Source: Haloterrigena alkaliphila (GTDB taxonomy: Archaea; Halobacteriota; Halobacteria; Halobacteriales; Natrialbaceae). From it: a stretch of 64,000 bases of DNA. The notes beneath the pieces were generated by a model. The model worked only from the letters and a program-made list of their open reading frames with translations. It was not told the origin of the DNA and searched no databases. Positions 1-64,000 of this stretch are shown here, piece by piece; the stretch's first letter is position 1, and the number at the start of each line of letters is the position of its first letter. Where the stretch lies: the NCBI RefSeq assembly GCF_017352155.2, contig NZ_CP071462.1:3410001-3474000 (forward strand), in the 5' to 3' direction. The position numbers were made by a program, and so were the translations under genes.

Positions 1-1
1 C

Positions 2-388
2 GAGGAGAGCGGTGCCGACGTTCGCGTCGACGACCTCCCCCGCGTGAACGGCGACGACAACCAGTTGCGGCAACTGTTCCAGAACCTCCTGTCGAACGCG
101 ATCGAGTACAGCGGCGACGAGCCGCCGGTGATCCGTATCGGCGCCCAGCGACGGGGAGAGGGGTGGGAAATCTCGGTCCGCGACGAGGGAATCGGCATCG
201 AACCCGACGATCAGGAGCGCATCTTCGAGGTCTTCCAGCGCCTCCACAGTCGCGAGACCCACGACGGGACGGGCATCGGACTGGCGCTCTGCCAGCGCAT
301 CGTCGAGCGCCACGGCGGCGAGATCCGGGTCGAGAGCGAACCGGGGGCGGGAACGACGTTCTCGGCGACGCTTCCGACGGCCGAGTGA
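2..388 (+). CDS. Sensor histidine kinase, C-terminal ATPase part (5' end outside window)
   Basis: The reading frame is open from the window edge, so only the last 128 residues are present. They form a HATPase_c domain with the N box (QLFQNLLSNAIEYS), the G1 box (RDEGIGIEPDD), an F box (IFEVFQRL) and the G2 box (GTGIGLALCQRIVERHGG). This domain binds ATP and phosphorylates the dimerisation-domain histidine, which lies upstream of the window. Haloarchaeal kinases of this type often carry PAS or GAF sensors, but none can be seen here. No partner regulator is directly adjacent; the nearest receiver protein is on the other strand about 0.5 kb away and has an altered phosphosite. Confidence 0.93.
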   Translation, partial: EESGADVRVDDLPRVNGDDNQLRQLFQNLLSNAIEYSGDEPPVIRIGAQRRGEGWEISVRDEGIGIEPDDQERIFEVFQRLHSRETHDGTGIGLALCQRIVERHGGEIRVESEPGAGTTFSATLPTAE

Positions 389-528
389 ACGGTCGGCCCC
401 GTCGCTGTCGGCCTCGAGTTACGATACCGACCGCGAGCGTCGTGGAAGGGTTAACGTGGGGCGTTCCCGGAGACGTTCCGGATCGGTCTGTGAGTGAACG
501 GATCGGTGTCCGCGCGGCCAGTCAGCGA

Positions 529-756
529 TCAGTCGTCGGCACATGCGGCCGCTCGCCTCGAGCGCTCGCCGTAGTCGCTCGCCGGTCGGGCGGTGATCGT
601 CGTCCCGCACTCGGGACAGCGGGAGCGTTCACGGCCGCCGTCTCGCTCGAGGATCCAGTCGCCGTCGACCGAACTCTCGTGTCCGCAGTCGAAACAGATC
701 AGCACGGCCTTGCGGTCGGGAGGTTGGCTGGTGTCGGAGATGGGAGTAGTCATCAC
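529..756 (-). CDS. Small zinc-ribbon protein
   Basis: This 75-residue protein has two CxxC pairs, CFDCGHE near residue 22 and CPECGTT near residue 48. The spacing of about 25 residues is typical of a single zinc ribbon. Small proteins of this kind are abundant in haloarchaea and are mostly uncharacterised; a nucleic-acid or protein-binding role is possible but not shown. The C-terminal tail (RSRRAAACADD) is low in structure. It starts with two consecutive Met codons and has no operon partner. The opposite-strand frames here lack any family resemblance. Confidence 0.75.
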   Translation of the reverse strand: MMTTPISDTSQPPDRKAVLICFDCGHESSVDGDWILERDGGRERSRCPECGTTITARPASDYGERSRRAAACADD

Positions 757-924
757 CGTCGATAGGGATCGACCACCAAAAACGCTGTTGGCCCCGAACC
801 TCGTTATGACTGATTTCGACGATTTCGGGGGCCGAAATGCTCGTCTCCTGAGACCCGCCGACGGCTTCGCGTCACAGTACCCACCCGGCGGTCTCCCGCG
901 ACCGACGCGGACCGTCGAGACGCG

Positions 925-1380
925 TTACGTTTCCGACGGTTCGCGAACGATCGCGAACCAGAACTCCTCGATCTCGTGGACGAACTCGACGAAGTCCGTG
1001 GGTTCGACTGGCTTCCGAATGTAGCAGTCGGCCTCGAGGCCGTGGGAGCGAACGATCTCTTCACCCATCCGAGAACTCGTGAGCACGGCGACGGGAATGT
1101 CTGCGAGGACCGGTTCGTCGTTCAGTTCCGCGAGGACGTCCATCCCGCTCGTTCCGGAGAGCTGGGGCTCGAGCAGGATGATATCGGGCGGGGACTCGTC
1201 GGCGTACTCGCCGCGCTGGTGGAGGAAATCGAGGGCGGCGTCACCGTCGGGGACGGCGTGGACGACGTTCAGGAGCTTCGCGTCCCGAAAGGTTTCCGTG
1301 AAGAGCCGGGTATCTCCCGGATTCGGCTCGATCAAGAGGATATCGATCACATCCTCGGTACCGACGTTTCCGGTGGCCAT
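925..1380 (-). CDS. Stand-alone response regulator receiver protein, Glu at the phosphosite
   Basis: A 151-residue single receiver domain of the haloarchaeal Rcp1-like type (ILLIEPNPGD near the N-terminus, VLTSS and YIRKP later). Thr101 and Lys123 of the switch are kept. The position that should be the phosphoacceptor Asp (LLDxxLP in relatives) is Glu71 in the string IILLEPQLSG. The acidic pair that binds magnesium is reduced to Glu18-Pro19 instead of Glu-Asp. Family knowledge says Asp to Glu can imitate the phosphorylated state, so the protein may be constitutively active or phosphorylation-independent; this is inference. No output domain is present. Compare the canonical receiver at 60539. 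Confidence 0.88.
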   Translation of the reverse strand: MATGNVGTEDVIDILLIEPNPGDTRLFTETFRDAKLLNVVHAVPDGDAALDFLHQRGEYADESPPDIILLEPQLSGTSGMDVLAELNDEPVLADIPVAVLTSSRMGEEIVRSHGLEADCYIRKPVEPTDFVEFVHEIEEFWFAIVREPSET

Positions 1381-1606
1381 AGAGAATAGTTAGCCCGGGA
1401 CGATAAAACGATGCGGATGTCACGACTGAACAGTCATCAGTTCGGACGGGAGTCGAACGAGCGAATCCGATGGGCGGGGTTTCTCGGATCCGACGACGAT
1501 GCTCAGCCGAGCTCGCCACGGCAGCGACGGCGTCACTGTCTCTGACGGTCGTTCGCGGCATAATGCTTGGTTCACATTTAGACCGCCGGGCCGCGTACGA
1601 ACGGGC

Positions 1607-2002
1607 ATGAGTACTAGTAGCACGACCGAGAACCGTTCGCCACTGCCGGAACGGAGCGCCGGCTTGGCCGCCGCGCTCGGCGCCTGGATCCTCTGGTCGG
1701 GCGTCGTGCTCACCGGGTTCGGATGGATCATCATCAACAACGTCGTCGCCGGCGCGGCGATCGCGTTCTTCGCGGCCTACACGGCCGCGTGGCCGGACGG
1801 CTGGCGGCTTCCCGCCGTCGCCGCTCCCGCAATCGTCGCCCTTCTGGGCGTGTGGGTTATCGCCGCCCCGTTCGTTCTCGAGGTGACGACGGATCGAATG
1901 CTCTGGAGCAACGTGATCGCCGGCGCGCTCGTCGTGATCCTGGCGGTCGGCAGCCTCTACGGGAGTCTGCGACTGTCGCGATCGCGGACGGCCACCGCCT
2001 GA
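1607..2002 (+). CDS. SPW-repeat family membrane protein
   Basis: 131 residues with four hydrophobic segments arranged as two similar halves: LGAWILWSGVVL followed by NNVVAGAAIAF, and LGVWVIAAPFVL followed by SNVIAGALVVIL. This W-xx-SPF/APF plus NNV/NVIAG pattern is that of the SPW-repeat integral membrane proteins, whose function is unknown. I chose the ATG of MSTSSTTEN because it leaves a short polar leader before the first membrane segment. A longer in-frame start exists upstream, but that extension looks non-coding. Confidence 0.82.
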   Translation: MSTSSTTENRSPLPERSAGLAAALGAWILWSGVVLTGFGWIIINNVVAGAAIAFFAAYTAAWPDGWRLPAVAAPAIVALLGVWVIAAPFVLEVTTDRMLWSNVIAGALVVILAVGSLYGSLRLSRSRTATA

Positions 2003-2121
2003 GACGGGACTCCCCGATCGGAGCCGAATCGATTCCCCCGTACCGTCAGATATCGATCGATTCGGGCCGGTGAGACGGTTCCGTGGATACCTATATCTCC
2101 GTCGGTCGCCTACCGGTACTG

Positions 2122-2427
2122 ATGACTCCGCGAACCCCATCCCCATCACGAATCGACGACCGCGGACGCGACGCTCGTCCGGTGCGGACCGCACTCGAGG
2201 CGACGAACGCGCGCGTCGCGCGCTCTGAGGCCCGCCTCCTGACCGTGACCGAGCGACTGGACCGGGCCGAGTCCCGCCTCCAGCTCCTGGACAACACGCT
2301 CCACGGGATCGCCCGCACGACGGGCGTTTCGATCGGGTGTCCCTGCGACCGCTGCGAGCGAAGCTACCTCCTCGTCGAGAACGGCATGATGACCTGTCCG
2401 GTCTGCGGGTTCCAGCAGTCGTTCTGA
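2122..2427 (+). CDS. Coiled-coil zinc-ribbon protein, hypothetical
   Basis: 101 residues. The middle (about residues 25-65, ATNARVARSEARLLTVTERL onward) shows heptad-like hydrophobic spacing that predicts a coiled coil. The C-terminus holds two cysteine clusters, CPCDRC and CPVCGF, about 20 residues apart, consistent with one zinc site. The last residues are FQQSF. I recognise no named family. The start chosen is the ATG of MTPRTPSP; a GTG 39 bases upstream is also in frame. It probably acts as a small DNA- or protein-binding accessory factor, but this is only inferred from the zinc and coiled-coil features. Confidence 0.7.
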   Translation: MTPRTPSPSRIDDRGRDARPVRTALEATNARVARSEARLLTVTERLDRAESRLQLLDNTLHGIARTTGVSIGCPCDRCERSYLLVENGMMTCPVCGFQQSF

Positions 2428-2907
2428 TCGCTCCGGCGTCCCCAACGGACTCGAGTCGGGCCAAACGCCTCGTTCGACGGCTGGCCCGGCCGATCAGGAC
2501 CGCGCCGATTTGGACCGCGCCGGAGGTTCGTCGCCGTCGCGCAGTATCGATCTGGGATCGGCGTTCGAAGAACCGCCGGTAGCGGGTTCGAGCGGCCTCG
2601 TGGAACGAACGCGACGCTCGGTGTTCGATCGACAGGTCGGACGGCGGGAAAACGCAGCGCAGTCGACCTGTATTCCCTGTCGACCAAGTTCGAGCCCTTG
2701 GTCATATGAATCTTTGACGATGATCTTATTATAGTTTTTCGGTGGTTTCAGAAACTGAATCCGTCGTCACGACCCTCTACCCCTGTTTATTCCGTACGAG
2801 AGATCGAAGCAAGGGAGTGTACGTATTTCCGAACAGTCACGGGAAATGGATGGCGGGAAAGGCTACCGGAAACCCAACGGGTCTATACGTCACTGTGGTG
2901 GCATCGG
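2428..2907. other. Intergenic region, no gene seen
   Basis: 480 bases without a convincing gene. Frames here give arginine- and serine-rich translations with no family resemblance. The GC content drops around 2700-2740 (TCTTATTATAGTTTTTC), which may be a promoter-like or transfer-associated patch. The final 170 bases probably hold the promoter of the Bat-like regulator that follows. Confidence 0.5.
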
Positions 2908-3600
2908 ATGATGACCACAGTCGTCGAACTCGAGATTCCGGCCGATCGTCTCGGTGCCGACCGGACGTTCGATCGGGTTCCGACGTTCGAGTGCCAGATC
3001 GACGGACTCATCGGCGATTCGCCCCCGCTCGTCTGGGTCGCCGGTCCCGATCGGCAATCCGTCCGCGAGGCGCTGGAAGCGGACCCGTCGGTGGACGTGA
3101 TTGCGAGTTTAGCCGACGAACAGGAACCCGTCGGATCGGGTGACGACCTCGAGGGAGACCGCTGGCTGTTCCGTCTCGACTTCGGAGCGGACTTCAAACT
3201 CTTCGAGCGGATCGTCGCGGAAAACGACGGGGCGATCCTCTCGGTTCGAGCCGAAGCCAGCACGTGGTCGGTGAAGATGCTCTTCCACGAGCGGACGTCG
3301 CTCTCGACGTGTCACTCGCTGTTCGAGCAGTACGACTTCCAGGTCCAGGTCACCCGGCTGGCGGGGATCGACGACCTCACGAGCGCGCGAACGCCGCTGA
3401 CCCAGACCCAGTACGAGACGATCTGCAAAGCCCACGAACTGGGGTACTTCGACGTCCCGCGGGAGATCACGCTCAAGGAACTCGCCGCGGAACTCGACGT
3501 CTCCCACCAGGCCCTGTCGGAGCGTCTCCGTCGCAGTCACGCCGCGCTGGTCAGTGCGGAGTTGACCGGCGGGATGATGCCGACCGCGATCGATCCGTGA
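2908..3600 (+). CDS. Bat-like HTH-10 transcriptional regulator
   Basis: 230 residues. The C-terminal third (about 165-220) is a Bat-type HTH_10 domain: LTQTQYETICKAHELGYFDV, then ITLKELAAELDVSHQALSERLRRSHAALV, the classical signature of this haloarchaeal regulator family. The N-terminal part (about 1-155) is an alpha/beta sensor-like region common to Bat relatives without PAS or GAF domains. It is expected to bind DNA near promoters, and its ligand is unknown. Two Met codons in tandem open the gene, so the start is uncertain by one codon. It is monocistronic with intergenic gaps on both sides. Confidence 0.88.
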   Translation: MMTTVVELEIPADRLGADRTFDRVPTFECQIDGLIGDSPPLVWVAGPDRQSVREALEADPSVDVIASLADEQEPVGSGDDLEGDRWLFRLDFGADFKLFERIVAENDGAILSVRAEASTWSVKMLFHERTSLSTCHSLFEQYDFQVQVTRLAGIDDLTSARTPLTQTQYETICKAHELGYFDVPREITLKELAAELDVSHQALSERLRRSHAALVSAELTGGMMPTAIDP

Positions 3601-4061
3601 CCGGCGACGCCCGTTCTCCGAACGCGAGTTCGCGACGTAGCTGACAGAGCGCCAATTTTCGCGTCGTCCGCGAGCAAGTAATCGTAATAATATCAAATAT
3701 TTCAACTAATATAATTCGAACGTGCAGCTATTCCCGATAAAACGTCGTATCTTCCTCGAGAGATAGTTTTATTATTGGACGTGAACAAACTCTTCTCGTC
3801 GGCGACACGCCGACCCCGCGACACGCGACCGAGTGGACACGACGCGCCGGTGGATCACTCGTGCTCAATCACGACGGTCACTCGTGGCTGTGTGACTGTC
3901 TTTCGAACCGTCGACCGGGCCGTCACGGCTGTGGTTCACGGCCCGACTCTCGTTTTCGAAGGCGCTGCCGACTCGATTCGGACCGATCTGCGAGGCCACC
4001 CGTCTCGCCGACGGAACGACCAAGATACTTAACCGTCCCCTCGGTTGTTGTGGTATCGACG
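3601..4061. other. Intergenic region with AT-rich stretch
   Basis: 461 bases without a supported gene. Bases 3675-3775 are strongly AT-rich (TAATCGTAATAATATCAAAT and following), unlike the surroundings. An 85-codon frame starting at 3775 has no family resemblance and poor composition, so I do not call it. Around 4022-4034 lies AAGATACTTAACC, which sits about 30 bases before the next start and is a plausible TATA element. Confidence 0.45.
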
Positions 4062-4634
4062 ATGAGCAACACCGCGCCACCAACTGGGCAGTCGGACGAC
4101 CGGCCCGAATCCGGGGGGATATCGGGGGACGACGAGCGCGGCGAACTCGACCCCGACGATATCTATCACCTCCTGCAAACCAGTCGCCGCCGCCACGTCC
4201 TCCGGTACCTCCGGGGGGCCGACGACCCGGTCACGTTACGCGAGGTCGCCGAACGGATCGCCGCCTGGGAACACGACACGACCGTCGAGAACCTGTCCTC
4301 GAGTCAGCGCCAGCGGGTCTACATCTCGCTGTACCAGTCACACCTCCCCAAACTCGACACGCGTGGCATCATCCACTACGACAAGGATCGAGGCACGATC
4401 GAATCGACCCCGCTCGCCGCCCAGTTCGATCCGTACCTGTCGGGGCTCGAGGGGGCGTCGACGGATCCATGGCCCTACCGGTACGCGGGCGCAGTCGCGT
4501 GCTGTGGCCTGTTTCTCGCGGCGATCGCGGCGGGTCTTCTGCCGGTTCCGTGGGCCGCCGCAGCGACGCTGGTCGTGCTGGCCGTCGCCGTCGTGGCGGG
4601 CTGGCACGCGTATTCGGTACTCGGCGAGGGATAG
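4062..4634 (+). CDS. DUF7344 winged-helix protein with C-terminal membrane anchor
   Basis: 190 residues. After an acidic leader, residues about 30-115 form the DUF7344 winged helix (IYHLLQTSRRRHVLRYLRG, then QRVYISLYQSHLPKLDTRGI and IHYDKDRGTI). This fold is common in haloarchaeal putative regulators. Residues about 140-185 hold two hydrophobic segments, so the protein is likely a membrane-tethered DNA-binding regulator. The chosen ATG lies about 30 bases behind a TATA-like element, which agrees with a short-leader transcript. Three more DUF7344-type genes occur in this window (6347, 17262, 18899). Confidence 0.85.
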   Translation: MSNTAPPTGQSDDRPESGGISGDDERGELDPDDIYHLLQTSRRRHVLRYLRGADDPVTLREVAERIAAWEHDTTVENLSSSQRQRVYISLYQSHLPKLDTRGIIHYDKDRGTIESTPLAAQFDPYLSGLEGASTDPWPYRYAGAVACCGLFLAAIAAGLLPVPWAAAATLVVLAVAVVAGWHAYSVLGEG

Positions 4635-4694
4635 CGTATTCGGTACTCGGCGGGCGAGAGGACTGCGGAGAACGCGGCGACGAGGCGACGACCG

Positions 4695-5156
4695 TCAGTC
4701 GGCGCGGGAAAGCGACGTCGCCGCGTTCGAATCGGGGGTGGTCTCGGTCTCGGTCTCGAGGACGCGGTGGGCGTAGAAGACGACTGAGAAGTCCTGCGGG
4801 CTCGGAATCGAGCAGGCGAGCCAGCCGACCGCGAACGCCGTCGCGACCGGCGACCCCGCCGGGAGCACACCGCCGGCCCCGAGCGCGAAGACCGGGACCG
4901 CGAGGAGTGCTGGCGCGAGCGCCGCGACGCGCAGGGAGTGCGTCGACTCTCGGCCGGTCGGTTGCGGTTCCACGACCGCCCACGGGCAACTCGCCAGGAG
5001 AGCGACGCCCTCGGTTTGGCCCGGGAAGTAGGTAACGGTGTGTTCGATGCCGAACAGTCGGAGGGCGGCGGCGTGGGCCGACTCGTGGGCGACCAGTCCG
5101 ACGACTACCGCGAGGAGGAGGACGGGGCCGGCGACGAGCAGGTCCGTTCCGATCAT
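4695..5156 (-). CDS. M50/site-2-protease-like membrane metallopeptidase, short
   Basis: 153 residues with hydrophobic segments. The first membrane helix carries the zinc-binding HExxH motif as His24-Glu25-Ser-Ala-His28 (VAHESAHAAALRLFG). A later segment (SIPSPQDFSVV) supplies a possible third acidic ligand, as in other intramembrane metallopeptidases. The Met start just before TDLLVAGPVLLL puts the motif at the usual N-terminal position; longer frames upstream give only a repetitive arginine-rich leader. It would cleave membrane-associated substrates, but no partner gene is evident. The last residues (ETETETTPDSNAATSLSRAD) are a polar tail. Confidence 0.78.
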   Translation of the reverse strand: MIGTDLLVAGPVLLLAVVVGLVAHESAHAAALRLFGIEHTVTYFPGQTEGVALLASCPWAVVEPQPTGRESTHSLRVAALAPALLAVPVFALGAGGVLPAGSPVATAFAVGWLACSIPSPQDFSVVFYAHRVLETETETTPDSNAATSLSRAD

Positions 5157-5519
5157 GGAAACGCGAGATGTGGATCGATGGGGACCATCTCGCACTCGAA
5201 TCGAGGAACTCCCCGGCGAAGTCCACCCGCCTGTACCAGTTGTCTCCTTAAGTAGCCGCGCGACCGGAGCGACGGCGCTCGCGCGGTTCTCGGTCGCGGT
5301 CGGTCGCTCGTAGTCCGTCGCTTGAGGGCGCTCGCGGTCCGTCAATAGCGGACGGTCGCGGTCGGTCGTGTGATCCGTTCGACCAGGCAGAGGACTCCCG
5401 TTACCGGACGAATCCGTTCCCGGCTCCAAATCGATGTTTCATAGCCTGTCAGCGCATTCGAGCGGCGAATCGATCCGATCAGCCAAGAGGTTAAGTATTG
5501 TGGAGTGGTATCGAACAGC
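5157..5519. other. Intergenic region with short direct repeats
   Basis: 363 bases with no gene seen. It contains the same 16 bases, CGGTCGCGGTCGGTCG, at 5291-5306 and 5353-5368, inside a tract made mostly of GGTCG/GGTCC-like words. The AT-richer end (about 5490-5515, GAGGTTAAGTATTGTGGAG) should contain the promoter of the acetyltransferase gene that follows. Confidence 0.55.
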
Positions 5520-6251
5520 ATGAAATCCAGTCAACCGCTCGAGTTCGGTCACGACGACCGGAAACTGATCTACGAGTACGTCGAACGCCACGGCGCGGTC
5601 GATCCGGAGGAGGCGCGACGAGAGCTAGACGTCGATCCGAGCGGCCTCCGCCACCACGTCGCGATCCTGAAACGCGACGGACGGCTCGAGGAAACCGACG
5701 GGAAACTCCGGGTGACGATCGACGCCGGCGCGGAGGAGGAGTACGTCGCCGACGACCTCGAGTTCCACGTCCGGCCGGCCAGGCAGGAGGATCTCTCGGG
5801 CGTCGTCGGGGCGATCCGACAGGTCGCCGCGGAGAAGACGTACATCGAGGCCGAGAGCGTGGCCGACGAGATCGACCACGAAGAGGCTCTGCTCCGGCAC
5901 AACGAACTCGAGTCCCGGATGTTCTTCGTCGCGACCGTCGAGGACGAGGTCGTCGGCTGGGTGCACATCCACGCCCCGGAACTCGAAAAGCTGTCTCACA
6001 CCGCCGAACTCACCGTCGGCGTCCTCGACGAGTACCAGGGTCACGGCCTCGGGTCGCACCTCCTCTCGCGTGGCCTCGAGTGGGCCGGATCCAACGGCTA
6101 CGAACGGGTCTACCAGAGCGTCCCCTCGAGCAACGAGGACGCCATCGCCTTCCTCGAGGCCCACGACTGGGAGACCGAGGCGGTCCGCGAGGATCACTAC
6201 AAACTGAACGGCCACTACGTCGACGAGGTGATGATGGCCATCGAGCTCTGA
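5520..6251 (+). CDS. HTH-GNAT fusion: winged-helix plus N-acetyltransferase
   Basis: 243 residues. Residues about 8-60 resemble a winged helix (DRKLIYEYVERHGAVDPEEA, then SGLRHHVAILKRDGRLEE). Residues about 80-243 form a GNAT fold with the acetyl-CoA-binding signature in VLDEYQGHGLGSHLLSRGLEWA and the C-terminal strand near VYQSVPSSNEDAIAFLEAHD. A DNA-binding head on an acetyltransferase suggests a regulator responding to, or modifying, a small molecule or protein; the substrate is unknown. The ATG is followed directly by KSSQPLEFG. It stands alone between intergenic gaps. Confidence 0.87.
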   Translation: MKSSQPLEFGHDDRKLIYEYVERHGAVDPEEARRELDVDPSGLRHHVAILKRDGRLEETDGKLRVTIDAGAEEEYVADDLEFHVRPARQEDLSGVVGAIRQVAAEKTYIEAESVADEIDHEEALLRHNELESRMFFVATVEDEVVGWVHIHAPELEKLSHTAELTVGVLDEYQGHGLGSHLLSRGLEWAGSNGYERVYQSVPSSNEDAIAFLEAHDWETEAVREDHYKLNGHYVDEVMMAIEL

Positions 6252-6346
6252 AGCCGCTGGCCGTCGAATCCTGAGCCGATAGCTGCCCATTATCGAACGC
6301 TGAGCCGACAGTTCGTTTTATGTGATAGTCTCTGGAACGGAGAGAC

Positions 6347-7540
6347 ATGCGTTTCGCTACCCCCACGAGAAACGAGTGGGAGGGATGGGGGGACTCGACC
6401 GCCGTGATCGTCGCGATGGGCCTCGCGCTCGCGGTCGCCGGAACCGTCCGAACGCTCGGCACGCCGGTCTCGCACCCGGTAGTCGCGTTCGAACTGTTCG
6501 TCTCGTTGCTCGTCCCGACGGGACTGGCTACCGGCGGTTACTGGTTGGCCAGTTGCAACGTCTCACCGGACGTCCGCTGGCGAGCGGCGACCCGGGTCTC
6601 GATCGGCATCGTCGCCGCCTGCGCGCTCGGCGTCTGGCTGGTCGGCTACGTCGCCCTCGAGGGCGGCGCGATTCGCGACCCCCTGTCGCTCGTCACGACC
6701 CTCGCGGCGGTCGGCGGTGCGACCGGCTTCCTCACCGCCGTTCGGGAACCGCAGGGAGTCGCGCCGGTTGAATCGATCGACTCGAGTGACTCGAGCGATG
6801 AGACCGACGAGGACGGGACCGAAGCGCCGGCCGCGACTACGACACCCACCGCAACTACCGTGTCGACCGTGACCGGGACGTCGGCACCGGCTGGTAACGA
6901 GTCGGAATCGACGCTCGAGCGACCGACGGCGGCCGCCGCCGGGACGACCACGGCCGACGAGACGGCCGCCGACACGACGGCGAGTGACGCGTCGGCGACG
7001 ACCCACGCACCGGCCATCACCGACGCACCGACGACCACTGACGCGTCGGCGACGACCGAGACGCCGTCTCCCTCGGGCGTCTCGCCCGACGCTGACGTCT
7101 GGGCTGGTACCGACGATCCCGCGCACCCGCTGGATCCGGCCGCACGCCTCGAGTCCGGTGCCACTGACGCGTCACCGCGGTCGATTCCGGAACCGGGGGT
7201 CGACGCCGTCGCGGCCGTCCCGTCGACGGCGGAGACGGTCCTCGAGGTGCTCCGGCGGGAGCGCGCCCGAATCGCCCTCGCGATCCTCTACCACGAGTGG
7301 GACGAGGAACCGCGGCCGGTCGACGAGCTCGCCCGCGCCGTCTCGTATCACACGGACGCCGACCCCGACACCGTCGCCGTCGGCCTTCGTCACTCGATCC
7401 TCCCGGAACTGCGGGAGATCCGGGCCGTCGACTGGGATTCCGCCGCGGATCGCGTGTCGGCGTCGGAACACGCCGTCTTCGAGGAAGGCGTTCGTGAGGC
7501 GTCGGTGCTGCTCGAGTCGTTCGAGCCGGGGACGAGATAG
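6347..7540 (+). CDS. Membrane protein with Thr/Ala-rich linker and C-terminal DUF7344-like winged helix
   Basis: 397 residues in three parts. Residues about 17-130 hold four hydrophobic segments (ending at VTTLAAVGGATGFLTAV). Residues about 140-270 are a low-complexity acidic, threonine- and alanine-rich linker with degenerate repeats such as ITDAPTTTDASATTE. Residues about 290-395 look like a diverged DUF7344 winged helix (VLEVLRRERARIALAILYHE, then AVGLRHSILPELREIRAVDW). The whole resembles a membrane-anchored transcription regulator on a long flexible tether. Neither a ligand domain nor a partner is visible. Confidence 0.78.
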   Translation: MRFATPTRNEWEGWGDSTAVIVAMGLALAVAGTVRTLGTPVSHPVVAFELFVSLLVPTGLATGGYWLASCNVSPDVRWRAATRVSIGIVAACALGVWLVGYVALEGGAIRDPLSLVTTLAAVGGATGFLTAVREPQGVAPVESIDSSDSSDETDEDGTEAPAATTTPTATTVSTVTGTSAPAGNESESTLERPTAAAAGTTTADETAADTTASDASATTHAPAITDAPTTTDASATTETPSPSGVSPDADVWAGTDDPAHPLDPAARLESGATDASPRSIPEPGVDAVAAVPSTAETVLEVLRRERARIALAILYHEWDEEPRPVDELARAVSYHTDADPDTVAVGLRHSILPELREIRAVDWDSAADRVSASEHAVFEEGVREASVLLESFEPGTR

Positions 7541-7640
7541 CGCCGGCGGCGAACGGGCCGTCGATTTCCGCCCGTCTCACGTCGCTGCGAGCACTCCCCG
7601 AATCGAAAGGTAGTTTTCCCGGACCCTGCTACGCTGAGCC

Positions 7641-8819
7641 ATGCTTTCGATCGCGCTTGCCGGAAAGCCCAACGCCGGCAAGTCCACGTTCTACACCGCG
7701 GCGACGATGGCCGAGGTCGACGTCGCCAACTACCCGTTCACGACGATCGACGCCAATCGGGGCGTGAGCTACGTCCGGACCGAGTGTCCCTGCCTCGAGC
7801 GCGAGGAGCGCTGTACCGCCGACGACTGCGAGGGCGGCAAGCGCTACGTCCCGATCGAACTCATCGACGTCGCGGGGCTGGTGCCGGGCGCCCACGAGGG
7901 GAAGGGGCTGGGCAACCAGTTCCTCGACGAACTCACCAACGCGGACGTGATCGTCAACGTGATCGACGCCTCCGGCGGGACCAACGAGAAGGGCGAACCC
8001 GTCGACATCGGCGCTCACGACCCGCTCGAGGACATCGACTTCGTCGAGGAGGAGATGGACCTCTGGCTGGCGGGCATCGTCGAGAACAACTGGGAGTCCG
8101 TGGAGCGCAAGTCCCGCTCGCCCGACTTTGACATCGACGACGTGCTGTCGGACATGCTCTCGGGCTTCGGCGCCTCGCCGAAACAGATCGCGACCGTCCT
8201 GCGCGAACTGGACTACCCCGAGGACCCCATCCAGTGGGAGGACGACCACCGCGAGGAACTCGCGCGGCTGGTCCGGGAGCGCACCAAACCGATCGTCGTC
8301 GCCGCGAACAAGATCGACGTCGCGCCCGAGGAGAACGTCGAGAAGCTACTCGACCTCGACAAGCCCGTGATCCCGACCACTGCGGAGGGCGAACTTGCAC
8401 TGCGACGGGCCGCAGACAACGGGTTGGTCGACTATGATCCCGGCGACGAGCACCTCGAGATCGGCGACGACGTCAGCGACGCCCAGCGCGAGGCGCTCGA
8501 GGACCTCGGCGAAACGATGGCCGAGCACGGCGGCACCGGCGTCCAGAGCGCGCTGAACTACGCCGTCTACGACCTGCTCGAGCACCTCACCGCCTACCCC
8601 GTCGAGGACGCCGCGAAGTGGTCCGACGGCAGCGGCAACGTGCTGCCCGACGCCTTCCTGCTGCCCGACGGCTCGACGCCGGTCGATCTGGCCTACGCCG
8701 TCCACTCCGACATCGGCGACGGCTACCTCCACGCCGTCGACGCTAAATCGAGTCGGGAGATCGGCGAGGAGTACGAACTCGAGGAGGGCGACGTGATCAA
8801 GATCGTCAGCACGAACTGA
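7641..8819 (+). CDS. ychF: YchF/OLA1-type nucleotide-binding protein
   Basis: 392 residues, the usual length. The P-loop is GKPNAGKST at residues 7-15, switch II is [16 protein letters not shown], and the base-recognition motif is [10 protein letters not shown]. The C-terminal TGS-type domain ends in [20 protein letters not shown]. Members bind ATP or GTP and associate with ribosomes, with roles in stress and translation fidelity. The archaeal form has the cysteine insert [15 protein letters not shown] after the P-loop, a possible metal site. It has its own promoter and no operon partner. Confidence 0.95.
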
Positions 8820-9078
8820 TACTAATACAACGAAGAAGATTTGCGTTTTAGTTGGGAGCGCCGATCAGTACAGGGGAAGGAGGTACCGCGAAGGGATAAT
8901 AATCTATCCGCCTATTATCAGTTATGTATATAAAATACAATGGATGAGTTCAGCACGAGACTCTCGTTTATTTTCCCCAGAATCAAGGCCCTATTCTATT
9001 CCCTAATACTAATATTAAAATAATAACATATAATTCTGACAATAATCATATATGAGTGGCTCTCCTATTTAGGCTGTA
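8820..9078. other. AT-rich intergenic region before the cupin gene
   Basis: About 260 bases far richer in A and T than the rest (runs such as AATATTAAAATAATAACATA). It holds no gene. The contrast begins directly after ychF and continues into the cupin gene, which suggests that the 8.8-10.1 kb segment was acquired separately. Confidence 0.6.
9046..9055 (+). promoter_or_regulatory. TATA element of the cupin gene
   Basis: TCATATATGA, a perfect 10-base palindrome, lies 24-33 bases before the cupin ATG. This is the expected distance for an archaeal TATA box of a transcript with a very short leader. Assignment is by position and composition only. Confidence 0.5.
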
Positions 9079-9447
9079 ATGGACGAGAGAATTTTCACCG
9101 CTACAGATGTCGTCGAGTTCTCCGATGATCGAGCCAAAAACACGAAACTGGCCCAAACTGACGATTCAGCAGTGTTCGTATGGGGGGTCAAGCCCGGTCA
9201 AGAAGTGCCTGCTCACATTCACCCTGACGGCCAAGACACGTGGATCATGATCCAAGGAACGCTCACATATTATCTTGGGAATGGAGAGACCGAACAAATA
9301 GAGGCCGGACAGGTGGATGTCGCTCCGAAGGAGGCCGTCCATGGTACTGTGAATGAAACGGACGAAGACGCTATTTTCGTCTCCATCTATTCTGACCCGG
9401 AGATCGGATTTGAAGAAGTTGACCCACACGCTGATCAAGCCCAATAG
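9079..9447 (+). CDS. Cupin-domain protein in AT-rich DNA
   Basis: 122 residues with a single cupin fold. Motif 1 is seen as GVKPGQEVPAHIHPDGQDTW with HxH and later residues, and motif 2 as GQVDVAPKEAVHGTVNETDE. Metal-binding histidines are His40s and His80s by position. Cupins of this size bind a metal and can be enzymes or sensors, so no substrate can be named. Base composition and codon use (many A/T third positions) differ clearly from neighbouring genes, which indicates horizontal acquisition. A consensus TATA box sits directly upstream, so it is probably expressed. Confidence 0.85.
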   Translation: MDERIFTATDVVEFSDDRAKNTKLAQTDDSAVFVWGVKPGQEVPAHIHPDGQDTWIMIQGTLTYYLGNGETEQIEAGQVDVAPKEAVHGTVNETDEDAIFVSIYSDPEIGFEEVDPHADQAQ

Positions 9448-9651
9448 TTCGTTCCAACCAAATTTCGTCCAATCAGTATCGGCGTCTTTGACTGCGGTGT
9501 ATCAGACCGGTGCTGGCTATGTGCTATCACCGTGCTGTACTGCCCGCTCATCGGCCTTCTGAATGAGTGTCGGCATCTATTGAATATGCGCCTACTATCC
9601 AGCATGGCTCACTGAACATCATCCGTTATTGATAGAACTCCCAGCAGTCGA

Positions 9652-9765
9652 CAAGCATCTATAGTGACCGCGAAAATCAGGCGGGACCGAGATATGTTTT
9701 ATAAGTTGTGTACAGTGTGTGGACTCATGAGTGGTAATCAAGATCGTGAGTACGAACTGAGAATC
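9652..9765 (+). repeat. Imperfect direct repeat, left copy
   Basis: The segment starts with CAAGCATCTATAGTGACC and ends near GATCGTGAGTACGAACTGA. It aligns over about 110 bases, at roughly 70 per cent identity by eye, with the segment at 10024. The frame is not conserved between the copies, so the repeat is non-coding. It contains a TATA-like stretch (ATGTTTTATAAGTTG). Confidence 0.65.
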
Positions 9766-9853
9766 GGCCCACGACTCGAGCGCTGCGATTCCGTTGAGCG
9801 CAGCGATCAGAACAGGCTAAAAACATGTCACTCCGCGCTGGGAGCAGGCGTAG

Positions 9854-9986
9854 GTGGCGCGCGCTGTCGGAGGACCGAGCGACAGCGAGGGGCTCCGACG
9901 GAACTGCGCGAGGGATGAGCGAGCGTAGCGAGCGAATCGGCTGGGGAGGGCGTGGCGATTCCTTGTTGCCACGGATAGCAGAACGC
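9854..9986 (+). repeat. Dispersed repeat, copy A
   Basis: It begins with GTGGCGCGCGC, then GTCGG..GACCGAGCGACAGCGAGG, and ends with AGCGAATCGG, CTGGGGAGGG and a hairpin with GTGGC (9952-9956) and GCCAC (9968-9972) arms and an 11-base loop. The closing string is ATAGCAG. The same ends and hairpin occur at 45954 and 62786. No open frame is kept between copies. Confidence 0.75.
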
Positions 9987-10023
9987 TTGTTTTCAACCAC
10001 TACCCTCCCGAAGACTCGGTCCA

Positions 10024-10134
10024 TCAAGCACCTATAGTGACCTCGAGAACCAGGCCGGACTAGACGTGGGTTTATGCCTTGTATACGCTGTGTGGGCTCA
10101 GTATCGGTACTCACGGTCGTGAGTGCGAACTGAC
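10024..10134 (+). repeat. Imperfect direct repeat, right copy
   Basis: It starts with TCAAGCACCTATAGTGACC and ends near GGTCGTGAGTGCGAACTGA, and is homologous to the segment at 9652. The two lie either side of copy A of the dispersed repeat, which fits a duplication followed by insertion, or insertion of a larger composite unit. Confidence 0.65.
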
Positions 10135-10152
10135 GACACGAAAACGCTCGAC

Positions 10153-10614
10153 TCACTCCAGCGGCTGGGCGTAGTCGACCTGCTTCGGTCGGAACCCCGC
10201 GTCCCGGTAGAACCGACGCGCGTCTTCGTTGTGCCACTCGCAGGAGACTTTCAGGTGGTCGCAACCCCGATCGCGGGCCAGTTCTCGCACGCGCTCGAGG
10301 ACGCTCGAGCCGTGACCGCGGTTCCGGTGGTCCTCGTCGATAGCGAGGTTCACGACGCGGAGATACCGCGAGTACCGTCGGGAGGGATGGCGACCCTCGC
10401 GGAGGGTCACGAAACCGATGGTCTCGTCGTCGTGGACGATGCGGTAGTCGGTGACTTCGTCGTCATCGAAGTGAGCGCGGAAACCGTCTTCGACGGTCTC
10501 GCCGTTCGCGTCGAGTTCGTTCAGTTCGGAGTACTCCGCCATCCCTTTCGCGAGGTCGCACCAGCGGTCGACGAGCGCATCGAGGTCGTCCTCGGTGGCT
10601 TCGACGAGTTCCAT
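10153..10614 (-). CDS. GNAT family N-acetyltransferase
   Basis: 153 residues with a complete GNAT fold: N-terminal MELVEATEDDLDALVDRWCD, acetyl-CoA loop in AIDEDHRNRGHGSSVLERVREL, and the C-terminal part KVSCEWHNEDARRFYRDAGF. The acyl acceptor is unknown. I start at the Met of MELVEATED because the extension beyond it is arginine-rich shadow sequence. The gene contains a perfect palindrome with 7-base arms and a 3-base centre (GACCCTC and GAGGGTC around 10400). Confidence 0.85.
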   Translation of the reverse strand: MELVEATEDDLDALVDRWCDLAKGMAEYSELNELDANGETVEDGFRAHFDDDEVTDYRIVHDDETIGFVTLREGRHPSRRYSRYLRVVNLAIDEDHRNRGHGSSVLERVRELARDRGCDHLKVSCEWHNEDARRFYRDAGFRPKQVDYAQPLE

Positions 10615-10845
10615 ACGACGGTTCGCCGGCGTGCATTCTTCAATTTTCCCGTGGTGTGGTAGCGGGTCTCTCCGTCTCGCGTCGTCTACGCTGTGGAGCC
10701 TCGAGGGCCGTGATCGCGATCGGGAGAGTCGTCCTCCGAAGTCGAATTCGTAGCCCGCGCCGACCGCGGCTGAGACCGGCTCCGACGCGTGCACCCTCCC
10801 TCGTAAGGCATACCGCTTTTTTCGGCGGTCGTTGGAGTCTCCGAT

Positions 10846-11103
10846 ATGGAGAAAACCATCTCCGCGGACGAACTCACGCGCGACGAGGCCGCCGAACGAC
10901 TCCGAGCAGTAGCCGACCAACTCGAGGGCGACGGGCCCGCGTCGATCCGGACGGGGAACAAGACGGTCGAACTCCGGCCGTCGTCGTCGGTCGCCTACGA
11001 AATCGGCGTCCGGGAGCGATCGTCGATCCTCCGCGGGTCACGCGAGACGATCACGATAAAGATGGACTGGAAGCCCGCGAGCGCTTCCGATGAGGACGAG
11101 TAG
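10846..11103 (+). CDS. Amphi-Trp domain protein
   Basis: 85 residues: an amphipathic helix (DELTRDEAAERLRAVADQLE), then a strand-rich part (IRTGNKTVELRPSSSVAYEI) and the final RETITIKMDWKP with the conserved Trp. These features match the amphi-Trp domain, a short domain found in haloarchaea and bacteria with no established biochemical function. A TATA-like run (CGCTTTTTTC) lies about 25-35 bases upstream. It has no cotranscribed neighbour. Confidence 0.8.
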   Translation: MEKTISADELTRDEAAERLRAVADQLEGDGPASIRTGNKTVELRPSSSVAYEIGVRERSSILRGSRETITIKMDWKPASASDEDE

Positions 11104-11237
11104 CGCCCGTTAGGGATCGATTCTGCCCGTCACTGCACGAAGGGGGCCCTTGAATCGTCTTCCCGCGGGTCCTCGGGGTCGCTTCTGGGCGCCGGCTGAT
11201 CGTCGTGTCCCACTCGAGCGACGTACGACGGCGCGCC

Positions 11238-12098
11238 TCAGCCGAGCGCCGAGAGCGGCTCGAACCAGACGGCGGTCACGAGCACGGCGAGAAAGACGTA
11301 CGACCCCCGGACGAGCAACATGGTGGCGACGGTCGGATCGGCGCGGCGGGCGACGACCGCGACCGCGCCGAAGGCCAGCACCGCGAGGACGGTCGTCGGC
11401 GGGAAGACGCGAGCGACGGCGAAGCCGACGACGATCAGGAGCGCCGTCGTGATCAGTCCGTAGGCGAGCGTGTACGCGCGCTCCGGGCCGAGCGCGACGG
11501 CGACGGTCCGCTTGCGAATCGAACGGTCGTACTCGTAGTCCTGCGTGTCGTCGATGACCTTCACGCCCGAGAGCAAGACGAGAAAGACGAGGGCGAACCC
11601 GACGGCGATAGCTGCGAGCGCACTGGTCTGGACGTAGAAGCCGCCGAGGATCGCGAGGGCGATGCCCAGCGGATAGCCGGTCGTCGCCGTCACGGGGTTC
11701 GTGTCGAGTTGCGGGGCGTGGTGGTAGGCGATCAGCCACGTCGGAAGCGTCAGCGCGACGGCCACCCAGTCGACGAGCGCGAGGAGGAGGAGGCAGCACG
11801 CGGCGAACGTCGCCGTCGACCCGACGAGACCGACGCGACACCCCCGCTCGGTCAGCGGGTGGTCGTCGTCCTCGCCGCGGGCGTAGAAGTCGACGTAGCC
11901 GTCCTTGACGTGGGCGGTGTAGACCGCCGCGAAGATGGCGACGACGTGGACCGCCGCGACCGCGGCCTCGAGTCGTCCGGCCAGCACCGCGCCGAACAGC
12001 GACGCGGCTACGGGCGGGGTCATGAAGACCGGATGGACCTGCGACCAGTACGCTCGCGCCGTCGCTCCCGCGCCGCCGTCCGCTCTCGCCAGGGCCAT
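11238..12098 (-). CDS. UbiA-superfamily prenyltransferase
   Basis: 286 residues with eight or nine hydrophobic segments. The second aspartate-rich motif is DDTQDYEYD followed by RSIRKRTVAV, as in UbiA enzymes that bind Mg-prenyl diphosphate. The first motif, usually NDxxDxxxD, is represented by a less canonical stretch near KDGYVDFYARGEDDDHP. Members transfer isoprenoid chains to aromatic rings or lipids (menaquinone, archaeal lipids); which one cannot be told. The start MALARADGG leads directly to the first membrane part. It diverges from the ThDP enzyme gene with 129 bases between. Confidence 0.83.
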   Translation of the reverse strand: MALARADGGAGATARAYWSQVHPVFMTPPVAASLFGAVLAGRLEAAVAAVHVVAIFAAVYTAHVKDGYVDFYARGEDDDHPLTERGCRVGLVGSTATFAACCLLLLALVDWVAVALTLPTWLIAYHHAPQLDTNPVTATTGYPLGIALAILGGFYVQTSALAAIAVGFALVFLVLLSGVKVIDDTQDYEYDRSIRKRTVAVALGPERAYTLAYGLITTALLIVVGFAVARVFPPTTVLAVLAFGAVAVVARRADPTVATMLLVRGSYVFLAVLVTAVWFEPLSALG

Positions 12099-12227
12099 AT
12101 CTCGGGCGACAACGAACTGATACATAATACCCGGCCCGGAACTCCCGCGTCGGGGGCGGTGTTCCGCGATCCGGCGCGTGACGCCGAAACGCACAGTTTG
12201 ATGTGCCGCCCCGTGCCACGGGGGAGC

Positions 12228-13916
12228 ATGACGGACGACTACACCGGTGCGGACCTCTTCACGGACGCGCTCGAATCCTACGGCGTCGACTACGTCTTCG
12301 GAAACCCGGGGACGACCGAGTTGCCGATCATGGAGGCGATCGGCCAGAGCGACCTCGAGTACCGGCTGGCCCTCCACGAGGACATCGCGGTCGGGATGGC
12401 CTCGGGCTACGCCCAGCGTCGGCGGTATCACTCGCATCATGACGACTCGGTCACCCCCGTCGGCGTCGCGAACCTCCACATCGCACCGGGGCTGGCCCAC
12501 GGCCTCGGAAATCTCTACGCGGCCAAGATCGCCGGCGCGCCGCTGGTCGTGACCGCGGGTAACCACAGCACCGACTTCCGCCACGAGGAGCCGATTCTGT
12601 CGGGCCGACTCGCCGACATGGCTCGCCAGTTCTGCAAGTGGTCCGACGAGGTGCTGGACGTCTCCGCCCTCCCGACGATGCTCCGGCGGGCGTTCCGGGT
12701 CGCGATGACGCCCCCGACCGGCCCCGTCTTCCTCGGGCTGCCCCTGGACGTCACGATGGACGAGACCGACGCCGAGCCCGAACGGCTGGGGCCGATTCCG
12801 AACGCCGGCAGCGGCGACCCCGTCCAACTCGAGCGCGCCGCCGAGTTGCTGGCCGAGGCCGACAGCCCGGTGATCGTCGTCGGCGATCACGTCGCCCGCT
12901 CGGGGGCCGACGCCGTCGCCGCGGCGGTCGAACTCGCGGAGGCGACCGGCGCCCGCGTCCACGGTGAGATCCTCTCCTGCGAGGTGGACTTCCCGACCGA
13001 CCACGACCAGTGGGTCTCGTACCTGCCGACCAGCGAGCACCTCGTCTCGATGCTGCTTGACACCGACACGATCCTGTTCGCCGGCGTCTCGACGAACACG
13101 ACGCTGACTCGACACGAGGAGGCGCTGGTCGATCCCGACACGACCTGCATCCACCTCAGTGACGACGCCTGGCAGATCGGCAAGAACCAGCCCGCCGACG
13201 CGTCCGTGATCGGTGACCCCGGGCTCGTGATGCAGGACCTCACGGAGCGCGTTCAGGGGAAGATCGCCGACGACGTCGTTTCCGACCGCCTCGAGGAGGT
13301 CGCCGAAGTCAAGGAGATGGTCGAGTCCAAGATGGCCGGCTACGGAGAGGGCGACGGGGACGACCCGCGCGCCTCGAAGGCCCAGCTCGTCGACGCGATG
13401 GAGCGCGTCGCGGGGGACGCCGCCATCGTCGACGAGGGCGTCACCTCGAAGTACGCCATGCTCACCCGGTGGGATTTCGGTCCCGAGCAGTACATGTCGA
13501 ACAAGGGCGGGGGCCTCGGCTACGGCCTTCCGGCGGCGGTCGGCGCGGCCGTGGCCGAAGACCAACTGGACGACCCGCGCGACGTGGTCGGCTTCATCGG
13601 CGACGGCTCCTACCAGTACTACCCCCACTCGATCTACAGCGCCGCCCGGTACGATCTGGACCTGACGGTCGTCATCTCCGACAACCGCAACTATCGCATC
13701 CTGAAGGACAACACCCTCCACCTGCTCGGCGGCGAGGAGGAGGACTACGAGTTCGTCGGCATGGACTTCGATCCGGCCGTCGACCTCGTCAAGAACGCCG
13801 AGAGCCACGGCGCTCGCGCCGAACTCGTCGAGACGCCCGACGGAATCGAGGACGCCCTGGAGAACGCGCTGGCGCGCGACGGCCCCGACGTCCTCGACGT
13901 GCTTGTCCACGACTGA
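12228..13916 (+). CDS. Thiamine-diphosphate-dependent enzyme, acetolactate synthase/benzoylformate decarboxylase-like
   Basis: 562 residues with the three-domain ThDP layout. The Pyr domain has YVFGNPGTTELPIMEAI and the activating glutamate in LALHEDIAVGMASGYA. The centre (about 190-330) is the nucleotide-fold domain. The PP domain has the ThDP motif GDGSYQYYPHSIYSAARYDL ending with SDNRNYRIL. Family members decarboxylate or ligate 2-oxo acids; the sequence does not decide between acetolactate synthase-like and benzoylformate decarboxylase-like activity. No small regulatory ilvN-type subunit lies next to it, which argues against the biosynthetic synthase. It is convergent with the FAD oxidoreductase. 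Confidence 0.85.
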   Translation: MTDDYTGADLFTDALESYGVDYVFGNPGTTELPIMEAIGQSDLEYRLALHEDIAVGMASGYAQRRRYHSHHDDSVTPVGVANLHIAPGLAHGLGNLYAAKIAGAPLVVTAGNHSTDFRHEEPILSGRLADMARQFCKWSDEVLDVSALPTMLRRAFRVAMTPPTGPVFLGLPLDVTMDETDAEPERLGPIPNAGSGDPVQLERAAELLAEADSPVIVVGDHVARSGADAVAAAVELAEATGARVHGEILSCEVDFPTDHDQWVSYLPTSEHLVSMLLDTDTILFAGVSTNTTLTRHEEALVDPDTTCIHLSDDAWQIGKNQPADASVIGDPGLVMQDLTERVQGKIADDVVSDRLEEVAEVKEMVESKMAGYGEGDGDDPRASKAQLVDAMERVAGDAAIVDEGVTSKYAMLTRWDFGPEQYMSNKGGGLGYGLPAAVGAAVAEDQLDDPRDVVGFIGDGSYQYYPHSIYSAARYDLDLTVVISDNRNYRILKDNTLHLLGGEEEDYEFVGMDFDPAVDLVKNAESHGARAELVETPDGIEDALENALARDGPDVLDVLVHD

Positions 13917-14025
13917 ATCCGCCCTGCGAGCGCCCGTCGACTCCGTCAGTGTCCGATTCGAGATCGCCGGCGTCGAAGTCCTCGACGCGACGAACGGCCC
14001 AGCGGCCGACTGCGAGTCCCCGTAG

Positions 14026-15450
14026 TCACCGCTGCGGATCCCGAACGCGCTCTCCGTCGGCCGTCTCGGGGAAGATCTTCCCCGGGTTGAGCGTCCCCGT
14101 CGGATCGAGCGCGTGTTTGACCGACCGCATGGCGTCGACCGCGCCGGCGCCGTGCTCGGCCTCGAGGTACTTGCGCTTCCCCTGCCCGATACCGTGTTCG
14201 CCGGTCGAGGTGCCGCCGTGCTCGAGCGCGAGTTCGACGATCTCGCGGTAGATCCGCTCGCCGCGCTCGACCTGGTCGGGGTCGTCGGGATCGGCGAGGA
14301 CGTTGTAGTGGAGGTTGCCGTCGCCCGCGTGGCCGAAACAGGCGACGAGGAGGTCGTACTGTTCGGCGAGTCGCTTGCTCTCGCGGACGATCTCCGGGTA
14401 GTTGCTGATCGGGACCGTCACGTCGCCGGGCTGTAGTATCTGGAGATCGGGATCGTAACTGGCGACTGCGGGGCCGAGTTCGCGACGAATCTCCCAGAGT
14501 TCGGCCATCTCGTCGTCGTCCTCGCTCATCTCGAGCTGGCGGACGTCGTGGTCCTCGAAGATCGTCCGACAGAGTTCGATCTCCTCCTCGACGCCGTGGT
14601 TCGCGTGGAACTCGAGGAACACCATCGGCGCGTCGGGCAGGTCGCTGCCGAGGTAGTCGTTGGCCATCCCGGCGCTCAGTTCGTCCACGAGTTCGATCTT
14701 GGCCACGCCGACCTCCGTCCGGACGGCGTCGAAGACGGCCTCGGCGGCGTCGTCGAGCGTCTCGAAGATGGCCCGGCCGCCCCGGATCTGTCTGGGTCGA
14801 CCCGCCAACTCGAGGGTGGCCTCGGTGACGACTCCCAGCGTCCCCTCGCTGCCGACGAGCAGGTCGGTCAGGTTGTAGCCGCTCGAGGTCTTGATCGCCC
14901 GCGACCCCGTTCGGATCACGGTCCCGTCCGCGAGGACCGCCTCGAGGGCGAGCACCCAGTCGGAGACTTCGCCGTACATGACGGTCTGCATGCCGCTGGC
15001 GTCGGTCGCGATCATGCCGCCGATCGTGGAGATGTTCCCCGACGACGGCATCGGCGGGAAGAAGAGGCCGTCTGCAGCGACGTACTCGTCGACGCTGTCG
15101 CCGATGATCCCGGGCCCGACGTCGATCTGGAAGTCCTCGGGGCGGTAGTCGACGACGTCGTCCATCCGCGTCAGGTCCAGGCTGATCCCAGCGTGGGCCG
15201 GGACCGCGTTGCCCTCGAGCCCCGTCCCCGCCGCGTAGGGCGTCACGGGGACGCCGTGCTCGGTCGCGGCGGCGAGGACGGCCGAGACGTCTTCGGTCCG
15301 CTCGGGGTAGACCACCGCGTCCGGCAGGACGCCGCGGCTTCCCTGGGTCGTCCCCCAGTCGGTTGCGTGCGATTCCCGTCGGCTCTCCGCGAACGATAGC
15401 TGGTCGTCCGCGAGATCGAGGGCCTCGAGGAACGAACAGTCGTGTGTCAT
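14026..15450 (-). CDS. FAD-linked oxidoreductase, GlcD/D-lactate dehydrogenase type
   Basis: 474 residues. The N-terminal PCMH FAD domain contains PYAAGTGLEGNAVPAHAGIS and PSSGNISTIGGMIATDASGM, and the C-terminal cap contains CFGHAGDGNLHYNVL and GEHGIGQGKRKYLE, all diagnostic for the glycolate oxidase GlcD/D-lactate dehydrogenase family. The enzyme oxidises a 2-hydroxy acid and passes electrons to the respiratory chain or an iron-sulphur partner. No GlcE, GlcF or ferredoxin-like gene adjoins it. The start codon is that of MTHDCSFLEALDL. Confidence 0.9.
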   Translation of the reverse strand: MTHDCSFLEALDLADDQLSFAESRRESHATDWGTTQGSRGVLPDAVVYPERTEDVSAVLAAATEHGVPVTPYAAGTGLEGNAVPAHAGISLDLTRMDDVVDYRPEDFQIDVGPGIIGDSVDEYVAADGLFFPPMPSSGNISTIGGMIATDASGMQTVMYGEVSDWVLALEAVLADGTVIRTGSRAIKTSSGYNLTDLLVGSEGTLGVVTEATLELAGRPRQIRGGRAIFETLDDAAEAVFDAVRTEVGVAKIELVDELSAGMANDYLGSDLPDAPMVFLEFHANHGVEEEIELCRTIFEDHDVRQLEMSEDDDEMAELWEIRRELGPAVASYDPDLQILQPGDVTVPISNYPEIVRESKRLAEQYDLLVACFGHAGDGNLHYNVLADPDDPDQVERGERIYREIVELALEHGGTSTGEHGIGQGKRKYLEAEHGAGAVDAMRSVKHALDPTGTLNPGKIFPETADGERVRDPQR

Positions 15451-15582
15451 ACGACCACGTCGTCCACGCGCCGTATCAACGTTTCCCACTCGTATCCGAG
15501 GCGGACGTTCGACAGCGCTGAACGATTCGGTCGATCGACGCGAGCGGATACGACTGCGGAACTCGGTCCCGTCCCGTCGAAC

Positions 15583-15933
15583 GTGACCGACGACTCGCCC
15601 ACGCAGCCGAACGCGAATGCCGACGGCAGCGATGATCCACTGGACGAGCGCGTTCAGCGGTTGGCTCGCCGCCTCGAGGCGACTGCGGAGCTGCCAATCG
15701 ACCGGGAGGCGAACCGATGGCTTGGCGAGGCCGATGCGATCGCCGGCGATCTGGCGTCGAGCGACCTCGACGACGGGACGGTCCGCGAGCGCGTCGAGAC
15801 GGTCGCGCGATTGCTGTCGGAAGTCGATACCACGGGCCACGAGGACGGTGATGCTCACCTCGAGGCGGCCGAGCGCCTCTGCGCGTCGATTCTCGGAGAC
15901 GAGGAGGCGGCTCGGGATCGTGACGCTCGGTAA
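15583..15933 (+). CDS. Small acidic haloarchaeal protein, hypothetical
   Basis: 116 residues from a GTG (VTDDSPTQPN), helical throughout, with the conserved-looking core LDERVQRLARRLEATAELPI, then WLGEADAIAGDLAS and a helical end. It resembles small haloarchaeal proteins of unknown function. The start is chosen because upstream codons (RINVSHSYPRRTF) look non-coding and overlap the neighbouring promoter. Nothing in the sequence shows a function. Confidence 0.6.
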   Translation: MTDDSPTQPNANADGSDDPLDERVQRLARRLEATAELPIDREANRWLGEADAIAGDLASSDLDDGTVRERVETVARLLSEVDTTGHEDGDAHLEAAERLCASILGDEEAARDRDAR

Positions 15934-16074
15934 TTCCGTACTGGTCCCCCGCCGTTCCGCGACGGTCGCTCGCGAACTGGATGGAAACGCTACAATTTTA
16001 TGTGAATCCGTGACGCGGTAGCTGGTGATGGCAAAGAGCCGACCGATTCGACGGCCGACGCGGAGGAGAGCACG

Positions 16075-17082
16075 ATGAACGTCGAACTGGACCTGTTGGT
16101 GCGACTCAGCGACTACGAGCGCCCGCAGGGCTTCGCCGAGCGCGCCGTCCAGGTCGAGGAGTTCGGCTTCGATCGGATCACCGTCGGCGAGACGACGGGC
16201 TGGAACATCGTCCCGCCGCTGACGCTGGCCGCCGACCGCACCGACGAACTGGGCATCTCCAACGACGTCATCTCGCCGTACGGGCGTTCGCCCGCGATGC
16301 TCGCTCAGACCGCGCTGACGATGCACGAGGCCTCAGACGGCCGGTTCCGCTTCGGCCTCGGACCGAGTTCGCCCGCGATCACCGAGCGCTGGCACGGCCT
16401 CGAGTTCGACCGTCCGCTCCGGCGCACTCGAGAGACCATCGAGGTGATTCGCTCGGTCTACGAGAACGGCTCCCCCGCCTACGAGGGCGAGATCTTCGAC
16501 ATCGCCGGCCTCAACTACGAACGCGAGGTCCCCGAGAATCCACCGCCGATCGACCTCGGGACGCTCGGCCCGAAGGCCACCGAGATGGCGGGCCGCTTCG
16601 GCGACGGCTGGGCGCCCCAGCTGTTCACGAAGGAGGGGCTCGAGGGCCGTCTCGAGGACCTCGAGCGCGGTGCCGAACTCGCGGACAAGACGCTCGAGGA
16701 CCTGCGCGTGGCACCCATCGTCCGCGCCATCGCGAGCGAGGACCGCGAGGCCGCGCGGGCGAAAGCGCGATCGACCACCGCGTTCATGCTGGGCGCCTAC
16801 GGGCCCTACTACGGCAATTCGGTCGCCGAGCAGGGGTACGCCGAGGTCGTCGAGGAGATCCGCGCCGCCTGGGGGGATCGCGACACCGAGGCGATGGCCG
16901 CCGCGCTCCCCGACGACGTGCTGGACGACCTCGCGCCGGCGGGGACGCCCGACGAGGTTCAGGAGTGGATCGAGGAGTACGCGAGTATCGAGGGCGTCGA
17001 CGCGATCCGCCTCGGCTTCGTCAACGAGATGAGCGAGGACGAGAAGACGACGACGATGGAAACGGTCGCCGACCTCGTCTAG
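16075..17082 (+). CDS. F420-type luciferase-like (LLM) oxidoreductase
   Basis: 335 residues of the bacterial luciferase-like/F420 fold: VQVEEFGFDRITVGETTGWN, PYGRSPAMLAQTALTMHEAS, RFRFGLGPSSP, and LGTLGPKATEMAGRFGDGW. It resembles the haloarchaeal group annotated as 5,10-methylenetetrahydromethanopterin reductase-like (TIGR04024). It probably uses F420 to oxidise or reduce a C1 or other substrate. Haloarchaea lack methanogenesis, so the real substrate is unknown. The last residues are TMETVADLV. It follows the small acidic protein by 141 bases on the same strand, and a shared transcript is possible but unproven. Confidence 0.85.
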   Translation: MNVELDLLVRLSDYERPQGFAERAVQVEEFGFDRITVGETTGWNIVPPLTLAADRTDELGISNDVISPYGRSPAMLAQTALTMHEASDGRFRFGLGPSSPAITERWHGLEFDRPLRRTRETIEVIRSVYENGSPAYEGEIFDIAGLNYEREVPENPPPIDLGTLGPKATEMAGRFGDGWAPQLFTKEGLEGRLEDLERGAELADKTLEDLRVAPIVRAIASEDREAARAKARSTTAFMLGAYGPYYGNSVAEQGYAEVVEEIRAAWGDRDTEAMAAALPDDVLDDLAPAGTPDEVQEWIEEYASIEGVDAIRLGFVNEMSEDEKTTTMETVADLV

Positions 17083-17232
17083 CGGTTCGATCGACGGCGC
17101 GACCGGTCGCCGGTGTGAGAGCCGAATCACCGGGGGTGTAATCCGAATCGCCGCTGTGGTGCCCCTCGAGTCCCTGAGCGGGGACTCCGCTACCGAACAC
17201 GAACCGGGTGTTTCGATCGGACTCACACGTGC

Positions 17233-17240
17233 GTTAAATA
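17233..17240 (+). promoter_or_regulatory. TATA element of a DUF7344 gene
   Basis: GTTAAATA, within GCGTTAAATACCG, lies 22-29 bases before the ATG at 17262, the expected position for a leaderless archaeal transcript. Confidence 0.45.
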
Positions 17241-17261
17241 CCGTGCTGGCCTATCGGGAGT

Positions 17262-17657
17262 ATGACTCCATCCACCAACGCTCCGGCAGTCCTCACCGAA
17301 TTCGACGATGCCGGTGCCGACGAGATCGATTCGGCGATGGACCTGTTGGCGAACCGCCAGCGGCGTGCGGCGTTACGCTACCTCGAGCGCGCGAACGGCA
17401 GTGCAACAGTGTCCGAGGTCGCGAGAGCCATCGCGGCCGAGAGCCGGACCCCGGATCCGGCAGTGGTCTCGGATCACGCCGGCGCTCCGTCGCAAGAGAC
17501 GCGCCGCGTTCGCCTCTCGCTCCACCACGCGCACGTCCCGAAGCTCGTCGCGGCGAACGCGATCGAGTACGACCCGGAGACGGAGACGCTCGCGCTCCGC
17601 GAGCGCGGCAGGACGCTGCTGAACCGCCAAGAAGCCGTCTGCGGGCCGCTTCGATAA
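17262..17657 (+). CDS. DUF7344 winged-helix protein
   Basis: 131 residues, a stand-alone DUF7344 winged helix: MDLLANRQRRAALRYLERAN, SEVARAIAAESR, then RRVRLSLHHAHVPKLVAANA and IEYDPETETLALRERGRTLL. No membrane segment is present, so it is a soluble putative DNA-binding regulator, unlike the membrane-anchored copies at 4062 and 6347. A plausible TATA box is upstream. Its target is unknown. Confidence 0.85.
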   Translation: MTPSTNAPAVLTEFDDAGADEIDSAMDLLANRQRRAALRYLERANGSATVSEVARAIAAESRTPDPAVVSDHAGAPSQETRRVRLSLHHAHVPKLVAANAIEYDPETETLALRERGRTLLNRQEAVCGPLR

Positions 17658-17682
17658 CTGATTCTCCCGGTGACGGCGATCG

Positions 17683-18648
17683 TCAGGGCTCGAGCACCAG
17701 CTTTCCGAGGAAGCTGTCGTTCATCACGTCCCGCTGGGCCTGCGAGGCCTCCTCGAGGCCGTAGCGCCGCGCGAGTTCGATCGACAGCCTGTCGCGCTCC
17801 AGCAGGTGGGCGACGCCCCGCAGCGGGACGCGCAGATCCGGCGTGTTGAACATGCTCATGAACTGGTAGCTGACGTCCTTCGACCGAGCGGCGCCGTCGT
17901 TCGAGAAGCCCGGATCGGGGCTGTTCTCGCCGATGCCGACGACGCGGGCGCCGGTCGCGGCGACGTCGGCGTCGAACTGGAGGTAGTCGTCCAGTCGGTG
18001 ATCGAGGACGGCGTCGACCCCGCCGTCGCTTGCCTCGAGGACGGCGTCCGCGAGGTCGTCGCGCGCGTAGTCGAGGACGGTCTCGGCGCCGAGGTCCTCG
18101 AGGTCGTCGTGGTACTCCTCCGAGGCGGTCGTGATCGTGTGGGCGCTGACAGCGTCGGCGATCTGGACCGCGGCGTGACCGACGCCGCCGGAGCCGCCGT
18201 GGACGAGACAGTACTCGGCGGGATCGAGGGCGGCGTGGTCGACCAGCGCGCGCCACGCGGTGACGGCGGCGACGCCCGCCGCGCCGGCCTCGGTCAGGTC
18301 CGCGCCGTCGGGGAGGTGGACCACGCGGTCGGTCGGGACGGTCGCGTACTCGGCGTAGGCTCCCTGCGAGGCGCCGTTGCCGATGCCGGTGCCGAAGACG
18401 CGGTCGCCCTCCTGGAAGTCCTCGACGCCCGCGCCGGTTTCCGCGACGACGCCCGCCAGATCGACGCCGGGCGTGAACGGCACGTCGACCGGTTCGTACG
18501 AGCCGTCCCGGAAGTAGGTGTCGACCGGGTTGACCCCCGCGGCGGCCACCTCGACGAGCAGTTCGTCCTCGGCGGGGTCGGGTCGGTCGACCTCGTCAAC
18601 CTGCAGTACGTCCGCGTCGCCGTGTTCGTGAAGGCGTACAGCGCGCAT
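17683..18648 (-). CDS. Zinc-free MDR oxidoreductase, NADPH:quinone reductase-like
   Basis: 321 residues with the quinone-reductase pattern: N-terminal MRAVRLHEHGDADVLQVDEV, GVNPVDTYFRDG, and the nucleotide-binding LVHGGSGGVGHAAVQIADAV. The cysteine set for catalytic and structural zinc is missing, which separates it from zinc alcohol dehydrogenases. Such enzymes reduce quinones, enones or small carbonyls with NADPH. The last part, LSIELARRYGLEEASQAQRD, is typical for the family. It is convergent with the DUF7344 gene ending at 17657. Confidence 0.9.
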   Translation of the reverse strand: MRAVRLHEHGDADVLQVDEVDRPDPAEDELLVEVAAAGVNPVDTYFRDGSYEPVDVPFTPGVDLAGVVAETGAGVEDFQEGDRVFGTGIGNGASQGAYAEYATVPTDRVVHLPDGADLTEAGAAGVAAVTAWRALVDHAALDPAEYCLVHGGSGGVGHAAVQIADAVSAHTITTASEEYHDDLEDLGAETVLDYARDDLADAVLEASDGGVDAVLDHRLDDYLQFDADVAATGARVVGIGENSPDPGFSNDGAARSKDVSYQFMSMFNTPDLRVPLRGVAHLLERDRLSIELARRYGLEEASQAQRDVMNDSFLGKLVLEP

Positions 18649-18898
18649 GTCGTTGGTATCATGGCCGTAGAACCGTATAAGGCTACAGTTCTCGGGTCGA
18701 GTCGTCGTTGCACCAGCCGGTCTACCGCTCGTCCGTTCGCCGTCTCGAGGCCGTTTGCGAGACGTTCCTCGAGGAGTTCGCGGCCCGAGACGGGTGAGAA
18801 TACTGTCACCCGATTATTCAAAACAGCGGGAGGCGGTGAAAATGTAGCCCATTTAATTGAATCGCGGGCGTCACAGATTCTCGAGGAGGGCGCTATAA

Positions 18899-19300
18899 AT
18901 GATCGACCACATATTCGACGCACTAGCGGACGAGTACCGGCGCGAGTTACTCGTCAGCCTGCTGGACCACGCGTCCCACCGCGTTTCGAAACCAGCCGGC
19001 GTCTCGTGGGCCGTCGCCGAGTCGAACGACGAACTCCTTCGCAGACACCTCTCGAGTTCCCGAGCAATACCAGATGCGGACGAAGAACTGCTCCGCGCAC
19101 ACCACGTGCACCTCCCGAAGCTGGCCGACTACGAGTACATCGAGTGGAATCGGGACGAAAACCGCGTGACTCGGGGCCCCCAATTCGACGAGATCAGGCC
19201 CGTCGTCGAGCTACTGGACGACCGTCGGGACGAACTCCCCGCCGAGTGTCTGTCGTCCGCCGAGACGGCGCCTCGAGTCGTCGACCAGTCGTCGAAGTGA
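18899..19300 (+). CDS. DUF7344-like winged-helix protein
   Basis: 133 residues with the DUF7344 winged helix (IFDALADEYRRELLVSLLDH, then LRAHHVHLPKLADYEYIEWN and ENRVTRGPQFDEIRPVVELL). It has no membrane anchor. A strong Shine-Dalgarno string, GAGGAGGG (18883-18890), lies eight bases before the ATG, which is unusual among the mostly leaderless genes here and fixes the start. It is likely a regulator and its target is unknown. Confidence 0.82.
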   Translation: MIDHIFDALADEYRRELLVSLLDHASHRVSKPAGVSWAVAESNDELLRRHLSSSRAIPDADEELLRAHHVHLPKLADYEYIEWNRDENRVTRGPQFDEIRPVVELLDDRRDELPAECLSSAETAPRVVDQSSK

Positions 19301-19327
19301 CCGTCGTCCCGGATCCGTTTGCCGACG

Positions 19328-20449
19328 CTATCGAACCGCCCGCGTCGCGTCGTCGATGATCTCGAGGGCCTCTTTCAACTCCTCCATGCCCGTCGCGTAG
19401 GACAGTCGCGCGTAGCCTGCGCCGTTGGCGCCGAAGGCGTCGCCCGGGACGACGACCACGCCCCGGTCCAGAACCTCGTCGCACCAGCCCTCGGGCACCT
19501 TCGGCATCGCGTAGAAGGCCCCTTCGGGCGTGGGCACCTCGAGGCCGGCGTCCTCGAGGCCGTCGACGACGACGTCGCGCCGTTCCTCGAAGGCCGCGAC
19601 CATCTCTTCGACCGGTTCCTGTGGCCCCGTCAGCGCGGCTTCGGCCGCGTACTGGGCCGGCGCGGAGGCGCAGGCCTGCCCGTACTGGTGGACCCGCAGC
19701 ATCCGCTCGATGCGGCGATTGGAGCCGGTGACCCAGCCGAGTCGCCAGCCGGTCATCGAGTACGTCTTGGAACAGGCGCTGACGACGACCACGTTGTCGG
19801 TCTCGGCGAACTCGAGCGGCGAGCGGTGCTCGCCCTCGAAGACGATATGCTCGTAGACCTCGTCGGAGAGACAGAGCACGTCGTGTTCGTCTGCGATGCG
19901 GGCGAACTCCCGCATATCGTCCTCGCTCTGGACGGCGCCGGTCGGATTCGCGGGACTGTTGACGACGAAGACGGCGGTCTCGTCGGTGATCGCCTCCTCG
20001 ACCGTCGCGGGGTCGAGCGTGAGATCCTCGCGCAGCGGGACGGGTTTCGGCGTGCCGTCCGCGATCTTCGTCAGGGCGTCGTAGGAGACGAAGCCCGGAT
20101 CCGGGAAGATCACTTCCTCGCCCGGATCCACGTGGGCCTCGAGGACGAGGTGCAGCGCCTCGCTGCCGCCCGAGGTCGCGATGAGGTCGGCGGGGTCGAT
20201 CTCGAGGCCGTAGTCGCGGTCGTACTTTCCCGCGATCGCCTCCCGGAGGCTCTCCGTTCCCTTGTTCGAGGTGTAGGCGTCGGTGAGCCCGGCCTCGATG
20301 GCCTCGATCGCCCCCTGGCGGGCGTGACTGGGCGTCGGAAAGTCCGGCTGTCCGAGTCCGAGGTTGATCGCGTCCTCGCCCGCGGCCTCGAACACTTCGC
20401 GAATCCCGCTGATCGACACCTGCTCGACCCGATGTGCGAACTCGGTCAT
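19328..20449 (-). CDS. PLP-dependent aminotransferase, class I/II
   Basis: 373 residues of the fold-type I class I/II family. Seen are GLGQPDFPTP near the N-terminus, YTSNKGTESLREAIAGK, the PLP phosphate-binding region, the aspartate in VVNSPANPTGAV, and the Schiff-base lysine in SACSKTYSMTGWRLGWVTG. The C-terminal GAFYAMPKVPEGW and GYARLSYAT are also typical. It may act on aspartate, aromatic or branched amino acids; the sequence alone does not decide. It is monocistronic and the end is convergent with a DUF7344 gene. Confidence 0.9.
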   Translation of the reverse strand: MTEFAHRVEQVSISGIREVFEAAGEDAINLGLGQPDFPTPSHARQGAIEAIEAGLTDAYTSNKGTESLREAIAGKYDRDYGLEIDPADLIATSGGSEALHLVLEAHVDPGEEVIFPDPGFVSYDALTKIADGTPKPVPLREDLTLDPATVEEAITDETAVFVVNSPANPTGAVQSEDDMREFARIADEHDVLCLSDEVYEHIVFEGEHRSPLEFAETDNVVVVSACSKTYSMTGWRLGWVTGSNRRIERMLRVHQYGQACASAPAQYAAEAALTGPQEPVEEMVAAFEERRDVVVDGLEDAGLEVPTPEGAFYAMPKVPEGWCDEVLDRGVVVVPGDAFGANGAGYARLSYATGMEELKEALEIIDDATRAVR

Positions 20450-20563
20450 GCCTAAACCGGTGGGGGCGAGGCCGATAACGCTTGCTGTGTCGCGACTCAG
20501 GCGGGACGGAGCCGTCAGTCTGCGATCCTGACCGTTCGTTTATGTGAACAAACCCGCCACAAC

Positions 20564-20573
20564 GAATATATCG
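20564..20573 (+). promoter_or_regulatory. TATA element of the DUF6517 lipoprotein gene
   Basis: GAATATATCG lies 23-32 bases upstream of the ATG at 20596, where an archaeal TATA box is expected. Assignment is by position and composition only. Confidence 0.45.
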
Positions 20574-20595
20574 ACGGTGGCGAACTACAGAAGTA

Positions 20596-21252
20596 ATGAC
20601 TCGCTCTCGACGAACGTTCCTCGCCGCCGGCGCGGCCGGAACGCTCGCTCTGACCGCCGGCTGTCTCGATTTCGCCCTCGGAAACGGCCCGCTCGAACTC
20701 AGTTCCGACCGCGTCGCGCCGACCGACGCGGCGCTCGAGGAGGCCGGATACGTGGAAGACGCGGTCGAACAGCGAACGGTCGACGAGACGATCGACGCTC
20801 GCATCGAACGCGACGTGGAGGCAACCGTCTGGCTCTCGCGGTACTCCAAGACGATCGACTACCAGGGGTCCGAACGGGAAGCCGGCTTCTTCGGCGCCGT
20901 GTCGGTTCCGGACTTTTCGGTTCTCGGACGGTCGTTCAATCCGATCGCCGACATGAGCAACGAGGAACTGCTCTCGGAGTTTCTCGACCGCTTCGAGGGA
21001 GACTACGGAACGGTCGACGATACCGCGCCGAAAGAGTCGTTTGCCCTCGATATCCTCGGCGACGGCCGTCAGGTCGACGTCTTCGAGGGCGAAGCGAAAT
21101 ACGAGGGCGAACGGATCGAGATCGAACTCGCGGTCACGTCGTTCAGCCACGAGGACGACCTGATCGTGTTGCTCGGGACCTATCCCGCGGCGCTGGCCAA
21201 GGAGTCGGCCAACGTCGAGGTACTGATGGAGTCCGCCGAACACCCCGTCTAA
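20596..21252 (+). CDS. Tat-exported lipoprotein, DUF6517-like
   Basis: 218 residues. The leader has twin arginines (SRRTFLAAGAAGTLALTAGC) ending in a lipobox whose cysteine is expected to be lipid-modified, so the protein should be exported by the Tat system and anchored outside. The mature part has beta-strand-rich segments (ATVWLSRYSKTIDYQG, FFGAVSVPDFSVLGRSFN) and matches haloarchaeal DUF6517. No enzymatic motif is visible. It is monocistronic. Confidence 0.83.
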   Translation: MTRSRRTFLAAGAAGTLALTAGCLDFALGNGPLELSSDRVAPTDAALEEAGYVEDAVEQRTVDETIDARIERDVEATVWLSRYSKTIDYQGSEREAGFFGAVSVPDFSVLGRSFNPIADMSNEELLSEFLDRFEGDYGTVDDTAPKESFALDILGDGRQVDVFEGEAKYEGERIEIELAVTSFSHEDDLIVLLGTYPAALAKESANVEVLMESAEHPV

Positions 21253-21496
21253 CCGGCGTCGCCCCGTCCGTTCGGGGGCCGGTTCGGTCGGTGGTTCAGT
21301 TCGTTCGGTGACTCGGTTCGGTCAGTGGCTCAGTTCAGTTCGAGTAGTGCTCAGTCCGTTTCGATCTGCGCTCGGTTCGTCCGGGGGACTCGAGCAGGGG
21401 CCACGGTGTAGCCGGCGGTGCCGTCGCTGTCTCGTTCCGTGAACCGTCCGAAACGAAACTCCGAAAATCGGCGTCGAAACCGCGATCAGCGGGCCG
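21253..21496. repeat. Short direct repeat tract downstream of the lipoprotein
   Basis: Two units match at 20 of 22 positions: GGTTCGGTCGGTGGTTCAGT at 21281-21300 and its partner at 21315-21334 (period 34). The surrounding bases are made of similar GGTTC and CAGTTC words. No gene is seen in this gap. Confidence 0.55.
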
Positions 21497-22360
21497 TCAG
21501 TAGAACTCGCGGACGAGATCCATCGCGTCCTCGGGTGCCCCGTCGGGAATCTCGGACATGTCCTCGGTGACGCCGTGTTGTTCGTGGTACGGGACGGAGT
21601 TCTCGTCCTTGTACATGACGCCCTGGTACTCCTTGTCGCTGCTGGTGATGACTTCCTTGGCGGCCTCGTAGTCGTTCGGGTCGTGGTCTTCTTCCTGCAG
21701 GTCCACGAGGTTCTCCCGGAAGTAGTCGTAGGTGTCGACGTCGTTGAACGTGACGCAGGGGCTGAAGACGTTCACGAAGCCGAACCCGTCGTGTTCGATC
21801 GCCTCCTGGACGATCTCCTGGTGTCGGAGCGCGTCCGACGCGAACGACTGGGCGATGAACGACGCGCCGGAGGCCAGCGCCAGCGCCAGCGGGTTGACCG
21901 GCGGCTGTTTAGGCCCTTCGGGGGTCGTCGAGGTCTCGAAGTCGGACCGCGAGGTCGGCGAGGCCTGGCCCTTCGTCAGGCCGTAGATGCGGTTGTCCAT
22001 GACGACGTAGGACATGTCGACGTTCCGGCGGACGGCGTGGACGAAGTGACCGGCACCGATCGAGTAGCCGTCACCGTCGCCGCCGGCGACCATCACTTCG
22101 ATGTCGGGCCGGGCCATCTTGACGCCGGTGCCGACCGGGAGCGCACGGCCGTGGACCCCGTGGAGGGCGTAGCTGTGCATGTAGGTCCCGATCTTGCCGG
22201 AACAGCCGATCCCGGCGACCACGAACGTGTTGTCGGGGTCGTTGCCGGTTTCGGCGAGGGCTTTCATCATGCCGTTCATCGTCCCGAAGTCGCCGCAACC
22301 GGGACACCACGTGGGCTGTTTGTCGGACTTGAAGTCGGTGAATCGTACGTCTGAGCTCAT
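21497..22360 (-). CDS. korB: 2-oxoacid:ferredoxin oxidoreductase beta subunit
   Basis: 287 residues. The beginning WCPGCGDFGTMNGMMKALAE has the conserved cysteines of the ThDP-binding subunit, followed by GIGCSGKIGTYMHSYALHG and the ThDP motif GDGDGYSIGAGHFVHAVRRN with VMDNRIYGLTKGQASPTS. With the alpha subunit it oxidatively decarboxylates a 2-oxo acid (probably 2-oxoglutarate or pyruvate) and reduces ferredoxin. Its ATG overlaps the alpha-subunit stop by one base (TAATG), which indicates translational coupling. The kor rather than por naming is tentative. Confidence 0.92.
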   Translation of the reverse strand: MSSDVRFTDFKSDKQPTWCPGCGDFGTMNGMMKALAETGNDPDNTFVVAGIGCSGKIGTYMHSYALHGVHGRALPVGTGVKMARPDIEVMVAGGDGDGYSIGAGHFVHAVRRNVDMSYVVMDNRIYGLTKGQASPTSRSDFETSTTPEGPKQPPVNPLALALASGASFIAQSFASDALRHQEIVQEAIEHDGFGFVNVFSPCVTFNDVDTYDYFRENLVDLQEEDHDPNDYEAAKEVITSSDKEYQGVMYKDENSVPYHEQHGVTEDMSEIPDGAPEDAMDLVREFY

Positions 22361-24114
22361 TATGCGGGTACCTCCTCGGAGAGTTGCTCGGTGATCTGTT
22401 CGGCGAGTTCGTCCGCCTTGAAGCGGACGCCGGTGTACTTGTTGATGCGCTTCACACGGGTAAGCACGTCGTGTTCGATCAGGTCGGCGAACTGGCCGGT
22501 CGCGTTACACTCGACCACGATGACCTCCTCGGCCGCCTCGATATCGTCCGAGAGGTCCGGTCGCGGGAAGATGTAGGGCACCGAGATCACGCGGACGTCG
22601 ATCCCGTCGTCCTCGAGGTAACCCAGCGCTTCGACGAGCGCGCCTTCGTTCGACCCCCACGAGATGATGAGGTTCTCGGCGTCCTCGTCGCCGAACTCGC
22701 GGTAGTCCCAGTTCTCCTCGTTCTGGGCGGTTTCGACCTTCCGGTAGCGTTTGTCGACCTGTTGGACGCGCTCGTCCTCTTCCTCGGTCCGGCGGCCGAG
22801 TTCGTCATGCTCGAGGCCGGTGGACATGTGGGCGGCGTCGGTCGTGCCGGGGATGGCGCGCGGGCTGACGCCGTCCTCGGTGACGGCGTGAGCGCGGAAG
22901 TGGCCCTGGGCGTCGAGCCACTCGTCGACCTCGTCCTCGTCGACGAGTTTGCCGCGGTCGATCTCGACGGCGTCCATGTCGAACGTCTCGGGTTCGAAGG
23001 TCTGCTCGGTGACCGACATCGCCAGATCGGAGACGAGGAAGACCGGCGTCTGGTACTTCTCGGCGAGGTTGAACGCCTCGATGGTCTTCCAGAAACACTC
23101 GTCGATCGACGTCGGGGTGAGGACGAACCGCGGCACCTCGCCGTGGCCGCCGTACAGCGCCATGTTGAGGTCGCCCTGCTCCTGTTTCGTCGGCATCCCC
23201 GTCGAGGGACCCGACCGCTGGACGTCGGTGATGACCAGCGGCGTCTCGCTGGTCGCGACGAGGCCGAACGTCTCGGTCATGAGGTCGATCCCGGCGCCGG
23301 ACGTCGCGGTCATGGAGCGAGCACCGGAGCGGGCGGCCCCCAGTGCCATGTTGATCGCCGACAGCTCGTCTTCGGCCTGGACGACGTGGCCGCCGTAGTC
23401 CTCGATGCGGCCGGTCAGGTACTCCATGATCGAGGTCGCGGGCGTGATGGGGTATCCGGCGTAGAATCGGCAGCCCGCGGCGATCGCGCCCATGCCGATC
23501 GCCTCGTTGCCGTTGAGCAGGACGTAGTCGTTGTCGGTCACGTCGACGTTGTAGCCGAGGTGCTCGAGGTCGTAGTTCTCCTCGACGTACTCCTGGCCGA
23601 GGCGAGCGGCCTCCTTGTTGTTCTCGACGATCTTCGAGCCCTTGCCGCCGAAGCGCTTCTCGAGGGCCTCGTCCAAGTACTCGACGTCGAAGCCGGTGAT
23701 CTTACACGCGGCGCCGAGCGCGACGATGTTGCGCATGATCGCGCCGCCGGCCTCCTCGGCCAGCGACTTCAGCGGGACGTCGACTGCGGTCATCTCGTCG
23801 GGAATATCGGCTTCCCAGGAGCGCTCGCCGTCGTAGATGACGGCGCTGCCCTCGTGGAGTTCGTCGAGGTTCTCGTCGATGGTCCGCTGGGTCAACGCGA
23901 CGAGGATGTCCAGTCGGTCGACGACGCTCTGGACGCGATCGACGGAGGTGCGAATCTTGTAGGCCGTGTAGCCGCCGCGGATTCGCGACGCGAAGTCTTT
24001 CGACGTGAATACGTGCCGTCCGGCGCGGGAAAGTGCCTGAGCGAAGATCTTACCCGTGGAGTCGATACCGTCTCCGGCCTCGCCTCCGATCGCCCAGTTG
24101 AGGTCCTCAGCCAT
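22360..24114 (-). CDS. korA: 2-oxoacid:ferredoxin oxidoreductase alpha subunit (fused gamma-alpha)
   Basis: 584 residues. The N-terminal gamma-like domain has IGGEAGDGIDSTGKIFAQAL and DFASRIRGGYTAYKIR, then a pyrimidine-binding ThDP domain with GNEAIGMGAIAAGCRFYAGY (PITPATSIMEYL) and ATSGAGIDLMTETFGLVATS. I start at MAEDLNWAIGGEAGDG because a longer N-terminal extension is not family-like. It is cotranscribed with the beta subunit downstream. In haloarchaea this enzyme replaces the NAD-linked dehydrogenase complex. Confidence 0.92.
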   Translation of the reverse strand: MAEDLNWAIGGEAGDGIDSTGKIFAQALSRAGRHVFTSKDFASRIRGGYTAYKIRTSVDRVQSVVDRLDILVALTQRTIDENLDELHEGSAVIYDGERSWEADIPDEMTAVDVPLKSLAEEAGGAIMRNIVALGAACKITGFDVEYLDEALEKRFGGKGSKIVENNKEAARLGQEYVEENYDLEHLGYNVDVTDNDYVLLNGNEAIGMGAIAAGCRFYAGYPITPATSIMEYLTGRIEDYGGHVVQAEDELSAINMALGAARSGARSMTATSGAGIDLMTETFGLVATSETPLVITDVQRSGPSTGMPTKQEQGDLNMALYGGHGEVPRFVLTPTSIDECFWKTIEAFNLAEKYQTPVFLVSDLAMSVTEQTFEPETFDMDAVEIDRGKLVDEDEVDEWLDAQGHFRAHAVTEDGVSPRAIPGTTDAAHMSTGLEHDELGRRTEEEDERVQQVDKRYRKVETAQNEENWDYREFGDEDAENLIISWGSNEGALVEALGYLEDDGIDVRVISVPYIFPRPDLSDDIEAAEEVIVVECNATGQFADLIEHDVLTRVKRINKYTGVRFKADELAEQITEQLSEEVPA

Positions 24115-24446
24115 GTTATGCTGAGCCTTGCCTCCAGTAAATGAAAAGGCTTCTGAAACCCTAACCGGACCACCGCAACAGTCGGTGATATGTTCGCTCA
24201 CCCACGACAGTTTTCATTAATCGTTATAGAAATCGTGGGAGAAACCCAACACGCTCGCTCGTGGCAAAAATTACGGGACGGCACCGTGTCGTTCAAGGAC
24301 GCCCCCGCGTTCGTATCATTCGACAGCCAATATTTGCCGTAAAACGAACCAGACTGGTGCCGTCTTGCGACCCAATGGACCGTCTCGCGACCGTCGCCAC
24401 GACGGGAACGGAACGCCTTTTCGACCGGCCGCCGAACCGAATCGAC
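24115..24446. other. Divergent promoter region between korA and a flavoprotein gene
   Basis: 332 bases carrying the promoters of two divergent genes. It contains the inverted repeat at 24201-24239 listed separately. An AT-rich patch (TCATTAATCGTTATAGAAATC) lies inside that repeat. A 20-base stretch at 24141-24160 (AATGAAAAGGCTTCTGAAAC) may hold the korA TATA element on the minus strand. No gene is seen. Confidence 0.5.
24201..24239. promoter_or_regulatory. Inverted repeat, possible operator upstream of korAB
   Basis: CCCACGA (24201-24207) pairs with TCGTGGG (24233-24239), with 25 AT-rich bases between. Its place in the divergent intergenic region suggests a regulator site. It could equally be a hairpin in an RNA leader. 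Confidence 0.4.
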
Positions 24447-25121
24447 ATGACAATCGAGGGGACGCCAGTCACCGTCGAATCGATCCGCGAAGTAGGTCCC
24501 GACACCGTCGCGCTCGAACTCGAGACGCCCGAGGGGTTCGACGCCGTCCCGGGCCAGTTCGTGCTGGTCCGGGCCGTCCCCCGGGACGTTGACGACGGCG
24601 CGGAGGTCGACGATGACGAGGTCGTCATGCGCCACTACACGCTCTCGTCGCCGTCGGTCGGCGACACGTTCGAGATCACGGTCGGGATCGATCCCGACGG
24701 TGACCTCTCCCCGTGGCTGGCCGGCCTCGAGGGTGGCGAGACCGTCCACGTCGAGGGCCCCTTCGGGACGATCACGTACGAGCGCGACGCGGACGTCGTC
24801 GCCGTCGCGGGCGGTCCGGGCGTCGGCCCCGCGGTCGCCATCGCCGAGGCGGCCCGCGAGGAGGGCTACGACGCGACCGTCATCTATCAGGACGACGCGC
24901 CCGCCCACGCGGACCGCCTCGAGGCACTCGAGGAGGAGGGCGCGGCCGTCACTATCCTCGAGGCTGACGACGAGGAGGGGCTGGCCGCCGCGATCGAGAC
25001 CCACCACGAGGACGGCGAAATCTACGCGTTCGGATTCGAGGACTTCGTGACGTTCGTCGCTGACGCGATCGAGTCGGCCGGCGGGGACCCCGACGACGCC
25101 AAGATCGAGAACTTCGGCTGA
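24447..25121 (+). CDS. FAD/NAD(P)-binding ferredoxin reductase-type oxidoreductase
   Basis: 224 residues with an FNR fold. The flavin-binding RxY-S/T-like pattern is MRHYTLSSPS, preceded by PGQFVLVRA, and the nucleotide-binding site is AVAGGPGVGPAVAIAEAARE. The C-terminal FGFEDFVTFVADAIE is usual for the family. It transfers electrons between a pyridine nucleotide and a ferredoxin or flavodoxin-like partner. Position next to korAB, which makes reduced ferredoxin, fits but is only suggestive. The start ATG begins MTIEGTPVTVES. Confidence 0.88.
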   Translation: MTIEGTPVTVESIREVGPDTVALELETPEGFDAVPGQFVLVRAVPRDVDDGAEVDDDEVVMRHYTLSSPSVGDTFEITVGIDPDGDLSPWLAGLEGGETVHVEGPFGTITYERDADVVAVAGGPGVGPAVAIAEAAREEGYDATVIYQDDAPAHADRLEALEEEGAAVTILEADDEEGLAAAIETHHEDGEIYAFGFEDFVTFVADAIESAGGDPDDAKIENFG

Positions 25122-25223
25122 GGAACGTCTCGGCGACCGTCGTCGCCCCGGCGGGCCACACCGCTTCGGCCGGCGTTGCCACGCAAGCACAGTAGCTACG
25201 CGTCTCCACGCGCTAGCGCGGCT

Positions 25224-25628
25224 ATGGTTGACGAAGACCTCGAACTCGAGCGGGACATCGGCGAGGCGACGATCGTCTACGAGGAACCGGACGAGGGGAC
25301 CGTCCGGAAGTCGGTGCCGAACGAACACATCGCCTACTTCCAGGATCACTGGCTCATCAAGACCGACGAGGACGACGAGGGCCGGGACATCGTCCGCCGG
25401 ATCCCCGCCCAGCGCGTCCACTACGTCGAGCGGACCGTCGACGAGTTCCAAGAGGAAGTGGAGACGCTGGTCGATCAGGTCCAGTCGTTCGCCGCCGACC
25501 TCCGGACGAAGATTCCGGTCGGTGGCGGCGGAAGCAGCGGCAGCGGCGGCGGCAGCGAACGACCCGAACCGCACCGCATCGACGTCGATCGGGGCGAACC
25601 GGGCGAGAGCGAGAACCGACTCGAGTGA
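25224..25628 (+). CDS. Conserved-looking haloarchaeal protein, hypothetical
   Basis: 134 residues. A strand-rich N-terminal half (EATIVYEEPDEGTVRKSVPN, then YFQDHWLIKTDED) is followed by a helical segment (DEFQEEVETLVDQVQSFAADL) and a glycine/serine-rich, polar tail (GGGGSSGSGGGSERPEPH). I recognise no named family. Codon composition and the acidic charge are those of a real haloarchaeal gene. It follows the flavin reductase gene by 102 bases on the same strand and may share a transcript. Confidence 0.65.
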   Translation: MVDEDLELERDIGEATIVYEEPDEGTVRKSVPNEHIAYFQDHWLIKTDEDDEGRDIVRRIPAQRVHYVERTVDEFQEEVETLVDQVQSFAADLRTKIPVGGGGSSGSGGGSERPEPHRIDVDRGEPGESENRLE

Positions 25629-25689
25629 GCCACGCGGCGTCGGTGCGGTTCCATTCGCGGCCCGTCTCGACCGATCAGTGGTCGACGGC

Positions 25690-26073
25690 TCAGTGTTCGA
25701 CGAGTTCGATCAGAATCCCGCCGGTGTCCTTGGGGTGGAGGAAGGCCACCGAGTGCCCCCACGCACCGGGGCGGGGTTCCTCGTCGATCAACGCGACGCC
25801 GTGATCGCGGACCGTCTCGAGCGCGGCATCGATATCGTCGGTCGCGAGCGCGAGGTGGTGGATGCCGTTCCCGTTCTCCTCCAGATACCGCGAAATCGTT
25901 CCCTCCTCGAGGGGTTCGAGCAGTTCGAAATAACCGCCGTCCACCTCGAGAAAGACGACGCGCATGCCGTCGAACTCCTCCTCGTGGGCGACCTCGAGGC
26001 CGAAAAGATCACCGTATAGCGCCGCGAGTTCCTGTGCGTCCTCGGTCGCGATCCCTGCGTGATCGAAGTGCAT
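25690..26073 (-). CDS. mce: Methylmalonyl-CoA epimerase (VOC family)
   Basis: 127 residues with two VOC half-folds. The N-terminal HFDHAGIATEDAQELAALYG and the central GIHHLALATDDIDAALETVR carry metal-binding histidines; ELLEP and the terminal ILIELVEH carry acidic ligands. This pattern matches methylmalonyl-CoA epimerase, which interconverts (R)- and (S)-methylmalonyl-CoA before the mutase step. The mutase large subunit lies about 6 kb away (31796), supporting the call. It stands alone, convergent with a hypothetical gene. Confidence 0.9.
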   Translation of the reverse strand: MHFDHAGIATEDAQELAALYGDLFGLEVAHEEEFDGMRVVFLEVDGGYFELLEPLEEGTISRYLEENGNGIHHLALATDDIDAALETVRDHGVALIDEEPRPGAWGHSVAFLHPKDTGGILIELVEH

Positions 26074-26151
26074 CGGTCGTACGTCCGCGCGATTCGAGTG
26101 TTATTCTTGTGATTCGATCGAAATTCGTCACGGTCGCGCGACGGCGACGAC

Positions 26152-26634
26152 TCACTCCGCTTCGTCGACCAGCTTCAGGACCTCCACGTGGTTGAGGGGT
26201 TTCGTGTGTTCGGTCCGGATGAGGTTCTCGTCGTTGATCTCGAGGTCGAGCCCGTCGAGCCGTTCGGCGATGGCCGTGATGTCCTCGTCCTCGGCGCCGA
26301 CCGCCTTGATGTGGAGGTTCTCGTGCCCCGTCATCAGTTCGACCACCTCGAGGATCTGGGGCATCGCCATCGCTTTCTCGGCCACGTCGGCGCGGGCGCT
26401 GATGCGAGCCGTGCAGGTGAAATGAAAGTAGAGCCGGAGGCCCATCAGGTCGTGATCGACGGTCGCCGTGTATCCGGTGATGATACCGGCCTCCTCGAGG
26501 CGGTCCATCCGATTGTGAATCGTGTTGTCGGAGACGCCGATCTCCTCGGCCAGTTCGATCGCTTTGTACCGGGCATCCTCCTGCAGCAGATCGAGCAGTC
26601 GTCTGTCTACGTCGTCGAGTTCGTACGCCGTCAT
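26152..26634 (-). CDS. Lrp/AsnC family transcriptional regulator
   Basis: 160 residues: N-terminal helix-turn-helix (DVDRRLLDLLQEDARYKAIE, then ELAEEIGVSDNTIHNRMDRL) and a C-terminal RAM-type ligand domain (YFHFTCTARISARADVAEKA, VVELMTGHENLHIKAVGAED). Such regulators form octamers and respond to amino acids or related metabolites. The upstream region is AT-rich and carries palindromes, so autoregulation is plausible. Its targets are not evident. Confidence 0.92.
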   Translation of the reverse strand: MTAYELDDVDRRLLDLLQEDARYKAIELAEEIGVSDNTIHNRMDRLEEAGIITGYTATVDHDLMGLRLYFHFTCTARISARADVAEKAMAMPQILEVVELMTGHENLHIKAVGAEDEDITAIAERLDGLDLEINDENLIRTEHTKPLNHVEVLKLVDEAE

Positions 26635-26692
26635 ACGCTCCGTTATCGGTCCACGCCTATGTGGTTAACGATATTCCACCGTATGGCGGCCT

Positions 26693-26705
26693 ATATCGTC
26701 GATAT
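26693..26705. promoter_or_regulatory. 13-base palindrome upstream of the Lrp-type gene
   Basis: ATATCG-T-CGATAT is a perfect palindrome in an AT-rich intergenic region, about 60-70 bases upstream of the Lrp start. A second dyad, CCAC-GCCTAT-GTGG (26651-26664), lies closer. Either could be an operator for the regulator itself; this is inference from position. Confidence 0.4.
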
Positions 26706-26867
26706 TTTGGAGAATATTATATATTAGGGGAATAATCGAACTAACTCCCTCATGCCACTTAATAAGTGCATCTCGATCATTCGAAATCCGATTATATGGT
26801 CGAGTATGATTCGATATCCAATACAATATCTGGCTACACTAGGAACTATCGAAGTCTCAACCCAGGC

Positions 26868-26876
26868 TTTATATAC
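26868..26876 (+). promoter_or_regulatory. TATA box of the HalOD1 gene
   Basis: TTTATATAC with a purine/C-rich preceding string (CCCAGGC) lies 21-29 bases before the GTG at 26897, a good fit to an archaeal BRE/TATA promoter with a leaderless transcript. Confidence 0.55.
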
Positions 26877-26896
26877 GTGGGTCTCCTCCTTCGGCT

Positions 26897-27163
26897 GTGA
26901 ACAACGCACCGGTCGCTACGATCCAGTCGGAGTCCCTCCACGAACCAGACGAACTCCTCGAGGCCGTCGTCAACACCGTTGCCGACGCGGAGGGAGTATC
27001 ACCGCTGGAGCTGCAGCCGCTGGCCTCGGTCATCGATCCGGACACCTTCGATACGCTCTTTCCGTCCGAGACCGGCGACGTGACCCTCGAGTTCGAGTAT
27101 CAGGGCTACCGTGTGCGTATTTCCGGAGACACTCGCGTTACCGTCGAGGTTTCCCATGGCTGA
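26897..27163 (+). CDS. HalOD1 output-domain protein
   Basis: 88 residues from a GTG, matching the HalOD1 domain: a helix with LLEAVVNTVADAEGVSPLEL, the string PLASVIDPDTFDTLF, and the strands GDVTLEFEYQGYRVRISGDT. HalOD1 is a small haloarchaeal domain, often at the end of two-component proteins, believed to be an output or signalling domain. Here it stands alone and overlaps the next small gene by eight bases, so the two are probably cotranscribed. It has a clear TATA box. Confidence 0.85.
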   Translation: MNNAPVATIQSESLHEPDELLEAVVNTVADAEGVSPLELQPLASVIDPDTFDTLFPSETGDVTLEFEYQGYRVRISGDTRVTVEVSHG

Positions 27164-27323
27164 CGACGGGGAGAACTTCTGGACGTACTGTGCCCATTGT
27201 GGAACGCAACTCGGCATCGACGATTGGCCACCCATCGTCGAAATGGCCACTGATGGTGGCGAGACCGATCTCCACTCGTTCTGTGACGAGGAGTGTCGAT
27301 CCGGATGGACCGACACCGAGTAA
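27156..27323 (+). CDS. Small cysteine-rich (DUF7576-like) protein
   Basis: 55 residues: CAHCGT near the beginning and CDEEC near the end (HSFCDEECRSGW), i.e. four cysteines arranged as a zinc finger. It overlaps the HalOD1 gene by eight bases in a different frame, which suggests translational coupling. The length and pattern fit haloarchaeal DUF7576. A binding role for protein or nucleic acid is possible, but nothing shows it. Confidence 0.78.
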   Translation: MADDGENFWTYCAHCGTQLGIDDWPPIVEMATDGGETDLHSFCDEECRSGWTDTE

Positions 27324-27443
27324 CGGGTCGTCGGATGCGATCGGCGCTCGATAGCGACTCTCGATCGATCGTGTCGTGGTTCCGCGGGGCATCGGACGGA
27401 TGCGGACGGCTCTTTCTCTCTCACTCTCGCTTCGATTTTCGAA

Positions 27444-28277
27444 TCAGCGCAGCCCGAGCGTGACGGCCAGTTGGTCCCAGAGACCGTCGCCGACGTCGGC
27501 GACGGCGGCCATCTCGTCGTCGGTGAGTTCGAAATCGAAAATCGCCGCGTTCGCCTCGATGTGTCCGCGACTCGAGGCCTTCGGAATCGCCGCGACGTTC
27601 GGTTGCTGGACCAGCCACCGGAGCGCGACCTGCGCCGCCGACGCGTCGTAGGGTTCGCCGATCTCGTCAAGACGACCGTCGCCGACGACGGCGCCGTCGG
27701 CGAGCGGGCTGTACGCCGTCAGGCAGACGTCGCGCTCGACGCAGTACTCGAGCAGGCCGTCCTGGTGGTGGTAGGGGTGGTACTTCACCTGATTCGCGAC
27801 GATCGGCGCGTCGGACAGCTCGCGTGCGGACTCGAGTTGGTCGATTCCGAAGTTGCTGACGCCGAGGTGCTCGACCCGCCCCGTCTCGCGCAACTCGTTC
27901 ATGGCCGCCAGCGTCTCCTCGAGCGGCGCCTGATCGCTCGGCGCGTGCAACAGGAGGAGGTCGACCGCCGAGAGCCCGAGGCGCTCGAGGCTCTCGCGGG
28001 TCGACGCGAGCGCGTCCTCGTGCGCGGCGTTGTCGGGGTGGACCTTGGTGACGACGAAGACCTCCTCGCGGTCGACGTCGCTGCCGCCGAGGGCCTCGCC
28101 GACGGCGCGCTCGTTGTCGTACATCTGGGCGGTGTCGACGTGTCGATAGCCGACCTCGAGGGCGGTCTCGACGGCCCGCCGGCAGTCGTCGCCGGTCATC
28201 GTCGCGGTGCCGAATCCGAGCGCCGGAATCGCGGCGCCGCCCGCATTGACGGTCGCTGTCGCGAGGTCCGTGGTCAT
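27444..28277 (-). CDS. Aldo-keto reductase
   Basis: 277 residues. The catalytic tetrad can be seen: Asp and Tyr in DTAQMYDNERAVGEAL, Lys in VVTKVHP and His in LLLLHAPS. NADP-binding positions occur in LGVSNFGIDQLESARELS and IPKASSRGHIEANAAIF. These enzymes reduce carbonyl compounds such as 2,5-diketo acids or aldehydes. The chosen start, MTTDLATATVNAGG, removes an arginine-free but non-family leader. It is monocistronic. Confidence 0.9.
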   Translation of the reverse strand: MTTDLATATVNAGGAAIPALGFGTATMTGDDCRRAVETALEVGYRHVDTAQMYDNERAVGEALGGSDVDREEVFVVTKVHPDNAAHEDALASTRESLERLGLSAVDLLLLHAPSDQAPLEETLAAMNELRETGRVEHLGVSNFGIDQLESARELSDAPIVANQVKYHPYHHQDGLLEYCVERDVCLTAYSPLADGAVVGDGRLDEIGEPYDASAAQVALRWLVQQPNVAAIPKASSRGHIEANAAIFDFELTDDEMAAVADVGDGLWDQLAVTLGLR

Positions 28278-28429
28278 AGCGGCGGCTTCCACGTCGGCGG
28301 CTATCAAGTTCCGGCCGGCGAAAATCAAGCAGCTATCGCTGACCGCTCGAGGACGGTCCTCGTCCGGATGGCTCGCCCCGACTCGATCGAGACCGGCTGG
28401 TTGAACCGCGACGACGCGCTGAGGCCGGT

Positions 28430-30712
28430 TTAGGCGCCGTCGGCGGTGCCGTTTTCGGTGACCGTCACGTTCACGCCCGACGTCTCGTTGTCGGTCCCCG
28501 TCGCGTTCTCGGTGACGTTTCCGTCCATCACGGTCTCGTTGTCCGTGGCGTTCCCGTCCGTGGCATTCTCGCCGTCCGTGGCGTTCCCTTCCTCGTCGAT
28601 CGGTTCGTCCTGCGTGTCTTCGGTCGCGTTCTCGTCGGCCTCCTGCTCCTCGGAGTCGACCGCTTCGTCCTCCTCGGGCGGTTCCAGCGATTCGCCTTCG
28701 CCAGGCGGAACGATCTCGAAGACCGTGCCCGTGTCACCCTCGGGGACGCCGATCTGGTTCGCGAGCACGTACACGTTCCCGTCGAGGTCCTGGCCGAACT
28801 GGCGGACGAAGTACGGGAACGTCCCGTCCTCGGAGCCAGCGATCTGGAGTTCCTCCATGGTCCAGAGTTCGTCCCGCGGGACGACCTGCTCTCCGTCGCC
28901 ACCGCCGAGGTCTGCCGCGCCGTCGTCGGCCGTCTCGTCGGTCGCGTTCGTCTCGTTCTCGAAGCCTCCCGCTTCGATACCGCCCTCGCCTGGCGTCACG
29001 TTCTCCGAACCTTCGGTCTGGTTGCCGCCGCCGGCCATCCCTTCGGCGCCGTCGTCCGGCTCCGAGGCGGCAAGGATCCGCCCCTGTGGAGACTGGCGCG
29101 CCGGGTCGGCCGTCCAGTCGCCGAAGACGTACTTCCCGTCGAGGTCGGCGACGTCGCCGGCCTCGTAGACGTGGCCGCCGATGATCGTGATGCCGACTAC
29201 TTGCTCCTGATAGACGTGGGGATACTCGACGATCGGGTCCTGCAGTTCCTGCCCGTCGTACGGCGGTTCGTCGGGCGCCGAGTCGGGACAGTCCTCCGGG
29301 GGCTGGCTGGGGGTTTCCGTGCTGAAGCAGTGGGTTCCCTCCTTGACGTTCCAGCCGTAGTTGCCGCCCGCCTCGACGAGGTTGGCCTCCTCGAAGAGGT
29401 CCTGTCCGGCGTCGGAGACGAACAGCCGCCCGTCGCTGTCGAACGAGATGCCGAAGGGATTGCGCATTCCCCACGCGTAGTACTCGTCGAGCCCCTCGTC
29501 GACGTCGACCAGCGGGTTGTCCTCCGGAATGCCGTACGGGCGGTCTTCACCCTCCGTATCCACGTCGATCCGGTGGACACCACCGAGCAAGGTATCGGTG
29601 ACGTTCTGCCCGTTGCCGCCGTCGTTGTCGTCGTACCAGTCCTCGACGTGGCCCTCCATGTCGTCGTTCGCGCCGCCGCCGTCGCCCATCGGGACGTAGA
29701 GGTAGCCGTCGGGGCCGAACGCCATCGGGCCGGCGTCGTGGTTGTACTGGGGCTTCTGGAACTCCAGCAGGACGCGCTCGGAGTCGGGGTCGCCCGCGCT
29801 CAGGTCGTCGGTCGCCTGGAACTCGGAGACGACCTCCACGTGGCTCCAGCCGTCGGGCGTCTCGTCGTTCGGCGGCGCGCTGTAGTGGACGAAGAAGCGA
29901 CCGTTCTCGGCGAACTCGGGGTGGAATTCGATCCCCAGGAGTCCACGCTCGTCGTAGTCCTGGTCCGGATCGGCGTAGTCGCCCTCGAACGTCCCGAGTT
30001 CGACCAGTCGATCGCTGACGTCGAGGAACGGCTCGTCCTGCAACCCGTCGCTCGTGACGACCCACATCTCGCCGGTCTGATCCGCGACGAAGTACCGTTC
30101 CTCCTCCTCGTCGGCGACCGCCATATCCGTCGGCGCCGTCATCCCCGACGCGAGCGTCTGCACGCCGATCTCAGCCCCGGGTTCGAAGAAGGGCTCGGGC
30201 CCCTCGTCCGTCTCCTCGCTCTCGGCCGGTGCTTCTTGACCGCCGCCGACGGCGATCTCCCCGCGCATCGTCGCCGAGTGCGGTTCGCAGTAGTACTCCG
30301 CCATCTCGCTCGTCGCCTCGAACTCGAGCGTCTGTGTCTCGCCCTGACCGGTCAGAAGCTCGGTTCGCTCGAGTTCCTCGCCCTCGCCGCTCTCGATGAC
30401 GAAATTGTGGGGCTGTCCGTCGAGGTTCTCCCACGTGAGTTCGTAGGTGGTTCCCGACTCGAGTTCCAGCGTCGGATTCGTCTCGCCTGCGATATCGTCG
30501 GGCGCGACGCCCTCCCAGCCGCTGGTCTGGCCGCCCAGTTCGATCGTTTCGGTTTCCTGGGCGAGTGCGACGCCGCCCAGTCCGGCGACGCCGCCGGCGG
30601 CTACAGCGGCCTGTAGCACGCGTCGGCGCGACGTCGATGGATAGCTGTCGGCTGACTCCGGTACCGGGATCGATTGCTCGTCGGGTTGCTCCTCGCCGTG
30701 TTTTTCGCTCAT
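28430..30712 (-). CDS. Exported cupredoxin-PQQ-type sugar dehydrogenase fusion with glycosylation-rich tail
   Basis: 760 residues. A twin-arginine leader (SRRRVLQAAVAAGG, about residues 28-50) predicts Tat export. Residues about 55-155 form a cupredoxin with type 1 copper ligands His102, Cys142, His145 and Met149 (PHNFVIE and YYCEPHSATM). Residues about 180-640 match the glucose/sorbosone (soluble PQQ) dehydrogenase beta-propeller (YNHDAGPMAFGPDGYLYVPM, GMRNPFGISFDSDGRLFVSD, EANLVEAGGNYGWNV). The last about 80 residues are acidic with at least ten N-x-S/T sequons. Likely job: oxidise a sugar outside the cell and pass electrons to the copper domain. Cofactor and substrate are inferred from family only. 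Confidence 0.88.
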   Translation of the reverse strand: MSEKHGEEQPDEQSIPVPESADSYPSTSRRRVLQAAVAAGGVAGLGGVALAQETETIELGGQTSGWEGVAPDDIAGETNPTLELESGTTYELTWENLDGQPHNFVIESGEGEELERTELLTGQGETQTLEFEATSEMAEYYCEPHSATMRGEIAVGGGQEAPAESEETDEGPEPFFEPGAEIGVQTLASGMTAPTDMAVADEEEERYFVADQTGEMWVVTSDGLQDEPFLDVSDRLVELGTFEGDYADPDQDYDERGLLGIEFHPEFAENGRFFVHYSAPPNDETPDGWSHVEVVSEFQATDDLSAGDPDSERVLLEFQKPQYNHDAGPMAFGPDGYLYVPMGDGGGANDDMEGHVEDWYDDNDGGNGQNVTDTLLGGVHRIDVDTEGEDRPYGIPEDNPLVDVDEGLDEYYAWGMRNPFGISFDSDGRLFVSDAGQDLFEEANLVEAGGNYGWNVKEGTHCFSTETPSQPPEDCPDSAPDEPPYDGQELQDPIVEYPHVYQEQVVGITIIGGHVYEAGDVADLDGKYVFGDWTADPARQSPQGRILAASEPDDGAEGMAGGGNQTEGSENVTPGEGGIEAGGFENETNATDETADDGAADLGGGDGEQVVPRDELWTMEELQIAGSEDGTFPYFVRQFGQDLDGNVYVLANQIGVPEGDTGTVFEIVPPGEGESLEPPEEDEAVDSEEQEADENATEDTQDEPIDEEGNATDGENATDGNATDNETVMDGNVTENATGTDNETSGVNVTVTENGTADGA

Positions 30713-30894
30713 GTTGCGCTCACGACAGCGTCGTCACCCGATATTCGGATAAACCGACCCGACCGTTCCCGTCGGCCTCGCGGCACAACGGCTCGTTGTC
30801 TCCGAATCGCCAGAGGGGAGCGACCGTAAAACGGCTGTTACTCGAGACGCATCGTGACCGTTACTCGGATCTAAGCGCTCGTTCCGTCGATCAC

Positions 30895-30965
30895 ACCGCG
30901 CCGCCGGCTGTTACTCACAGAACTCGTCGCGCATAACGGTACGGATCGTCTCGACCATCGTATAC
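30895..30965 (-). pseudogene. Degenerate duplicate of the mutase 3' end
   Basis: About 57 of 72 positions match bases 31800-31871, the last part of the mutase gene. Translation on the minus strand ends YTMVETIRTVMRDEFCE, compared with [17 protein letters not shown] in the mutase. A missing G breaks the frame after the glutamate, and the mutase sequence upstream of this segment is absent. It can only be a fragment. It lies on the far side of the toxin-antitoxin pair from the intact 3' end. Confidence 0.7.
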
Positions 30966-31017
30966 GAGGCGCCGTTTCGTGGACGCCAACGAATCGGTAT
31001 CGTCGGGGACTGGTGGG

Positions 31018-31029
31018 ATAGATATTTAC
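31018..31029 (+). promoter_or_regulatory. TATA element of the toxin-antitoxin operon
   Basis: ATAGATATTTAC lies 27-38 bases before the antitoxin ATG, the expected position for an archaeal promoter. No clear operator palindrome is seen. Confidence 0.4.
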
Positions 31030-31055
31030 CGTGACAGACCTGACATACGAGTACC

Positions 31056-31283
31056 ATGGCGTCGTCCACCAGCCACGAACCGAGTGACGAACTGGTGACT
31101 GCCGTCGGACAGTACGTTCTCGGTGAAATCTCGCTCGGCAAAGCTGCCGAGCGAGCGGGGATGTCCAGATGGGAATTCGAGGAGGTGCTCGAAGAAGCCG
31201 GATTCACCGGATTCTACGGCCCACGGACGGATGACGAGCTGCAGGAGGAACTCGATACGGCACGGCGACTGGACGATCGATAG
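31056..31283 (+). CDS. UPF0175-type antitoxin
   Basis: 75 residues: an unstructured start, then YVLGEISLGKAAERAGMSRWEFEEVLEEAG, the helix-turn-helix-like signature of UPF0175, and the tail YGPRTDDELQEELDTARRLD. UPF0175 proteins pair with PIN toxins in archaea and cyanobacteria. The stop TAG is followed immediately by the toxin ATG, so the two are one operon. The protein is expected to bind the toxin and the operon's own promoter. Confidence 0.85.
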   Translation: MASSTSHEPSDELVTAVGQYVLGEISLGKAAERAGMSRWEFEEVLEEAGFTGFYGPRTDDELQEELDTARRLDDR

Positions 31284-31799
31284 ATGGCTGAGGGGTATCC
31301 GAATCCGATCGTTCTCGATGCGACCGTTCTGACCAATTTCGCCAGTGCGGATTCGATCGATTTTCTCGTCGAAGCGTTCGAATCACCAGTCGTCGTGTCG
31401 GCAGTCCGTGACGAAATCAACCGTGGAAACCGTCTCGGGTACGACTATCTTGAGACCATCGCCGATTCGTTCGGCGATCAGCTACCGATCATCGACGTCG
31501 ATCGGTCCGCCGAATCGTCCGAGATTCGCGACCGACTCGACGCTGGCGAAGCCGAATCACTACTCGCGGTGATCGAGCGCGACGGAACGCTCGCTACTGA
31601 CGATCTCGCCGCTCGCCGCGTCGCTGACGAGCGAACGATACCCGTCGTCGGATCGGTCGGACTGCTCGTCCTCGGCGTCGAGCAAGGACGAATAGACGAA
31701 GCGACAGCGGACGGCTGGCTCGAGACGTGGCGAAACGAGCGAGGATATTACGCGCCCGTCGAGAGCGTCAGTGACGTCCTCGACGACGACCAGCGTTAG
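31284..31799 (+). CDS. PIN-domain toxin (putative ribonuclease)
   Basis: 171 residues. The PIN acidic residues are in [12 protein letters not shown] near the start, in the [17 protein letters not shown] region, and in [24 protein letters not shown]. This is the pattern of Mg-dependent ribonucleases of the VapC class, inhibited by the upstream UPF0175 partner. It begins directly after the antitoxin stop. Its last four bases overlap the stop codon of the convergent mutase gene. Location at a duplicated mutase 3' end points to insertion. Confidence 0.85.
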
Positions 31800-33481
31800 A
31801 CCGCGCCGCCGGGCTGGTACTCGCCGAACTCGTCGCGCATGACGTTACAAATCTCGCCGACCGTCGCGTACACCTTCACGGCCTCGATGATGTACGGCAG
31901 CAGGTTCTCGTCGCCCCGCGCGGCCTCGCGCAGCGCCTCGAGTTTCGCGTCGACGGCCTCGTCGTCGCGCTCCTCGCGGACCGACTCGAGGCTGTCCATC
32001 TGGCGCTGCTGGTCTTCCGCGGTGACCTCCTGGACGTCGATCTCCGGCTCTTCCTCCTCGACCTCGAACTCGTTGACGCCGACGATGATGCGCTCTTTCT
32101 CGTCGATCTCCTTCTGGCGGTCGAAGGCGGTGTCCTGGATCTGGCGCTGGACCCACTGTTGCTCGACGGCCTCGAGCATGCCGCCGCGGTCCTCGACCTC
32201 CTCGAGGATCTCGTAGGCTTCCTCCTCGACGTCGTCGGTCAGCGATTCGACGTAGTAGCTGCCCGCGAGGGGGTCGATGGTGTCGGCAGCTCCCGATTCG
32301 TGAGCCAAAATCTGCTGGGTCCGCAGGGCGGTCCGGACGGACTCCTCGGTGGGGAGCGCGAGCGCCTCGTCCTTGCCGTTCGTGTGGAGGCTCTGCGTGC
32401 CGCCGAGCACCGCTGCGAGCGCCTGGTAGGCGACGCGGACGACGTTGTTCTCGATCTGCTGGGCGGTCAGCATCGAGCCCGCGGTCTGCGTGTGGAACTT
32501 GAGCTGTTTGGACTTCGGATCGTCGGGGTCGAACCGCTCTTCGACGATGTCGTGCCACATCCGGCGGGCCGCGCGGAACTTCGCGACCTCCTCGAAGATG
32601 TTGTTGTGGCCGTTGAAGAAGAAGGAAAGCTGCGGCGCGAACTCGTCGACGTCGAGGCCGGCCTCGATCGCCGTCTCGACGTACTCGATGCCGTTACCGA
32701 GCGTAAAGGCCAGTTCCTGAGCGGCCGTCGACCCGGCCTCGCGGATGTGATACCCCGAGATGGAGATGGTGTTGAACTTCGGCGTCTCCTCGGCACAGAA
32801 CTCGAAGATGTCCGTGATGATCCGCATCGACGGCTCGGGCGGGTAGATGTAGGTGTTGCGCGCGATGTACTCCTTCAGGAGGTCGTTCTGGATCGTTCCC
32901 CTGAGTTCCTCGCGGTCGACCCCCTGCTGGTCGCCCACAGCGATGTACATCGCCAGCAGCACCGACGCGGGAGCGTTGATCGTCATCGACGTCGAGACCT
33001 CGTCGAGCGGGATGCCGTCGAAGACGGTCTCCATGTCGTCCAGCGAGTCGATCGCGACCCCGGCCTTGCCGATCTCGCCGGCCGCCATGGGGTCGTCGGA
33101 GTCGTACCCCATCTGGGTCGGCAGGTCGAAGGCCATCGAGAGCCCCGTCTGGCCCTCGTCGAGCAGGTAGTGGTAGCGTTCGTTGGTGTCCTCGGGCGTC
33201 GAGAAGCCGGCGTACTGGCGCATCGTCCAGAGCCGCCCGCGGTGCCCCGTCGAGTAGACGCCGCGGGTGTACGGCGGCTCGCCCGGGTTCCCCAGATCTT
33301 CCTCGTAGTCGATGTCAGCGATGTCGTTCGGCGTGTAGAGCCGATCGACCTCCTGTCCCCCCGTATCCGTGGTGAACGTCTCCTTGCGCTCGCCGAACCG
33401 CTCGAGGACCGGTTCGACTTCCGCTTCGTGCCACTCCTCCGTGCTGGCACGGATCTCCTCGAGATCATCTTGATCGAACAT
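31796..33481 (-). CDS. mutA: Methylmalonyl-CoA mutase, large catalytic subunit
   Basis: 561 residues, the B12-independent-length large subunit with the TIM-barrel domain: [60 protein letters not shown], and [20 protein letters not shown]. It lacks the C-terminal cobalamin-binding domain, so a separate small subunit must exist elsewhere. With the epimerase at 25690 it converts methylmalonyl-CoA to succinyl-CoA. The start [13 protein letters not shown] is followed by the usual acidic helix. A partial copy of its 3' end lies about 0.9 kb away (30895). The symbol mcmA would be an alternative. Confidence 0.93.
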
Positions 33482-33615
33482 TACAGTAACGGTCGATGGG
33501 GTGGGGCTTGAAGGTTCATGAACGCGGCCAGTATCGTGGCGTCTCGGAACGAATTCGCGTCGCCGATCCGCCGTCTCGCCGCGGCGTTTTTCACGCGCGC
33601 CGTAGTGGGTCCGGT

Positions 33616-33852
33616 ATGGAGCCGACGGTCCCCGGCGACGACTCGCTGAACCGCCGCCGAGCGGCGCTGTACGTCGCGCCGTTTCTCGCGATCGGGGTGT
33701 TGAACCTCGTCCTCCTGCTGGGGTGGGGGCTGGATCCGCTGTGGGCGTTCGCAATTTTGCCGCCGATACTGGCCATCTCGGCGATCGCCTGGGTCGCGTT
33801 CTCCCACGGGTTCGACGTGCAGTCTCAGCGGTCGGGCGGTCGCCGCGACTAG
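33616..33852 (+). CDS. Small membrane protein, hypothetical
   Basis: 78 residues with two hydrophobic segments ([19 protein letters not shown] and [20 protein letters not shown]) and charged ends. No named family is recognised. It looks like one of the many small two-helix membrane proteins of haloarchaea. The ATG is preceded by a purine-rich stretch (GGGTCCGGT), and no partner is seen. Confidence 0.6.
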
Positions 33853-33954
33853 CGCCGGCTCTCGGCAGCCGGTCGCTCTCCACGGCCCGAATCGAGGGTC
33901 CCATGCGCGACCGGCTCGAAGGGGCGACGTACTTTCGGCTCGAGCGGCCACGCG

Positions 33955-34539
33955 CTATCGTCCCGTATCGTACTTGTAGGTCGCCGACTCGGAATCGATC
34001 CCGAAGTCCTCGGCGGATTCGTCCGTCGACACCTCGTCGCGCGCCTCCGGCGCCCGCTTGAACGCCTCGCGGAGCGGGTCGGGCATCCGGAACCGCTCGA
34101 CCTCGAGCGCGAGGGGAACGGCGTCCGGATCGACGCCCTCGCGCTTGTCGGCGAGACGGTCCCGAAGCGGAGCCGGAAGCTCCGAGCTCTCGATGCGTCG
34201 AAAGCCGAACTGCGCGAGGTAACTCCCCTCGCCGGTCAGGGTGTAGACGGTGTCGAACCCCTCGTCGCCGGCGTACTCGACGAGGCGTTCGACGACGTGG
34301 GCGCCGACGCCCTGCTCGCGCCAGCCCTCGAGGACGCCGATGCTGGTCAACTCGCAGACGGGGTCGCCGTCGTCGGGCTTGTGGATGCGAATCCGGCCGA
34401 ACCCCGCCTTCTCGCCGGAGGCTTCGTCCACCGCGACCACGTAATCCCGCGAGCGGAACGCCGTCTCGTCGAGCCCCATCGCCTCGATGTGATCGAGCAG
34501 CCAGACCTCTTCCCGGTTTTTCGCGTCCCGCACGTACAT
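33955..34539 (-). CDS. GNAT family N-acetyltransferase
   Basis: 194 residues. The GNAT acetyl-CoA loop is in [20 protein letters not shown], with the strand [20 protein letters not shown] before it and [20 protein letters not shown] after it. The last about 35 residues are a charged tail ([18 protein letters not shown]). Acceptor unknown. The start [15 protein letters not shown] is family-like. Confidence 0.83.
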
Positions 34540-34766
34540 GATTCGAGGTAGGGGACCTGCAGCCAAAAGGATTTGTGGGTCGGACAGTGGCTCGAGCCAG
34601 CGCGGCCGGTTTCCGCGGGGACGGTGTGTTGCAACTCGTCCGCGTTCACCACCAAATATTCTTGGTACAGCTACACCTCTACAGAGTGTATCGAAACGAG
34701 TTGGCTGGCTTCTCGAAAATAGACCTACATACGCCCATAGATAGTCTCGATATAGCAATACATGGG

Positions 34767-34790
34767 TAACACTTTTATCTTTTCGTGTTA
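34767..34790 (+). promoter_or_regulatory. Operator-like inverted repeat framing the TATA box of the next gene
   Basis: TAACAC (34767-34772) and GTGTTA (34785-34790) form a perfect dyad with 12 bases between, CTTTTATCT included, which is the TATA element. A protein bound here could cover the TATA box directly. The ATG of the zinc protein follows 15 bases later. Confidence 0.5.
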
Positions 34791-34804
34791 ACGTGTATCA
34801 TACA

Positions 34805-35074
34805 ATGTCCGAATGCGAACGGTGCGGCGACCGGGTAGTCCGACGGTTCACGCTCCGGACGCGAACCGAGACCATGACTCACCGGCGGACGCGAGAGGTC
34901 TGCGCGGCCTGTCATCCGTCCATTCGGGGACCCGTCGAGCGCAGCGGATCCGCCGAGACCGTCGTCGCGGACGGCGGCACCCCGGCCGGCGCCTGTCCGA
35001 CCTGCTCGGGAACGATGATTCGCGACGGCGGATCGTACACCTGCGTCGACTGCGGCTGGTCGAGCGGCCGATAA
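34805..35074 (+). CDS. Double zinc-ribbon protein
   Basis: 89 residues with four CxxC motifs: CERCGD, CAACHP, CPTCSG and CVDCGW. That makes two zinc ribbons separated by a Gly/Ser-rich linker. Zinc ribbons of this kind often bind nucleic acid or RNA polymerase. No named family. Its promoter carries an unusual TATA-overlapping dyad, so regulation by a repressor is likely. The downstream gene is convergent. Confidence 0.75.
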   Translation: MSECERCGDRVVRRFTLRTRTETMTHRRTREVCAACHPSIRGPVERSGSAETVVADGGTPAGACPTCSGTMIRDGGSYTCVDCGWSSGR

Positions 35075-35143
35075 GGTTCCGAGGGTTCGAACGCGTCCGC
35101 GAGAGAGCGGGAGCGTCGAGATCGCCGCCGCGCTCGCGTCCGC

Positions 35144-36079
35144 TCACCCCGCCGTCAGCGCCTCTTCCAGTCGATCCTCGATCGCGTCGATCTCGTCGCG
35201 GATGGCCTCGCCCTCGGCGTCCTCGAGGTCCGCGAGGCGGTCGGCCAACCCCTGCAGTCGCGAGTACTTCTCGTCCTCGTCGGTGGCGGTCTTCTGGACG
35301 TAGACGTCCTCCGTGGTGTCGTACACGGCGCCCTCCTCGAGGTCGGTCACCGAGAGGACGACGTCGAGTTTGTCCGGGTCGACCCCGAGCACCCACTCGC
35401 GGGGGATGCCGCGTTCGTCGAGGGCGGCGAGGACGGTCTCGTCGTCCTTCGGCCGACGACGTTTGCGGGTCGTCCGGCGAACCGTGCCGAACCGACCGTG
35501 GAGTTCCTGTTCGGGGCCGAGGCGCTCGAGCAGTTCGTCGCGGGCCGTCGTCCGGAGGCCGTCGGCGCCGCGCTGGACGTCCGAGGCGAGGACGTAGTAG
35601 TCGGTCAGCGAGTCGGTGTCCAGCGAGTCGAGATCGGCGCGGTCGTCGACCTCGAGGCGCTCCACGAGGTGGGCGAGCAACAGCGCGTCGTCGTGGACGC
35701 GCTCGGCCGGGGTGCGCGCTTCCGCCGCTGGGACGAGGAACGGACTCTCGCCGCCGGTCGCCGCGTCGTCGTCGCGGACGATCGCGTCGTCCTCGGCGGC
35801 GTACGCGTCCGAGAGCGTGAGCACCGCGGCGTAGGGTTCGACCCCCGGCTGGAGGTCGGCGACGGCCATCTCGCCGCCCTCGAGTTGCTCGTCGAGGACG
35901 CCGAACTGCTCGCGCCAGAGCGGGCGCTCCTCGGTGCTGTCCGTAAAGCGGACGACGATCCGATCGTCGGCGGTGGCGTCGATGCGGAACGGCCGCTTCG
36001 AGAGCGGCGTCACCAGTTCGGCCCCCGGTTCGACGGCCCCACACTGGGATCGAAGGTCGGCCCAGGTCTCGTCGTTCAT
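35144..36079 (-). CDS. Haloarchaeal protein of unknown function
   Basis: 311 residues. The N-terminal 100 residues are mixed strands (RIDATADDRIVVRFTDSTEE), the middle is helical (RVHDDALLLAHLVERLEVDD), then a basic stretch RRTTRKRRRPKDDETVLAAL, and the C-terminus is a long helix (LADRLADLEDAEGEAIRDEI). I recognise no family. The basic stretch and helices could mean nucleic-acid binding, but nothing firm supports it. The start is the second Met of the frame (MNDETWADL). Confidence 0.65.
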   Translation of the reverse strand: MNDETWADLRSQCGAVEPGAELVTPLSKRPFRIDATADDRIVVRFTDSTEERPLWREQFGVLDEQLEGGEMAVADLQPGVEPYAAVLTLSDAYAAEDDAIVRDDDAATGGESPFLVPAAEARTPAERVHDDALLLAHLVERLEVDDRADLDSLDTDSLTDYYVLASDVQRGADGLRTTARDELLERLGPEQELHGRFGTVRRTTRKRRRPKDDETVLAALDERGIPREWVLGVDPDKLDVVLSVTDLEEGAVYDTTEDVYVQKTATDEDEKYSRLQGLADRLADLEDAEGEAIRDEIDAIEDRLEEALTAG

Positions 36080-36148
36080 ATCGGGTCCTCCCACCCTCTC
36101 GAGCAAAAAGCAGCGCCCGGAATCTGCGGGCGGAATCGTGCGTCCGCG

Positions 36149-36808
36149 TTACTCGAGAACCGCCGGCAACCCCGCGAGCGAGGAGAGGTGGTGCGTCGGC
36201 GCCGCCTCGAGCGCGTCGGTCTCGGAGTCGGCCGCCGACCGCGAGAGCAACGCGGCGTCGATGCCCGCGTTGTGCGCCGCTTCGACGTCGACGGCGCGGT
36301 CGCCGACGTACAGCGCCGACTCGGCTTCGAGGGAGTCCATCGCGCGTTCGATGTTCGACGGATCGGGCTTGCGTCGATCGAGGCCGTCCGGCGTCAGGGG
36401 ACAGCCGTAGACGGTCTCGAAGCGCGATCGCAGGCCGAAGCGATCGAGCAGCCGCGAGACGACGGTCGGGTGGTTGTCGCTGACGATGCCGAGCGGGAGA
36501 TCGATCGATCGGACGACGCTCACGTCGTCGTAGATCGAGCGCAGGCCGCGCTCGACGTCCGCGAGCTGGGTTCGGACGAGTTCGCGTCCGGCCTGGGTAC
36601 AGAAGGTGTCGGTGTCGACCTCGAGTCGTCGACAGCGGTCGGCGATCGCCTCGAAGTCGCCGCGGAGCAGTGCCTGGAGCGTCTCCGGCGTCGGATCGGA
36701 TCGACCGAGGTTCTCGTACGCCCTGGCGAGTGCGTCGTACAGTCGCCGCGGCGAGGGGTTCTCGACCACCACGCCGTCGAAGTCGAACAGAACCGCGTCG
36801 TACTGCAT
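36149..36808 (-). CDS. HAD-superfamily hydrolase, phosphoglycolate phosphatase-like
   Basis: 219 residues with the four HAD motifs: I is DFDGVV (nucleophile Asp), II is SDN (in IVSDNHPTV), III is the lysine in RKPDPSN, IV is GDRAVDVEAAHNAG. The cap is alpha-helical (subfamily IA, residues about 20-90). Members dephosphorylate small phosphorylated metabolites. It is adjacent to the unknown 311-residue gene on the same strand, 69 bases downstream of the promoter side, and may or may not share its transcript. Confidence 0.88.
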   Translation of the reverse strand: MQYDAVLFDFDGVVVENPSPRRLYDALARAYENLGRSDPTPETLQALLRGDFEAIADRCRRLEVDTDTFCTQAGRELVRTQLADVERGLRSIYDDVSVVRSIDLPLGIVSDNHPTVVSRLLDRFGLRSRFETVYGCPLTPDGLDRRKPDPSNIERAMDSLEAESALYVGDRAVDVEAAHNAGIDAALLSRSAADSETDALEAAPTHHLSSLAGLPAVLE

Positions 36809-36994
36809 TGCTGTACGCTGCTACTCGGCCGAGCTCAAAAAGACTCCTGTGAGAAACGTACGCACGCCGTGGGACGGTTCTGCGGGACGATCGGCGATCC
36901 CGATGTCCCCGCTCGCACGCCGACCGTTTTCGCCGCGGTCGGTCTTCAGCCCGCGCCGGACTGCCGACTGGTCGGGGCCCGACGACGGAGGACC

Positions 36995-37024
36995 CACAGT
37001 TAAGAGCGCCTCCCTGTAACTGTG
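36995..37024 (+). promoter_or_regulatory. Inverted repeat ending at the AOR start
   Basis: CACAGTT (36995-37001) and AACTGTG (37018-37024) are perfect 7-base arms 16 bases apart. The right arm ends at a GTG codon six bases before the likely ATG start at 37030. A bound regulator would block transcription initiation of a leaderless gene. Position only. Confidence 0.45.
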
Positions 37025-37029
37025 TGAAC

Positions 37030-38697
37030 ATGCTACACGCGACAGGCCCCCTGCTCACGGTCGACGTCGGCGAGCGGACGGCCACCGAGACCGAAATCGA
37101 CGAGGTGCTCGAGGCGACGGTCGGCGGACGGGCGACGGCGACGACGCTCGCCCACGAACGGATTCCCTTCGACGCGGACCCGTTCGGTCCCGAAAACCGG
37201 ATCTACCTCTCGCTGGGACCGCTCCAGCAGTCTCAGATGTCCTTCACCGGTCGGCTGAACTTGACCGGGCTCTCGCCGTTGACCGACGGGCTGGTCTCGA
37301 GCAACGCCGGCGGCTACCTCTCGCGGAACGTCGTCGAGACGGGGTACAGCGTCCTCGAGCTGGCGGGCGAGAGCGACGAACTCCTCGCCGTCCACGTCTC
37401 CGATTCGGGCGTCGAGTTCGAAGCGGTGCCCGACCTCGAGGGAGCGACGGTGCCGGAGACCTCCGAGTACATGGCCGATCGGCACGACCGCGGCCCGGAA
37501 CACTGTCTCGCGATCGGTCCCGCCGGCGAGAACCGCGTTCGATTCGCGTCGGTGATGACCTTCGACTCGCGGGCCTTCGGCCGCGGCGGACTGGGTGCCG
37601 TGCTGGGCGCCAAGAACGTCAAGTGCGTCACCTTCGACGGCTCGGTCGAGGCGCCCCTCGAGATCCCGAACCCGCCCGAGAGGGACGTCCACCGGGAGGC
37701 GGCCACCTCGGACGACCGAATGCGCAGCCAGGGAACGACGGGCGGCACGGAGTTCATCAACGACAACTTCGCGCTGCCGACCCGGTACTTCCGGGAGTAC
37801 GAGTTCGAGGGCGCAGCAGACATCGGCGGCAACGCGGTCGAAGCGAAGAAGTACAAGAAGGGGGCGTGCTCAGCCTGCGCCTACGCCTGCAAACTCCCGA
37901 CGCGGGACGAGGAGCGCGGCGTCGAAACCGAAGGCCCGGAGTTCGAGACGGTCTACTCGTTCGGCTCACTGCAAGGGGTCGACGACATCGTGGACGTGAT
38001 GCAGGCGAACGAACTGTGCGACTCGCTGGGGATGGACACCATCTCGGCGGGCGTCACCGTCGCCGCCTATCTGGACAGCGAGGAGGCGTTCGGCGACGCG
38101 GAACTCGCGCGCGATCTCACCGAGAAGATCGCCTATCGGGAGGACATCGGCGACACGCTCGCGGAGGGCGTCGCCCGCTGTCACGACGACCTCGGGGTCG
38201 AGGACTACACGGTCAAGGGGCTGGAGTTCGCCGCCCACGACGGGCGAGTCCTCCACGGGCAGGGCCTCTCCTACGCGCTCGCCAACCGCGGTGCGGACCA
38301 CCTCTACGCGAGCATGTTGGCCCTCGAGTACAGCGGCGAACTCGATCCGCAGGGGACGCTCGGCAAGGCAGAGACGCTCGTCGACCGGGAGAATCACAAG
38401 GCGTTCCTCGATACGGGAATCGTCTGCGTCTTCGGTCGCGACTACGTCAGCGAGGAGCGACTCGAGGCGCTGTTCGACGCCGACTACGACGAGCTGATGG
38501 CCGTCGGCGCGCGAACCGTCGCCCTCGAGCGCCACTTCAACAATCAACGCGGCTTCGACCGCTCGGACGACACTTTGCCGTACGAGATTCCGGACCTCGA
38601 GGACGCGATCGACGAGTACTACGACGCGCGCGGCTGGACCGACGACGGGACCGTTCCGGAGAGCGCCCTCGAGTCGATCACGCCGGCGGCCGACTGA
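37030..38697 (+). CDS. Aldehyde ferredoxin oxidoreductase (tungsten-pterin type)
   Basis: 555 residues. Seen are the AOR family blocks LTVDVGERTATE, YLSLGPLQQSQMSFTGRLNL (pterin-binding region), IGPAGENRVRFASVMTFDSR (AFGRGGLGAVLGAKNVK), and the 4Fe-4S cysteines CSACAYAC near residue 280 with a late Cys in GIVCVFGRDY. Length is near the usual 600. The enzyme oxidises aldehydes to acids and reduces ferredoxin. A MoaD/SAMP-like protein gene lies 400 bases on, which fits a role in pterin-cofactor sulphur transfer. The ATG is used; a GTG two codons earlier is possible. Confidence 0.9.
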   Translation: MLHATGPLLTVDVGERTATETEIDEVLEATVGGRATATTLAHERIPFDADPFGPENRIYLSLGPLQQSQMSFTGRLNLTGLSPLTDGLVSSNAGGYLSRNVVETGYSVLELAGESDELLAVHVSDSGVEFEAVPDLEGATVPETSEYMADRHDRGPEHCLAIGPAGENRVRFASVMTFDSRAFGRGGLGAVLGAKNVKCVTFDGSVEAPLEIPNPPERDVHREAATSDDRMRSQGTTGGTEFINDNFALPTRYFREYEFEGAADIGGNAVEAKKYKKGACSACAYACKLPTRDEERGVETEGPEFETVYSFGSLQGVDDIVDVMQANELCDSLGMDTISAGVTVAAYLDSEEAFGDAELARDLTEKIAYREDIGDTLAEGVARCHDDLGVEDYTVKGLEFAAHDGRVLHGQGLSYALANRGADHLYASMLALEYSGELDPQGTLGKAETLVDRENHKAFLDTGIVCVFGRDYVSEERLEALFDADYDELMAVGARTVALERHFNNQRGFDRSDDTLPYEIPDLEDAIDEYYDARGWTDDGTVPESALESITPAAD

Positions 38698-39100
38698 ACG
38701 GGCGAGCGACTGGCTGAACGGACGAACGGTCGACTAAACGGGCGGACGTCGGCGTTCCCACTCGGCTCTCCTCGGCGTTGCAGGGGTCATCTACGCGGAG
38801 AATCGGCAGCGCGAAGAGCCGTCAGCGGGAAGAGTCATCGTCGCGGAGAATCGTCGACGCGAATCGGTACCGAACCGGGGTCACGCGAATAACGGGTCCG
38901 GATCGTCGGTGGACGCCCGTTGCAATACGTCACGAAAGTGCGTGACTCGGTCCGTGATCGTGTTCTACCACGATGCGCCCGACCAACCGTCGGACTTGCT
39001 ATCGCCCGACTGCAACAGTGGCTCACGCAGCCAACCGTATTAGGGATGTGGGTGATATACTCATGCACGGAGAGAGAGAGAATCGAGCGACGGCGGCCGG
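38698..39100. other. Intergenic region with degenerate repeats
   Basis: 403 bases with no gene. Three related units begin at 38692, 38711 and 38731 (CGACTGAACGGGCGAG-like, period about 20). A 28-base unit is repeated at 38787 and 38835 with five differences (core CGCGGAGAATCG). Confidence 0.5.
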
Positions 39101-39382
39101 TCACCCCCCGTACACGGACGGCACCAGTCGAATCACGTCGCCGTCCTCGAGCGTCGTCTCGAGCCCGTCCACGTGCGTGACGTTTCGCTTGTTCTTCGTG
39201 ACGACGGTATCCCCCGCGAGTCCGTCGCCGTCGTCGGCGAGGAGTTCACCCTCGAGTGCCGGATAGCTCGATTCGAGTTCGCGGAGCAAGTCGCCGACCG
39301 TCTCGGCGTCCGTCTCGGGGTGGACGGTCTTCCGACCGACGGCGTCCCGAAACGGGCCGAAGAAGACGCACTCGAGTTGCAC
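39101..39382 (-). CDS. MoaD/SAMP-type ubiquitin-like sulphur carrier
   Basis: 93 residues ending in the di-glycine VPSVYGG, the signature of MoaD, ThiS and archaeal SAMP proteins. The beta-grasp pattern is FFGPFRDAVGRKTVHPE, VGDLLRELESSYPALEGELL and VDGLETTLEDGDVIRLVP. It resembles SAMP3-like proteins, but this is not certain. I start at the GTG of VQLECVFFGPF. Family function: the C-terminal thiocarboxylate gives sulphur for molybdopterin/tungstopterin or is joined to target proteins. Vicinity of the AOR gene supports the cofactor role. Confidence 0.82.
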   Translation of the reverse strand: MQLECVFFGPFRDAVGRKTVHPETDAETVGDLLRELESSYPALEGELLADDGDGLAGDTVVTKNKRNVTHVDGLETTLEDGDVIRLVPSVYGG

Positions 39383-39507
39383 GACCCCGACTTCGACGTG
39401 ATCGGTCTTGTAGCCGATGGTCGAGCCGCCAGACGCGATCGGTTCGGCCGAAGCGGCCCGACGATGGCGCCATTTCGAGGCGAAGCCGCCCCGCTTCACG
39501 GAACGGA

Positions 39508-40167
39508 TCAGGGCACGTCGTCGGGCACGTCGAAGTCGTGAAAGTGCTCGCCCTTCTCCTTGCTGAGGATGTCCAGGGCCGCGGAGGCGCCGTCGCCGGC
39601 GGCGATGACGGCCTGTCACTCCTCGTCGCGGACCATCGCGCCCGTCGCGTACAGGTCGTCGATGCTCGTCTCCGTATCGAAATCGACGTCGACGGTCCCG
39701 TCCTCGTCGAAGTCGACCTCGAGGTCCTCGGCCATCGACCGGTCCGCACCGGTCGCGAGCACGACGTAGTCGGCGTCGTACTCGCCGTCGTCGTCGACGG
39801 CTTCTTCTCGCGGGCGTCGCCCGCTCGAACGGTCCGCGGAGCTTCGCTCCGCGCTATCGCCGTCTGCTCGTTGCGTCTCCGACGCAACGCTGGTCTCGAC
39901 GCTGAAGCCGTCGCCCGTCGTCGGTTCGGCGTCAGTTACCTCCTCGCCTACGCGGACGTCGGCGCCGCGGTCCTTGACCTGACCGCGCGTGAGTTCCATG
40001 AACTCGCTGCCGCTGATGCTCCGAATTCCGGGGTAGTTGAACAGGTGGGCTTTGTGCATCCACGTCTCGTCAGTGTCGAAGACGAACGTGTCGAGGCCGT
40101 TCTTCGCGGTGAACAGCGCGGCGCTCAGGCCGGCGGCGCCGCCGCCGACGATTACGACGTCTGGCAT
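39508..40167 (-). pseudogene. FAD/NAD(P)-dependent oxidoreductase, interrupted by TGA
   Basis: Thioredoxin-reductase-like flavoprotein: N-terminal VVIVGGGAAGLSAALFTAKN and VFDTDETWMHKAHLFNYPGI, later DYVVLATGADRSMAEDL and DDLYATGAMVRDEE. A TGA at 39616-39618 replaces what would be a Trp codon (TGG). Reading through it continues QAVIAAGDGASAALDILSKE and the end GEHFHDFDVPDDVP up to a proper stop at 39508, which is family-like. Without it 36 codons are lost, including the last FAD-binding part. A palindrome cluster lies in the middle (39810-39889) and adds about 25 residues. It may be a decaying gene, a recent mutation or a sequence error. Confidence 0.75.
39810..39889. repeat. Three triloop palindromes inside a coding frame
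   Basis: Three perfect palindromes with 3-base centres: GCGGGC/GCCCGC around 39817, CGCGGAGC/GCTCCGCG around 39844, and arms of nine bases (CGTTGCGTC and its complement) around 39879. They are spaced about 27-35 bases. They keep the frame and translate into a low-complexity Arg/Ser/Asp region. The type is the same as the array at 46042-46267. Confidence 0.75.
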
Positions 40168-40227
40168 GAGCGACGCTATCACGGACGGCCGGATAGAGGG
40201 TGTCCCGGAATGAGAGGCCGGTCTCGA

Positions 40228-41631
40228 TCAGTCGTCGCTCGGTCCGGCGGTCGCGGGCTCGGTGTCCGCATTGGGACTCGCGTCGAACAGGGGGCTCGAG
40301 TCGCCGGGGACGAACGTGTTGAGCGCCAGCGCCGAGAGCGCGGTCACGATGACCGGCTGGCCGAAGAACAGTTCCGCCCGGCTGGGCAGCCCTGCGAGCG
40401 CTTCGGGCGTCGTGGCGATGCCCAGTCCGAGGCCGAGCGAGACGGCGACGACGACCGTATTCCGACGGTCGAGGTCGACGTGGGAGACGATCAGCCGGAA
40501 TCCGCTGGCGGCGACCATGCCGGCCATCAGCAGGACCGCGCCGCCGAAGACCGCGCTGGGAATGGTCGTGACGGCCGCGCCGACTTTGGGGCTCAGGCCG
40601 AGGACGGCGAGGAAGACGCCGCCGATGCCGACGACGTGGCGGCTCATCACGCCGGTGAAGTTGACGATACCGACGTTCTGAGAGAACGAGGTGATCGGGA
40701 ACGCGGCGAAGACGGCGCCGATCGAACTCAGCAGGCCGTCGTTGAACAGCCCGCCGCGGAACTCCTCGTCGGTCGGGTTTCGCCCCTCGGCGGCCGTGAC
40801 GCCCGACATGTCACCGACGGTCTCCATCGCGGAGACCAGGAAGAGGACGGCGAACGTGGCGATCGCGATCGGCTCGAACTCGAAGCCGAAGTGCGTCGGC
40901 GACGGCAGCGCGACCCACGCGGCCTCGCCGACGGGCGAGAAGTCGACGAGCTCGAGGCCGGTGGCGAACGTCAGTGCGAGGGCGGCCGCGTAGCCGACGA
41001 CGATCGCAGCGAGGACGGACAGGAGTCGCGTGACGCCGCGCGTGAACAGGTTGAGCCCGACGGCGACCGCCAGCACGAGCGCGGCGAGTCCGATGTGGTG
41101 CAGCGCGCCGAAGTCGGCCGCATCGGCGCCGCCGGCGGCGTAGTCCATCGCGACGGGAATCAGGTAGAGCCCGATGATGACGACGACGAGTCCGGTCACC
41201 AGGGGCGGGAAGAAGGGTTGAATGCGCTTGAACTGCCAGCCGATCAGGCCCTCGACGACGAAGCCGGTCACGAGGATCGCGCCGAAGACGGCCGCCAGTC
41301 CGTAGTCGGCGCCGATCGAGATCGACGCGCCCACGAAGGTGAAACTCGAGCCCATGACGATCGGCAGGCGCGCGCCGACCGGACCGACGGTGTACGCCTG
41401 TACCATCGTCGCCAGTCCCGAGAACAGCAGGACCATCTGGACGATGTAGGCCGTGTCCGCGGCGTCGAGGCCGACGCCGCCCGCGACGACGTACGCCACC
41501 GCCGTCGCAGGAACGATCATCACCGCCACGTGCTGTAACCCCAGCAGGATCGACTTCGGCAGCGGCGGTTTATCGTCGACGCCGTATTCCAGTTGAATCC
41601 CCCCGTCGGCCGCGTCCGTTTCGTTCGACAT
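40228..41631 (-). CDS. NCS2 nucleobase:cation symporter (uracil/xanthine type)
   Basis: 467 residues with about twelve or more hydrophobic segments. Family signatures include LGLQHVAVMIVPATAVAYVV, GSSFTFVGASISIGADYG, the motif with FPITSFSQNVGIVNFTGVMS and the polar SAMETVGDMSGVTAAEGRNP. NCS2 carriers import uracil, xanthine, urate or related bases. Just upstream on the same strand lies the purine phosphoribosyltransferase gene, which would trap the base as nucleotide. The start MSNETDAADGG is chosen over a longer basic leader. Confidence 0.9.
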   Translation of the reverse strand: MSNETDAADGGIQLEYGVDDKPPLPKSILLGLQHVAVMIVPATAVAYVVAGGVGLDAADTAYIVQMVLLFSGLATMVQAYTVGPVGARLPIVMGSSFTFVGASISIGADYGLAAVFGAILVTGFVVEGLIGWQFKRIQPFFPPLVTGLVVVIIGLYLIPVAMDYAAGGADAADFGALHHIGLAALVLAVAVGLNLFTRGVTRLLSVLAAIVVGYAAALALTFATGLELVDFSPVGEAAWVALPSPTHFGFEFEPIAIATFAVLFLVSAMETVGDMSGVTAAEGRNPTDEEFRGGLFNDGLLSSIGAVFAAFPITSFSQNVGIVNFTGVMSRHVVGIGGVFLAVLGLSPKVGAAVTTIPSAVFGGAVLLMAGMVAASGFRLIVSHVDLDRRNTVVVAVSLGLGLGIATTPEALAGLPSRAELFFGQPVIVTALSALALNTFVPGDSSPLFDASPNADTEPATAGPSDD

Positions 41632-41817
41632 GCTATATCCGCTCCCTTGCGAGTCGATCCACAAAAAGTCTCGTATATGCGCCCATCTAACGGGGATCAG
41701 ACGGTTGATATGGGCACGTTCGTGTATCACCGTCGGATCGACGACGCGGAACCACTACCGTCCAGCTATTCGCTGACCGGGCGTTGGAACGAGATGTATG
41801 GAGGGGGAGCGAGACAG

Positions 41818-42363
41818 TCAGTGGACGGTGACTTCGCCGTCCTCGACGGTGATGTCCAGCAGGCTCGTCGCCTCGAACTTCGTGTCGTCGAGCGCCGAGG
41901 GACCGACCTTCCGCATCACGACGACGATGTCAACGATGTCGGCACCGATGTCGTCCAGCGCAGTGCAGATGGACGCCAGCGTGCCGCCGGTCGAGAGCAT
42001 GTCGTCGACGATCAGGACGCGGTCGCCCGCCTCGATGTCGTTGATGTACATCTCCGACTCCGAATACCCGGTCTGCTGATGGAGGGAGACCTCGCCCTCG
42101 AGGCCGTAGGGGCGCTTGCGGATCACGACCAGCGGGATGTCGGTCTGTAAGGAGAGGGCGGTCGCGAGGTGGATCCCCATCGCCTCGGGGGCGACGATCT
42201 TATCGACGTTCAGGTCCGCCGTCTGCATGACCTCGACGACGACCTCGCGCAGCAGGTCGGGGTCGAGCATCGGCACGCCGTTGCTGATCGGGTGGACGAG
42301 GTACTCGTAGCCGTCTTTATCGATGATCGGTGCGTCGTCGAGGGACTCGATGAGCTTCTCCAT
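41818..42363 (-). CDS. hpt: Purine phosphoribosyltransferase (hypoxanthine/guanine type)
   Basis: 181 residues. The PRPP-binding motif is [17 protein letters not shown], preceded by the PRTase beta strands [20 protein letters not shown] and [12 protein letters not shown]. This is the archaeal Hpt-like salvage enzyme that turns free hypoxanthine or guanine plus PRPP into IMP or GMP. It lies 186 bases upstream of the permease gene on the same strand, which suggests uptake-salvage coupling. No terminator is visible between them. Confidence 0.9.
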
Positions 42364-42447
42364 ACTGCCGATTGGGGGAATCGGTGCAAAAACGGATCGT
42401 TCTGCGGCCCGCTTCGAGGCGGGCGCGCTCGGGTGTCGACTCCGTGG

Positions 42448-43791
42448 TCAGTCGTCGGCCCGCTGTGGCCGCTCGCGGCCCGGGAACGCGCTGGATATCG
42501 TTCCGACGCTGTGCCCGACCAGATAGCGGAACGACTCGCGGCGGTGGACGAGCAGCGCCAGGGCGAGCACGATGTAGACGACGCTATACGCGATGAGCAT
42601 CTCGTAGGTCGTGACGGGGAGCGTGACGACGTCGCGGATTACGGCGAACTCGAGGAGTACCTGCGAGACGAACAGCACCAGCAGGGTGATCGCTTCTCGA
42701 GCCGTGATCTCGAAGTCGATCAGGAGCGCGATGGCGAACAGCGACTGAGCGGCCGTGAGCCAGATCTCGGCCGACTGCTTCGAATCGAACTCGAGCGCCC
42801 CGTACTCACCCAGCGCCAGGGAGTAAACGACGACGAGCGTCCCGATCAGCAACGTCCACTGGTTGAGCTTCGACGAGATCAGGGCGTTGAAGCCGGCCGT
42901 CGACCGCGTCTTGTTCACCAGGTAGGCGACGACGATCAGTTCCGGCGACTCGGAGGCCAGCGGCGCGATCCACTGGATCATGAAGAACGGCGGGATCCCG
43001 GCCGCCGTACCGAGTTCCTCGAGGCCGTGGGCGAAGGGTTCGACGGCGACGAAGATCACGAACCCGGAGTAGACGAACAGCGACACGACGCTGGCGATCC
43101 GCAGCGGTTTGGGGAACGTCTGGAGATAGGCCGGCACGCCGGTGTGGACGTCTTCCGGTTCGACGTCGCCGCGGATCACGATCGCGATGTACGTCACGTA
43201 GAGCCCGACCAGAAACGCCATGTCGAAGATGTCGATCCCGCCGTTCAGCGGTACCAGGAAGGCCCACAGCGTCGCCAACAGCAGGAAGACGATCTCGAGG
43301 CTGATGTCGGGATCGATCGAGACCGCGTCCCGAAGGTAGCCGTCGCGGTCCTCGACGGCGGGGTCCTCGGTCGAGTTGCGACGGAACACCGTGAACAGCG
43401 CGATGCCGGACCAGCCCAGCCCGATGAGGATCCGGTTGGCGCCGGTCATGTTGGCGACGGCGAGGTTGCCCGCCTCGATGCCGCGCTCGGTGCCCGCGAA
43501 CTGACCCGCGTTCCAGGCGTAGAGGGCGTCCACCGCGTACTCCGGGGCGACCGCCAGCACGGCGAGGATCGCGATCGCGAACGCGCGCGGAACGTCCTTT
43601 TCGGCGGTTTCAGCCGCCCAGGCGAGCAGGAACGCGGCGCCGAGGATCGAGACCCCGCTGATCGCGACGGTGGCCAGCGTCGAGAGGCCACCGAGGAACC
43701 CCAGGTCGTATCTGGTCGCCGCCCAGACGGCGATCCACGGCACCGTGAGGGCGGTGGCCGCCGCCATCGTTCCGAGCGTTCGCCCCCTCAC
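42448..43791 (-). CDS. Cation/Ca2+ exchanger family membrane transporter
   Basis: About 447 residues with ten or eleven hydrophobic segments. Alpha repeats are visible: GNLAVANMTGANRILIGLGW and APLASESPELIVVAYLVNKT, with acidic residues for ion binding, and a middle that includes a long charged loop (EDVHTGVPAYLQTFPKPLR). It would exchange Na+ or H+ for Ca2+ or another divalent ion. Start: the GTG of VRGRTLGTMAAATALTV gives a positive leader; the ATG eight codons later (43767) is an equal alternative. It overlaps no neighbour. Confidence 0.82.
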   Translation of the reverse strand: MRGRTLGTMAAATALTVPWIAVWAATRYDLGFLGGLSTLATVAISGVSILGAAFLLAWAAETAEKDVPRAFAIAILAVLAVAPEYAVDALYAWNAGQFAGTERGIEAGNLAVANMTGANRILIGLGWSGIALFTVFRRNSTEDPAVEDRDGYLRDAVSIDPDISLEIVFLLLATLWAFLVPLNGGIDIFDMAFLVGLYVTYIAIVIRGDVEPEDVHTGVPAYLQTFPKPLRIASVVSLFVYSGFVIFVAVEPFAHGLEELGTAAGIPPFFMIQWIAPLASESPELIVVAYLVNKTRSTAGFNALISSKLNQWTLLIGTLVVVYSLALGEYGALEFDSKQSAEIWLTAAQSLFAIALLIDFEITAREAITLLVLFVSQVLLEFAVIRDVVTLPVTTYEMLIAYSVVYIVLALALLVHRRESFRYLVGHSVGTISSAFPGRERPQRADD

Positions 43792-44254
43792 GGAGCAACC
43801 CTCCGGGTCGTCGATCGGTCTGCGCTGCCGTCCCGTTTCGGTGCCCAACCCGGTCCGGAGTCATCTCGAGCGCGACGCCCTCGACTCCTGTATGGACCGC
43901 TTGGCCGCTGCGCGTACATATCATCAACTCAGTCAGACGAACGGGTAAAACCTGCCGCCTGCGCCTTCTCCCTCGGTCTCGGTTCGTCCGTGGCGAGTGG
44001 GCCCGCCGGTGCCGGTCACCCCCTCCCCCTCCCCCCGTTCGGCGGTCCACAGCGAGTTTCGGGGCACTGTCAGGCGGGACCGCTTTTCCGTCCGGCGAGC
44101 GACACGGGCGCTCGAGGAGCCGGTAGCGCCACCGGCTCGCCCGACGCCGTCTCGGCTGTTCCGAATCGACCCGGCACCCGAACCGAGACGACCGTGCGTT
44201 ATCACCCCACACCCCTTTTGTCACGAGTGTAGATAGCACGACCCGTTGCTCCCC
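43792..44254. other. Intergenic region with a C-rich run
   Basis: 463 bases without a gene. At 44019-44036 lies CCCCCTCCCCCTCCCCCC, giving three close G runs on the minus strand, possibly able to form a G-quadruplex-like structure if another run joins. Otherwise it has nothing recognisable. Confidence 0.4.
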
Positions 44255-45847
44255 ATGTCGCACAATTTCGATCCCGAACCCGGACCCGAGTCCCCGCGCC
44301 CGCAGTCGCTGTGGCTGGCCACGACGCCGACGACCGACTACGAACCGCTCGAGGACGGCCTCGAGGTAGACGTCGCCGTCGTCGGTGGCGGCATCACCGG
44401 GCTGACCGCCGCGATCAACCTGAAAGAGGCTGGGAAGACGGTGGCGGTGCTCGAGTCGGACCGCATCGTCGAGAGCACGACCGGCCACACGACGGCCAAA
44501 CTGACCTCCCAGCACGGGCTGATCTACGACACGCTCGTATCCCAGTTCGGCCCCGAGAAGGCGAAACAGTACGCCGACGCCAACGAGGCGGCGATCGACG
44601 CGGTCGAGGAACGCATCGAGGAGCACGACATCGACTGCGACTTTCGGCGGACGCCGGCGTACACGTACGCGGCCTCGTCCGCCGACGTCAAACGGGTCAG
44701 CGAGGAGGTGGAGACGGCCCAGCGGCTCGGCCTCCCGGCCGAATACGTCGCGGAGACGCCCCTGCCCTTCGAGACCGAAGGGGCCGTCCGCTTCGACGAG
44801 CAGGCGGAGTTCCACCCCCGGAAGTACCTGCTCGCCGTTGCCGAGGCAATTCACGGCGACGGCTGCCACGTCTTCGAGGAGACGCAGGCGGTCGACCTCG
44901 AGCCCGGTGACCCCTGCCGCGTCGAGACGGAACGCGGCGCGGTCGTCGCGGACGACGTCGTGGTCGCCACGCACTTCCCCTTCTTCGATCGGGCCGGCTA
45001 CTTCTCGCGGATGCACCCCCACCGGGCCTACCTGCTGGCCGTCCGCGTCGAAGAGGAGCCACCGGCGGGGATGTACTACAGCACGGCGTCGCCGCCGGCC
45101 ACGATTCGAACGTACGCCGCCGAATCCGACCGGAGCGACCGCGAAGACGACGATACCGCAGCCGACGAACTCGTCCTCGTCGGCGGCCAGAGCCACAAAC
45201 CGAGCGTCAGCGGGCCGCCGACCTCCGAGCGATACCGGCGCTGCGAGCGATTCGCCCGCGACCACTTCAGCGTCGAATCGATCGAGTACCGCTGGTCGAC
45301 GATGGACTATTCGCCGGTCGACAAGGTGCCCTTCGTCGGGCAAATTGATCCCCTGTCCGAGCACGTCTACGTCGGTACGGGGTTCAACGGCTGGGGCATG
45401 TCCGGCGGCACCGCCGCCGGGATGATCCTCGCCGACCTGATCGTCGAGGGCTCGAGTCCGTGGGCGGACGTGTTCGATCCCCAGCGGCTCCCGCCGAAAT
45501 CGTCGGCCAAGAGCTTCCTCGAGGAGAACGCGGTAGTTGGCGGGAGCTTCGTCGGCGATCGGATCAAGTCGCTCCTCTCGTCGCTCGGCGCCGACGGGGG
45601 CGCCGACCTTCCCTCGTCCGGCGAGGGGAAGATCGTCCGCCGGACGGGCCGTCCGATGGGGGTCTATCGCGACGAGGAGGGCTCGGTCCACGCCGTCTCC
45701 GCGGTCTGCCCCCACATGGGCTGTCTCGTCCGGTGGAACGACGCCGAGCGAACCTGGGACTGCCCCTGTCACGGCTCGCGCTTCACCCACGACGGCGACG
45801 TGCTCTCCGGGCCCGCGCTCGAGGGATTGCCGTATCGGGAACTCTGA
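44255..45847 (+). CDS. DAO-type flavoprotein with C-terminal Rieske domain
   Basis: 530 residues. Residues about 35-425 are an FAD-dependent DAO fold (VDVAVVGGGITGLTAAINLK, TGHTTAKLTSQHGLIYDTLV, VGTGFNGWGMSGGTAAGMIL). The C-terminal about 85 residues are a Rieske 2Fe-2S domain with CPHMGC and CPCHGSRF, four ligands. Such fusions occur in bacteria and archaea and are thought to shuttle electrons from an organic substrate. The substrate is unknown. The ATG is at MSHNFDPEPG; a leader Met three codons earlier exists. A proline/charged tail precedes the catalytic part. Confidence 0.9.
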   Translation: MSHNFDPEPGPESPRPQSLWLATTPTTDYEPLEDGLEVDVAVVGGGITGLTAAINLKEAGKTVAVLESDRIVESTTGHTTAKLTSQHGLIYDTLVSQFGPEKAKQYADANEAAIDAVEERIEEHDIDCDFRRTPAYTYAASSADVKRVSEEVETAQRLGLPAEYVAETPLPFETEGAVRFDEQAEFHPRKYLLAVAEAIHGDGCHVFEETQAVDLEPGDPCRVETERGAVVADDVVVATHFPFFDRAGYFSRMHPHRAYLLAVRVEEEPPAGMYYSTASPPATIRTYAAESDRSDREDDDTAADELVLVGGQSHKPSVSGPPTSERYRRCERFARDHFSVESIEYRWSTMDYSPVDKVPFVGQIDPLSEHVYVGTGFNGWGMSGGTAAGMILADLIVEGSSPWADVFDPQRLPPKSSAKSFLEENAVVGGSFVGDRIKSLLSSLGADGGADLPSSGEGKIVRRTGRPMGVYRDEEGSVHAVSAVCPHMGCLVRWNDAERTWDCPCHGSRFTHDGDVLSGPALEGLPYREL

Positions 45848-45953
45848 TCAGTTCGCGTGGAAGCGCTGTTCGGAGGTGCGTTCGGGACGGGTTCCAAGAG
45901 TGGTCCGCAAGGCTGGTGACGTTCGGGCGAACTGAAACATGAATCTAGCTGCG

Positions 45954-46351
45954 GTGGCGCGCGCCCGGCCACGGTGAGCGACGAGCGAACCGTGGTCCGG
46001 AGTCGCACGAGGTCTTCGTGAACGGAGTGAACGAAGTCGTTCGAGACGGCTTTGCCGTCTCGTGACTGAGCGAAGCTTCGCGATGTCCGCGAAACCGAAG
46101 GTTTCGCTTGATGCGAAAATCTTCGATTTTCAGCAGCTTGGAAGACGCAAAGCGTCTTCCAGTGGATGAACGAGTGACCGGCGCGGGACCTTCGGTCCCG
46201 CGTACCGTGCGAACGGGCAGTGCGCGGCGCGTAGCGCCGCGACTGTCGGGACGGCGAAGCCGTCCCGCAGCGCCCGTGAGCAGACGAAGGGAACGAGCGA
46301 ATCGATTGGGGAGGGCGTGGCTATTCCCGGTTGCCACGATAGCAGGACGGT
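45954..46351 (+). repeat. Dispersed repeat, copy B (expanded)
   Basis: It starts with GTGGCGCGCGC and ends with AGCGAATCG..TTGGGGAGGG, then a hairpin (GTGGC 46317-46321, GCCAC 46333-46337, loop 11) and ATAGCAGGAC. Between lie a dyad CCACGGT/ACCGTGG (45969-45995) and the palindrome array. It is about 260 bases longer than copies A and C, all of the extra length being in the middle. Confidence 0.75.
46042..46267. repeat. Array of seven perfect palindromes with 3-base centres
   Basis: Each unit is X, 3 bases, then the complement of X. Arms and centres: CGAGACGGC/TTT (46042), GCGAAACC/GAA (46089), GAAAATC/TTC (46115), GGAAGACGC/AAA (46140), CGCGGGACC/TTC (46182), CGCGGCGC/GTA (46223), CGGGACGGC/GAA (46247). 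Arm lengths are 7-9. A further exact palindrome GCGAAGCTTCGC lies at 46070. The arm sequences differ from each other, so the shared property is the shape and not the sequence. Confidence 0.85.
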
Positions 46352-46416
46352 TCCCGTGATTAACCGGGAACGATCGCGACTGTACGAAATTCGGATCGCT
46401 CGTTCGAATCGGCAAG

Positions 46417-47175
46417 TTAGAGCGAAACGTCGCCGAGGTCGATCCGGGTCGGTTCCGGAACGGCATCCGGACCATCATCGTCGCTCGAGACCGCGTACGT
46501 GCCGCGTTCGACCGCCGTCTCCTTTGTCTCGCCGGTGAGGACGATGACGCCGTCGGCCAGCAGGGGGGCGACGACGCCCGCCGCGACGGTCCGCGGATCC
46601 GAGAACGGGGTCCGGATCACCACGCGGTCGCCCTCCTCGAGGCCGTACTCCGCGACGACGTTCACGGCGGCCTCGCACACGGCACCGTGACTGACGGTCC
46701 GCTCGCCGTCCGTCAGCAGCGTCGTCTCGGGATCGATGTCCAGCGGCGGGAACGCGGGGTTTTCCGTCCAGACGCCGGCGTCGAAGTGGTGGATGTCCGG
46801 CTCCTCGGGTTTCGCCCCGTAGCCGACCCGCTGGGCGCCCCGCGGGAGGTCGTAGGTGCCGGACTCGAGGTCCCGGACCGGCGCCACGAGCGCCCGGAAC
46901 TCGTCGGCATCTGTGAGGTCGGTCGGCGGATCGAACTGCGTCGCTCCCTCGAGCAGCGCGGTTCCGAAGCAGGCCAGCAGGGAGAGCGGGCTCTCCCCGA
47001 CGATGCCGACGGTGACGCCCTTCCGGACGCCCGCGTGGCGCAGGAAGTTCCCGGCCTTCCACGCGGTCGTACACAGCCAGTGGTGGTCGAACTCCCGGCC
47101 CGTCGCGTCGACCAGCGACGTGTGCTCGGCCCGGAGTTCGCGCGTGAGTAACTCGTCGACTGTCGCAGCGGTCAT
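46417..47175 (-). CDS. Short AMP-binding/acyl-CoA synthetase-like protein
   Basis: 252 residues. It looks like the N-terminal part of an ANL (acyl-CoA synthetase) fold: GREFDHHWLCTTAWKAGNFL, RKGVTVGIVGESPLSLLACF, then TVSHGAVCEAAVNVVAEYGL and GDRVVIRTPFSDPRTVAAGV. Catalytic motifs of full synthetases (the P-loop-like TSGTTG) are not seen, so it is probably not an active acyl-CoA synthetase. Haloarchaea have such short paralogs; the role is unknown. Start MTAATVDELLTREL. Confidence 0.65.
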   Translation of the reverse strand: MTAATVDELLTRELRAEHTSLVDATGREFDHHWLCTTAWKAGNFLRHAGVRKGVTVGIVGESPLSLLACFGTALLEGATQFDPPTDLTDADEFRALVAPVRDLESGTYDLPRGAQRVGYGAKPEEPDIHHFDAGVWTENPAFPPLDIDPETTLLTDGERTVSHGAVCEAAVNVVAEYGLEEGDRVVIRTPFSDPRTVAAGVVAPLLADGVIVLTGETKETAVERGTYAVSSDDDGPDAVPEPTRIDLGDVSL

Positions 47176-47289
47176 ACCTCGTACTCCCGCCCCGGCGGAA
47201 AAAAGCGCGCCGACTCGCGGCGGCGACGTGACCGTCAACGGCCGTCGTACGACGGTGGCGCGATCGGCCCCCGCGTCGCAGCGGACGGT

Positions 47290-47886
47290 TCAGTCGTCCG
47301 CCGCAGCGGGCGCGGCGTCGGCGTGGTCGATCTCGGTGCCGAGACACTCGAGGAACTCGGCGAGCCACTCGGGGTGGTCGGGCCACGCCTGTCCCGTCAC
47401 CAGATTGGCGTCGCGCGTGACCTCACCCGTCCACTCGCCGCCGGCGCCGCGCACGTCGGCCTCGAGAGCCGGATAGCCGGTACAGGTCCGTCCCTCGAGG
47501 ACGTCCGCCGCGGCGAGGATCTGGACGCCGTGACAGAGTGACGCGACGGGCTTGTCTTCCTCGAAGAAGTGGCGGGTGATCTCGAGGATCTCGTCGTAGG
47601 TGCGGAGGTACTCCGGGGCGCGGCCGCCGGGAACGACGAGCGCGTCGTACTCGGCGGGGTCGACGGCGTCGAAATCGTGGTTCAGTTCGAACCGGTGTCC
47701 CGGTTTCTCGGTGTAGGTCTGGTCGCCCTCGAAGTCGTGGATGGCGGTCGGACAGGTGTCACCCGATTCTTTCTCCGGGCAAACCGCGTGTACCTCGTGG
47801 CCGACCATCTGGAGCGCCTGAAACGGCACCATTATCTCGTAGTCCTCGACGAAATCGCCCGCGAGGAGCAGGATCTGTTGTGACAT
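47290..47886 (-). CDS. DJ-1/PfpI family protein
   Basis: 198 residues. The nucleophile elbow is [17 protein letters not shown] with the reactive Cys, and the fold pattern is [32 protein letters not shown] and [20 protein letters not shown]. Family members include glyoxalase III, deglycases and intracellular peptidase-like proteins; which applies is unknown. Start at MSQQILLL; longer frames give unrelated sequence. Confidence 0.9.
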
Positions 47887-48021
47887 GGGTATCCCCGCGT
47901 ATCGATTCGACGACAGTCGGCATAATCTGTGTTGGGTGATACCGTGACACTCACGGAGGCGCACACGAGTCGCTCGAGTCGGTCGCGATGGAAGAAATAC
48001 CGTGACCGGGCGTCCGGTCAT

Positions 48022-48426
48022 TCAGTCGTCGCTCGGTGCGGCAGCCTGCTGGTCTCTGACGTGGTCGGCGATCTCCTGGGTCTCGGATTCGAACGCCTCG
48101 AGATCGACCTCCGCTCCGTGGAGTACCGTCGAGAAGTATCGCACGCCGCTAGCGACCCCGATCGCCTCCGACAGTTCGTCGTCGGTTACGCCGTCGATCT
48201 TCGCTTCCTCCCTGTGGAAACGGATGCAGTACGGACACTGGATCGCCGCGGCCGCGCCGAGGGCGACCAGCGCCTTCTCGCGCCTCTCGAGTTCGGTCTC
48301 GCCTAACTGGAGGTCTCGCACGATCGCCCAACTGTGGTCGGCGGCCGACTCCGGAAGCGCGTCGATCCAACTGGGGACTCGTCCGAGATACTCCTCGATC
48401 TCCGCTTGGGTCTCTGTAGATACCAT
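48022..48426 (-). CDS. Carboxymuconolactone decarboxylase/AhpD-like protein
   Basis: 134 residues, all helical, with the AhpD motif CPYCIRFHREEAKIDG (CxxC..H). The family includes 4-carboxymuconolactone decarboxylases and AhpD-type peroxidase partners. The CxxC-plus-His pattern points to a redox role. Start MVSTETQAEIEEYL. It is on the same strand as the DJ-1 gene, 136 bases from it, both perhaps part of an oxidative stress response. Confidence 0.85.
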   Translation of the reverse strand: MVSTETQAEIEEYLGRVPSWIDALPESAADHSWAIVRDLQLGETELERREKALVALGAAAAIQCPYCIRFHREEAKIDGVTDDELSEAIGVASGVRYFSTVLHGAEVDLEAFESETQEIADHVRDQQAAAPSDD

Positions 48427-48652
48427 TCGCTCACTCCTGTGGATTTCTCGCCGTCGTCCGACATCCGTTCGGTCGTCATCCGGCTCCCGTTCTGTTCGTT
48501 GCCTAACGCGGGGAAATCCGTGTGCTAGTACGTCCCACGCAGTAATCAAGCTCTCACATTCCGATCTGATAGCACGCGACGGATGGATAATACGATTCGT
48601 GAATCCGACACGGCGTCGGGTAGAGCGAGGGTACAACTAGGCCGGGACGCGC

Positions 48653-49825
48653 TCAGAACGCCCGCTTGATCTTCTCGAAGAACCCTTCCTTCACCTCGAT
48701 CTCGTCGCCGCCGGCCTCGGCGAACGCCTCGAGGGCCTCCCGCTGCTCCTCGTTGAGACTCTCGGGGGTGACGACCTGCACCTGCACGTGGAGGTCACCC
48801 TGTCCGCGACCGCGCAGGCGGGGCATGCCCTTCCCCTCGAGTCGGAACGTCTCGCCGCTCTGGGTGCCCTTCGGAATCTCGAACTCGGCGGCGCCGTCGA
48901 GCGTCGGGACTTCGACGTCGTCACCGAAGGTGGCCTGCGGGAACGAGATGGGAAGCCGATACTGGAGGTCGTCGCCCTGGCGTTCGAACTCGTCGTGGTC
49001 GCGGACGACGACGTCGATCAGCAGGTCGCCGTGGCGGCCGCCCTCGGGGCTGGGCGCGCCCTCGCCTTCCATCCGGAGCGTCTGGCCCTCCTGGATGCCC
49101 GCCGGGACCTCGACGGTTAACTGCGCTTCGTTGCGGACGTACCCCTCGCCGCGACACTCGTCGCAGGTCTCGGAGTACAGCGTCCCCTCGCCCTCGCAGC
49201 GCCGACAGGTGGTCGTCTGCTGGACGCGCCCCAGCGGCGTCTGCTGGACCTGCGTCACCTGCCCGCGACCCTGACACTCCGGACAGGTCTCGGCGTCGGC
49301 CTCCGGCGGGTGGCCTTCCCCCTCGCAGACGTCACACTCCTCGGGTCGCTCGACGGTGAACTGCTTCTCGACGCCCTCGTAGGCCTCCTCGAGGTCGATC
49401 TCGAGTTCGGTCCGCAGGTCCCGGCCCTTGCGCGGGCGACGACGTCCGCGGCCGCCGCCACCGCCGCCGAAGACCTGCTCGAAGATGTCGCCGAGACCGC
49501 CGCCGCCCATGCCGCCACCGCCGCCACCCATGCCGCCGAACGGGCCGCCGCCCATGCCGCCGGCACCGCCGCTCTCGCTGGCGTCGAAGCCGTGTTTCTC
49601 GGCCTGTTCGTAGCGGTCGTGGCCCATGCGATCGTACGCGCTGCGCTTTTCCTCGTCGGTGAGGACCTTCTTCGCCTTCTGGATCTTCTTGAATTTCTCC
49701 TCGGCATCGGGGTCGTCGCTGACGTCCGGATGGTACTCCGTGGCCTTCTTCCGGTAGGCCTGTTTGATCTCCTCGGCGGACGCGTCCTGGTCCACACCGA
49801 GTACGTCGTAGAAGTCCTCGCTCAT
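48653..49825 (-). CDS. dnaJ: DnaJ (Hsp40) co-chaperone
   Basis: 390 residues with complete type A architecture: the J domain (residues 1-65, HPD in ATEYHPDVSDDPD), a Gly/Phe-rich part (GGMGGGPFGGMGGGG), the four zinc repeats CDVCEGEG, CPECQGRG, CRRCEGEG and CDECRGEG, and the C-terminal substrate domain. It hands unfolded substrates to DnaK and stimulates its ATPase. The downstream member of the grpE-dnaK-dnaJ set on one strand, but it is separated from dnaK by 454 bases of repeat-like DNA, so an independent promoter is likely. Confidence 0.97.
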   Translation of the reverse strand: MSEDFYDVLGVDQDASAEEIKQAYRKKATEYHPDVSDDPDAEEKFKKIQKAKKVLTDEEKRSAYDRMGHDRYEQAEKHGFDASESGGAGGMGGGPFGGMGGGGGGMGGGGLGDIFEQVFGGGGGGRGRRRPRKGRDLRTELEIDLEEAYEGVEKQFTVERPEECDVCEGEGHPPEADAETCPECQGRGQVTQVQQTPLGRVQQTTTCRRCEGEGTLYSETCDECRGEGYVRNEAQLTVEVPAGIQEGQTLRMEGEGAPSPEGGRHGDLLIDVVVRDHDEFERQGDDLQYRLPISFPQATFGDDVEVPTLDGAAEFEIPKGTQSGETFRLEGKGMPRLRGRGQGDLHVQVQVVTPESLNEEQREALEAFAEAGGDEIEVKEGFFEKIKRAF

Positions 49826-50279
49826 TCGTTGTCAAACCGATACTCGATTGAGACACTTGAAACGAACGTTCCAGAAGTACCTTTTTCCGCCTCGGGTTCG
49901 CTCGCTGCGCTCACGGCTTCGCCGTTCGCATTGTCGCGGTTCTCGCTCACTCCGTTCGCTCCGAACCGCGCACCGCTCGCTCACCGCTCGGCGCAAAAAT
50001 CTACGCTAAAAAGGCCGCTCGCTCCCGTTGGTCGCTCGCGGCTGCAGCGCTTGCACCTCGACCGCTGCGATACGGGCTCCGCTTTACTCTATCATGTATC
50101 CCAACGCACCGAAGACGATAACCAGTCGTCCTTCTCAAATTCGAAAACGAGGACTCGAGTCAGTCGTCCCCGTCGCCGGCTCAACAAAATTGGAGAGTCG
50201 CTAGCAAATAAGAAGAGGACTGAAAGGTACGAGTTCTCGCCGAGGGACAGACTACGTCTGACCTGTCGAAGACGGTGAT
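49826..50279. other. Repeat-like spacer between dnaK and dnaJ
   Basis: 454 bases without a gene. It contains clusters of CGCTC/GCGAG words (for example CTCGCTGCGCTCACGGCTTC, 49901-49920) and a short palindrome ACGGC-TTC-GCCGT (49913-49925), which is the same triloop kind as elsewhere in the window. The dyad at 50023-50042 (GGCCGCTC .. GCGGC) is imperfect. Confidence 0.55.
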
Positions 50280-52208
50280 TTATTCGTCGTCTTCAGCCTC
50301 GTCGTCGACGTCCTCGAAGTCGGCGTCGACGAACTCCTCGTCCTCGCCGCCGGCCGCAGCGCCCTCGGGACCGGGGTTCGGGCCGCCGCCCATGCCCGCG
50401 CCCGCAGCGCCGCCTGCCGCGCCGCCCGCGGCGCCACCGGCCGCACCGCCGGCCTCCGCGGCGCCGGCGTCCTGATAGATCTGCTTGCCGATCTCCTGGA
50501 GTTCCTTGCTGAGGTCCTCGGTCGCCGCCTCGATGTCGTCGGCGTCGGCGTCGCCGTCGTCGATCGTGTCCTCGAGGTCCTCGATGGCCGCCTCGATGTC
50601 GGCGCGGAGGTCGTCGTCGACGTCCTCGTTCTCCTCGAGGAGCGTCTCGGCGCGCTGGATCGTGGCCTCGGCCGTGTTGCGGGCCTCGATACGCTCGCGC
50701 TTCTCCTTGTCCTCCTCGGCGTGCTTCTCGGCCTCGCGCTGCATCTTCTCGATCTCGGAGTCGGAGAGTCCGGCGCCGCCCTCGATGGTGATCTCCTCGC
50801 TGGTGCCGGTGCCCTTGTCCTCCGCGCTGACGTTGACGATGCCGTTCTCGTCGATGGAGAACGTGACCTCGATCTGCGGGGTCCCCGCGGGGGCCGGCGG
50901 GATGCCGGTCAGGTGGAACTCGCCGAGCATCTCGTTCTTCTCGGCCAGTTCGCGCTCACCCTGGAAGACCCGGACCTGGACGGAGGTCTGGTTGTCCGCC
51001 GCGGTGGTGAAGATCTTCGACTCCTCGGTCGGGATCGTCGTGTTCTTCTCGATGAGTCGCTCGAAGAGGCCGCCCTTGACCTCGATACCGAGCGAGAGCG
51101 GCGTGACGTCCAGCAGCACGATGTCGTCGACCTCGCCGCCGAGGACGCCGCCCTGGATCGCCGCGCCGAGCGCGACGGCCTCGTCGGGGTTGACGTTCTT
51201 CTGGGGCTCCTTGCCCGTCAGCTCCTCGACCTTCTCCGAGACCTGGGGCATCCGGGTCGAGCCGCCGACGAGCAGCACCTCGTCGATGTCCTCTTTCTCG
51301 TAGCCCGCGTCCTCGAGGGCCTGCTCGGTCGGTTCGACGGTGCGGTCGATGAGGTCGCTGGTGAGCGACTCGAACTTCGCTCGCGTCATCGACTCCTCGA
51401 GGTGGATCGGGCCGTCGTCGGTCGCCGTGATGAACGGCAGGTTGATTTCGGTCTCTTTCCGGCTCGAGAGTTCGATCTTGGCCTCCTCCGCGGCGTCCTT
51501 GAGGCGCTGGAGGGCCTGCCGGTCCTCGCGGAGGTCGATGCCGTGTTCCTCCTCGAACTCGTCGGCGAGCCAGTCGATGATCGCCTCGTCCCAGTCGTCG
51601 CCACCGAGGTCGTTGTCACCGTTCGTGGCGACGACTTCGTAGACGCCGCCGCCGAGATCGAGAATAGAGACGTCGAAGGTGCCGCCACCGAGGTCGTAGA
51701 CGAGGACGGTTTGATCGGAGTCGTCGTCGAGGCCGTAGGCCATCGACGCGGCCGTCGGCTCGTTGATGATGCGCTCGACCTCGAAGCCGGCGATCTCGCC
51801 GGCGTCTTTGGTCGCCTGGCGCTGTCGGTCGGAGAAGTACGCGGGGACCGTGATGACGGCCTTCTCGATCTCGTCGCCCAGATAGTCCTCGGCGTCGCGC
51901 TTGATCTTCTGGAGGATCATCGCCGAGATCTGTTCGGGCGTGTACTCCTCGTCATCCACCTCGACGGTGTAGTCCTCCTCGCCGATGTGGCGCTTGATCG
52001 ACTGGATCGTCTTCTCGGGGTTCTGAACGGCCTGATTCTTCGCCGGTTTCCCGACGAGTCGCTCGTCGTCGTCGGTAAAGGCGACGACGGAGGGGGTCGT
52101 CCGTTCGCCTTCCGCGTTGACGATGATCTCCGGATCGCCGCCTTCCATCACCGCGAACGCGCTGTTCGTCGTCCCGAGGTCGATTCCGAGAATTTTGTTG
52201 CTCGCCAT
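50280..52208 (-). CDS. dnaK: DnaK (Hsp70) chaperone
   Basis: 642 residues. The ATPase domain shows [20 protein letters not shown], the phosphate loop [20 protein letters not shown] and [19 protein letters not shown]. The substrate-binding part has [14 protein letters not shown] and the lid. The end is Gly/Ala-rich and acidic ([18 protein letters not shown], then [12 protein letters not shown]). It is the central ATP-dependent refolding enzyme, served by GrpE upstream and DnaJ downstream. The start [11 protein letters not shown] is the standard one. Confidence 0.98.
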
Positions 52209-52230
52209 CGTGGACGGCTATTGTGCGCAC

Positions 52231-52245
52231 TTTGTTTTAAAGCTT
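52231..52245 (-). promoter_or_regulatory. TATA element of dnaK
   Basis: On the minus strand AAGCTTTAAAACAAA lies 23-37 bases upstream of the dnaK start, a good archaeal TATA position. No heat-shock operator can be recognised by eye. Confidence 0.5.
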
Positions 52246-52410
52246 ACTAGGGGATATCACGGGCCGAATAAAATACGACTAATTGGCCGGATACGCCGCC
52301 ATAGGCAATCCAAGTCGCCTAATTACGAATAATATATGTCGAGTGGAAAGTCAAGGAACCGAAACTGAATTGGCCGGAAACAGGGACGATGGTCGAACGG
52401 TTCGGTGCGC

Positions 52411-53574
52411 TCACTCGGAGTCCGCGGTCGACTCGCGGTCACCGTTGCCGGCCGAGTTCGCCTCGTCGGCCTCGGTGCGGTCGTCCTCCTCGGCGACCTC
52501 GCCGCCGAGTTCGATCGCGCCCTCGCTATCGTCCTCGTCCGCGGATCCGTCGCTTGCACCGTCGTCCGACGCGTCTTCGGCGTTCGCTACGTCCTCGCTC
52601 CCGTCATCCGCGTCGGTCTCGGCGGTCGAATCCCCGCTCGAGGCGTCCGCTTCGCCCTCGAGTTCGCCGTTGGAGACGGTCACCTGCGCGTTCTGAATGA
52701 CCTTGTCGCCCATCTCGTAGCCGGGCGTGTAGACGTCGGCGACGGTGCCTTCCGGCTGGCCGCTGTCGACGCGCATCATGACCTCGTGGCGCTGGGGATC
52801 CGTCTCGGTCCCGGGTTCGGGATCGATTTCGGCGACGTTCTCGTCCTCGAGGATGCGATCGAACTCCTTGAGCGTCATTTCGACGCCGTCTCGGAGGCTG
52901 TCGGCGTCGCCGCTCTCCTCCTCGAGGGCGCGTTTCAGGTTGTCGCGGACGCCCAGCAGCCGTTCGACCAGATCCTCGGTCGCGCGCTCTTTGATCTGGT
53001 CCTGGCGCTTCTTGGCCCGTTTCTTGTAGTTCTGGAAGTCGGCCTGTTTGCGCTTCAGACGGCTCTTCAGGTCCTCCACTTCCTCCTCGTACTCATCGAG
53101 TTTCTCGTCGCGGGCCTCGACCTCCGCCTGCAGGTTCTCGATGGTCTCGGCCTGCTCCTCGACGCGTTCGGTCAGATCCTCGAGTTCCTCGCGCTGGTGG
53201 GTGACCGTCGCGTTCAGGTCGCGGGCTTCCTCGACGATGGCGTTGACCTTGTGCGCGAGTTCGTCGTCGTACTGGGTCACGCTGTCGACCAGTTGCTGGA
53301 CGTCGTCGCTCGTTTCGGGTGCGGCCTGCTCGGCGTCGGGCGATGCGTCGGCATCGGCGTCGTCGGCGTCCGCGCTCCCGTTCGAGTCGTCGGTCGCGCG
53401 TTCGCTCGAGTCGTCTTCCTCGGTCGGCGCGTCCGTACCGGACGTCTCCGATTCGACGGTCGATTCGTCCGCTCCCGTTGCCGCGGAGTCGCCGTCGGTC
53501 GTCTCGCCGTCGTCGGATCGGTCCTCGGACGGGACACCCTGGGCGGAGGAGTTCGTGCCCTCGTCTTCGCTCAT
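52411..53574 (-). CDS. grpE: GrpE nucleotide-exchange factor, extended
   Basis: 387 residues, much longer than the usual about 200. The core lies at about 160-310: a long coiled coil (EELEDLTERVEEQAETIENL, LKSRLKRKQADFQNYKKRAK), then LVERLLGVRDNLKRALEEES and the beta part (GTVADVYTPGYEMGDKVIQN). Both ends carry long, very acidic low-complexity extensions (about 85 residues N-terminal, about 75 C-terminal), typical of haloarchaeal salt adaptation. It releases ADP from DnaK. It is first in the chaperone group, with 202 bases to dnaK. Confidence 0.95.
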   Translation of the reverse strand: MSEDEGTNSSAQGVPSEDRSDDGETTDGDSAATGADESTVESETSGTDAPTEEDDSSERATDDSNGSADADDADADASPDAEQAAPETSDDVQQLVDSVTQYDDELAHKVNAIVEEARDLNATVTHQREELEDLTERVEEQAETIENLQAEVEARDEKLDEYEEEVEDLKSRLKRKQADFQNYKKRAKKRQDQIKERATEDLVERLLGVRDNLKRALEEESGDADSLRDGVEMTLKEFDRILEDENVAEIDPEPGTETDPQRHEVMMRVDSGQPEGTVADVYTPGYEMGDKVIQNAQVTVSNGELEGEADASSGDSTAETDADDGSEDVANAEDASDDGASDGSADEDDSEGAIELGGEVAEEDDRTEADEANSAGNGDRESTADSE

Positions 53575-53593
53575 GTGCCTGTCAAGGAACAGC

Positions 53594-53606
53594 GGTAATA
53601 AAAGGG
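53594..53606 (-). promoter_or_regulatory. TATA element of grpE
   Basis: On the minus strand CCCTTTTATTACC lies 20-32 bases before the grpE ATG, which fits an archaeal promoter for a short-leader transcript. Confidence 0.5.
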
Positions 53607-53694
53607 TTGAGGTACGGCGACCGGTCGGTCGCGCTCCCGATCCACGGCGTCGACAGTCCGACAGTATTTGATTGTTCGACCCCGAAAGCGAACC

Positions 53695-55152
53695 GTGACG
53701 CGGCCACAGGACGAGCGCACGACGTCGACGCCGATCACGCTCCGGTACGAGGACGGCACCGTCCGGATCGACGGCCTCGAGGGGGCGACGCTCACCGCGG
53801 TGCGCGAGTCGATCCCGGAACTCGAGGCCGATCCGCGAACCGACGGCTGGCGGGTACCCGCCTTCCGCTACGCCGTTCTCCGGGCGGCCCTGCGAGACGC
53901 CGGCGTCGACGCCGACCGGATCGACGACCGCGTGCTCGCGATCGAGTCCCTGCCGGCCCTCGACTCGGCGTACGAACTCCGCGCGTACCAGCGCGAGGCC
54001 CTGGAGGACTGGCTGGAGACCGATCGCTGGCACGGCGAGGCCAACAATGATTTCGTCTCACCGAAACGCGCCCCGGCCGGCGTCCTCGAGCTCCCGACCG
54101 GTAGCGGCAAGACCGTCATCGCCCTGAAGGCGATCGAACGGCTCTCGACGCCGACGCTCGTGGTCGTCCCGACGATCGATCTGCTCGAGCAGTGGCAGCG
54201 GGAACTCGAGCGCGAGTTCAAGAGGCCCATCGGACGCTTCGGCGGCGGCGAACAGCGCCTCGAGCCGATCACCGTCTCGACGTACGACTCGGCGTACCTG
54301 AAGGCCGATTCGGTGGGCGACCGGTTCGGCCTCGTCGTCTTCGACGAGGTCCACCACCTCGGCGGCGAAGGCTACCGCGAGATCGCTCGCTTACTCGCCG
54401 CACCCGCTCGCCTTGGATTGACGGCGACGTTCGAGCGCCCCGACGGCGCCCACGAGGTCGTCGAGGAAATCGTCGGACCGCTCGTCCACCGCGTCGACGT
54501 CGACGAGTTGGCGGGCGACCACCTCGCGTCCTACGACGTGAAGCGACTCGAGGTGTCGCTGACGGCCAACGAACGTGAGACCTACGAGCGCAATCAGGAG
54601 GTCTTCACCGACTACCTCGCGCGCTCGGGCATCGAGATGCGCAGCGGGTCGGACTACCAGGAACTGGTCAAGCGCTCCGGGAACGACCCCGAGGCCCGCG
54701 AGGCGCTGCTCGCACGCCAGCGCGCACGCGAGATCATGTTTGGCAGCGCGGCCAAACTCGAGGCCCTCGAGGGGATCCTCGACGACCACCGCGGCGAGCG
54801 CACGATCGTGTTCACGGCCCACAACGACCTCGCGTACGACGTCAGCGAGCGGTTTCTGATCCCGACGATCACCCACCAGACCGGGACGGCGGAGCGACGG
54901 GAGATCCTCGAGCGCTTCCGCGAGGGGACCTATAGCCGGATCGCGACTTCGAACGTGCTCGACGAGGGGGTCGACGTCCCCGACGCGTCGGTGGCAGTCG
55001 TCCTCTCGGGCAGCGGCAGCGAGCGGGAGTTCGTCCAGCGGCTGGGGCGGATTCTGCGACCCAAGGAAGACGGCCGACGTGCAATCCTCTACGAGATTAT
55101 CTCCGAAAACACCGGTGAAGAGCGGATCGCGGGACGCCGTCGCGACTACTGA
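53695..55152 (+). CDS. XPB/Rad25-like DNA helicase
   Basis: 485 residues. An N-terminal DNA-recognition-like part (residues 1-90, with YEDGTVRIDGLEGATLTAVR) is followed by superfamily 2 motifs: Walker A PTGSGKT (about 134-140), DEVHH (about 217-221), GLTAT (about 241), and the second RecA-like half with NVLDEGVDVPDASVAVVL and QRLGRILRPK. Archaeal XPB is a helicase of nucleotide excision repair and partners with the nuclease Bax1 (gene at 58766). Start: the GTG of VTRPQDERTT after a longer TTG frame; either is possible. Confidence 0.92.
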   Translation: MTRPQDERTTSTPITLRYEDGTVRIDGLEGATLTAVRESIPELEADPRTDGWRVPAFRYAVLRAALRDAGVDADRIDDRVLAIESLPALDSAYELRAYQREALEDWLETDRWHGEANNDFVSPKRAPAGVLELPTGSGKTVIALKAIERLSTPTLVVVPTIDLLEQWQRELEREFKRPIGRFGGGEQRLEPITVSTYDSAYLKADSVGDRFGLVVFDEVHHLGGEGYREIARLLAAPARLGLTATFERPDGAHEVVEEIVGPLVHRVDVDELAGDHLASYDVKRLEVSLTANERETYERNQEVFTDYLARSGIEMRSGSDYQELVKRSGNDPEAREALLARQRAREIMFGSAAKLEALEGILDDHRGERTIVFTAHNDLAYDVSERFLIPTITHQTGTAERREILERFREGTYSRIATSNVLDEGVDVPDASVAVVLSGSGSEREFVQRLGRILRPKEDGRRAILYEIISENTGEERIAGRRRDY

Positions 55153-55403
55153 TTCGTTCGAGAACGGGCGGACGCATCGCTGCGGTCGCCGTCGGTCCGA
55201 CGGTGTCGCTCGAGGAGCCGTTGCACGCCGGCCCGGAGCGCCTCGCTCCGGGAGTGGTAGACGCCGTCGTCGACGAGCGACTCGAGCGCCGCGAGCTGTT
55301 CGTCGGTGGCCCGGAACGTGACTCGCTCGAGCGTCCGGCCGTTCTCCGCGCGGGAGTGGTTCGGGTCGGCCACGACGCCGTCGGGCGACGAATTACGCGC
55401 CAT
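55146..55403 (-). CDS. Ribbon-helix-helix (CopG-type) DNA-binding protein
   Basis: 85 residues with the RHH pattern: a strand TLERVTFRATDEQLAALESL, then VDDGVYHSRSEALRAGVQRL. Such proteins dimerise and bind DNA through the beta ribbon. The end is basic and unstructured. It overlaps the helicase stop by seven bases on the opposite strand. No toxin partner is visible, so it may be a solitary regulator. Confidence 0.82.
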   Translation of the reverse strand: MARNSSPDGVVADPNHSRAENGRTLERVTFRATDEQLAALESLVDDGVYHSRSEALRAGVQRLLERHRRTDGDRSDASARSRTNQ

Positions 55404-55722
55404 CGGCGGTCACCTCGTTCCGGTCAGACTGGAGTTGCGGCGCCACTCTCGTCTCGACGTTCGTCACTGTGAGTCCCGTGCTGGTTTTCGAGAGGACCAT
55501 ATGGGAGGGAGGGGATCATCGGGGAAAAGGACTCGCGTAGCACAGTGGAAGTGAACCTGGTCGAATTAGGGGCGAGAAACGTCGAAAAGGTCGGTTTCGA
55601 TCGCCGTACTCCGCGGCCGATCGGCGATGAATGCGACCGGTCGGATCGCCCGATCCGGCGGACGGACAGCGTTATCCTCGTCGGACCCCTGAACGTGACG
55701 CGGGCAACCGCAGAAAACCACC
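55404..55722. other. Intergenic region, nothing recognised
   Basis: 319 bases between the RHH gene and the DUF5806 gene, transcribed divergently. Frames here give no family-like sequence. It must contain promoters for both genes, but no clear TATA box stands out. Confidence 0.4.
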
Positions 55723-56287
55723 ATGCCCGAAGAGACGCAGTCATCCTCCCGGAGCAGCGCCAGTGCATCGACTACCGATCGGTTCGAGCGACTCGAGGGC
55801 GCCGACTACGACCGCGTCGCCGAGTTCCTCCGCGATCGCGTCGCCTTCACACCCCGCGAGTGGGCGGTCGCGCGCCTCTGTGCCGACTTTCGGACCAGAA
55901 CGGGGGGTCGAGATGACGACCATCGGGGAGCACCTCCCCGACCTCGTTCCCTTCATGGACGACGAGTACACGCGACAGGCCGTCTACCAGTCTCGTCGCT
56001 CCTTCGAGGACAAGGTTCGCGAGGCCGGCGCGACGTTCCTCTACGGCGCCGACGCCGACTTCTTCACGGCCGGCGAACTGGACGACATCGCCTCCGAGGC
56101 GACGGAGGTCGCGCGGTTCCTGATCGAAGTCGAAGGGGCGGACCTCTCCCACGAGACGGAACTCGAGGCCGAAGGACGGATCCGCGACGCGATGGAGTCG
56201 GTCCACCGTGCGAGCCGCGACCTCCGCTACGACCGCTGCCCGAACTGCGGCGAGCGACTCGGCGAGGACGCGATCGAATCCGAGTGA
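55723..56287 (+). pseudogene. DUF5806-like protein gene with a +1 frameshift
   Basis: Two overlapping frames read as one family protein. The first begins MPEETQSSSRSSASASTTD and continues through FERLEGADYDRVAEFLRDRV and WAVARLCADFRTRTGG. The second carries MTTIGEHLPDLVPFMDDEYT and a CPNCGERLGEDA end (from 55913). Removing one G from the six-G run at 55902-55907 joins them as RTRTGVEMTTIGE, giving about 187 residues. Likely either a real inactivating insertion or a homopolymer sequence error. If intact it would be a haloarchaeal DUF5806 zinc-finger protein, function unknown. Confidence 0.8.
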
Positions 56288-56426
56288 GCAGCCCCAGGCG
56301 AAGCGACGTAATCCGACGTCGGTGAGCCGCGAGGGCGGCCGCTCGTCGATACGAGTACCGACTCGAACGACTCCTCGACGCGATAGCATCGCGGTCCGTC
56401 GGGAAGTCGATCGGTCGGCCAGAGAA

Positions 56427-56438
56427 TACTTATAAGTA
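56427..56438 (+). promoter_or_regulatory. TATA element of the HtrA-like gene
   Basis: TACTTATAAGTA, a perfect 12-base palindrome, lies 23-34 bases before the ATG at 56461, an excellent archaeal TATA position. The palindromic nature may also attract a regulator. Confidence 0.55.
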
Positions 56439-56460
56439 ACATCGAAATTCATCGTATCTA

Positions 56461-58020
56461 ATGGATAGCGAAGGCACCGTGAGTCGGCGACGGCTGTTGT
56501 GTGCAATTCCAGTAGCGGGGAGCGTCGCAGTTGCCGGCTGTTCCGACGACGGAGACGAGACCGAACCGACGGAAACCGGGTCGGAGACGGAAACCACCGA
56601 ACCGACGCCCGATCCGCCGAACGTCCAGCAACAGATCTTCCAGCGGGACAAGGCCGCCATCGTTAGCGTCCAGCACATCGTCGACGGGTCAGTGACGTGG
56701 CCCTCGGCTAGGTGGGTCGATACCGTCGATCAGGACCTCCTCGGCGTCTGGCGGTCCGACGGTGACGAGTACGCCTATTTCTCGGATGATCGCGAATTCG
56801 CGCTCGAGGGACCGAACTACAGCTATTCCGGGGAGTATGCGAGACGGGACGACTATCTGTATCTCGATTATGAGTCGGGGGGTACGGAGGAGTGGCAGTA
56901 CTCCGTCCAAACGGACGCGTCGCTACCGGTTCTGGACCTCTACTTCGACGGAACCCACCGGATCAGATACGAACGCGAGGAAATCGAGGCCGACGAACGA
57001 GGTCCCGTTCCGGTGGCCGATGATCTGATTGTCGTCCCCGAACCGAACGGCTCGACGAAACAAGAATCGGTCCGAAGCGGCGGGACGGGATCGGGCTTTA
57101 TCGTCTCGCCCGATGGCTACGTGGTTACGAACGCACACGTTGTCGGAGCCCACCAGAACGCAGAAGAACGACTCTATCGGCGATTCGCGATCGACGAGCG
57201 CGACTCGCTTCGGCAGGACCTGGCTTCCGACGAGAGCCTGAGTGACACGGAGCGAGAGCGGATCGAAGATATCCTGTTCGACGAGGCCATGGCGTACTAC
57301 GAGGAGTACGCCGGCGTGGAAGGCATCTCCGAGGCGGTGAACGTCCTGAACGGTCGTGCGACACCCGAAGACGACCTCGAGGTCGAGAGCTGGGCGGCGA
57401 CCGTCGAGACCGAGGGGACGGTCTACAAGAACACCGGCGGAGAGCCGTCCATGGGCCGTGATATCGCCGTCCTGAGCGTCAGCGGAGAGAACCTTCCGAC
57501 GGTGACGCTCGGAGACGCGACCGATGTCGGGACTGGCGAGGACCTCTTCGTCATTGGCTACCCCGATATCGGAATCGGCGAATTCTTCGAGAATCGAGAC
57601 ACCGTCCTCGAGCCGACGATGACCACTGGCATCGTCAGTTCGCGGCGGACGCTCAATACCGGCATCGATTCGATTCAGACCGACGCGGCGATCAACAGCG
57701 GCAACAGCGGCGGTCCCATGTACAACAGCGACGGCGAGGTCGTCGGCGTTGCGACGTTCAGCCCGATCGACGTCCAGATCCAGGACATCCAGTTCGGGCT
57801 GCCGATAGAGATCGCGAAGGGGTTCCTGAACACGCTCGGGGTTGAGAACACCGCCGGAGAGATGCAACTCGCCTACGAGGACGGCCTCGAGGCCTACTGG
57901 CGAGGCGACTGCGAGACCTCGACGGCGAAGATGGAGACCGTTCTGGACCTGTATCCCGACCATCCGCTGGCCGGAGACTTCGTCTCGGACTGTGAGAACG
58001 GCGAGGCGCCCGGACAGTAA
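56461..58020 (+). CDS. HtrA-like serine protease lipoprotein with lipocalin-like insert domain
   Basis: 519 residues. Leader with two arginines (SRRRLLCAIPVAG) and lipobox VAGC (Cys27), so Tat-exported and lipid-anchored. Residues about 85-180 resemble a lipocalin-like beta domain (LLGVWRSDGDEYAYF, YLYLDYESGGTEEWQYSVQ). The protease follows with His226 (VVTNAHVV), Asp334 (GRDIAVLSV) and Ser416 (NSGNSGGP). The His-Asp distance is 108 residues because of a charged helical insertion (about 232-310). No PDZ domain. The C-terminus has a short repeat of helices (TSTAKMETVLDLYPDHPLAG). Function: envelope protein quality control by family, with unusual fusion. Confidence 0.88.
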   Translation: MDSEGTVSRRRLLCAIPVAGSVAVAGCSDDGDETEPTETGSETETTEPTPDPPNVQQQIFQRDKAAIVSVQHIVDGSVTWPSARWVDTVDQDLLGVWRSDGDEYAYFSDDREFALEGPNYSYSGEYARRDDYLYLDYESGGTEEWQYSVQTDASLPVLDLYFDGTHRIRYEREEIEADERGPVPVADDLIVVPEPNGSTKQESVRSGGTGSGFIVSPDGYVVTNAHVVGAHQNAEERLYRRFAIDERDSLRQDLASDESLSDTERERIEDILFDEAMAYYEEYAGVEGISEAVNVLNGRATPEDDLEVESWAATVETEGTVYKNTGGEPSMGRDIAVLSVSGENLPTVTLGDATDVGTGEDLFVIGYPDIGIGEFFENRDTVLEPTMTTGIVSSRRTLNTGIDSIQTDAAINSGNSGGPMYNSDGEVVGVATFSPIDVQIQDIQFGLPIEIAKGFLNTLGVENTAGEMQLAYEDGLEAYWRGDCETSTAKMETVLDLYPDHPLAGDFVSDCENGEAPGQ

Positions 58021-58630
58021 CGTCGGACACGGACGCCGCCTGCTTCTTCAGCCTCGTCAGGAGTACGCGCGGGTTCCACTGCCCACCCAGCTCCGTCCGC
58101 CGGTAGGTGTCGAACTCCCCGTCCTCGAAAATCGTCACGCGGCCGGTCTCCTCGCTCAGCGTCAGCGTCGAGATCACGTTCGGTCGTTGCGAGGTGTCCA
58201 GCGCGCTCATGTGACGCGACCCCATCCAGTCCTCGTACTCCGTCTCGGCGACGTCGACGCGCTCGAGTTCGCCTGGCAGCAGGTCGGTAAAGCGAACCAT
58301 CTGCTCCTGGACGACGCCGTCGACGCTGACGACGACCGCGCCGTCCTGGTTCATCGCGACCTGCTGGGCCGTCTCGAAGAAGGTCTCGATGTCCATGCAG
58401 ACGTTCCGACAGCGATCGGTCGGCCACGTGTTGTGGCCCATCGGGTCGGCGAACTCCGCGACCGACGGCCCCGCGACGACGGCGACGTACATTCCCGGTC
58501 CCTTGACGTACTGCTCGTCCCAGCGGTCGAAGTTCAGGCTGATCGACTCGAGGGTGTGCAACAGGCAGTCGATCAGTTCCCGCACGCCGTCGTGGGTCTC
58601 GTACGCGATCCGGAGGTCCGAATCGTCCAT
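57758..58630 (-). CDS. dacZ: DacZ diadenylate cyclase, C-terminus reading into the HtrA gene
   Basis: 290 codons. The DAC catalytic core is in residues about 95-180: DGAVVVSVDGVVQEQMVRF (DGA motif) and MGSRHMSALDTSQRPNVIST, taking the place of RHRxA, then RVTIFEDGEFDTYRR. It makes cyclic di-AMP, an osmoregulation-linked messenger in haloarchaea. The likely end is near RLKKQAASVSDV, but no stop occurs until 57758, so the last about 85 residues are arginine- and serine-rich and antisense to the HtrA-like gene by 263 bases. Start MDDSDLRIAYETHDG. Whether the extension is translated is unknown. Confidence 0.85.
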   Translation of the reverse strand: MDDSDLRIAYETHDGVRELIDCLLHTLESISLNFDRWDEQYVKGPGMYVAVVAGPSVAEFADPMGHNTWPTDRCRNVCMDIETFFETAQQVAMNQDGAVVVSVDGVVQEQMVRFTDLLPGELERVDVAETEYEDWMGSRHMSALDTSQRPNVISTLTLSEETGRVTIFEDGEFDTYRRTELGGQWNPRVLLTRLKKQAASVSDVTVRAPRRSHSPRRSLRPADGRDTGPERSPSSPSRSRSRLASRPRGRPRRRVASLRRCSQPRACSGTPSRSLSAARTGCPGSGRRSG

Positions 58631-58765
58631 ACTCGCCCGTTCGGTCCGGTTCGCCGTAACGTCGGTGCCTGAACCCCCGACGGGCGGCGTCGACGGTCGG
58701 CTCCGCCGGTCGTCGCCGTTCAGTTGCGCGTCACTTTTGCACCTGCCGCGCCGAGTGTGAGGCGG

Positions 58766-60304
58766 ATGCTGACGAAGGACCTGCTTCGCGTCTCGCGTGC
58801 CGGCGGCTATCGGCCGCAGTTCGCCGACCGGGAGCACCGGCCGCTGGCCGCCCGCGTCATCGGCACCTACCAGGGTCACGTCGGCGAACCCCGCGCGGCC
58901 CTCGAGGACGCGCTCGCGGACCTCGAGACGGAATCGGTGGATTTCAAGCTCGTGAGAGGCCTCTCGACCCTGCTCGAGCGCGAGGCGACGTTCGAGACCG
59001 AGGCGATCGTCGACCCCGAGCGGGGCCGTCGGGCCGCCTTCGAGGCCGCCGAAGCGGTCGGCGTCGTCTCCGACGACGACCGCGCGATGGCGCTCATCCG
59101 CGCCGGGGAATCGCTCGGCATCTCCGCGGACGACCTCGAGCGGGCGCTGTACGCCGACCTCGAGGAGCGACAGGTCCTCGTCGACCTCGACTCGCGGTGG
59201 GATCCCGACGGCCTGGTGAGCCAGTATAACTTATCGCTCGCACAGACCGCCCTCTTCGACGCGACGGAGGTCCGGGTCCGCTCGAGCGATCCGAAGGCGC
59301 TGATCTCGGCGATCAAGCGCCTGCGGCTGATGTACGAGATTCGGCGGCTGGGGGACGAAGGTGGCGAGAGCGAAAGCGGGAGCGGTGGCGTCGCCGAACG
59401 CGAGGTGATCGTCACCGGTCCGACTCGCCTCTTCCGGGCGACCCGGCGGTACGGGACCCGCTTCGCGCGACTCCTGCGGACGGTCGCGAAGGCGGAGAGG
59501 TGGCACCTCGAGGCGACGATCGACGACCGCGGAACCGAGCGGACGCTCGAACTGTCCCACGAGGATCCCGTCCGCGTCCCCGACGCCGAACCGGTCGCCG
59601 ACGTCACCTTCGACAGCGGCGTCGAGTCCGACTTCGCCGCCCGCTTTTCGAACCTCGACCTCGAGTGGGACCTCGTGCGCGAACCCGAACCGCTCGCGAC
59701 GGGGACGCGGGTGATGATTCCCGACTTCGCGTTCGACTACCAGCACGGCGAGTTTCGCGCATTTTTCGAGATAATGGGGTTCTGGACGCCGGAGTACGTC
59801 GAGAAGAAACTCTCGCAGCTCGCCGATCTCGAGGACGTCGAACTGATCGTCGCCGTCGACGAGTCGCTGGGCGTCGGCGAGGAGATCGCCGCGCGGGACT
59901 TCCGGGCGATTCCTTACTTCGGGACGGTCCGTCTGAAGGACGTCGCCGCCGTCCTCCGGGAGTACGAGCGCCAACTCGTCGCCGAGAGCGCCGCCGCGCT
60001 GCCGGACGAACTCGCCCCCGACGAAGACGTCGTCTCGCTCGAGACCCTTGCCGAGCGCCGCGGCGTCAGCGAGGACGCGCTGGCCGACGTCGCCTTCCCC
60101 GAGCACGAGCGAGTGGGCCGGACGCTCGTGCGGCCAGCCGTCCTCGAATCGTTGAGCGAGGACCTCGAGGCGGGCATGGACCTCGCCGACGCCGAGGACG
60201 CGCTCGAGGCGTACGGGATCACCGACTCGAGCGCGATCCTCGCCGAACTCGGCTACCGCGTCGAGTGGGAGGGGCTGGCCGGCGGCACGCTCGTCGAGCG
60301 ATAA
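58766..60304 (+). CDS. Bax1-like nuclease (DUF790), XPB partner
   Basis: 512 residues of the DUF790/Bax1 family. The N-terminal half contains RVSRAGGYRPQFADREHRPL and a helical region; the nuclease part has IPDFAFDYQHGEFRAFFEIM, with Asp and Glu for metal binding, then GFWTPEYVEKKLSQLADLED and VELIVAVDESLGVG. Known biology: Bax1 binds XPB and cuts DNA next to the unwound region. Here it is 3.6 kb from the helicase gene (53695), although the pair is often adjacent. It starts after a GAGTGTGAGGCGG purine-rich leader. Confidence 0.9.
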   Translation: MLTKDLLRVSRAGGYRPQFADREHRPLAARVIGTYQGHVGEPRAALEDALADLETESVDFKLVRGLSTLLEREATFETEAIVDPERGRRAAFEAAEAVGVVSDDDRAMALIRAGESLGISADDLERALYADLEERQVLVDLDSRWDPDGLVSQYNLSLAQTALFDATEVRVRSSDPKALISAIKRLRLMYEIRRLGDEGGESESGSGGVAEREVIVTGPTRLFRATRRYGTRFARLLRTVAKAERWHLEATIDDRGTERTLELSHEDPVRVPDAEPVADVTFDSGVESDFAARFSNLDLEWDLVREPEPLATGTRVMIPDFAFDYQHGEFRAFFEIMGFWTPEYVEKKLSQLADLEDVELIVAVDESLGVGEEIAARDFRAIPYFGTVRLKDVAAVLREYERQLVAESAAALPDELAPDEDVVSLETLAERRGVSEDALADVAFPEHERVGRTLVRPAVLESLSEDLEAGMDLADAEDALEAYGITDSSAILAELGYRVEWEGLAGGTLVER

Positions 60305-60538
60305 CCGGCGCGGACGACGGCCTCCCTCCGGTCTCGCTCGAGTAGTCGCTCGCGTTCGTGAACCGACCACCGGTTTCGACCCGGTGCCGTATCCCCCCGC
60401 TCGCTGTCAGGATCCGCCGGTCGACTGCCGCCCGTACCGCGGTTCGGTCGAGTTGCGATCAGTGGCGATTCCAGCACCGGCGTCGTTCCAACGTCTTTAG
60501 TGACCAGACTTATCCGGATCTGGTGTCAGTGTACGTAT

Positions 60539-60991
60539 ATGAGCGATCACCGCCCCTCTCCTCCGATCCGTATTCTCCTCGTCGAGGACAACCCGGGCGA
60601 CGTCCGGCTGATCCGGGAGGCGTTCCGGGAAGCCGACGTCGAGACGACCTTCCACGCGGTTCGCGACGGTGACGAAGCCCTCGAGTTCCTCCACGAGCAA
60701 CACGACGATCCGTCGGGAGCCGAAATCGACCTCGTTCTCCTGGATCTCAACCTCCCGCGGACCGGCGGCTTCGAGGTCCTCGAGACGATCAAGGAGGATT
60801 CGGAACTGACGGCACCGCCGGTGCTCGTCCTCACGAGTTCGGAGGACGCGGAGGACATCGCCAAGAGCTACCGCCTGTGCGCCAACGCCTACCTCACGAA
60901 GCCCAGCGATCCGGGCGAGTTCGCGGAACTGGGTCACGCGGTCGAAGCCTTCTGGTTCAACGAATCGACGTTGCTCCCCGCGACGTCGTGA
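60539..60991 (+). CDS. Response regulator, stand-alone receiver
   Basis: 150 residues, one canonical receiver domain: acidic pair Glu16-Asp17 (LLVEDNPGD), phosphoacceptor Asp69 (VLLDLNLP), Thr99 (VLTSS) and Lys121 (TKPSD). It has no output domain, so it would relay phosphate or interact with a partner. No kinase is adjacent. The comparison with the altered receiver at 925 is informative: both have the same length and Rcp1-like layout. A TATA-like TTTAGTGACC lies about 40 bases upstream. Confidence 0.92.
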   Translation: MSDHRPSPPIRILLVEDNPGDVRLIREAFREADVETTFHAVRDGDEALEFLHEQHDDPSGAEIDLVLLDLNLPRTGGFEVLETIKEDSELTAPPVLVLTSSEDAEDIAKSYRLCANAYLTKPSDPGEFAELGHAVEAFWFNESTLLPATS

Positions 60992-61085
60992 TCGGCACTG
61001 CCGCGTCGCGCGCTCGACTCCCTGTCGCGTCCGACGTTCGACTCCCTGCCGCAGCGTTTTCACGCCCGACGGCGTAGAAAGGGGT

Positions 61086-62012
61086 ATGCCCGCTGACACG
61101 CCAGGAATTCACCACGTCACCGCAATCGCCAGCGATCCGGGACGGAACCACGCGTTCTACACGGAGACGCTCGGCCTGCGTCTCGTCAAGAAAAGCGTCA
61201 ATCAGGACGACGTCTCGGTCTACCACCTCTTCTACGCCGACTACGAGGGGTCGCCGGGGACGAGCATGACCTTCTTCCCCTACACGGACGCCCGCGCCGG
61301 CCAGGTCGGTTCCGGGCAGGCCAGCACCGTCTCGTTTCTCGTCCCCGAGGGATCGATCGACTACTGGCGAAGCCGACTCGAGGACGCCGGCGCCGACCCC
61401 GACGAGCCCCGCGACCGGTTCGGCGACACCGTCCTCCCGTTTACCGACCCGAACGGCCTGCCGCTGGAACTGGTCGCCCGCACGGACGCGCCGGCCGGGA
61501 ACCTCCCGGAGAGCCCGGTACCCCACGCCCACGCGATCCGGGGCTTCTTCGGCGTGACGCTCTCGCTGACGAGCGCCGATCCGACCGGCGACCTGCTGAA
61601 GGCGATGGGGTACCGCCAGACCGACCGCGAGGGGACGCGCAAGCGTTACGAAGCGGACGGCGACCTCGGGTACGTCGTCGACGTTCTCGAGGACCCGCAG
61701 GCGCCCCAGGGAATTCCCGGCGCCGGAACCGTGCACCACGTCGCCTTTCAGGTGACCGAGGATGAGCAGGAGGCGTGGCGGCAGTTCCTCATGGACCGGG
61801 GGCTGCGGCCGACCGAGATCATCGACCGCAAGTGGTTCAAATCGGTCTACGCCCGCGAGTACGGTGGCGTGCTCTTCGAGTTCGCGACGAAGTCGCCCGG
61901 CTACACCGTCGACGAGGACCTCGAGTCGCTGGGCGAGCGACTCGTCCTCCCCGAGTGGCTCGAGGACCGCCGCGAGGAGATCGAGGCGGGGCTGCCGGAC
62001 CTGTCTCCGTAA
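61086..62012 (+). CDS. VOC-family ring-cleaving dioxygenase-like protein
   Basis: 308 residues with two VOC domains. The first has HHVTAIASDPGRNHAFYTET and FFPYTDARAGQVGSGQASTV; the second has HAIRGFFGVTLSLTSADPTG and VHHVAFQVTEDEQEAWRQFL with the acidic ligand in LFEFATKSPGYTVDED. Metal ligands are consistent with an Fe or Mn extradiol dioxygenase of the MhqO/LinE-like group, often involved with hydroquinone or aromatic compounds. Substrate unknown. Start MPADTPGIHHVT. Confidence 0.87.
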   Translation: MPADTPGIHHVTAIASDPGRNHAFYTETLGLRLVKKSVNQDDVSVYHLFYADYEGSPGTSMTFFPYTDARAGQVGSGQASTVSFLVPEGSIDYWRSRLEDAGADPDEPRDRFGDTVLPFTDPNGLPLELVARTDAPAGNLPESPVPHAHAIRGFFGVTLSLTSADPTGDLLKAMGYRQTDREGTRKRYEADGDLGYVVDVLEDPQAPQGIPGAGTVHHVAFQVTEDEQEAWRQFLMDRGLRPTEIIDRKWFKSVYAREYGGVLFEFATKSPGYTVDEDLESLGERLVLPEWLEDRREEIEAGLPDLSP

Positions 62013-62025
62013 CGGAAGCGAAGGG

Positions 62026-62628
62026 TCACTCGTTCTCGAGGGCGTCGAGGATGCACGCGGACGCGATCACCGCCTCTTTCGGAACGTCGCTGGCGTCGTC
62101 GATGCTGACCGTGTAGGCGTCCCGCAGCGAGAACTTCCCCTCGATGTCGCCGACGTGGTCGCCGTCAGCGTCGAATATCTCGTACTTGTTGGGAACGAGA
62201 TTCGCGACGGAGACGAGGTGCCGAAGCGCCGAGAGGAGCTTGCTCTTCGATCGAATGGTCGCCAGCGACTCCTCCGTGTCGGGGTCTCGGATCGTCCAGT
62301 TCTCCGCGAACAGCGAGTAGTCCTCGTCGAGAACGACGACCTCCTCGTCGGTGCCCGCGTCCGTGATGGTGTAGTTTCCCGCGACGTCCATGATGCCACC
62401 GGCCTTCACGGTGAACGCATCCTCGCCGTCGCCGGTCACGAACGGAAACTCCTCTTTCAGTTTGAACAGCTTCTGCTTCCCTCGCAGGACGACGTCGGCA
62501 GCGCTGTCACGGACGACGTATTTGTTCCGGATTGCGGACTGCTTGACCTCGTATCGGTCGTCATCGAGGTCGACCGTGGAGATGTCGTAGGCATCCGATC
62601 CTGGTCCGGTCGGGGACGGTTTTGTCAT
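62026..62628 (-). CDS. LURP-one-related (tubby-like) protein
   Basis: 200 residues made almost entirely of beta strands: DISTVDLDDDRYEVKQSAIR, KYVVRDSAADVVLRGKQKLF, FTVKAGGIMDVAGNYTITDA and KYEIFDADGDHVGDIEGKFS. It matches LURP-one-related/DUF567 proteins, whose 12-stranded barrel with central helix is like tubby and scramblases. Function in archaea is unknown, perhaps membrane-lipid binding. Start MTKPSPTGPGSDAY is chosen. It is convergent with the VOC gene. Confidence 0.84.
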   Translation of the reverse strand: MTKPSPTGPGSDAYDISTVDLDDDRYEVKQSAIRNKYVVRDSAADVVLRGKQKLFKLKEEFPFVTGDGEDAFTVKAGGIMDVAGNYTITDAGTDEEVVVLDEDYSLFAENWTIRDPDTEESLATIRSKSKLLSALRHLVSVANLVPNKYEIFDADGDHVGDIEGKFSLRDAYTVSIDDASDVPKEAVIASACILDALENE

Positions 62629-63079
62629 AGATAATACGTGAATCATGTTCGGAGAAAAACCTTCTGCATACTCCGATACGCCTTCAGTAGTCCGGAAGGC
62701 AGTTCCTTTCCTCAAATCGAGGTGGGAACAACTCGGTGCGTATTGGCTGAGAACCGATTACGCTCCGTTGAGGAACCGGCGTGCTGTGGCGCGCGCCGTC
62801 GGCCGACCGAGTGATAGCGAGGGCGGCTGACAAATTCGTGCGAGGGATGAGCGAGTGAGCCTGCGAACGAGCGAATCGGTTGGGGAGGAAGTGGCTACTC
62901 CCTGTTGCCACGATAGCAGGACAGTTTTCTTCGCCATCCACTTCTCTCGAAGCGTCGAGCCATCCGCAGACGCACTGAGCGAATCCCATAGTTATCTCAC
63001 ACACGAGGCGTCATGGCACGAGCGCGTCCAACCGTTTTGAGGGTTGCCCACGTCCGTAACCTCGAGAGGCGACAGTCGC
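62629..63079. other. Intergenic region with a dispersed repeat
   Basis: 451 bases without a gene. It holds copy C of the dispersed repeat (62786-62925). The sequence before (62640-62780) is lower in GC, and after (62926-63079) there is no recognisable signal apart from the promoter of the hydrolase. Confidence 0.6.
62786..62925 (+). repeat. Dispersed repeat, copy C
   Basis: It starts with GTGGCGCGCGC, then CGTCGGCCGACCGAGTGATA, and ends with AGCGAATCGG, TTGGGGAGG and a hairpin GTGGC (62891-62895), GCCAC (62907-62911) with an 11-base loop, then ATAGCAGGAC. It is about 140 bases, close in length to copy A. Confidence 0.75.
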
Positions 63080-63931
63080 ATGGGAACGGCACTGACGCGG
63101 CGATTCGACACCGGACAGTTCGACGGCCGAATTCCGTACGTGCGAGTCGGCACCGGCCCGAAGACGCTGCTCGTGATCCCAGGCGTCGGCGACGCGATGT
63201 TCGACGGGGAGTACGACCGCACGGACGCGGTGACGACCGCCGCGACGTTCCGGCGGTTCCTCGACGGCTACACCGTCTATCAGGTGAGTCGGCCGCGCGG
63301 GCTCGAGGATCACCAATCGATCGCGGCCATGGCCCGGGACTACGAGCACGTCCTCGCCGAGCACGTCGGCTCCGCGTCGGTGCTCGGCCTCTCGATGGGC
63401 GGCCTGATCGCACAGGAACTCGCCCGCGAGCGGCCGGATCTGGTCGATCGACTCGCCCTCGGGGTCTCCGGCTGTCGACTCGCCGGGGCGGGCCGACCGA
63501 TCGTCCGCGAACTCCACCGGCTCGCGCTCGAGGGCGAGTGGACCGAGATCCGCGCGCGCCTCTACGAGGAGATGTTCACCGGCCCGTTGGGGCGAGCGGT
63601 GCCGCTGCTCTCCCGGACCGTCGGACGAGTCCGACCGCCGAACCCGGCCGATCCTCGGGACGTGTCGATCTCGCTCGACGCCGTCCACGACTACGACGGG
63701 ACGGAGAGCCTCGCAGAAATCGAGCCCCGAACGCTCGTCATCGGCGGCACCGACGATCCCTTCTTCCCCGAGACGATCCTCCGGGAGACCCACGAGGGGC
63801 TGCCGGACTCGCAACTCGCGATGTTCACCGGGGCCCGTCACGGCGCCTTCCTCGAGCGAAAGGCGGGCTTCGACGGCTGGGTTCGACGGTTCCTCGAGGG
63901 CGAGGCCGCGGCGCGCGTTCGACAACGATAG
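63080..63931 (+). CDS. Alpha/beta hydrolase
   Basis: 283 residues with an alpha/beta hydrolase fold. The nucleophile elbow is VLGLSMGGLIAQELA (Ser), the acid is probably Asp in VIGGTDDPFFPE, and His is in ARHGAFLERKAGF. Oxyanion-like residues are in LLVIPGVGDAMFD. Substrate unknown; it could be an esterase, lipase or dienelactone-type hydrolase. The start MGTALTRRFDTG follows a GTCGC purine-poor leader; a longer start 36 bases upstream (MPTSVTSRGDS) is less likely. Confidence 0.88.
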   Translation: MGTALTRRFDTGQFDGRIPYVRVGTGPKTLLVIPGVGDAMFDGEYDRTDAVTTAATFRRFLDGYTVYQVSRPRGLEDHQSIAAMARDYEHVLAEHVGSASVLGLSMGGLIAQELARERPDLVDRLALGVSGCRLAGAGRPIVRELHRLALEGEWTEIRARLYEEMFTGPLGRAVPLLSRTVGRVRPPNPADPRDVSISLDAVHDYDGTESLAEIEPRTLVIGGTDDPFFPETILRETHEGLPDSQLAMFTGARHGAFLERKAGFDGWVRRFLEGEAAARVRQR

Positions 63932-64000
63932 CGCGTTCGGTGGCCCGGTTGCGACAGTCTACCGCAGTCGCCGCGTTCGACGTCCGCTCGCGAAACATCG

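Follow-up and report, generated by a model that had tools for sequence, protein, structure and literature searches.

What might a haloarchaeon do with a protein in which a type 1 copper domain precedes a propeller from the glucose/sorbosone dehydrogenase family, and is such a propeller a redox enzyme? The question is raised by an open reading frame at 28430..30712 on the minus strand of the window, the 64,000-nucleotide stretch of Haloterrigena alkaliphila DNA analysed here, which starts with ATG and encodes a product of 760 aa. The haloarchaeal host genome comprises 4.27 Mb on 3 contigs. A cupredoxin-GSDH propeller fusion was not found described in the parts of the PMC literature covered by our search, and papers outside that collection may describe one. 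The reading that we favour, with a probability of about one half, is a Tat-exported oxidoreductase, secreted or held at the cell surface and probably N-glycosylated, in which propeller electrons would pass to the protein's own copper; the sequence supports the export and glycosylation machinery, and the substrate, cofactor and acceptor are inferred. Along the chain, a Tat-type leader is followed by the cupredoxin (residues 57-155), a short linker, the propeller from about residue 178, which is interrupted by an insert (554-613) and whose final strands reach residue 668, and a tail (680-760):

30560..30712, minus strand: N-terminal leader, residues 1-51, Tat-type, with S-R-R-R at 28-31, a hydrophobic stretch and an end in the ALAQ-E region
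30248..30544, minus strand: cupredoxin (type 1 copper) domain, residues 57-155, from PF00127 and the invariant ligands
30407..30409, minus strand: copper ligand His102, conserved in orthologues
30266..30289, minus strand: copper ligand loop Cys142-x2-His145-x3-Met149, ligands conserved in orthologues
29054..30181, minus strand: six-bladed propeller, first part, residues 178-553 (GSDH/HHIP-like), from PF07995, the AlphaFold model, Foldseek and VIA-align
29738..29740, minus strand: His325, equivalent of the sGDH catalytic base His144, His in 84/84 rows
29459..29464, minus strand: Arg417-Asn418, equivalent of sGDH Arg228-Asn229, Arg in 83/84 and Asn in 84/84 rows
28874..29053, minus strand: sequon-rich disordered insert within the propeller, residues 554-613, with 4 N-x-T and pLDDT < 50
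28697..28873, minus strand: propeller, last part, residues 614-672, with model strands at 618-624, 635-641, 647-652 and 662-668 and a fold match to 672
28433..28675, minus strand: sequon-rich acidic disordered tail, residues 680-760, with 10 N-x-T, from sequence, model and hydropathy

Conservation was read from rows of aligned relatives, comprising 40 haloarchaeal stretches, 27 stretches from outside the class, 7 orthologues and 9 named-locus rows, with the window protein included in the sets of 57 and 84. Percentages over these rows are not population frequencies, because the rows were selected by hand. Two entries that are identical over the propeller (L072 and L039) were both counted, and a truncated frame (L083_-1_1157) and the canonical paralogue L061 were left out of the counts.

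The leader sequence supports export. R29 and R30 of the leader are invariant in the 29 aligned rows and TAT profiles match the leader weakly (E 0.61 and 0.2); the leader sequence contains no lipobox Cys, and hydropathy places no membrane helix near the C-terminal end. The protein as a whole is strongly acidic, with 184 D/E vs 22 K/R. In the gene's surroundings, a methylmalonyl-CoA mutase and an epimerase-like glyoxalase-family gene are kept, and the order mutase, fusion, (aldo/keto reductase), glyoxalase-family protein recurs in 7/17 named loci. A function linked to these neighbours was considered and rejected, as the conserved gene order yields no functional link and no hint of sugar oxidation.

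The preliminary description had proposed a full type 1 copper site formed by His102, Cys142, His145 and Met149, and all four residues stand where it put them. The Pfam Copper-bind model PF00127 matches residues 90-155 with 41.9 bits (cut-off 21.2). The conservation of the ligands in orthologues, on which that proposal depended, is intact: the four are identical in 30/30 orthologue rows, window protein included, and complete in 35/35 of the haloarchaeal rows that bear the domain, which is present in 35/57 haloarchaeal propeller rows. Presence of the domain was defined by a match to an HMM built from the orthologues' cupredoxin, and a ligand-based definition of fused rows likewise gave 35. The copper site is complete and invariant, and it is predicted to hold copper. 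With the plastocyanin- and halocyanin-type cupredoxins it shares the H-C-H-M type 1 ligands and a PF00127 score over the cut-off, whereas its own spacing is C-x2-H-x3-M and the cupredoxin forms part of a larger chain. The same genome also encodes a free halocyanin-like paralogue (L003, PF00127), whose linker is similarly sequon-rich (N-E-T/N-E-S).

That the copper domain is followed by a glucose/sorbosone dehydrogenase propeller, as had also been described, agrees with both profile and fold. Pfam GSDH (PF07995) reaches 100.9 bits over residues 193-463 against a cut-off of 25, covering profile positions 3-229 of 332 only, and the AlphaFold model (mean pLDDT 63.7, but over 90 in much of the propeller core), Foldseek and VIA-align all give the six-bladed fold of the quinoprotein glucose dehydrogenases. 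TIGR03606 remains well under its cut-off (66.6 vs 434.55 bits). The PVC-type haem-binding propeller family TIGR02604 gives a partial propeller match (E 1.7e-6), but at 27.7 bits vs a cut-off of 122.2, and the window protein, whose three Cys are at 142, 462 and 475, has no CxxCH motif in its sequence. An AA12-named model is absent among the four families matched by the fusion protein at E <=1.

By sequence and by Foldseek, the nearest solved relative is hedgehog-interacting protein (HHIP). A phmmer search places HHIP first (E 7e-25) and soluble quinoprotein glucose dehydrogenase (sGDH) next (7e-14), a profile search of solved proteins also finds HHIP nearest, and Foldseek ranks the model's matches as HHIP (1e-24), sGDH (6e-20), aldose sugar dehydrogenase (Asd, 1e-17) and AA12 pyranose dehydrogenase (2e-9). 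In VIA-align, run on model residues 174-672, HHIP (Z 36.5) and Asd-type structures (36.4 and 36.0) are about level, with sGDH at 28-29 and AA12 at 23-24.

These matches bring in the alternative of a non-catalytic surface binder, in which the HHIP-like propeller would bind a glycan or a protein and the cupredoxin would merely carry electrons or copper. The top Foldseek structures are indeed HHIP, including complexes with heparin and with a glycosaminoglycan mimic; the Arg pair that holds PQQ is lost (see below); and a candidate disulphide, C462-C475, occurs in 57/57 haloarchaeal rows, with Cys in 76/84 of the full row set, which also fits a binder. Compared within the propeller only, HHIP and the window protein have in common a D-E-R-G-L-L motif, the His325 equivalent and a G-D motif. 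At the aligned dyad, however, HHIP has His-Asp, whereas the window family keeps Arg-Asn (83/84 and 84/84 rows) and the catalytic His as well. Because a pure binder need not keep Arg-Asn, this retention counts against it, and we regard the binder as unlikely. HHIP is not known to have a copper domain.

The residues concerned are those of sGDH catalysis. In the passages of the sGDH literature cited here, the catalytic base His144 is helped by calcium and Arg228, Asn229 lies beside ketones and calcium is held by Gly247/Pro248 (PMC6881810), the function of His144/His363 is described (PMC6881789), and the PQQ carboxylates are bound by Lys377 and by arginines of the C-terminal region such as Arg408 (PMC6881789). 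Across the 84 rows, window included, E255, H325, D344, N418 and the Ca-loop G436 are invariant and R417 is present in 83, so that the catalytic core is retained both with and without the copper domain. The Lys377 position is T534 here, with no Lys in 57 rows; it is not diagnostic, because in L061, the canonical paralogue encoded by the host, Ala was read by eye at this position. The position of Arg406, which we take to be the sGDH number of the other PQQ-clamp arginine, is F635, with Arg in 0/84 rows and 3 gaps, and that of Arg408 is R637, with Arg in 30/84, in an Arg-x-Arg register set by eye from the D-G motif and from paralogue alignments. As judged from these alignments, the family retains the residues that perform the chemistry and is without the usual PQQ clamp.

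The label PQQ-type in the preliminary description thus stands for one part of the site and fails for another: the catalytic His, the Arg-Asn dyad and the Ca-loop Gly are kept in 83-84/84 rows, whereas the Arg pair is missing, TIGR03606 is not reached and HHIP is nearest. The contact residues, on which that label was to be judged, were checked by alignment rather than by model coordinates, with the same split between catalytic residues kept and Arg pair missing. Relative to sGDH and Asd (PF07995), the window protein shares the six-bladed propeller, catalytic His, Arg-Asn dyad and Ca-loop Gly, but differs in its diverged C-terminal third, the replaced PQQ Arg-x-Arg, the fused cupredoxin and the sequon-rich insert and tail.

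The supply of PQQ was addressed at the genome level. PqqC over the cut-off occurs in 0/125 family genomes and 0/341 Halobacteria genomes, with a single sub-threshold match of 19.4 bits in the class, while the control search was positive on a Sinorhizobium plasmid; nor was there a PqqC match in 22 propeller-bearing genomes outside the class, with or without the copper domain. In the host genome PqqD gives sub-threshold matches only (best 21.1 bits, with the cut-off at 23.4). On these PqqC and PqqD searches a host pathway for PQQ was rejected; unless another route exists, PQQ used by the protein would need an external source.

Such an external supply is the premise of the next alternative, an ordinary PQQ-dependent aldose dehydrogenase, whose propeller would hold environmental PQQ as in sGDH/Asd and reduce the fused copper. 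It accords with the PF07995 score and with the kept catalytic His, Arg-Asn dyad and Ca-loop Gly. Moreover, E. coli and the AA12 fungi are described, in the passages cited, as PQQ users without PQQ synthesis, and AA12 enzymes bind PQQ although they are without Lys377 and the Arg408 contact (PMC6881789, PMC6881810). Because AA12 enzymes bind PQQ with altered contacts, PQQ that is bound by other contacts and supplied externally may serve here too (PMC6881789, PMC4133262). Against an ordinary enzyme of this kind stand the missing Arg406 equivalent (0/84) and the sparse Arg408 equivalent (30/84), the distant TIGR03606 score, the HHIP proteins as best matches and the separate canonical enzyme L061 (218.5 bits) encoded elsewhere in the same genome; on balance we find it distinctly unlikely. 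R256 was considered as the equivalent of AA12 Arg273 and dropped, as the VIA-align ranges put Arg273 near model residue 195; of the three PQQ contacts of the AA12 enzyme CcPDH, Arg273, His539 and His560, this rough placement from aligned ranges suggests that Thr195 may stand at the first.

Matches at E <=1e-20 occur in 213/341 Halobacteria genomes, some to the copper domain only. Among the matches listed, copper domain and propeller come together in at least 66/341 genomes of seven family codes (f1, f2, f3, f4, f6, f8 and f10), counted by hand as matches spanning query residue <=60 to >=385. Propeller-only matches are found in many other Halobacteria genomes, and 22/57 haloarchaeal rows are without the copper domain. 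In a tree of the 57 haloarchaeal rows with an outgroup, a single branch unites the 35 fused rows with 4 unfused rows, its support of 94/95 falling just short of the program's star; four label changes are needed, and one gain with three losses would suffice. Adding the 27 rows from outside the class (85-row tree) loosens the grouping, with 12 changes among architectures; the haloarchaeal fused rows then require 5 changes, of which starred branches force 2. The latter tree was built quickly and its outgroup is long, so that it does not distinguish gains from losses.

Outside the class, the search was confined to the phylum of the window. Among 392 genomes drawn, 27 labelled as the same phylum have a relative, all matches covering the propeller, and 27 stretches from 24 of these genomes gave 28 proteins, one of them an adjacent second frame. 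Pfam was run on 17 of the 28, and the other 11 were covered by a Cys-His-Met motif scan only, with a motif match in L120. A Pfam copper domain is present in 12/28 proteins, N-terminally in L106, L107 and L108 and C-terminally in L109, L111, L112, L115, L116, L117, L119, L131 and the second frame of L130, and its ligands are complete in 12/12 (His, then C-x2-H-x2-3-M). It was not found in the remaining 16/28, 11 of these by motif scan only. Since many relatives do without it (22/57 and 16/28), copper is not required for persistence of the propeller. As for other fused partners, L111 has a CBM6/35 module, L110 a fasciclin domain, and L107 and L108 each DUF7282; L113 and L114 have long N-terminal parts without a Pfam match.

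Run on L106-L112, six of which have a copper domain by Pfam, the HMM of the haloarchaeal cupredoxin gave no match at E 1; these are therefore other cupredoxins. With different cupredoxins at opposite ends, copper and propeller must have been joined more than once. Methyl-coenzyme M reductase alpha is found in 9/10 tested copper-fusion genomes (G647 gave no match; G602 and G469 were outside the tested set). What appears to be new is that, outside the class and largely in methyl-coenzyme M reductase genomes, this propeller bears copper domains of other kinds, all complete, either N- or C-terminally. This repeated joining is the strongest argument from sequence for a redox-active propeller, short of proof.

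The remaining part of the protein consists of its sequon-rich segments. At least ten sequons had been reported for the last 80 or so residues, and a recount agrees: there are 10 in the last 81 residues, a number that 0/20000 shuffles reached (shuffle mean 1.8). In total there are 15 sequons, all N-x-T, of which 10 are in the tail, 4 in a second segment at about 554-613 that was absent from the preliminary description, and 1 at N370. With 10 in 60 aa, the cluster is the densest among the window's 348 open frames that reach 100 aa, the runner-up having 4. Over the 30 orthologue rows, which share ancestry and are therefore not 30 independent tests, 200 of the 218 Asn in the insert begin a sequon (shuffle mean 29.6; reversed motif 19), as do 176 of the 191 in the tail (shuffle mean 33.1; reversed motif 40). 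Both together give 376 sequons from 409 Asn, where shuffles yield about 63 and the reversed motif occurs 59 times, and the related patterns N-S/T (8) and N-x-x-S/T (33) are scarce. Conversely, residues 51-553 of the same rows have 542 Asn and only 10 sequons, where shuffles average 52.5 and the lowest of 300 gives 37. By these shuffle and motif counts, the disordered segments favour sequons and the fold avoids them.

A further alternative, that the segments are unglycosylated acidic low-complexity repeats whose sequons stem from N/T/D/E composition or DNA repeat expansion, could draw on a 15-bp tandem array (3.3 copies) within the tail, on the D/E-rich tails of the relatives L039 and L040, which have 3 sequons each in all, and on the relatedness of the 30 rows, but it was rejected as very unlikely in view of the shuffles, the reversed motif, the scarce related patterns, the depleted fold and the codons, which differ among the sequon copies of the window gene. 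The host genome encodes the oligosaccharyltransferase AglB (892 bits), and Haloferax volcanii is known to have surface glycoproteins that depend on this enzyme (PMC8241124). The two disordered segments are probably N-glycosylated. In human glycoproteins, sites are mostly in ordered regions according to a passage of PMC7142085; the window family is the opposite, with most Asn of the disordered segments in sequons and few of those in the fold.

We favour the electron-transfer reading because the copper ligands are complete in 35/35 rows, the catalytic core is kept, the model confirms the fold and copper fusions recur. In the mechanism that we propose, the fusion protein would be exported by Tat, and AglB would glycosylate the sequon segments, so that in brine the acidic chain would stay soluble, spaced and protected. 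In the propeller pocket, a small substrate from outside the cell, probably a sugar or polyol, would be oxidised with the help of calcium and a quinone-like cofactor; this cofactor may be held by contacts unlike those of known PQQ enzymes and would not be host-made by the PqqC route. One-electron steps would then lead from the propeller to its own copper, to halocyanins and to a terminal oxidase. The points that weigh against this mechanism are the family-wide lack of the PQQ-carboxylate Arg pair, the binding protein HHIP, with His-Asp at the dyad, as nearest solved structure, the absence of PqqC matches over the cut-off in 341 Halobacteria genomes, the many relatives without a copper domain and the conserved neighbours, which do not point to sugar oxidation. 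A CBM6-type carbohydrate-binding module, as found in L111, was counted in favour of this mechanism.

Parallels to this design exist in separate systems, here taken from passages of the cited papers. The fungal quinohaemoprotein CcPDH combines an AA12 propeller with an electron-transfer domain and a cellulose-binding module (PMC6881789, PMC4133262). In its order AA8 cytochrome b, AA12, CBM1, it likewise has a propeller outside the cell and an electron-transfer domain on the same chain, with PQQ contacts unlike those of sGDH (PMC6881789), and by analogy the copper-propeller fusion may follow the same electron-transfer design. The two differ in that the electron domain of CcPDH carries haem b and that of the window protein copper, and the structural match is weaker (VIA Z 23-24 vs 36). 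Halocyanins are predicted to feed haloarchaeal terminal oxidases (PMC3403918), and PF07995 proteins of ammonia-oxidising archaea have been proposed to reduce cupredoxins or quinones (PMC6657660).

For methanogens, work on Methanothrix and Methanosarcina considers copper proteins and, separately, PQQ-type proteins of the cell surface in electron uptake (PMC10470525, PMC6315138). The potentials of known cupredoxins (150 to 680 mV) lie above what would be expected of a carrier to methanophenazine (-165 mV), which counts against a role in methanogen electron uptake (PMC6315138). It remains a doubtful, speculative extension that archaea of this phylum repeatedly joined an HHIP-like propeller, with its core intact, without known PQQ anchors and with an unrecognised cofactor, to copper at either end, and that in methanogens such proteins might be contacts for direct interspecies electron transfer.

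The sequon pattern makes a clear glycoproteomic prediction. The surface contacts of methanogens for direct electron uptake are an open question in the passages cited, for which a protein with copper and a quinoprotein-type propeller would be a concrete candidate (PMC6315138, PMC10470525). If electrons of the propeller do reach its own copper, haloarchaea and methanogens would have a class of secreted oxidoreductases that is masked by the name 'glucose/sorbosone dehydrogenase'.

The propeller of the fusion protein belongs to a set of 84 aligned proteins, itself included, in which one loop residue, His355, is conserved in 83. This loop is absent, by alignment, from the canonical aldose-dehydrogenase-type paralogue (L061), which is encoded by a separate gene of the same genome, contains the full R-L-R motif and also carries a lipobox-like Cys. 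His355 may line the pocket and participate in the binding of a metal, substrate or cofactor.

29648-29650: His355 of the fusion protein, loop residue
G000:C1:3678103-3679170: L061, canonical aldose-dehydrogenase-type protein
25690-33904: mutase - fusion - aldo/keto reductase - glyoxalase-family protein, in this gene order
31056-31283, + strand: UPF0175 protein gene
31284-31799, + strand: PIN-like protein gene, 21.4 bits, under the cut-off of 27.8

The gene order around the fusion recurs in three other haloarchaeal loci (L036, L037 and L038), and in four more (L043, L044, L045 and L050) the order mutase, fusion and glyoxalase-family protein is kept, without a match to the reductase. We read this glyoxalase-family neighbor as epimerase-like. 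The UPF0175 gene, followed by the PIN-like gene, is located between the fusion gene and the methylmalonyl-CoA mutase gene; together they form a toxin-antitoxin-like pair, and neither protein was found in the 17 named loci (tblastn, E 1e-8).

Among the haloarchaeal fusions, that of Halovivax (L047) contains two PF03640 stretches ("secreted repeat of unknown function") at residues 758-800, in the region of the propeller insert, which is therefore a site of domain addition. A second long insertion, acidic and T- or N-rich, occurs near residue 387, as numbered in the protein of the window, in the fusions of Natrialba and Halovivax (L043, L044, L045 and L047).

Outside Halobacteria, seven propeller relatives (L109-L112, L116, L117 and L131) carry 24 to 31 sequons per protein, and in several of them N-V-T-P-T-P linkers precede the C-terminal copper domain. 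A 482-residue protein (L002), with several His pairs in its N-terminal part and no Pfam match (E up to 0.01), ends in a cupredoxin-like region sharing 56% identity with the copper domain of the fusion over 101 aligned residues, and is a putative, unnamed copper-domain protein. In the halocyanin-like protein L003, encoded in the genome of the fusion, repeated N-E-T/N-E-S sequons form a linker ahead of the copper domain, and sequon-rich linkers are thus not peculiar to the fusion.

Follow-up and report, generated by a model that had tools for sequence, protein, structure and literature searches.

Results

The palindrome cluster lies within a longer, dispersed element

The window, a stretch of 64,000 nucleotides from the genome of Haloterrigena alkaliphila, contains seven perfect inverted repeats within 226 nt (positions 46042-46267), with arms of 7-10 nt. 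What this cluster is, and whether it stands alone, is the question raised by the locus. An earlier note on this DNA had described seven such repeats, each with a central spacer of three bases, and an exact 12-nt palindrome among them. Both were confirmed, the 12-nt palindrome being GCGAAGCTTCGC at 46070-46081. When 64-kb windows were shuffled (n = 60), the densest 226-nt stretch held one palindrome in 41 windows and two in 19. Shuffling of the element copy itself (n = 2000) gave a mean of 0.05 triloop palindromes and a maximum of 2. Comparable clusters were thus not obtained from shuffled sequence, a check that the note had proposed; seven triloop palindromes per 226 nt is far above chance, and a chance origin was excluded. 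The row of palindromic units recalls a CRISPR array. However, the arms differ, the constant repeat and the spacers (~30-40 nt) are absent, and each unit is inserted into a more extensive fold; CRISPR and tandem repeats were therefore excluded, as the note had held.

When the genome was searched with 45850-46430 as the query, both ends of the region were found to be a dispersed repeat, hereafter element E. The element spans approximately 45949 to 46347, so that the bounds 46042-46267 were too narrow, and the conserved, informative parts (45949-46012 and 46291-46347) lie outside them. The array is not free-standing but the enlarged portion of an element that is conserved, covaries and is present at least 145 times in the genome. 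The anatomy of the element and of its window copy is secure. We give about an even chance to the wider reading, in which the dispersed haloarchaeal repeat, one copy of which has expanded to give the array, is a REP/BOX-like intergenic RNA domain. The parts of the window copy, and two further copies in the window, are as follows.

45949-46347, +, whole element E copy, enlarged form (model R1 matches at both ends, 45949-46075 and 46220-46347; ends common to other copies)
45950-45962, +, 5' strands of closing stem P0/P1 and of P2, TGCGGTGGCGCGC (pairs from the hand-drawn fold)
45965-46000, +, P3 hairpin, a stem with strong covariation that contains tandem G.A steps (fold and covariation)
46013-46164, +, inserted hairpins at the GAGG/GATGA junction, among them palindromes 1-4 and the 12-mer (lacking in uninserted copies; one-hairpin version in a congener)
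46013-46036, +, junction hairpin containing tandem G.A steps, TCTTCGTGAACGGAGTGAACGAAG (sequence)
46042-46062, +, palindrome 1, 9-TTT-9 (arm end AGACGGC in 3 copies)
46070-46081, +, exact 12-nt palindrome (sequence)
46089-46107, +, palindrome 2, 8-GAA-8 (sequence)
46115-46131, +, palindrome 3, 7-TTC-7 (related module in copy L022)
46139-46161, +, palindrome 4, 10-AAA-10, module ending AAGACGC (arm end seen in 14 of the 203 copies compared; the orthologous copy has the loop GAA)
46165-46179, +, 5' strand of P4 (fold)
46182-46202, +, palindrome 5, 9-TTC-9, P4-tip module CGGGACC (arm end seen in 9 copies)
46209-46281, +, branched P4-tip module, GCGAACGGGC ... GCGCCCGTGAGC around palindromes 6 and 7 (simple form in L013, L017, L019 and L033)
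46223-46241, +, palindrome 6, 8-GTA-8, module GCGGCGC (arm end in 14 copies)
46247-46267, +, palindrome 7, 9-GAA-9, module GGACGGC (arm end in 4 copies)
46291-46303, +, 3' strand of P4 (fold)
46306-46330, +, P5 hairpin, TTGGGGAGGGCGTGGCTATTCCCGG (fold)
46331-46344, +, 3' strand of the closing stem, TTGCCACGATAGCA (fold)
9849-9982, +, second element E copy, uninserted (R1 match, 121.9 bits)
62781-62921, +, third element E copy, uninserted (R1 match, 154.6 bits)

Extra hairpins were present at two places in the enlarged copy, the junction (46013-46164) and the tip of P4 (46180-46290). Folded as RNA, this copy gave -217 kcal/mol (z -6), a value that includes all the inserted hairpins and is by itself no proof of the core. 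It is flanked by a FAD-oxidoreductase/Rieske gene on the + strand (Pfam) and, on the other side, by a gene on the - strand, for which a Pfam search gave no match.

The core fold covaries

The usual copy of element E is ~142 nt long, and the core stretches GCGAGGGATGAG and GAATCGGYTGGGGAGG were invariant among the fetched copies. In the hand-drawn fold the core has four helices: the closing stem P0/P1, P2 with the variable hairpin P3, P4, and P5. In P4, two-pair steps alternate with tandem G.A. Among 15 copies from the own genome, 96.1% of cells were paired and 15 pairs showed compensatory changes, more than in any of 500 shuffles or in any slid control. Furthermore, 102 copies from other genomes showed compensatory changes in 36 of 42 pairs (567 cells, compared with 153 after shuffling).

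In the oriented strand, G.U/U.G greatly exceeded A.C/C.A among paired cells, both in other genomes (442 vs 56) and in the own genome (388 vs 57), although these counts come from alignments fitted to a model that somewhat favours G.U, which weighs against an RNA reading. Such an excess indicates that this strand folds, and RNA fits it better than single-stranded DNA. Given the strong covariation and a G.U:A.C ratio of about 8:1, the folded molecule is most likely the sense-strand RNA, as judged from the sequences.

No Rfam 15 covariance model matched 45800-46450 at E<=5, nor did any match the element copies of five other loci. A possible likeness between the 5' end and mammalian 7SL/Alu was set aside, since Rfam gave no SRP match.

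Recurrent hairpin modules are inserted at the helix tips

The earlier note had held that the arms share only their geometry. However, palindromes 1 and 7 (46042-46062 and 46247-46267) have a similarity of 77%, and most of the arms are found again in further copies of the element. Among 203 copies from two species, arm ends such as GCGGCGC (14), AAGACGC (14), CGGGCGC (10), CGGGACC (9) and CGGAACC (6) were recurrent, and recurrent arms carried differing triloops between copies. The arms are therefore recurrent modules rather than unrelated sequences. The same modules were observed at the same places in other copies, and some also at the tip of P3. Core pairing was 93.6% in copies with insertions and 93.9% in those without; that is, the core stays paired. 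The suggestion that the units are triloop hairpins accumulating at one site agreed with our results. The sequences thus show extra triloop hairpins inserted at the junction before P4, at the P4 tip and at the P3 tip, the core remaining paired. The helix tips would tolerate such insertions, so that some copies grow.

Perfect arms with changing triloops also fit an array acting at the DNA level, as a cruciform or shape-recognition site of the sort that the earlier note had suggested, with the hairpins arising from replication slippage at perfect palindromes. Reverse-complementary loop pairs were somewhat more numerous than expected (40 vs 28.6, P 0.0145), as if loops flip in DNA; related copies are not independent in this count, and loop flipping between arms is weakly supported. 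Nevertheless, the multi-helix core is conserved rather than the palindromes, perfect palindromes with arms of at least 6 nt are lacking in 141 of the 203 copies, and the G.U asymmetry marks a preferred strand. We regard this explanation as very improbable.

Copies lie between genes and often form inverted pairs

Model R1, built on this fold, gave 146 matches, corresponding to about 145 elements at E<=0.01, all on the 3.82-Mb chromosome; 150 candidates were scored, and the count is a lower bound of at least 145 copies. None of the 145 copies overlapped a gene as called with a codon-usage script rather than taken from a published annotation. Single copies were located in convergent spacers (35), in co-directional spacers (24 sense and 21 antisense) and in divergent spacers (12), with convergent, co-directional and divergent spacers holding 31, 35 and 35% of intergenic bases, respectively. 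The element is thus depleted in divergent spacers. Close neighbours were arranged tail to tail in 24 of 26 cases (e.g., L182:1347-1642). Several of the tail-to-tail pairs are conserved in a congener. The sequence downstream of the copies is pyrimidine-rich. Upstream of 90 copies, a promoter-like conserved signal was not seen.

The convergent pairs had suggested a strict 3'-UTR or terminator element. This role is weakened because a strict mRNA 3'-end element should show a sense bias, and none was found relative to the neighbouring genes (24 vs 21).

That the element is a REP/BOX-like intergenic RNA domain is supported by the covarying fold with its G.U excess, the placement between genes, the depletion in divergent spacers, the tail-to-tail pairs, the recurrence of modules around an intact core and the orthologous copies in a congener described below. 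The missing sense bias and the missing promoter signal speak against it. If it is nevertheless right, the sense strand would act as RNA, would be transcribed by read-through from adjacent genes (no conserved promoter having been seen), and its fold may bind a protein, for which L7Ae is a guess prompted by the tandem G.A steps, serving for example as a processing or 3'-boundary signal. The copies would spread or be exchanged as DNA by some further activity.

The strong, RNA-like covariation, together with a single orthologous copy in six genomes of one genus, might instead suggest that every copy is a small RNA gene with its own transcription and a role in trans. However, a conserved promoter signal was not seen upstream of 90 copies, more than 145 copies are many for such an RNA, and the P3 arms are too variable for a constant antisense target. 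This makes the proposal quite improbable.

Relation to known repeats

The nearest kinds of repeats are REP/BIME, BOX elements and haloarchaeal PATEs, and the tests run placed element E in none of them. The BOX elements of pneumococcus are intergenic modular repeats with stem-loop parts in varying number. Element E is likewise modular and intergenic, with a varying number of stem-loop parts; however, its sequence is unrelated, and its helix tips carry many different hairpins as modules instead of a single repeated one. Like REP, BIME and REPIN sequences (surveyed in PMC12306157), it is extragenic, structured, present in high copy number and often in inverted pairs, with none of 145 copies overlapping genes. 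In contrast, REP is a single palindrome of 20-40 nt with a GTAG or CGTC tag, and a four-helix unit of ~142 nt whose stems covary differs from this form in length and fold. PATEs, known from the haloarchaeon Haloquadratum, are dispersed and transposase-free, with palindromes near their termini that are related to IS605 ends (PMC3119063). Element E is also dispersed in haloarchaea, palindromic and without a transposase, but the palindromes of PATEs are near-terminal, whereas the defining part of element E is an internal multi-helix core; it is set apart on the description of PATEs. A search by topic and by stretches of sequence, which left most subscription papers and all supplements out of reach, found no paper describing the element. 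As far as found, this dispersed haloarchaeal element, which matches no Rfam family, is previously undescribed.

Orthologous copies diverge, often with pairing kept

In a congener (G003), an element of 187 nt was found at the orthologous place in the same orientation, with a single junction hairpin whose loop is GAA, compared with AAA in the window copy. The expectation that relatives share the feature was thus borne out for the element, while the congener has one module, not many. In a different genus (G013), apparently the same neighbouring gene followed a short spacer without the element. For over half of 46 loci of the congener, an element was also present at the corresponding place of the own genome, and one G003 element lies at a place that is empty in the window, near 17661-17709.

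In 29 orthologous pairs, chosen for matching orientation, identity ranged from 0.61 to 0.98; unrelated copies had a mean of 0.73, and many of the orthologous pairs were no closer than unrelated copies. At 121 pair positions both sides had changed with pairing kept, and 87 were broken. For L268:1501-1641 and L026:1952-2093, the flanks and the core match and the whole P3 hairpin is different, yet paired in both. L323 has two modules and its counterpart L016 none. L271:1501-1701 and L040:2085-2218, from two species, carry the element in opposite orientations at matching places. The divergence of orthologues points to copy exchange, reinsertion at the same place, or very fast paired evolution. For the intergenic RNA domain this is a difficulty, as selection on each copy in place is not established.

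These observations bear on another explanation, in which element E is a non-autonomous mobile element that moves as structured single-stranded DNA, like haloarchaeal PATEs or bacterial REPINs, its copies being selfish and its fold an IS200/IS605-type or TnpA_REP-like recognition site. The many dispersed copies, the presence and absence at matching places, the inversion at the L271/L040 place, the paired inverted copies and the occurrence of PATEs in a haloarchaeon all favour such an element. On the other hand, no copy was found on the two smaller contigs of the genome searched with R1 or in the viral collections searched, and few on plasmids (six plasmid records; the two examined carried no annotation of the element). 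MITEs have terminal inverted repeats with target duplication, and PATEs insert without one; the ends of element E pair as a short stem. Clean-boundary empty sites and target duplications were sought, and neither was definable among the species compared. Furthermore, certain pairs are mostly G.U, which is odd for a DNA fold. We consider the mobile DNA element a tentative possibility.

Element II and taxonomic distribution

With a broader model, R2, the element was found in 107 of 242 Halobacteria genomes (approximately 41 of 73 genera), and no match was obtained in 120 genomes of the phylum outside this class. Two weak matches to the element E model, L357 and L358, overlap or adjoin tRNA-like sequence; counts resting on one weak match are therefore soft. 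The idea that single-copy loci represent the ancestral gene was considered and not upheld. These two loci have palindromic repeats (GGACTCGCGGGG...) beside tRNA genes, which are probably another structured repeat or chance.

In the genus g43, the single copy orthologous in six genomes (L344, L346, L349, L350, L352 and L356) is fused to a second structured motif, element II (GGTGGGACTGAAAGGGGC...GGGGCTTTC), and is flanked by apparent cobalamin-biosynthesis genes, as read from translations, on the opposite strand. Element II is itself dispersed: it was found in 37 of 59 haloarchaeal genomes, with up to 84 copies in one, and a reversed control pattern gave no matches. Of its 31 predicted pairs, 21 showed compensatory changes, and triloop modules are present in it too. 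Examples are as follows.

L043:196-319 (own genome), L365-L384 and L301:1667-1844, element II

A more far-reaching and rather doubtful proposal is that element E is an archaeal RNA fold of a new class, mobile or exchangeable, that would multiply between genes, recombine with element II into composite RNAs and grow by hairpin modules at the tips. If so, RNA expansion segments could be observed as they form, copy by copy. If the main account of element E holds, an unannotated, covariation-supported, RNA-like structure would exist in many haloarchaeal genomes, with at least 145 copies here. Archaea would gain a large analogue of REP and BOX elements, and culturable haloarchaea would be a tractable system for what such repeats do. 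A fold growing step by step as hairpins are added, usually inferred from rRNA expansion segments only, would also be shown.

Two smaller features were observed beside element copies. The 5' flanks of L013, L015, L034 and the third window copy (62720-62780) have ~60 nt extra in common, ..GGCTGAnAAC..GGCTGAGGAACCGGCGTGC, as if a longer form of element E exists. In L015, ~30-130 nt downstream of the element copy and outside any copy of element E, two more triloop hairpins lie in an outer stem, GTCGTTCG...CGAACGAC.
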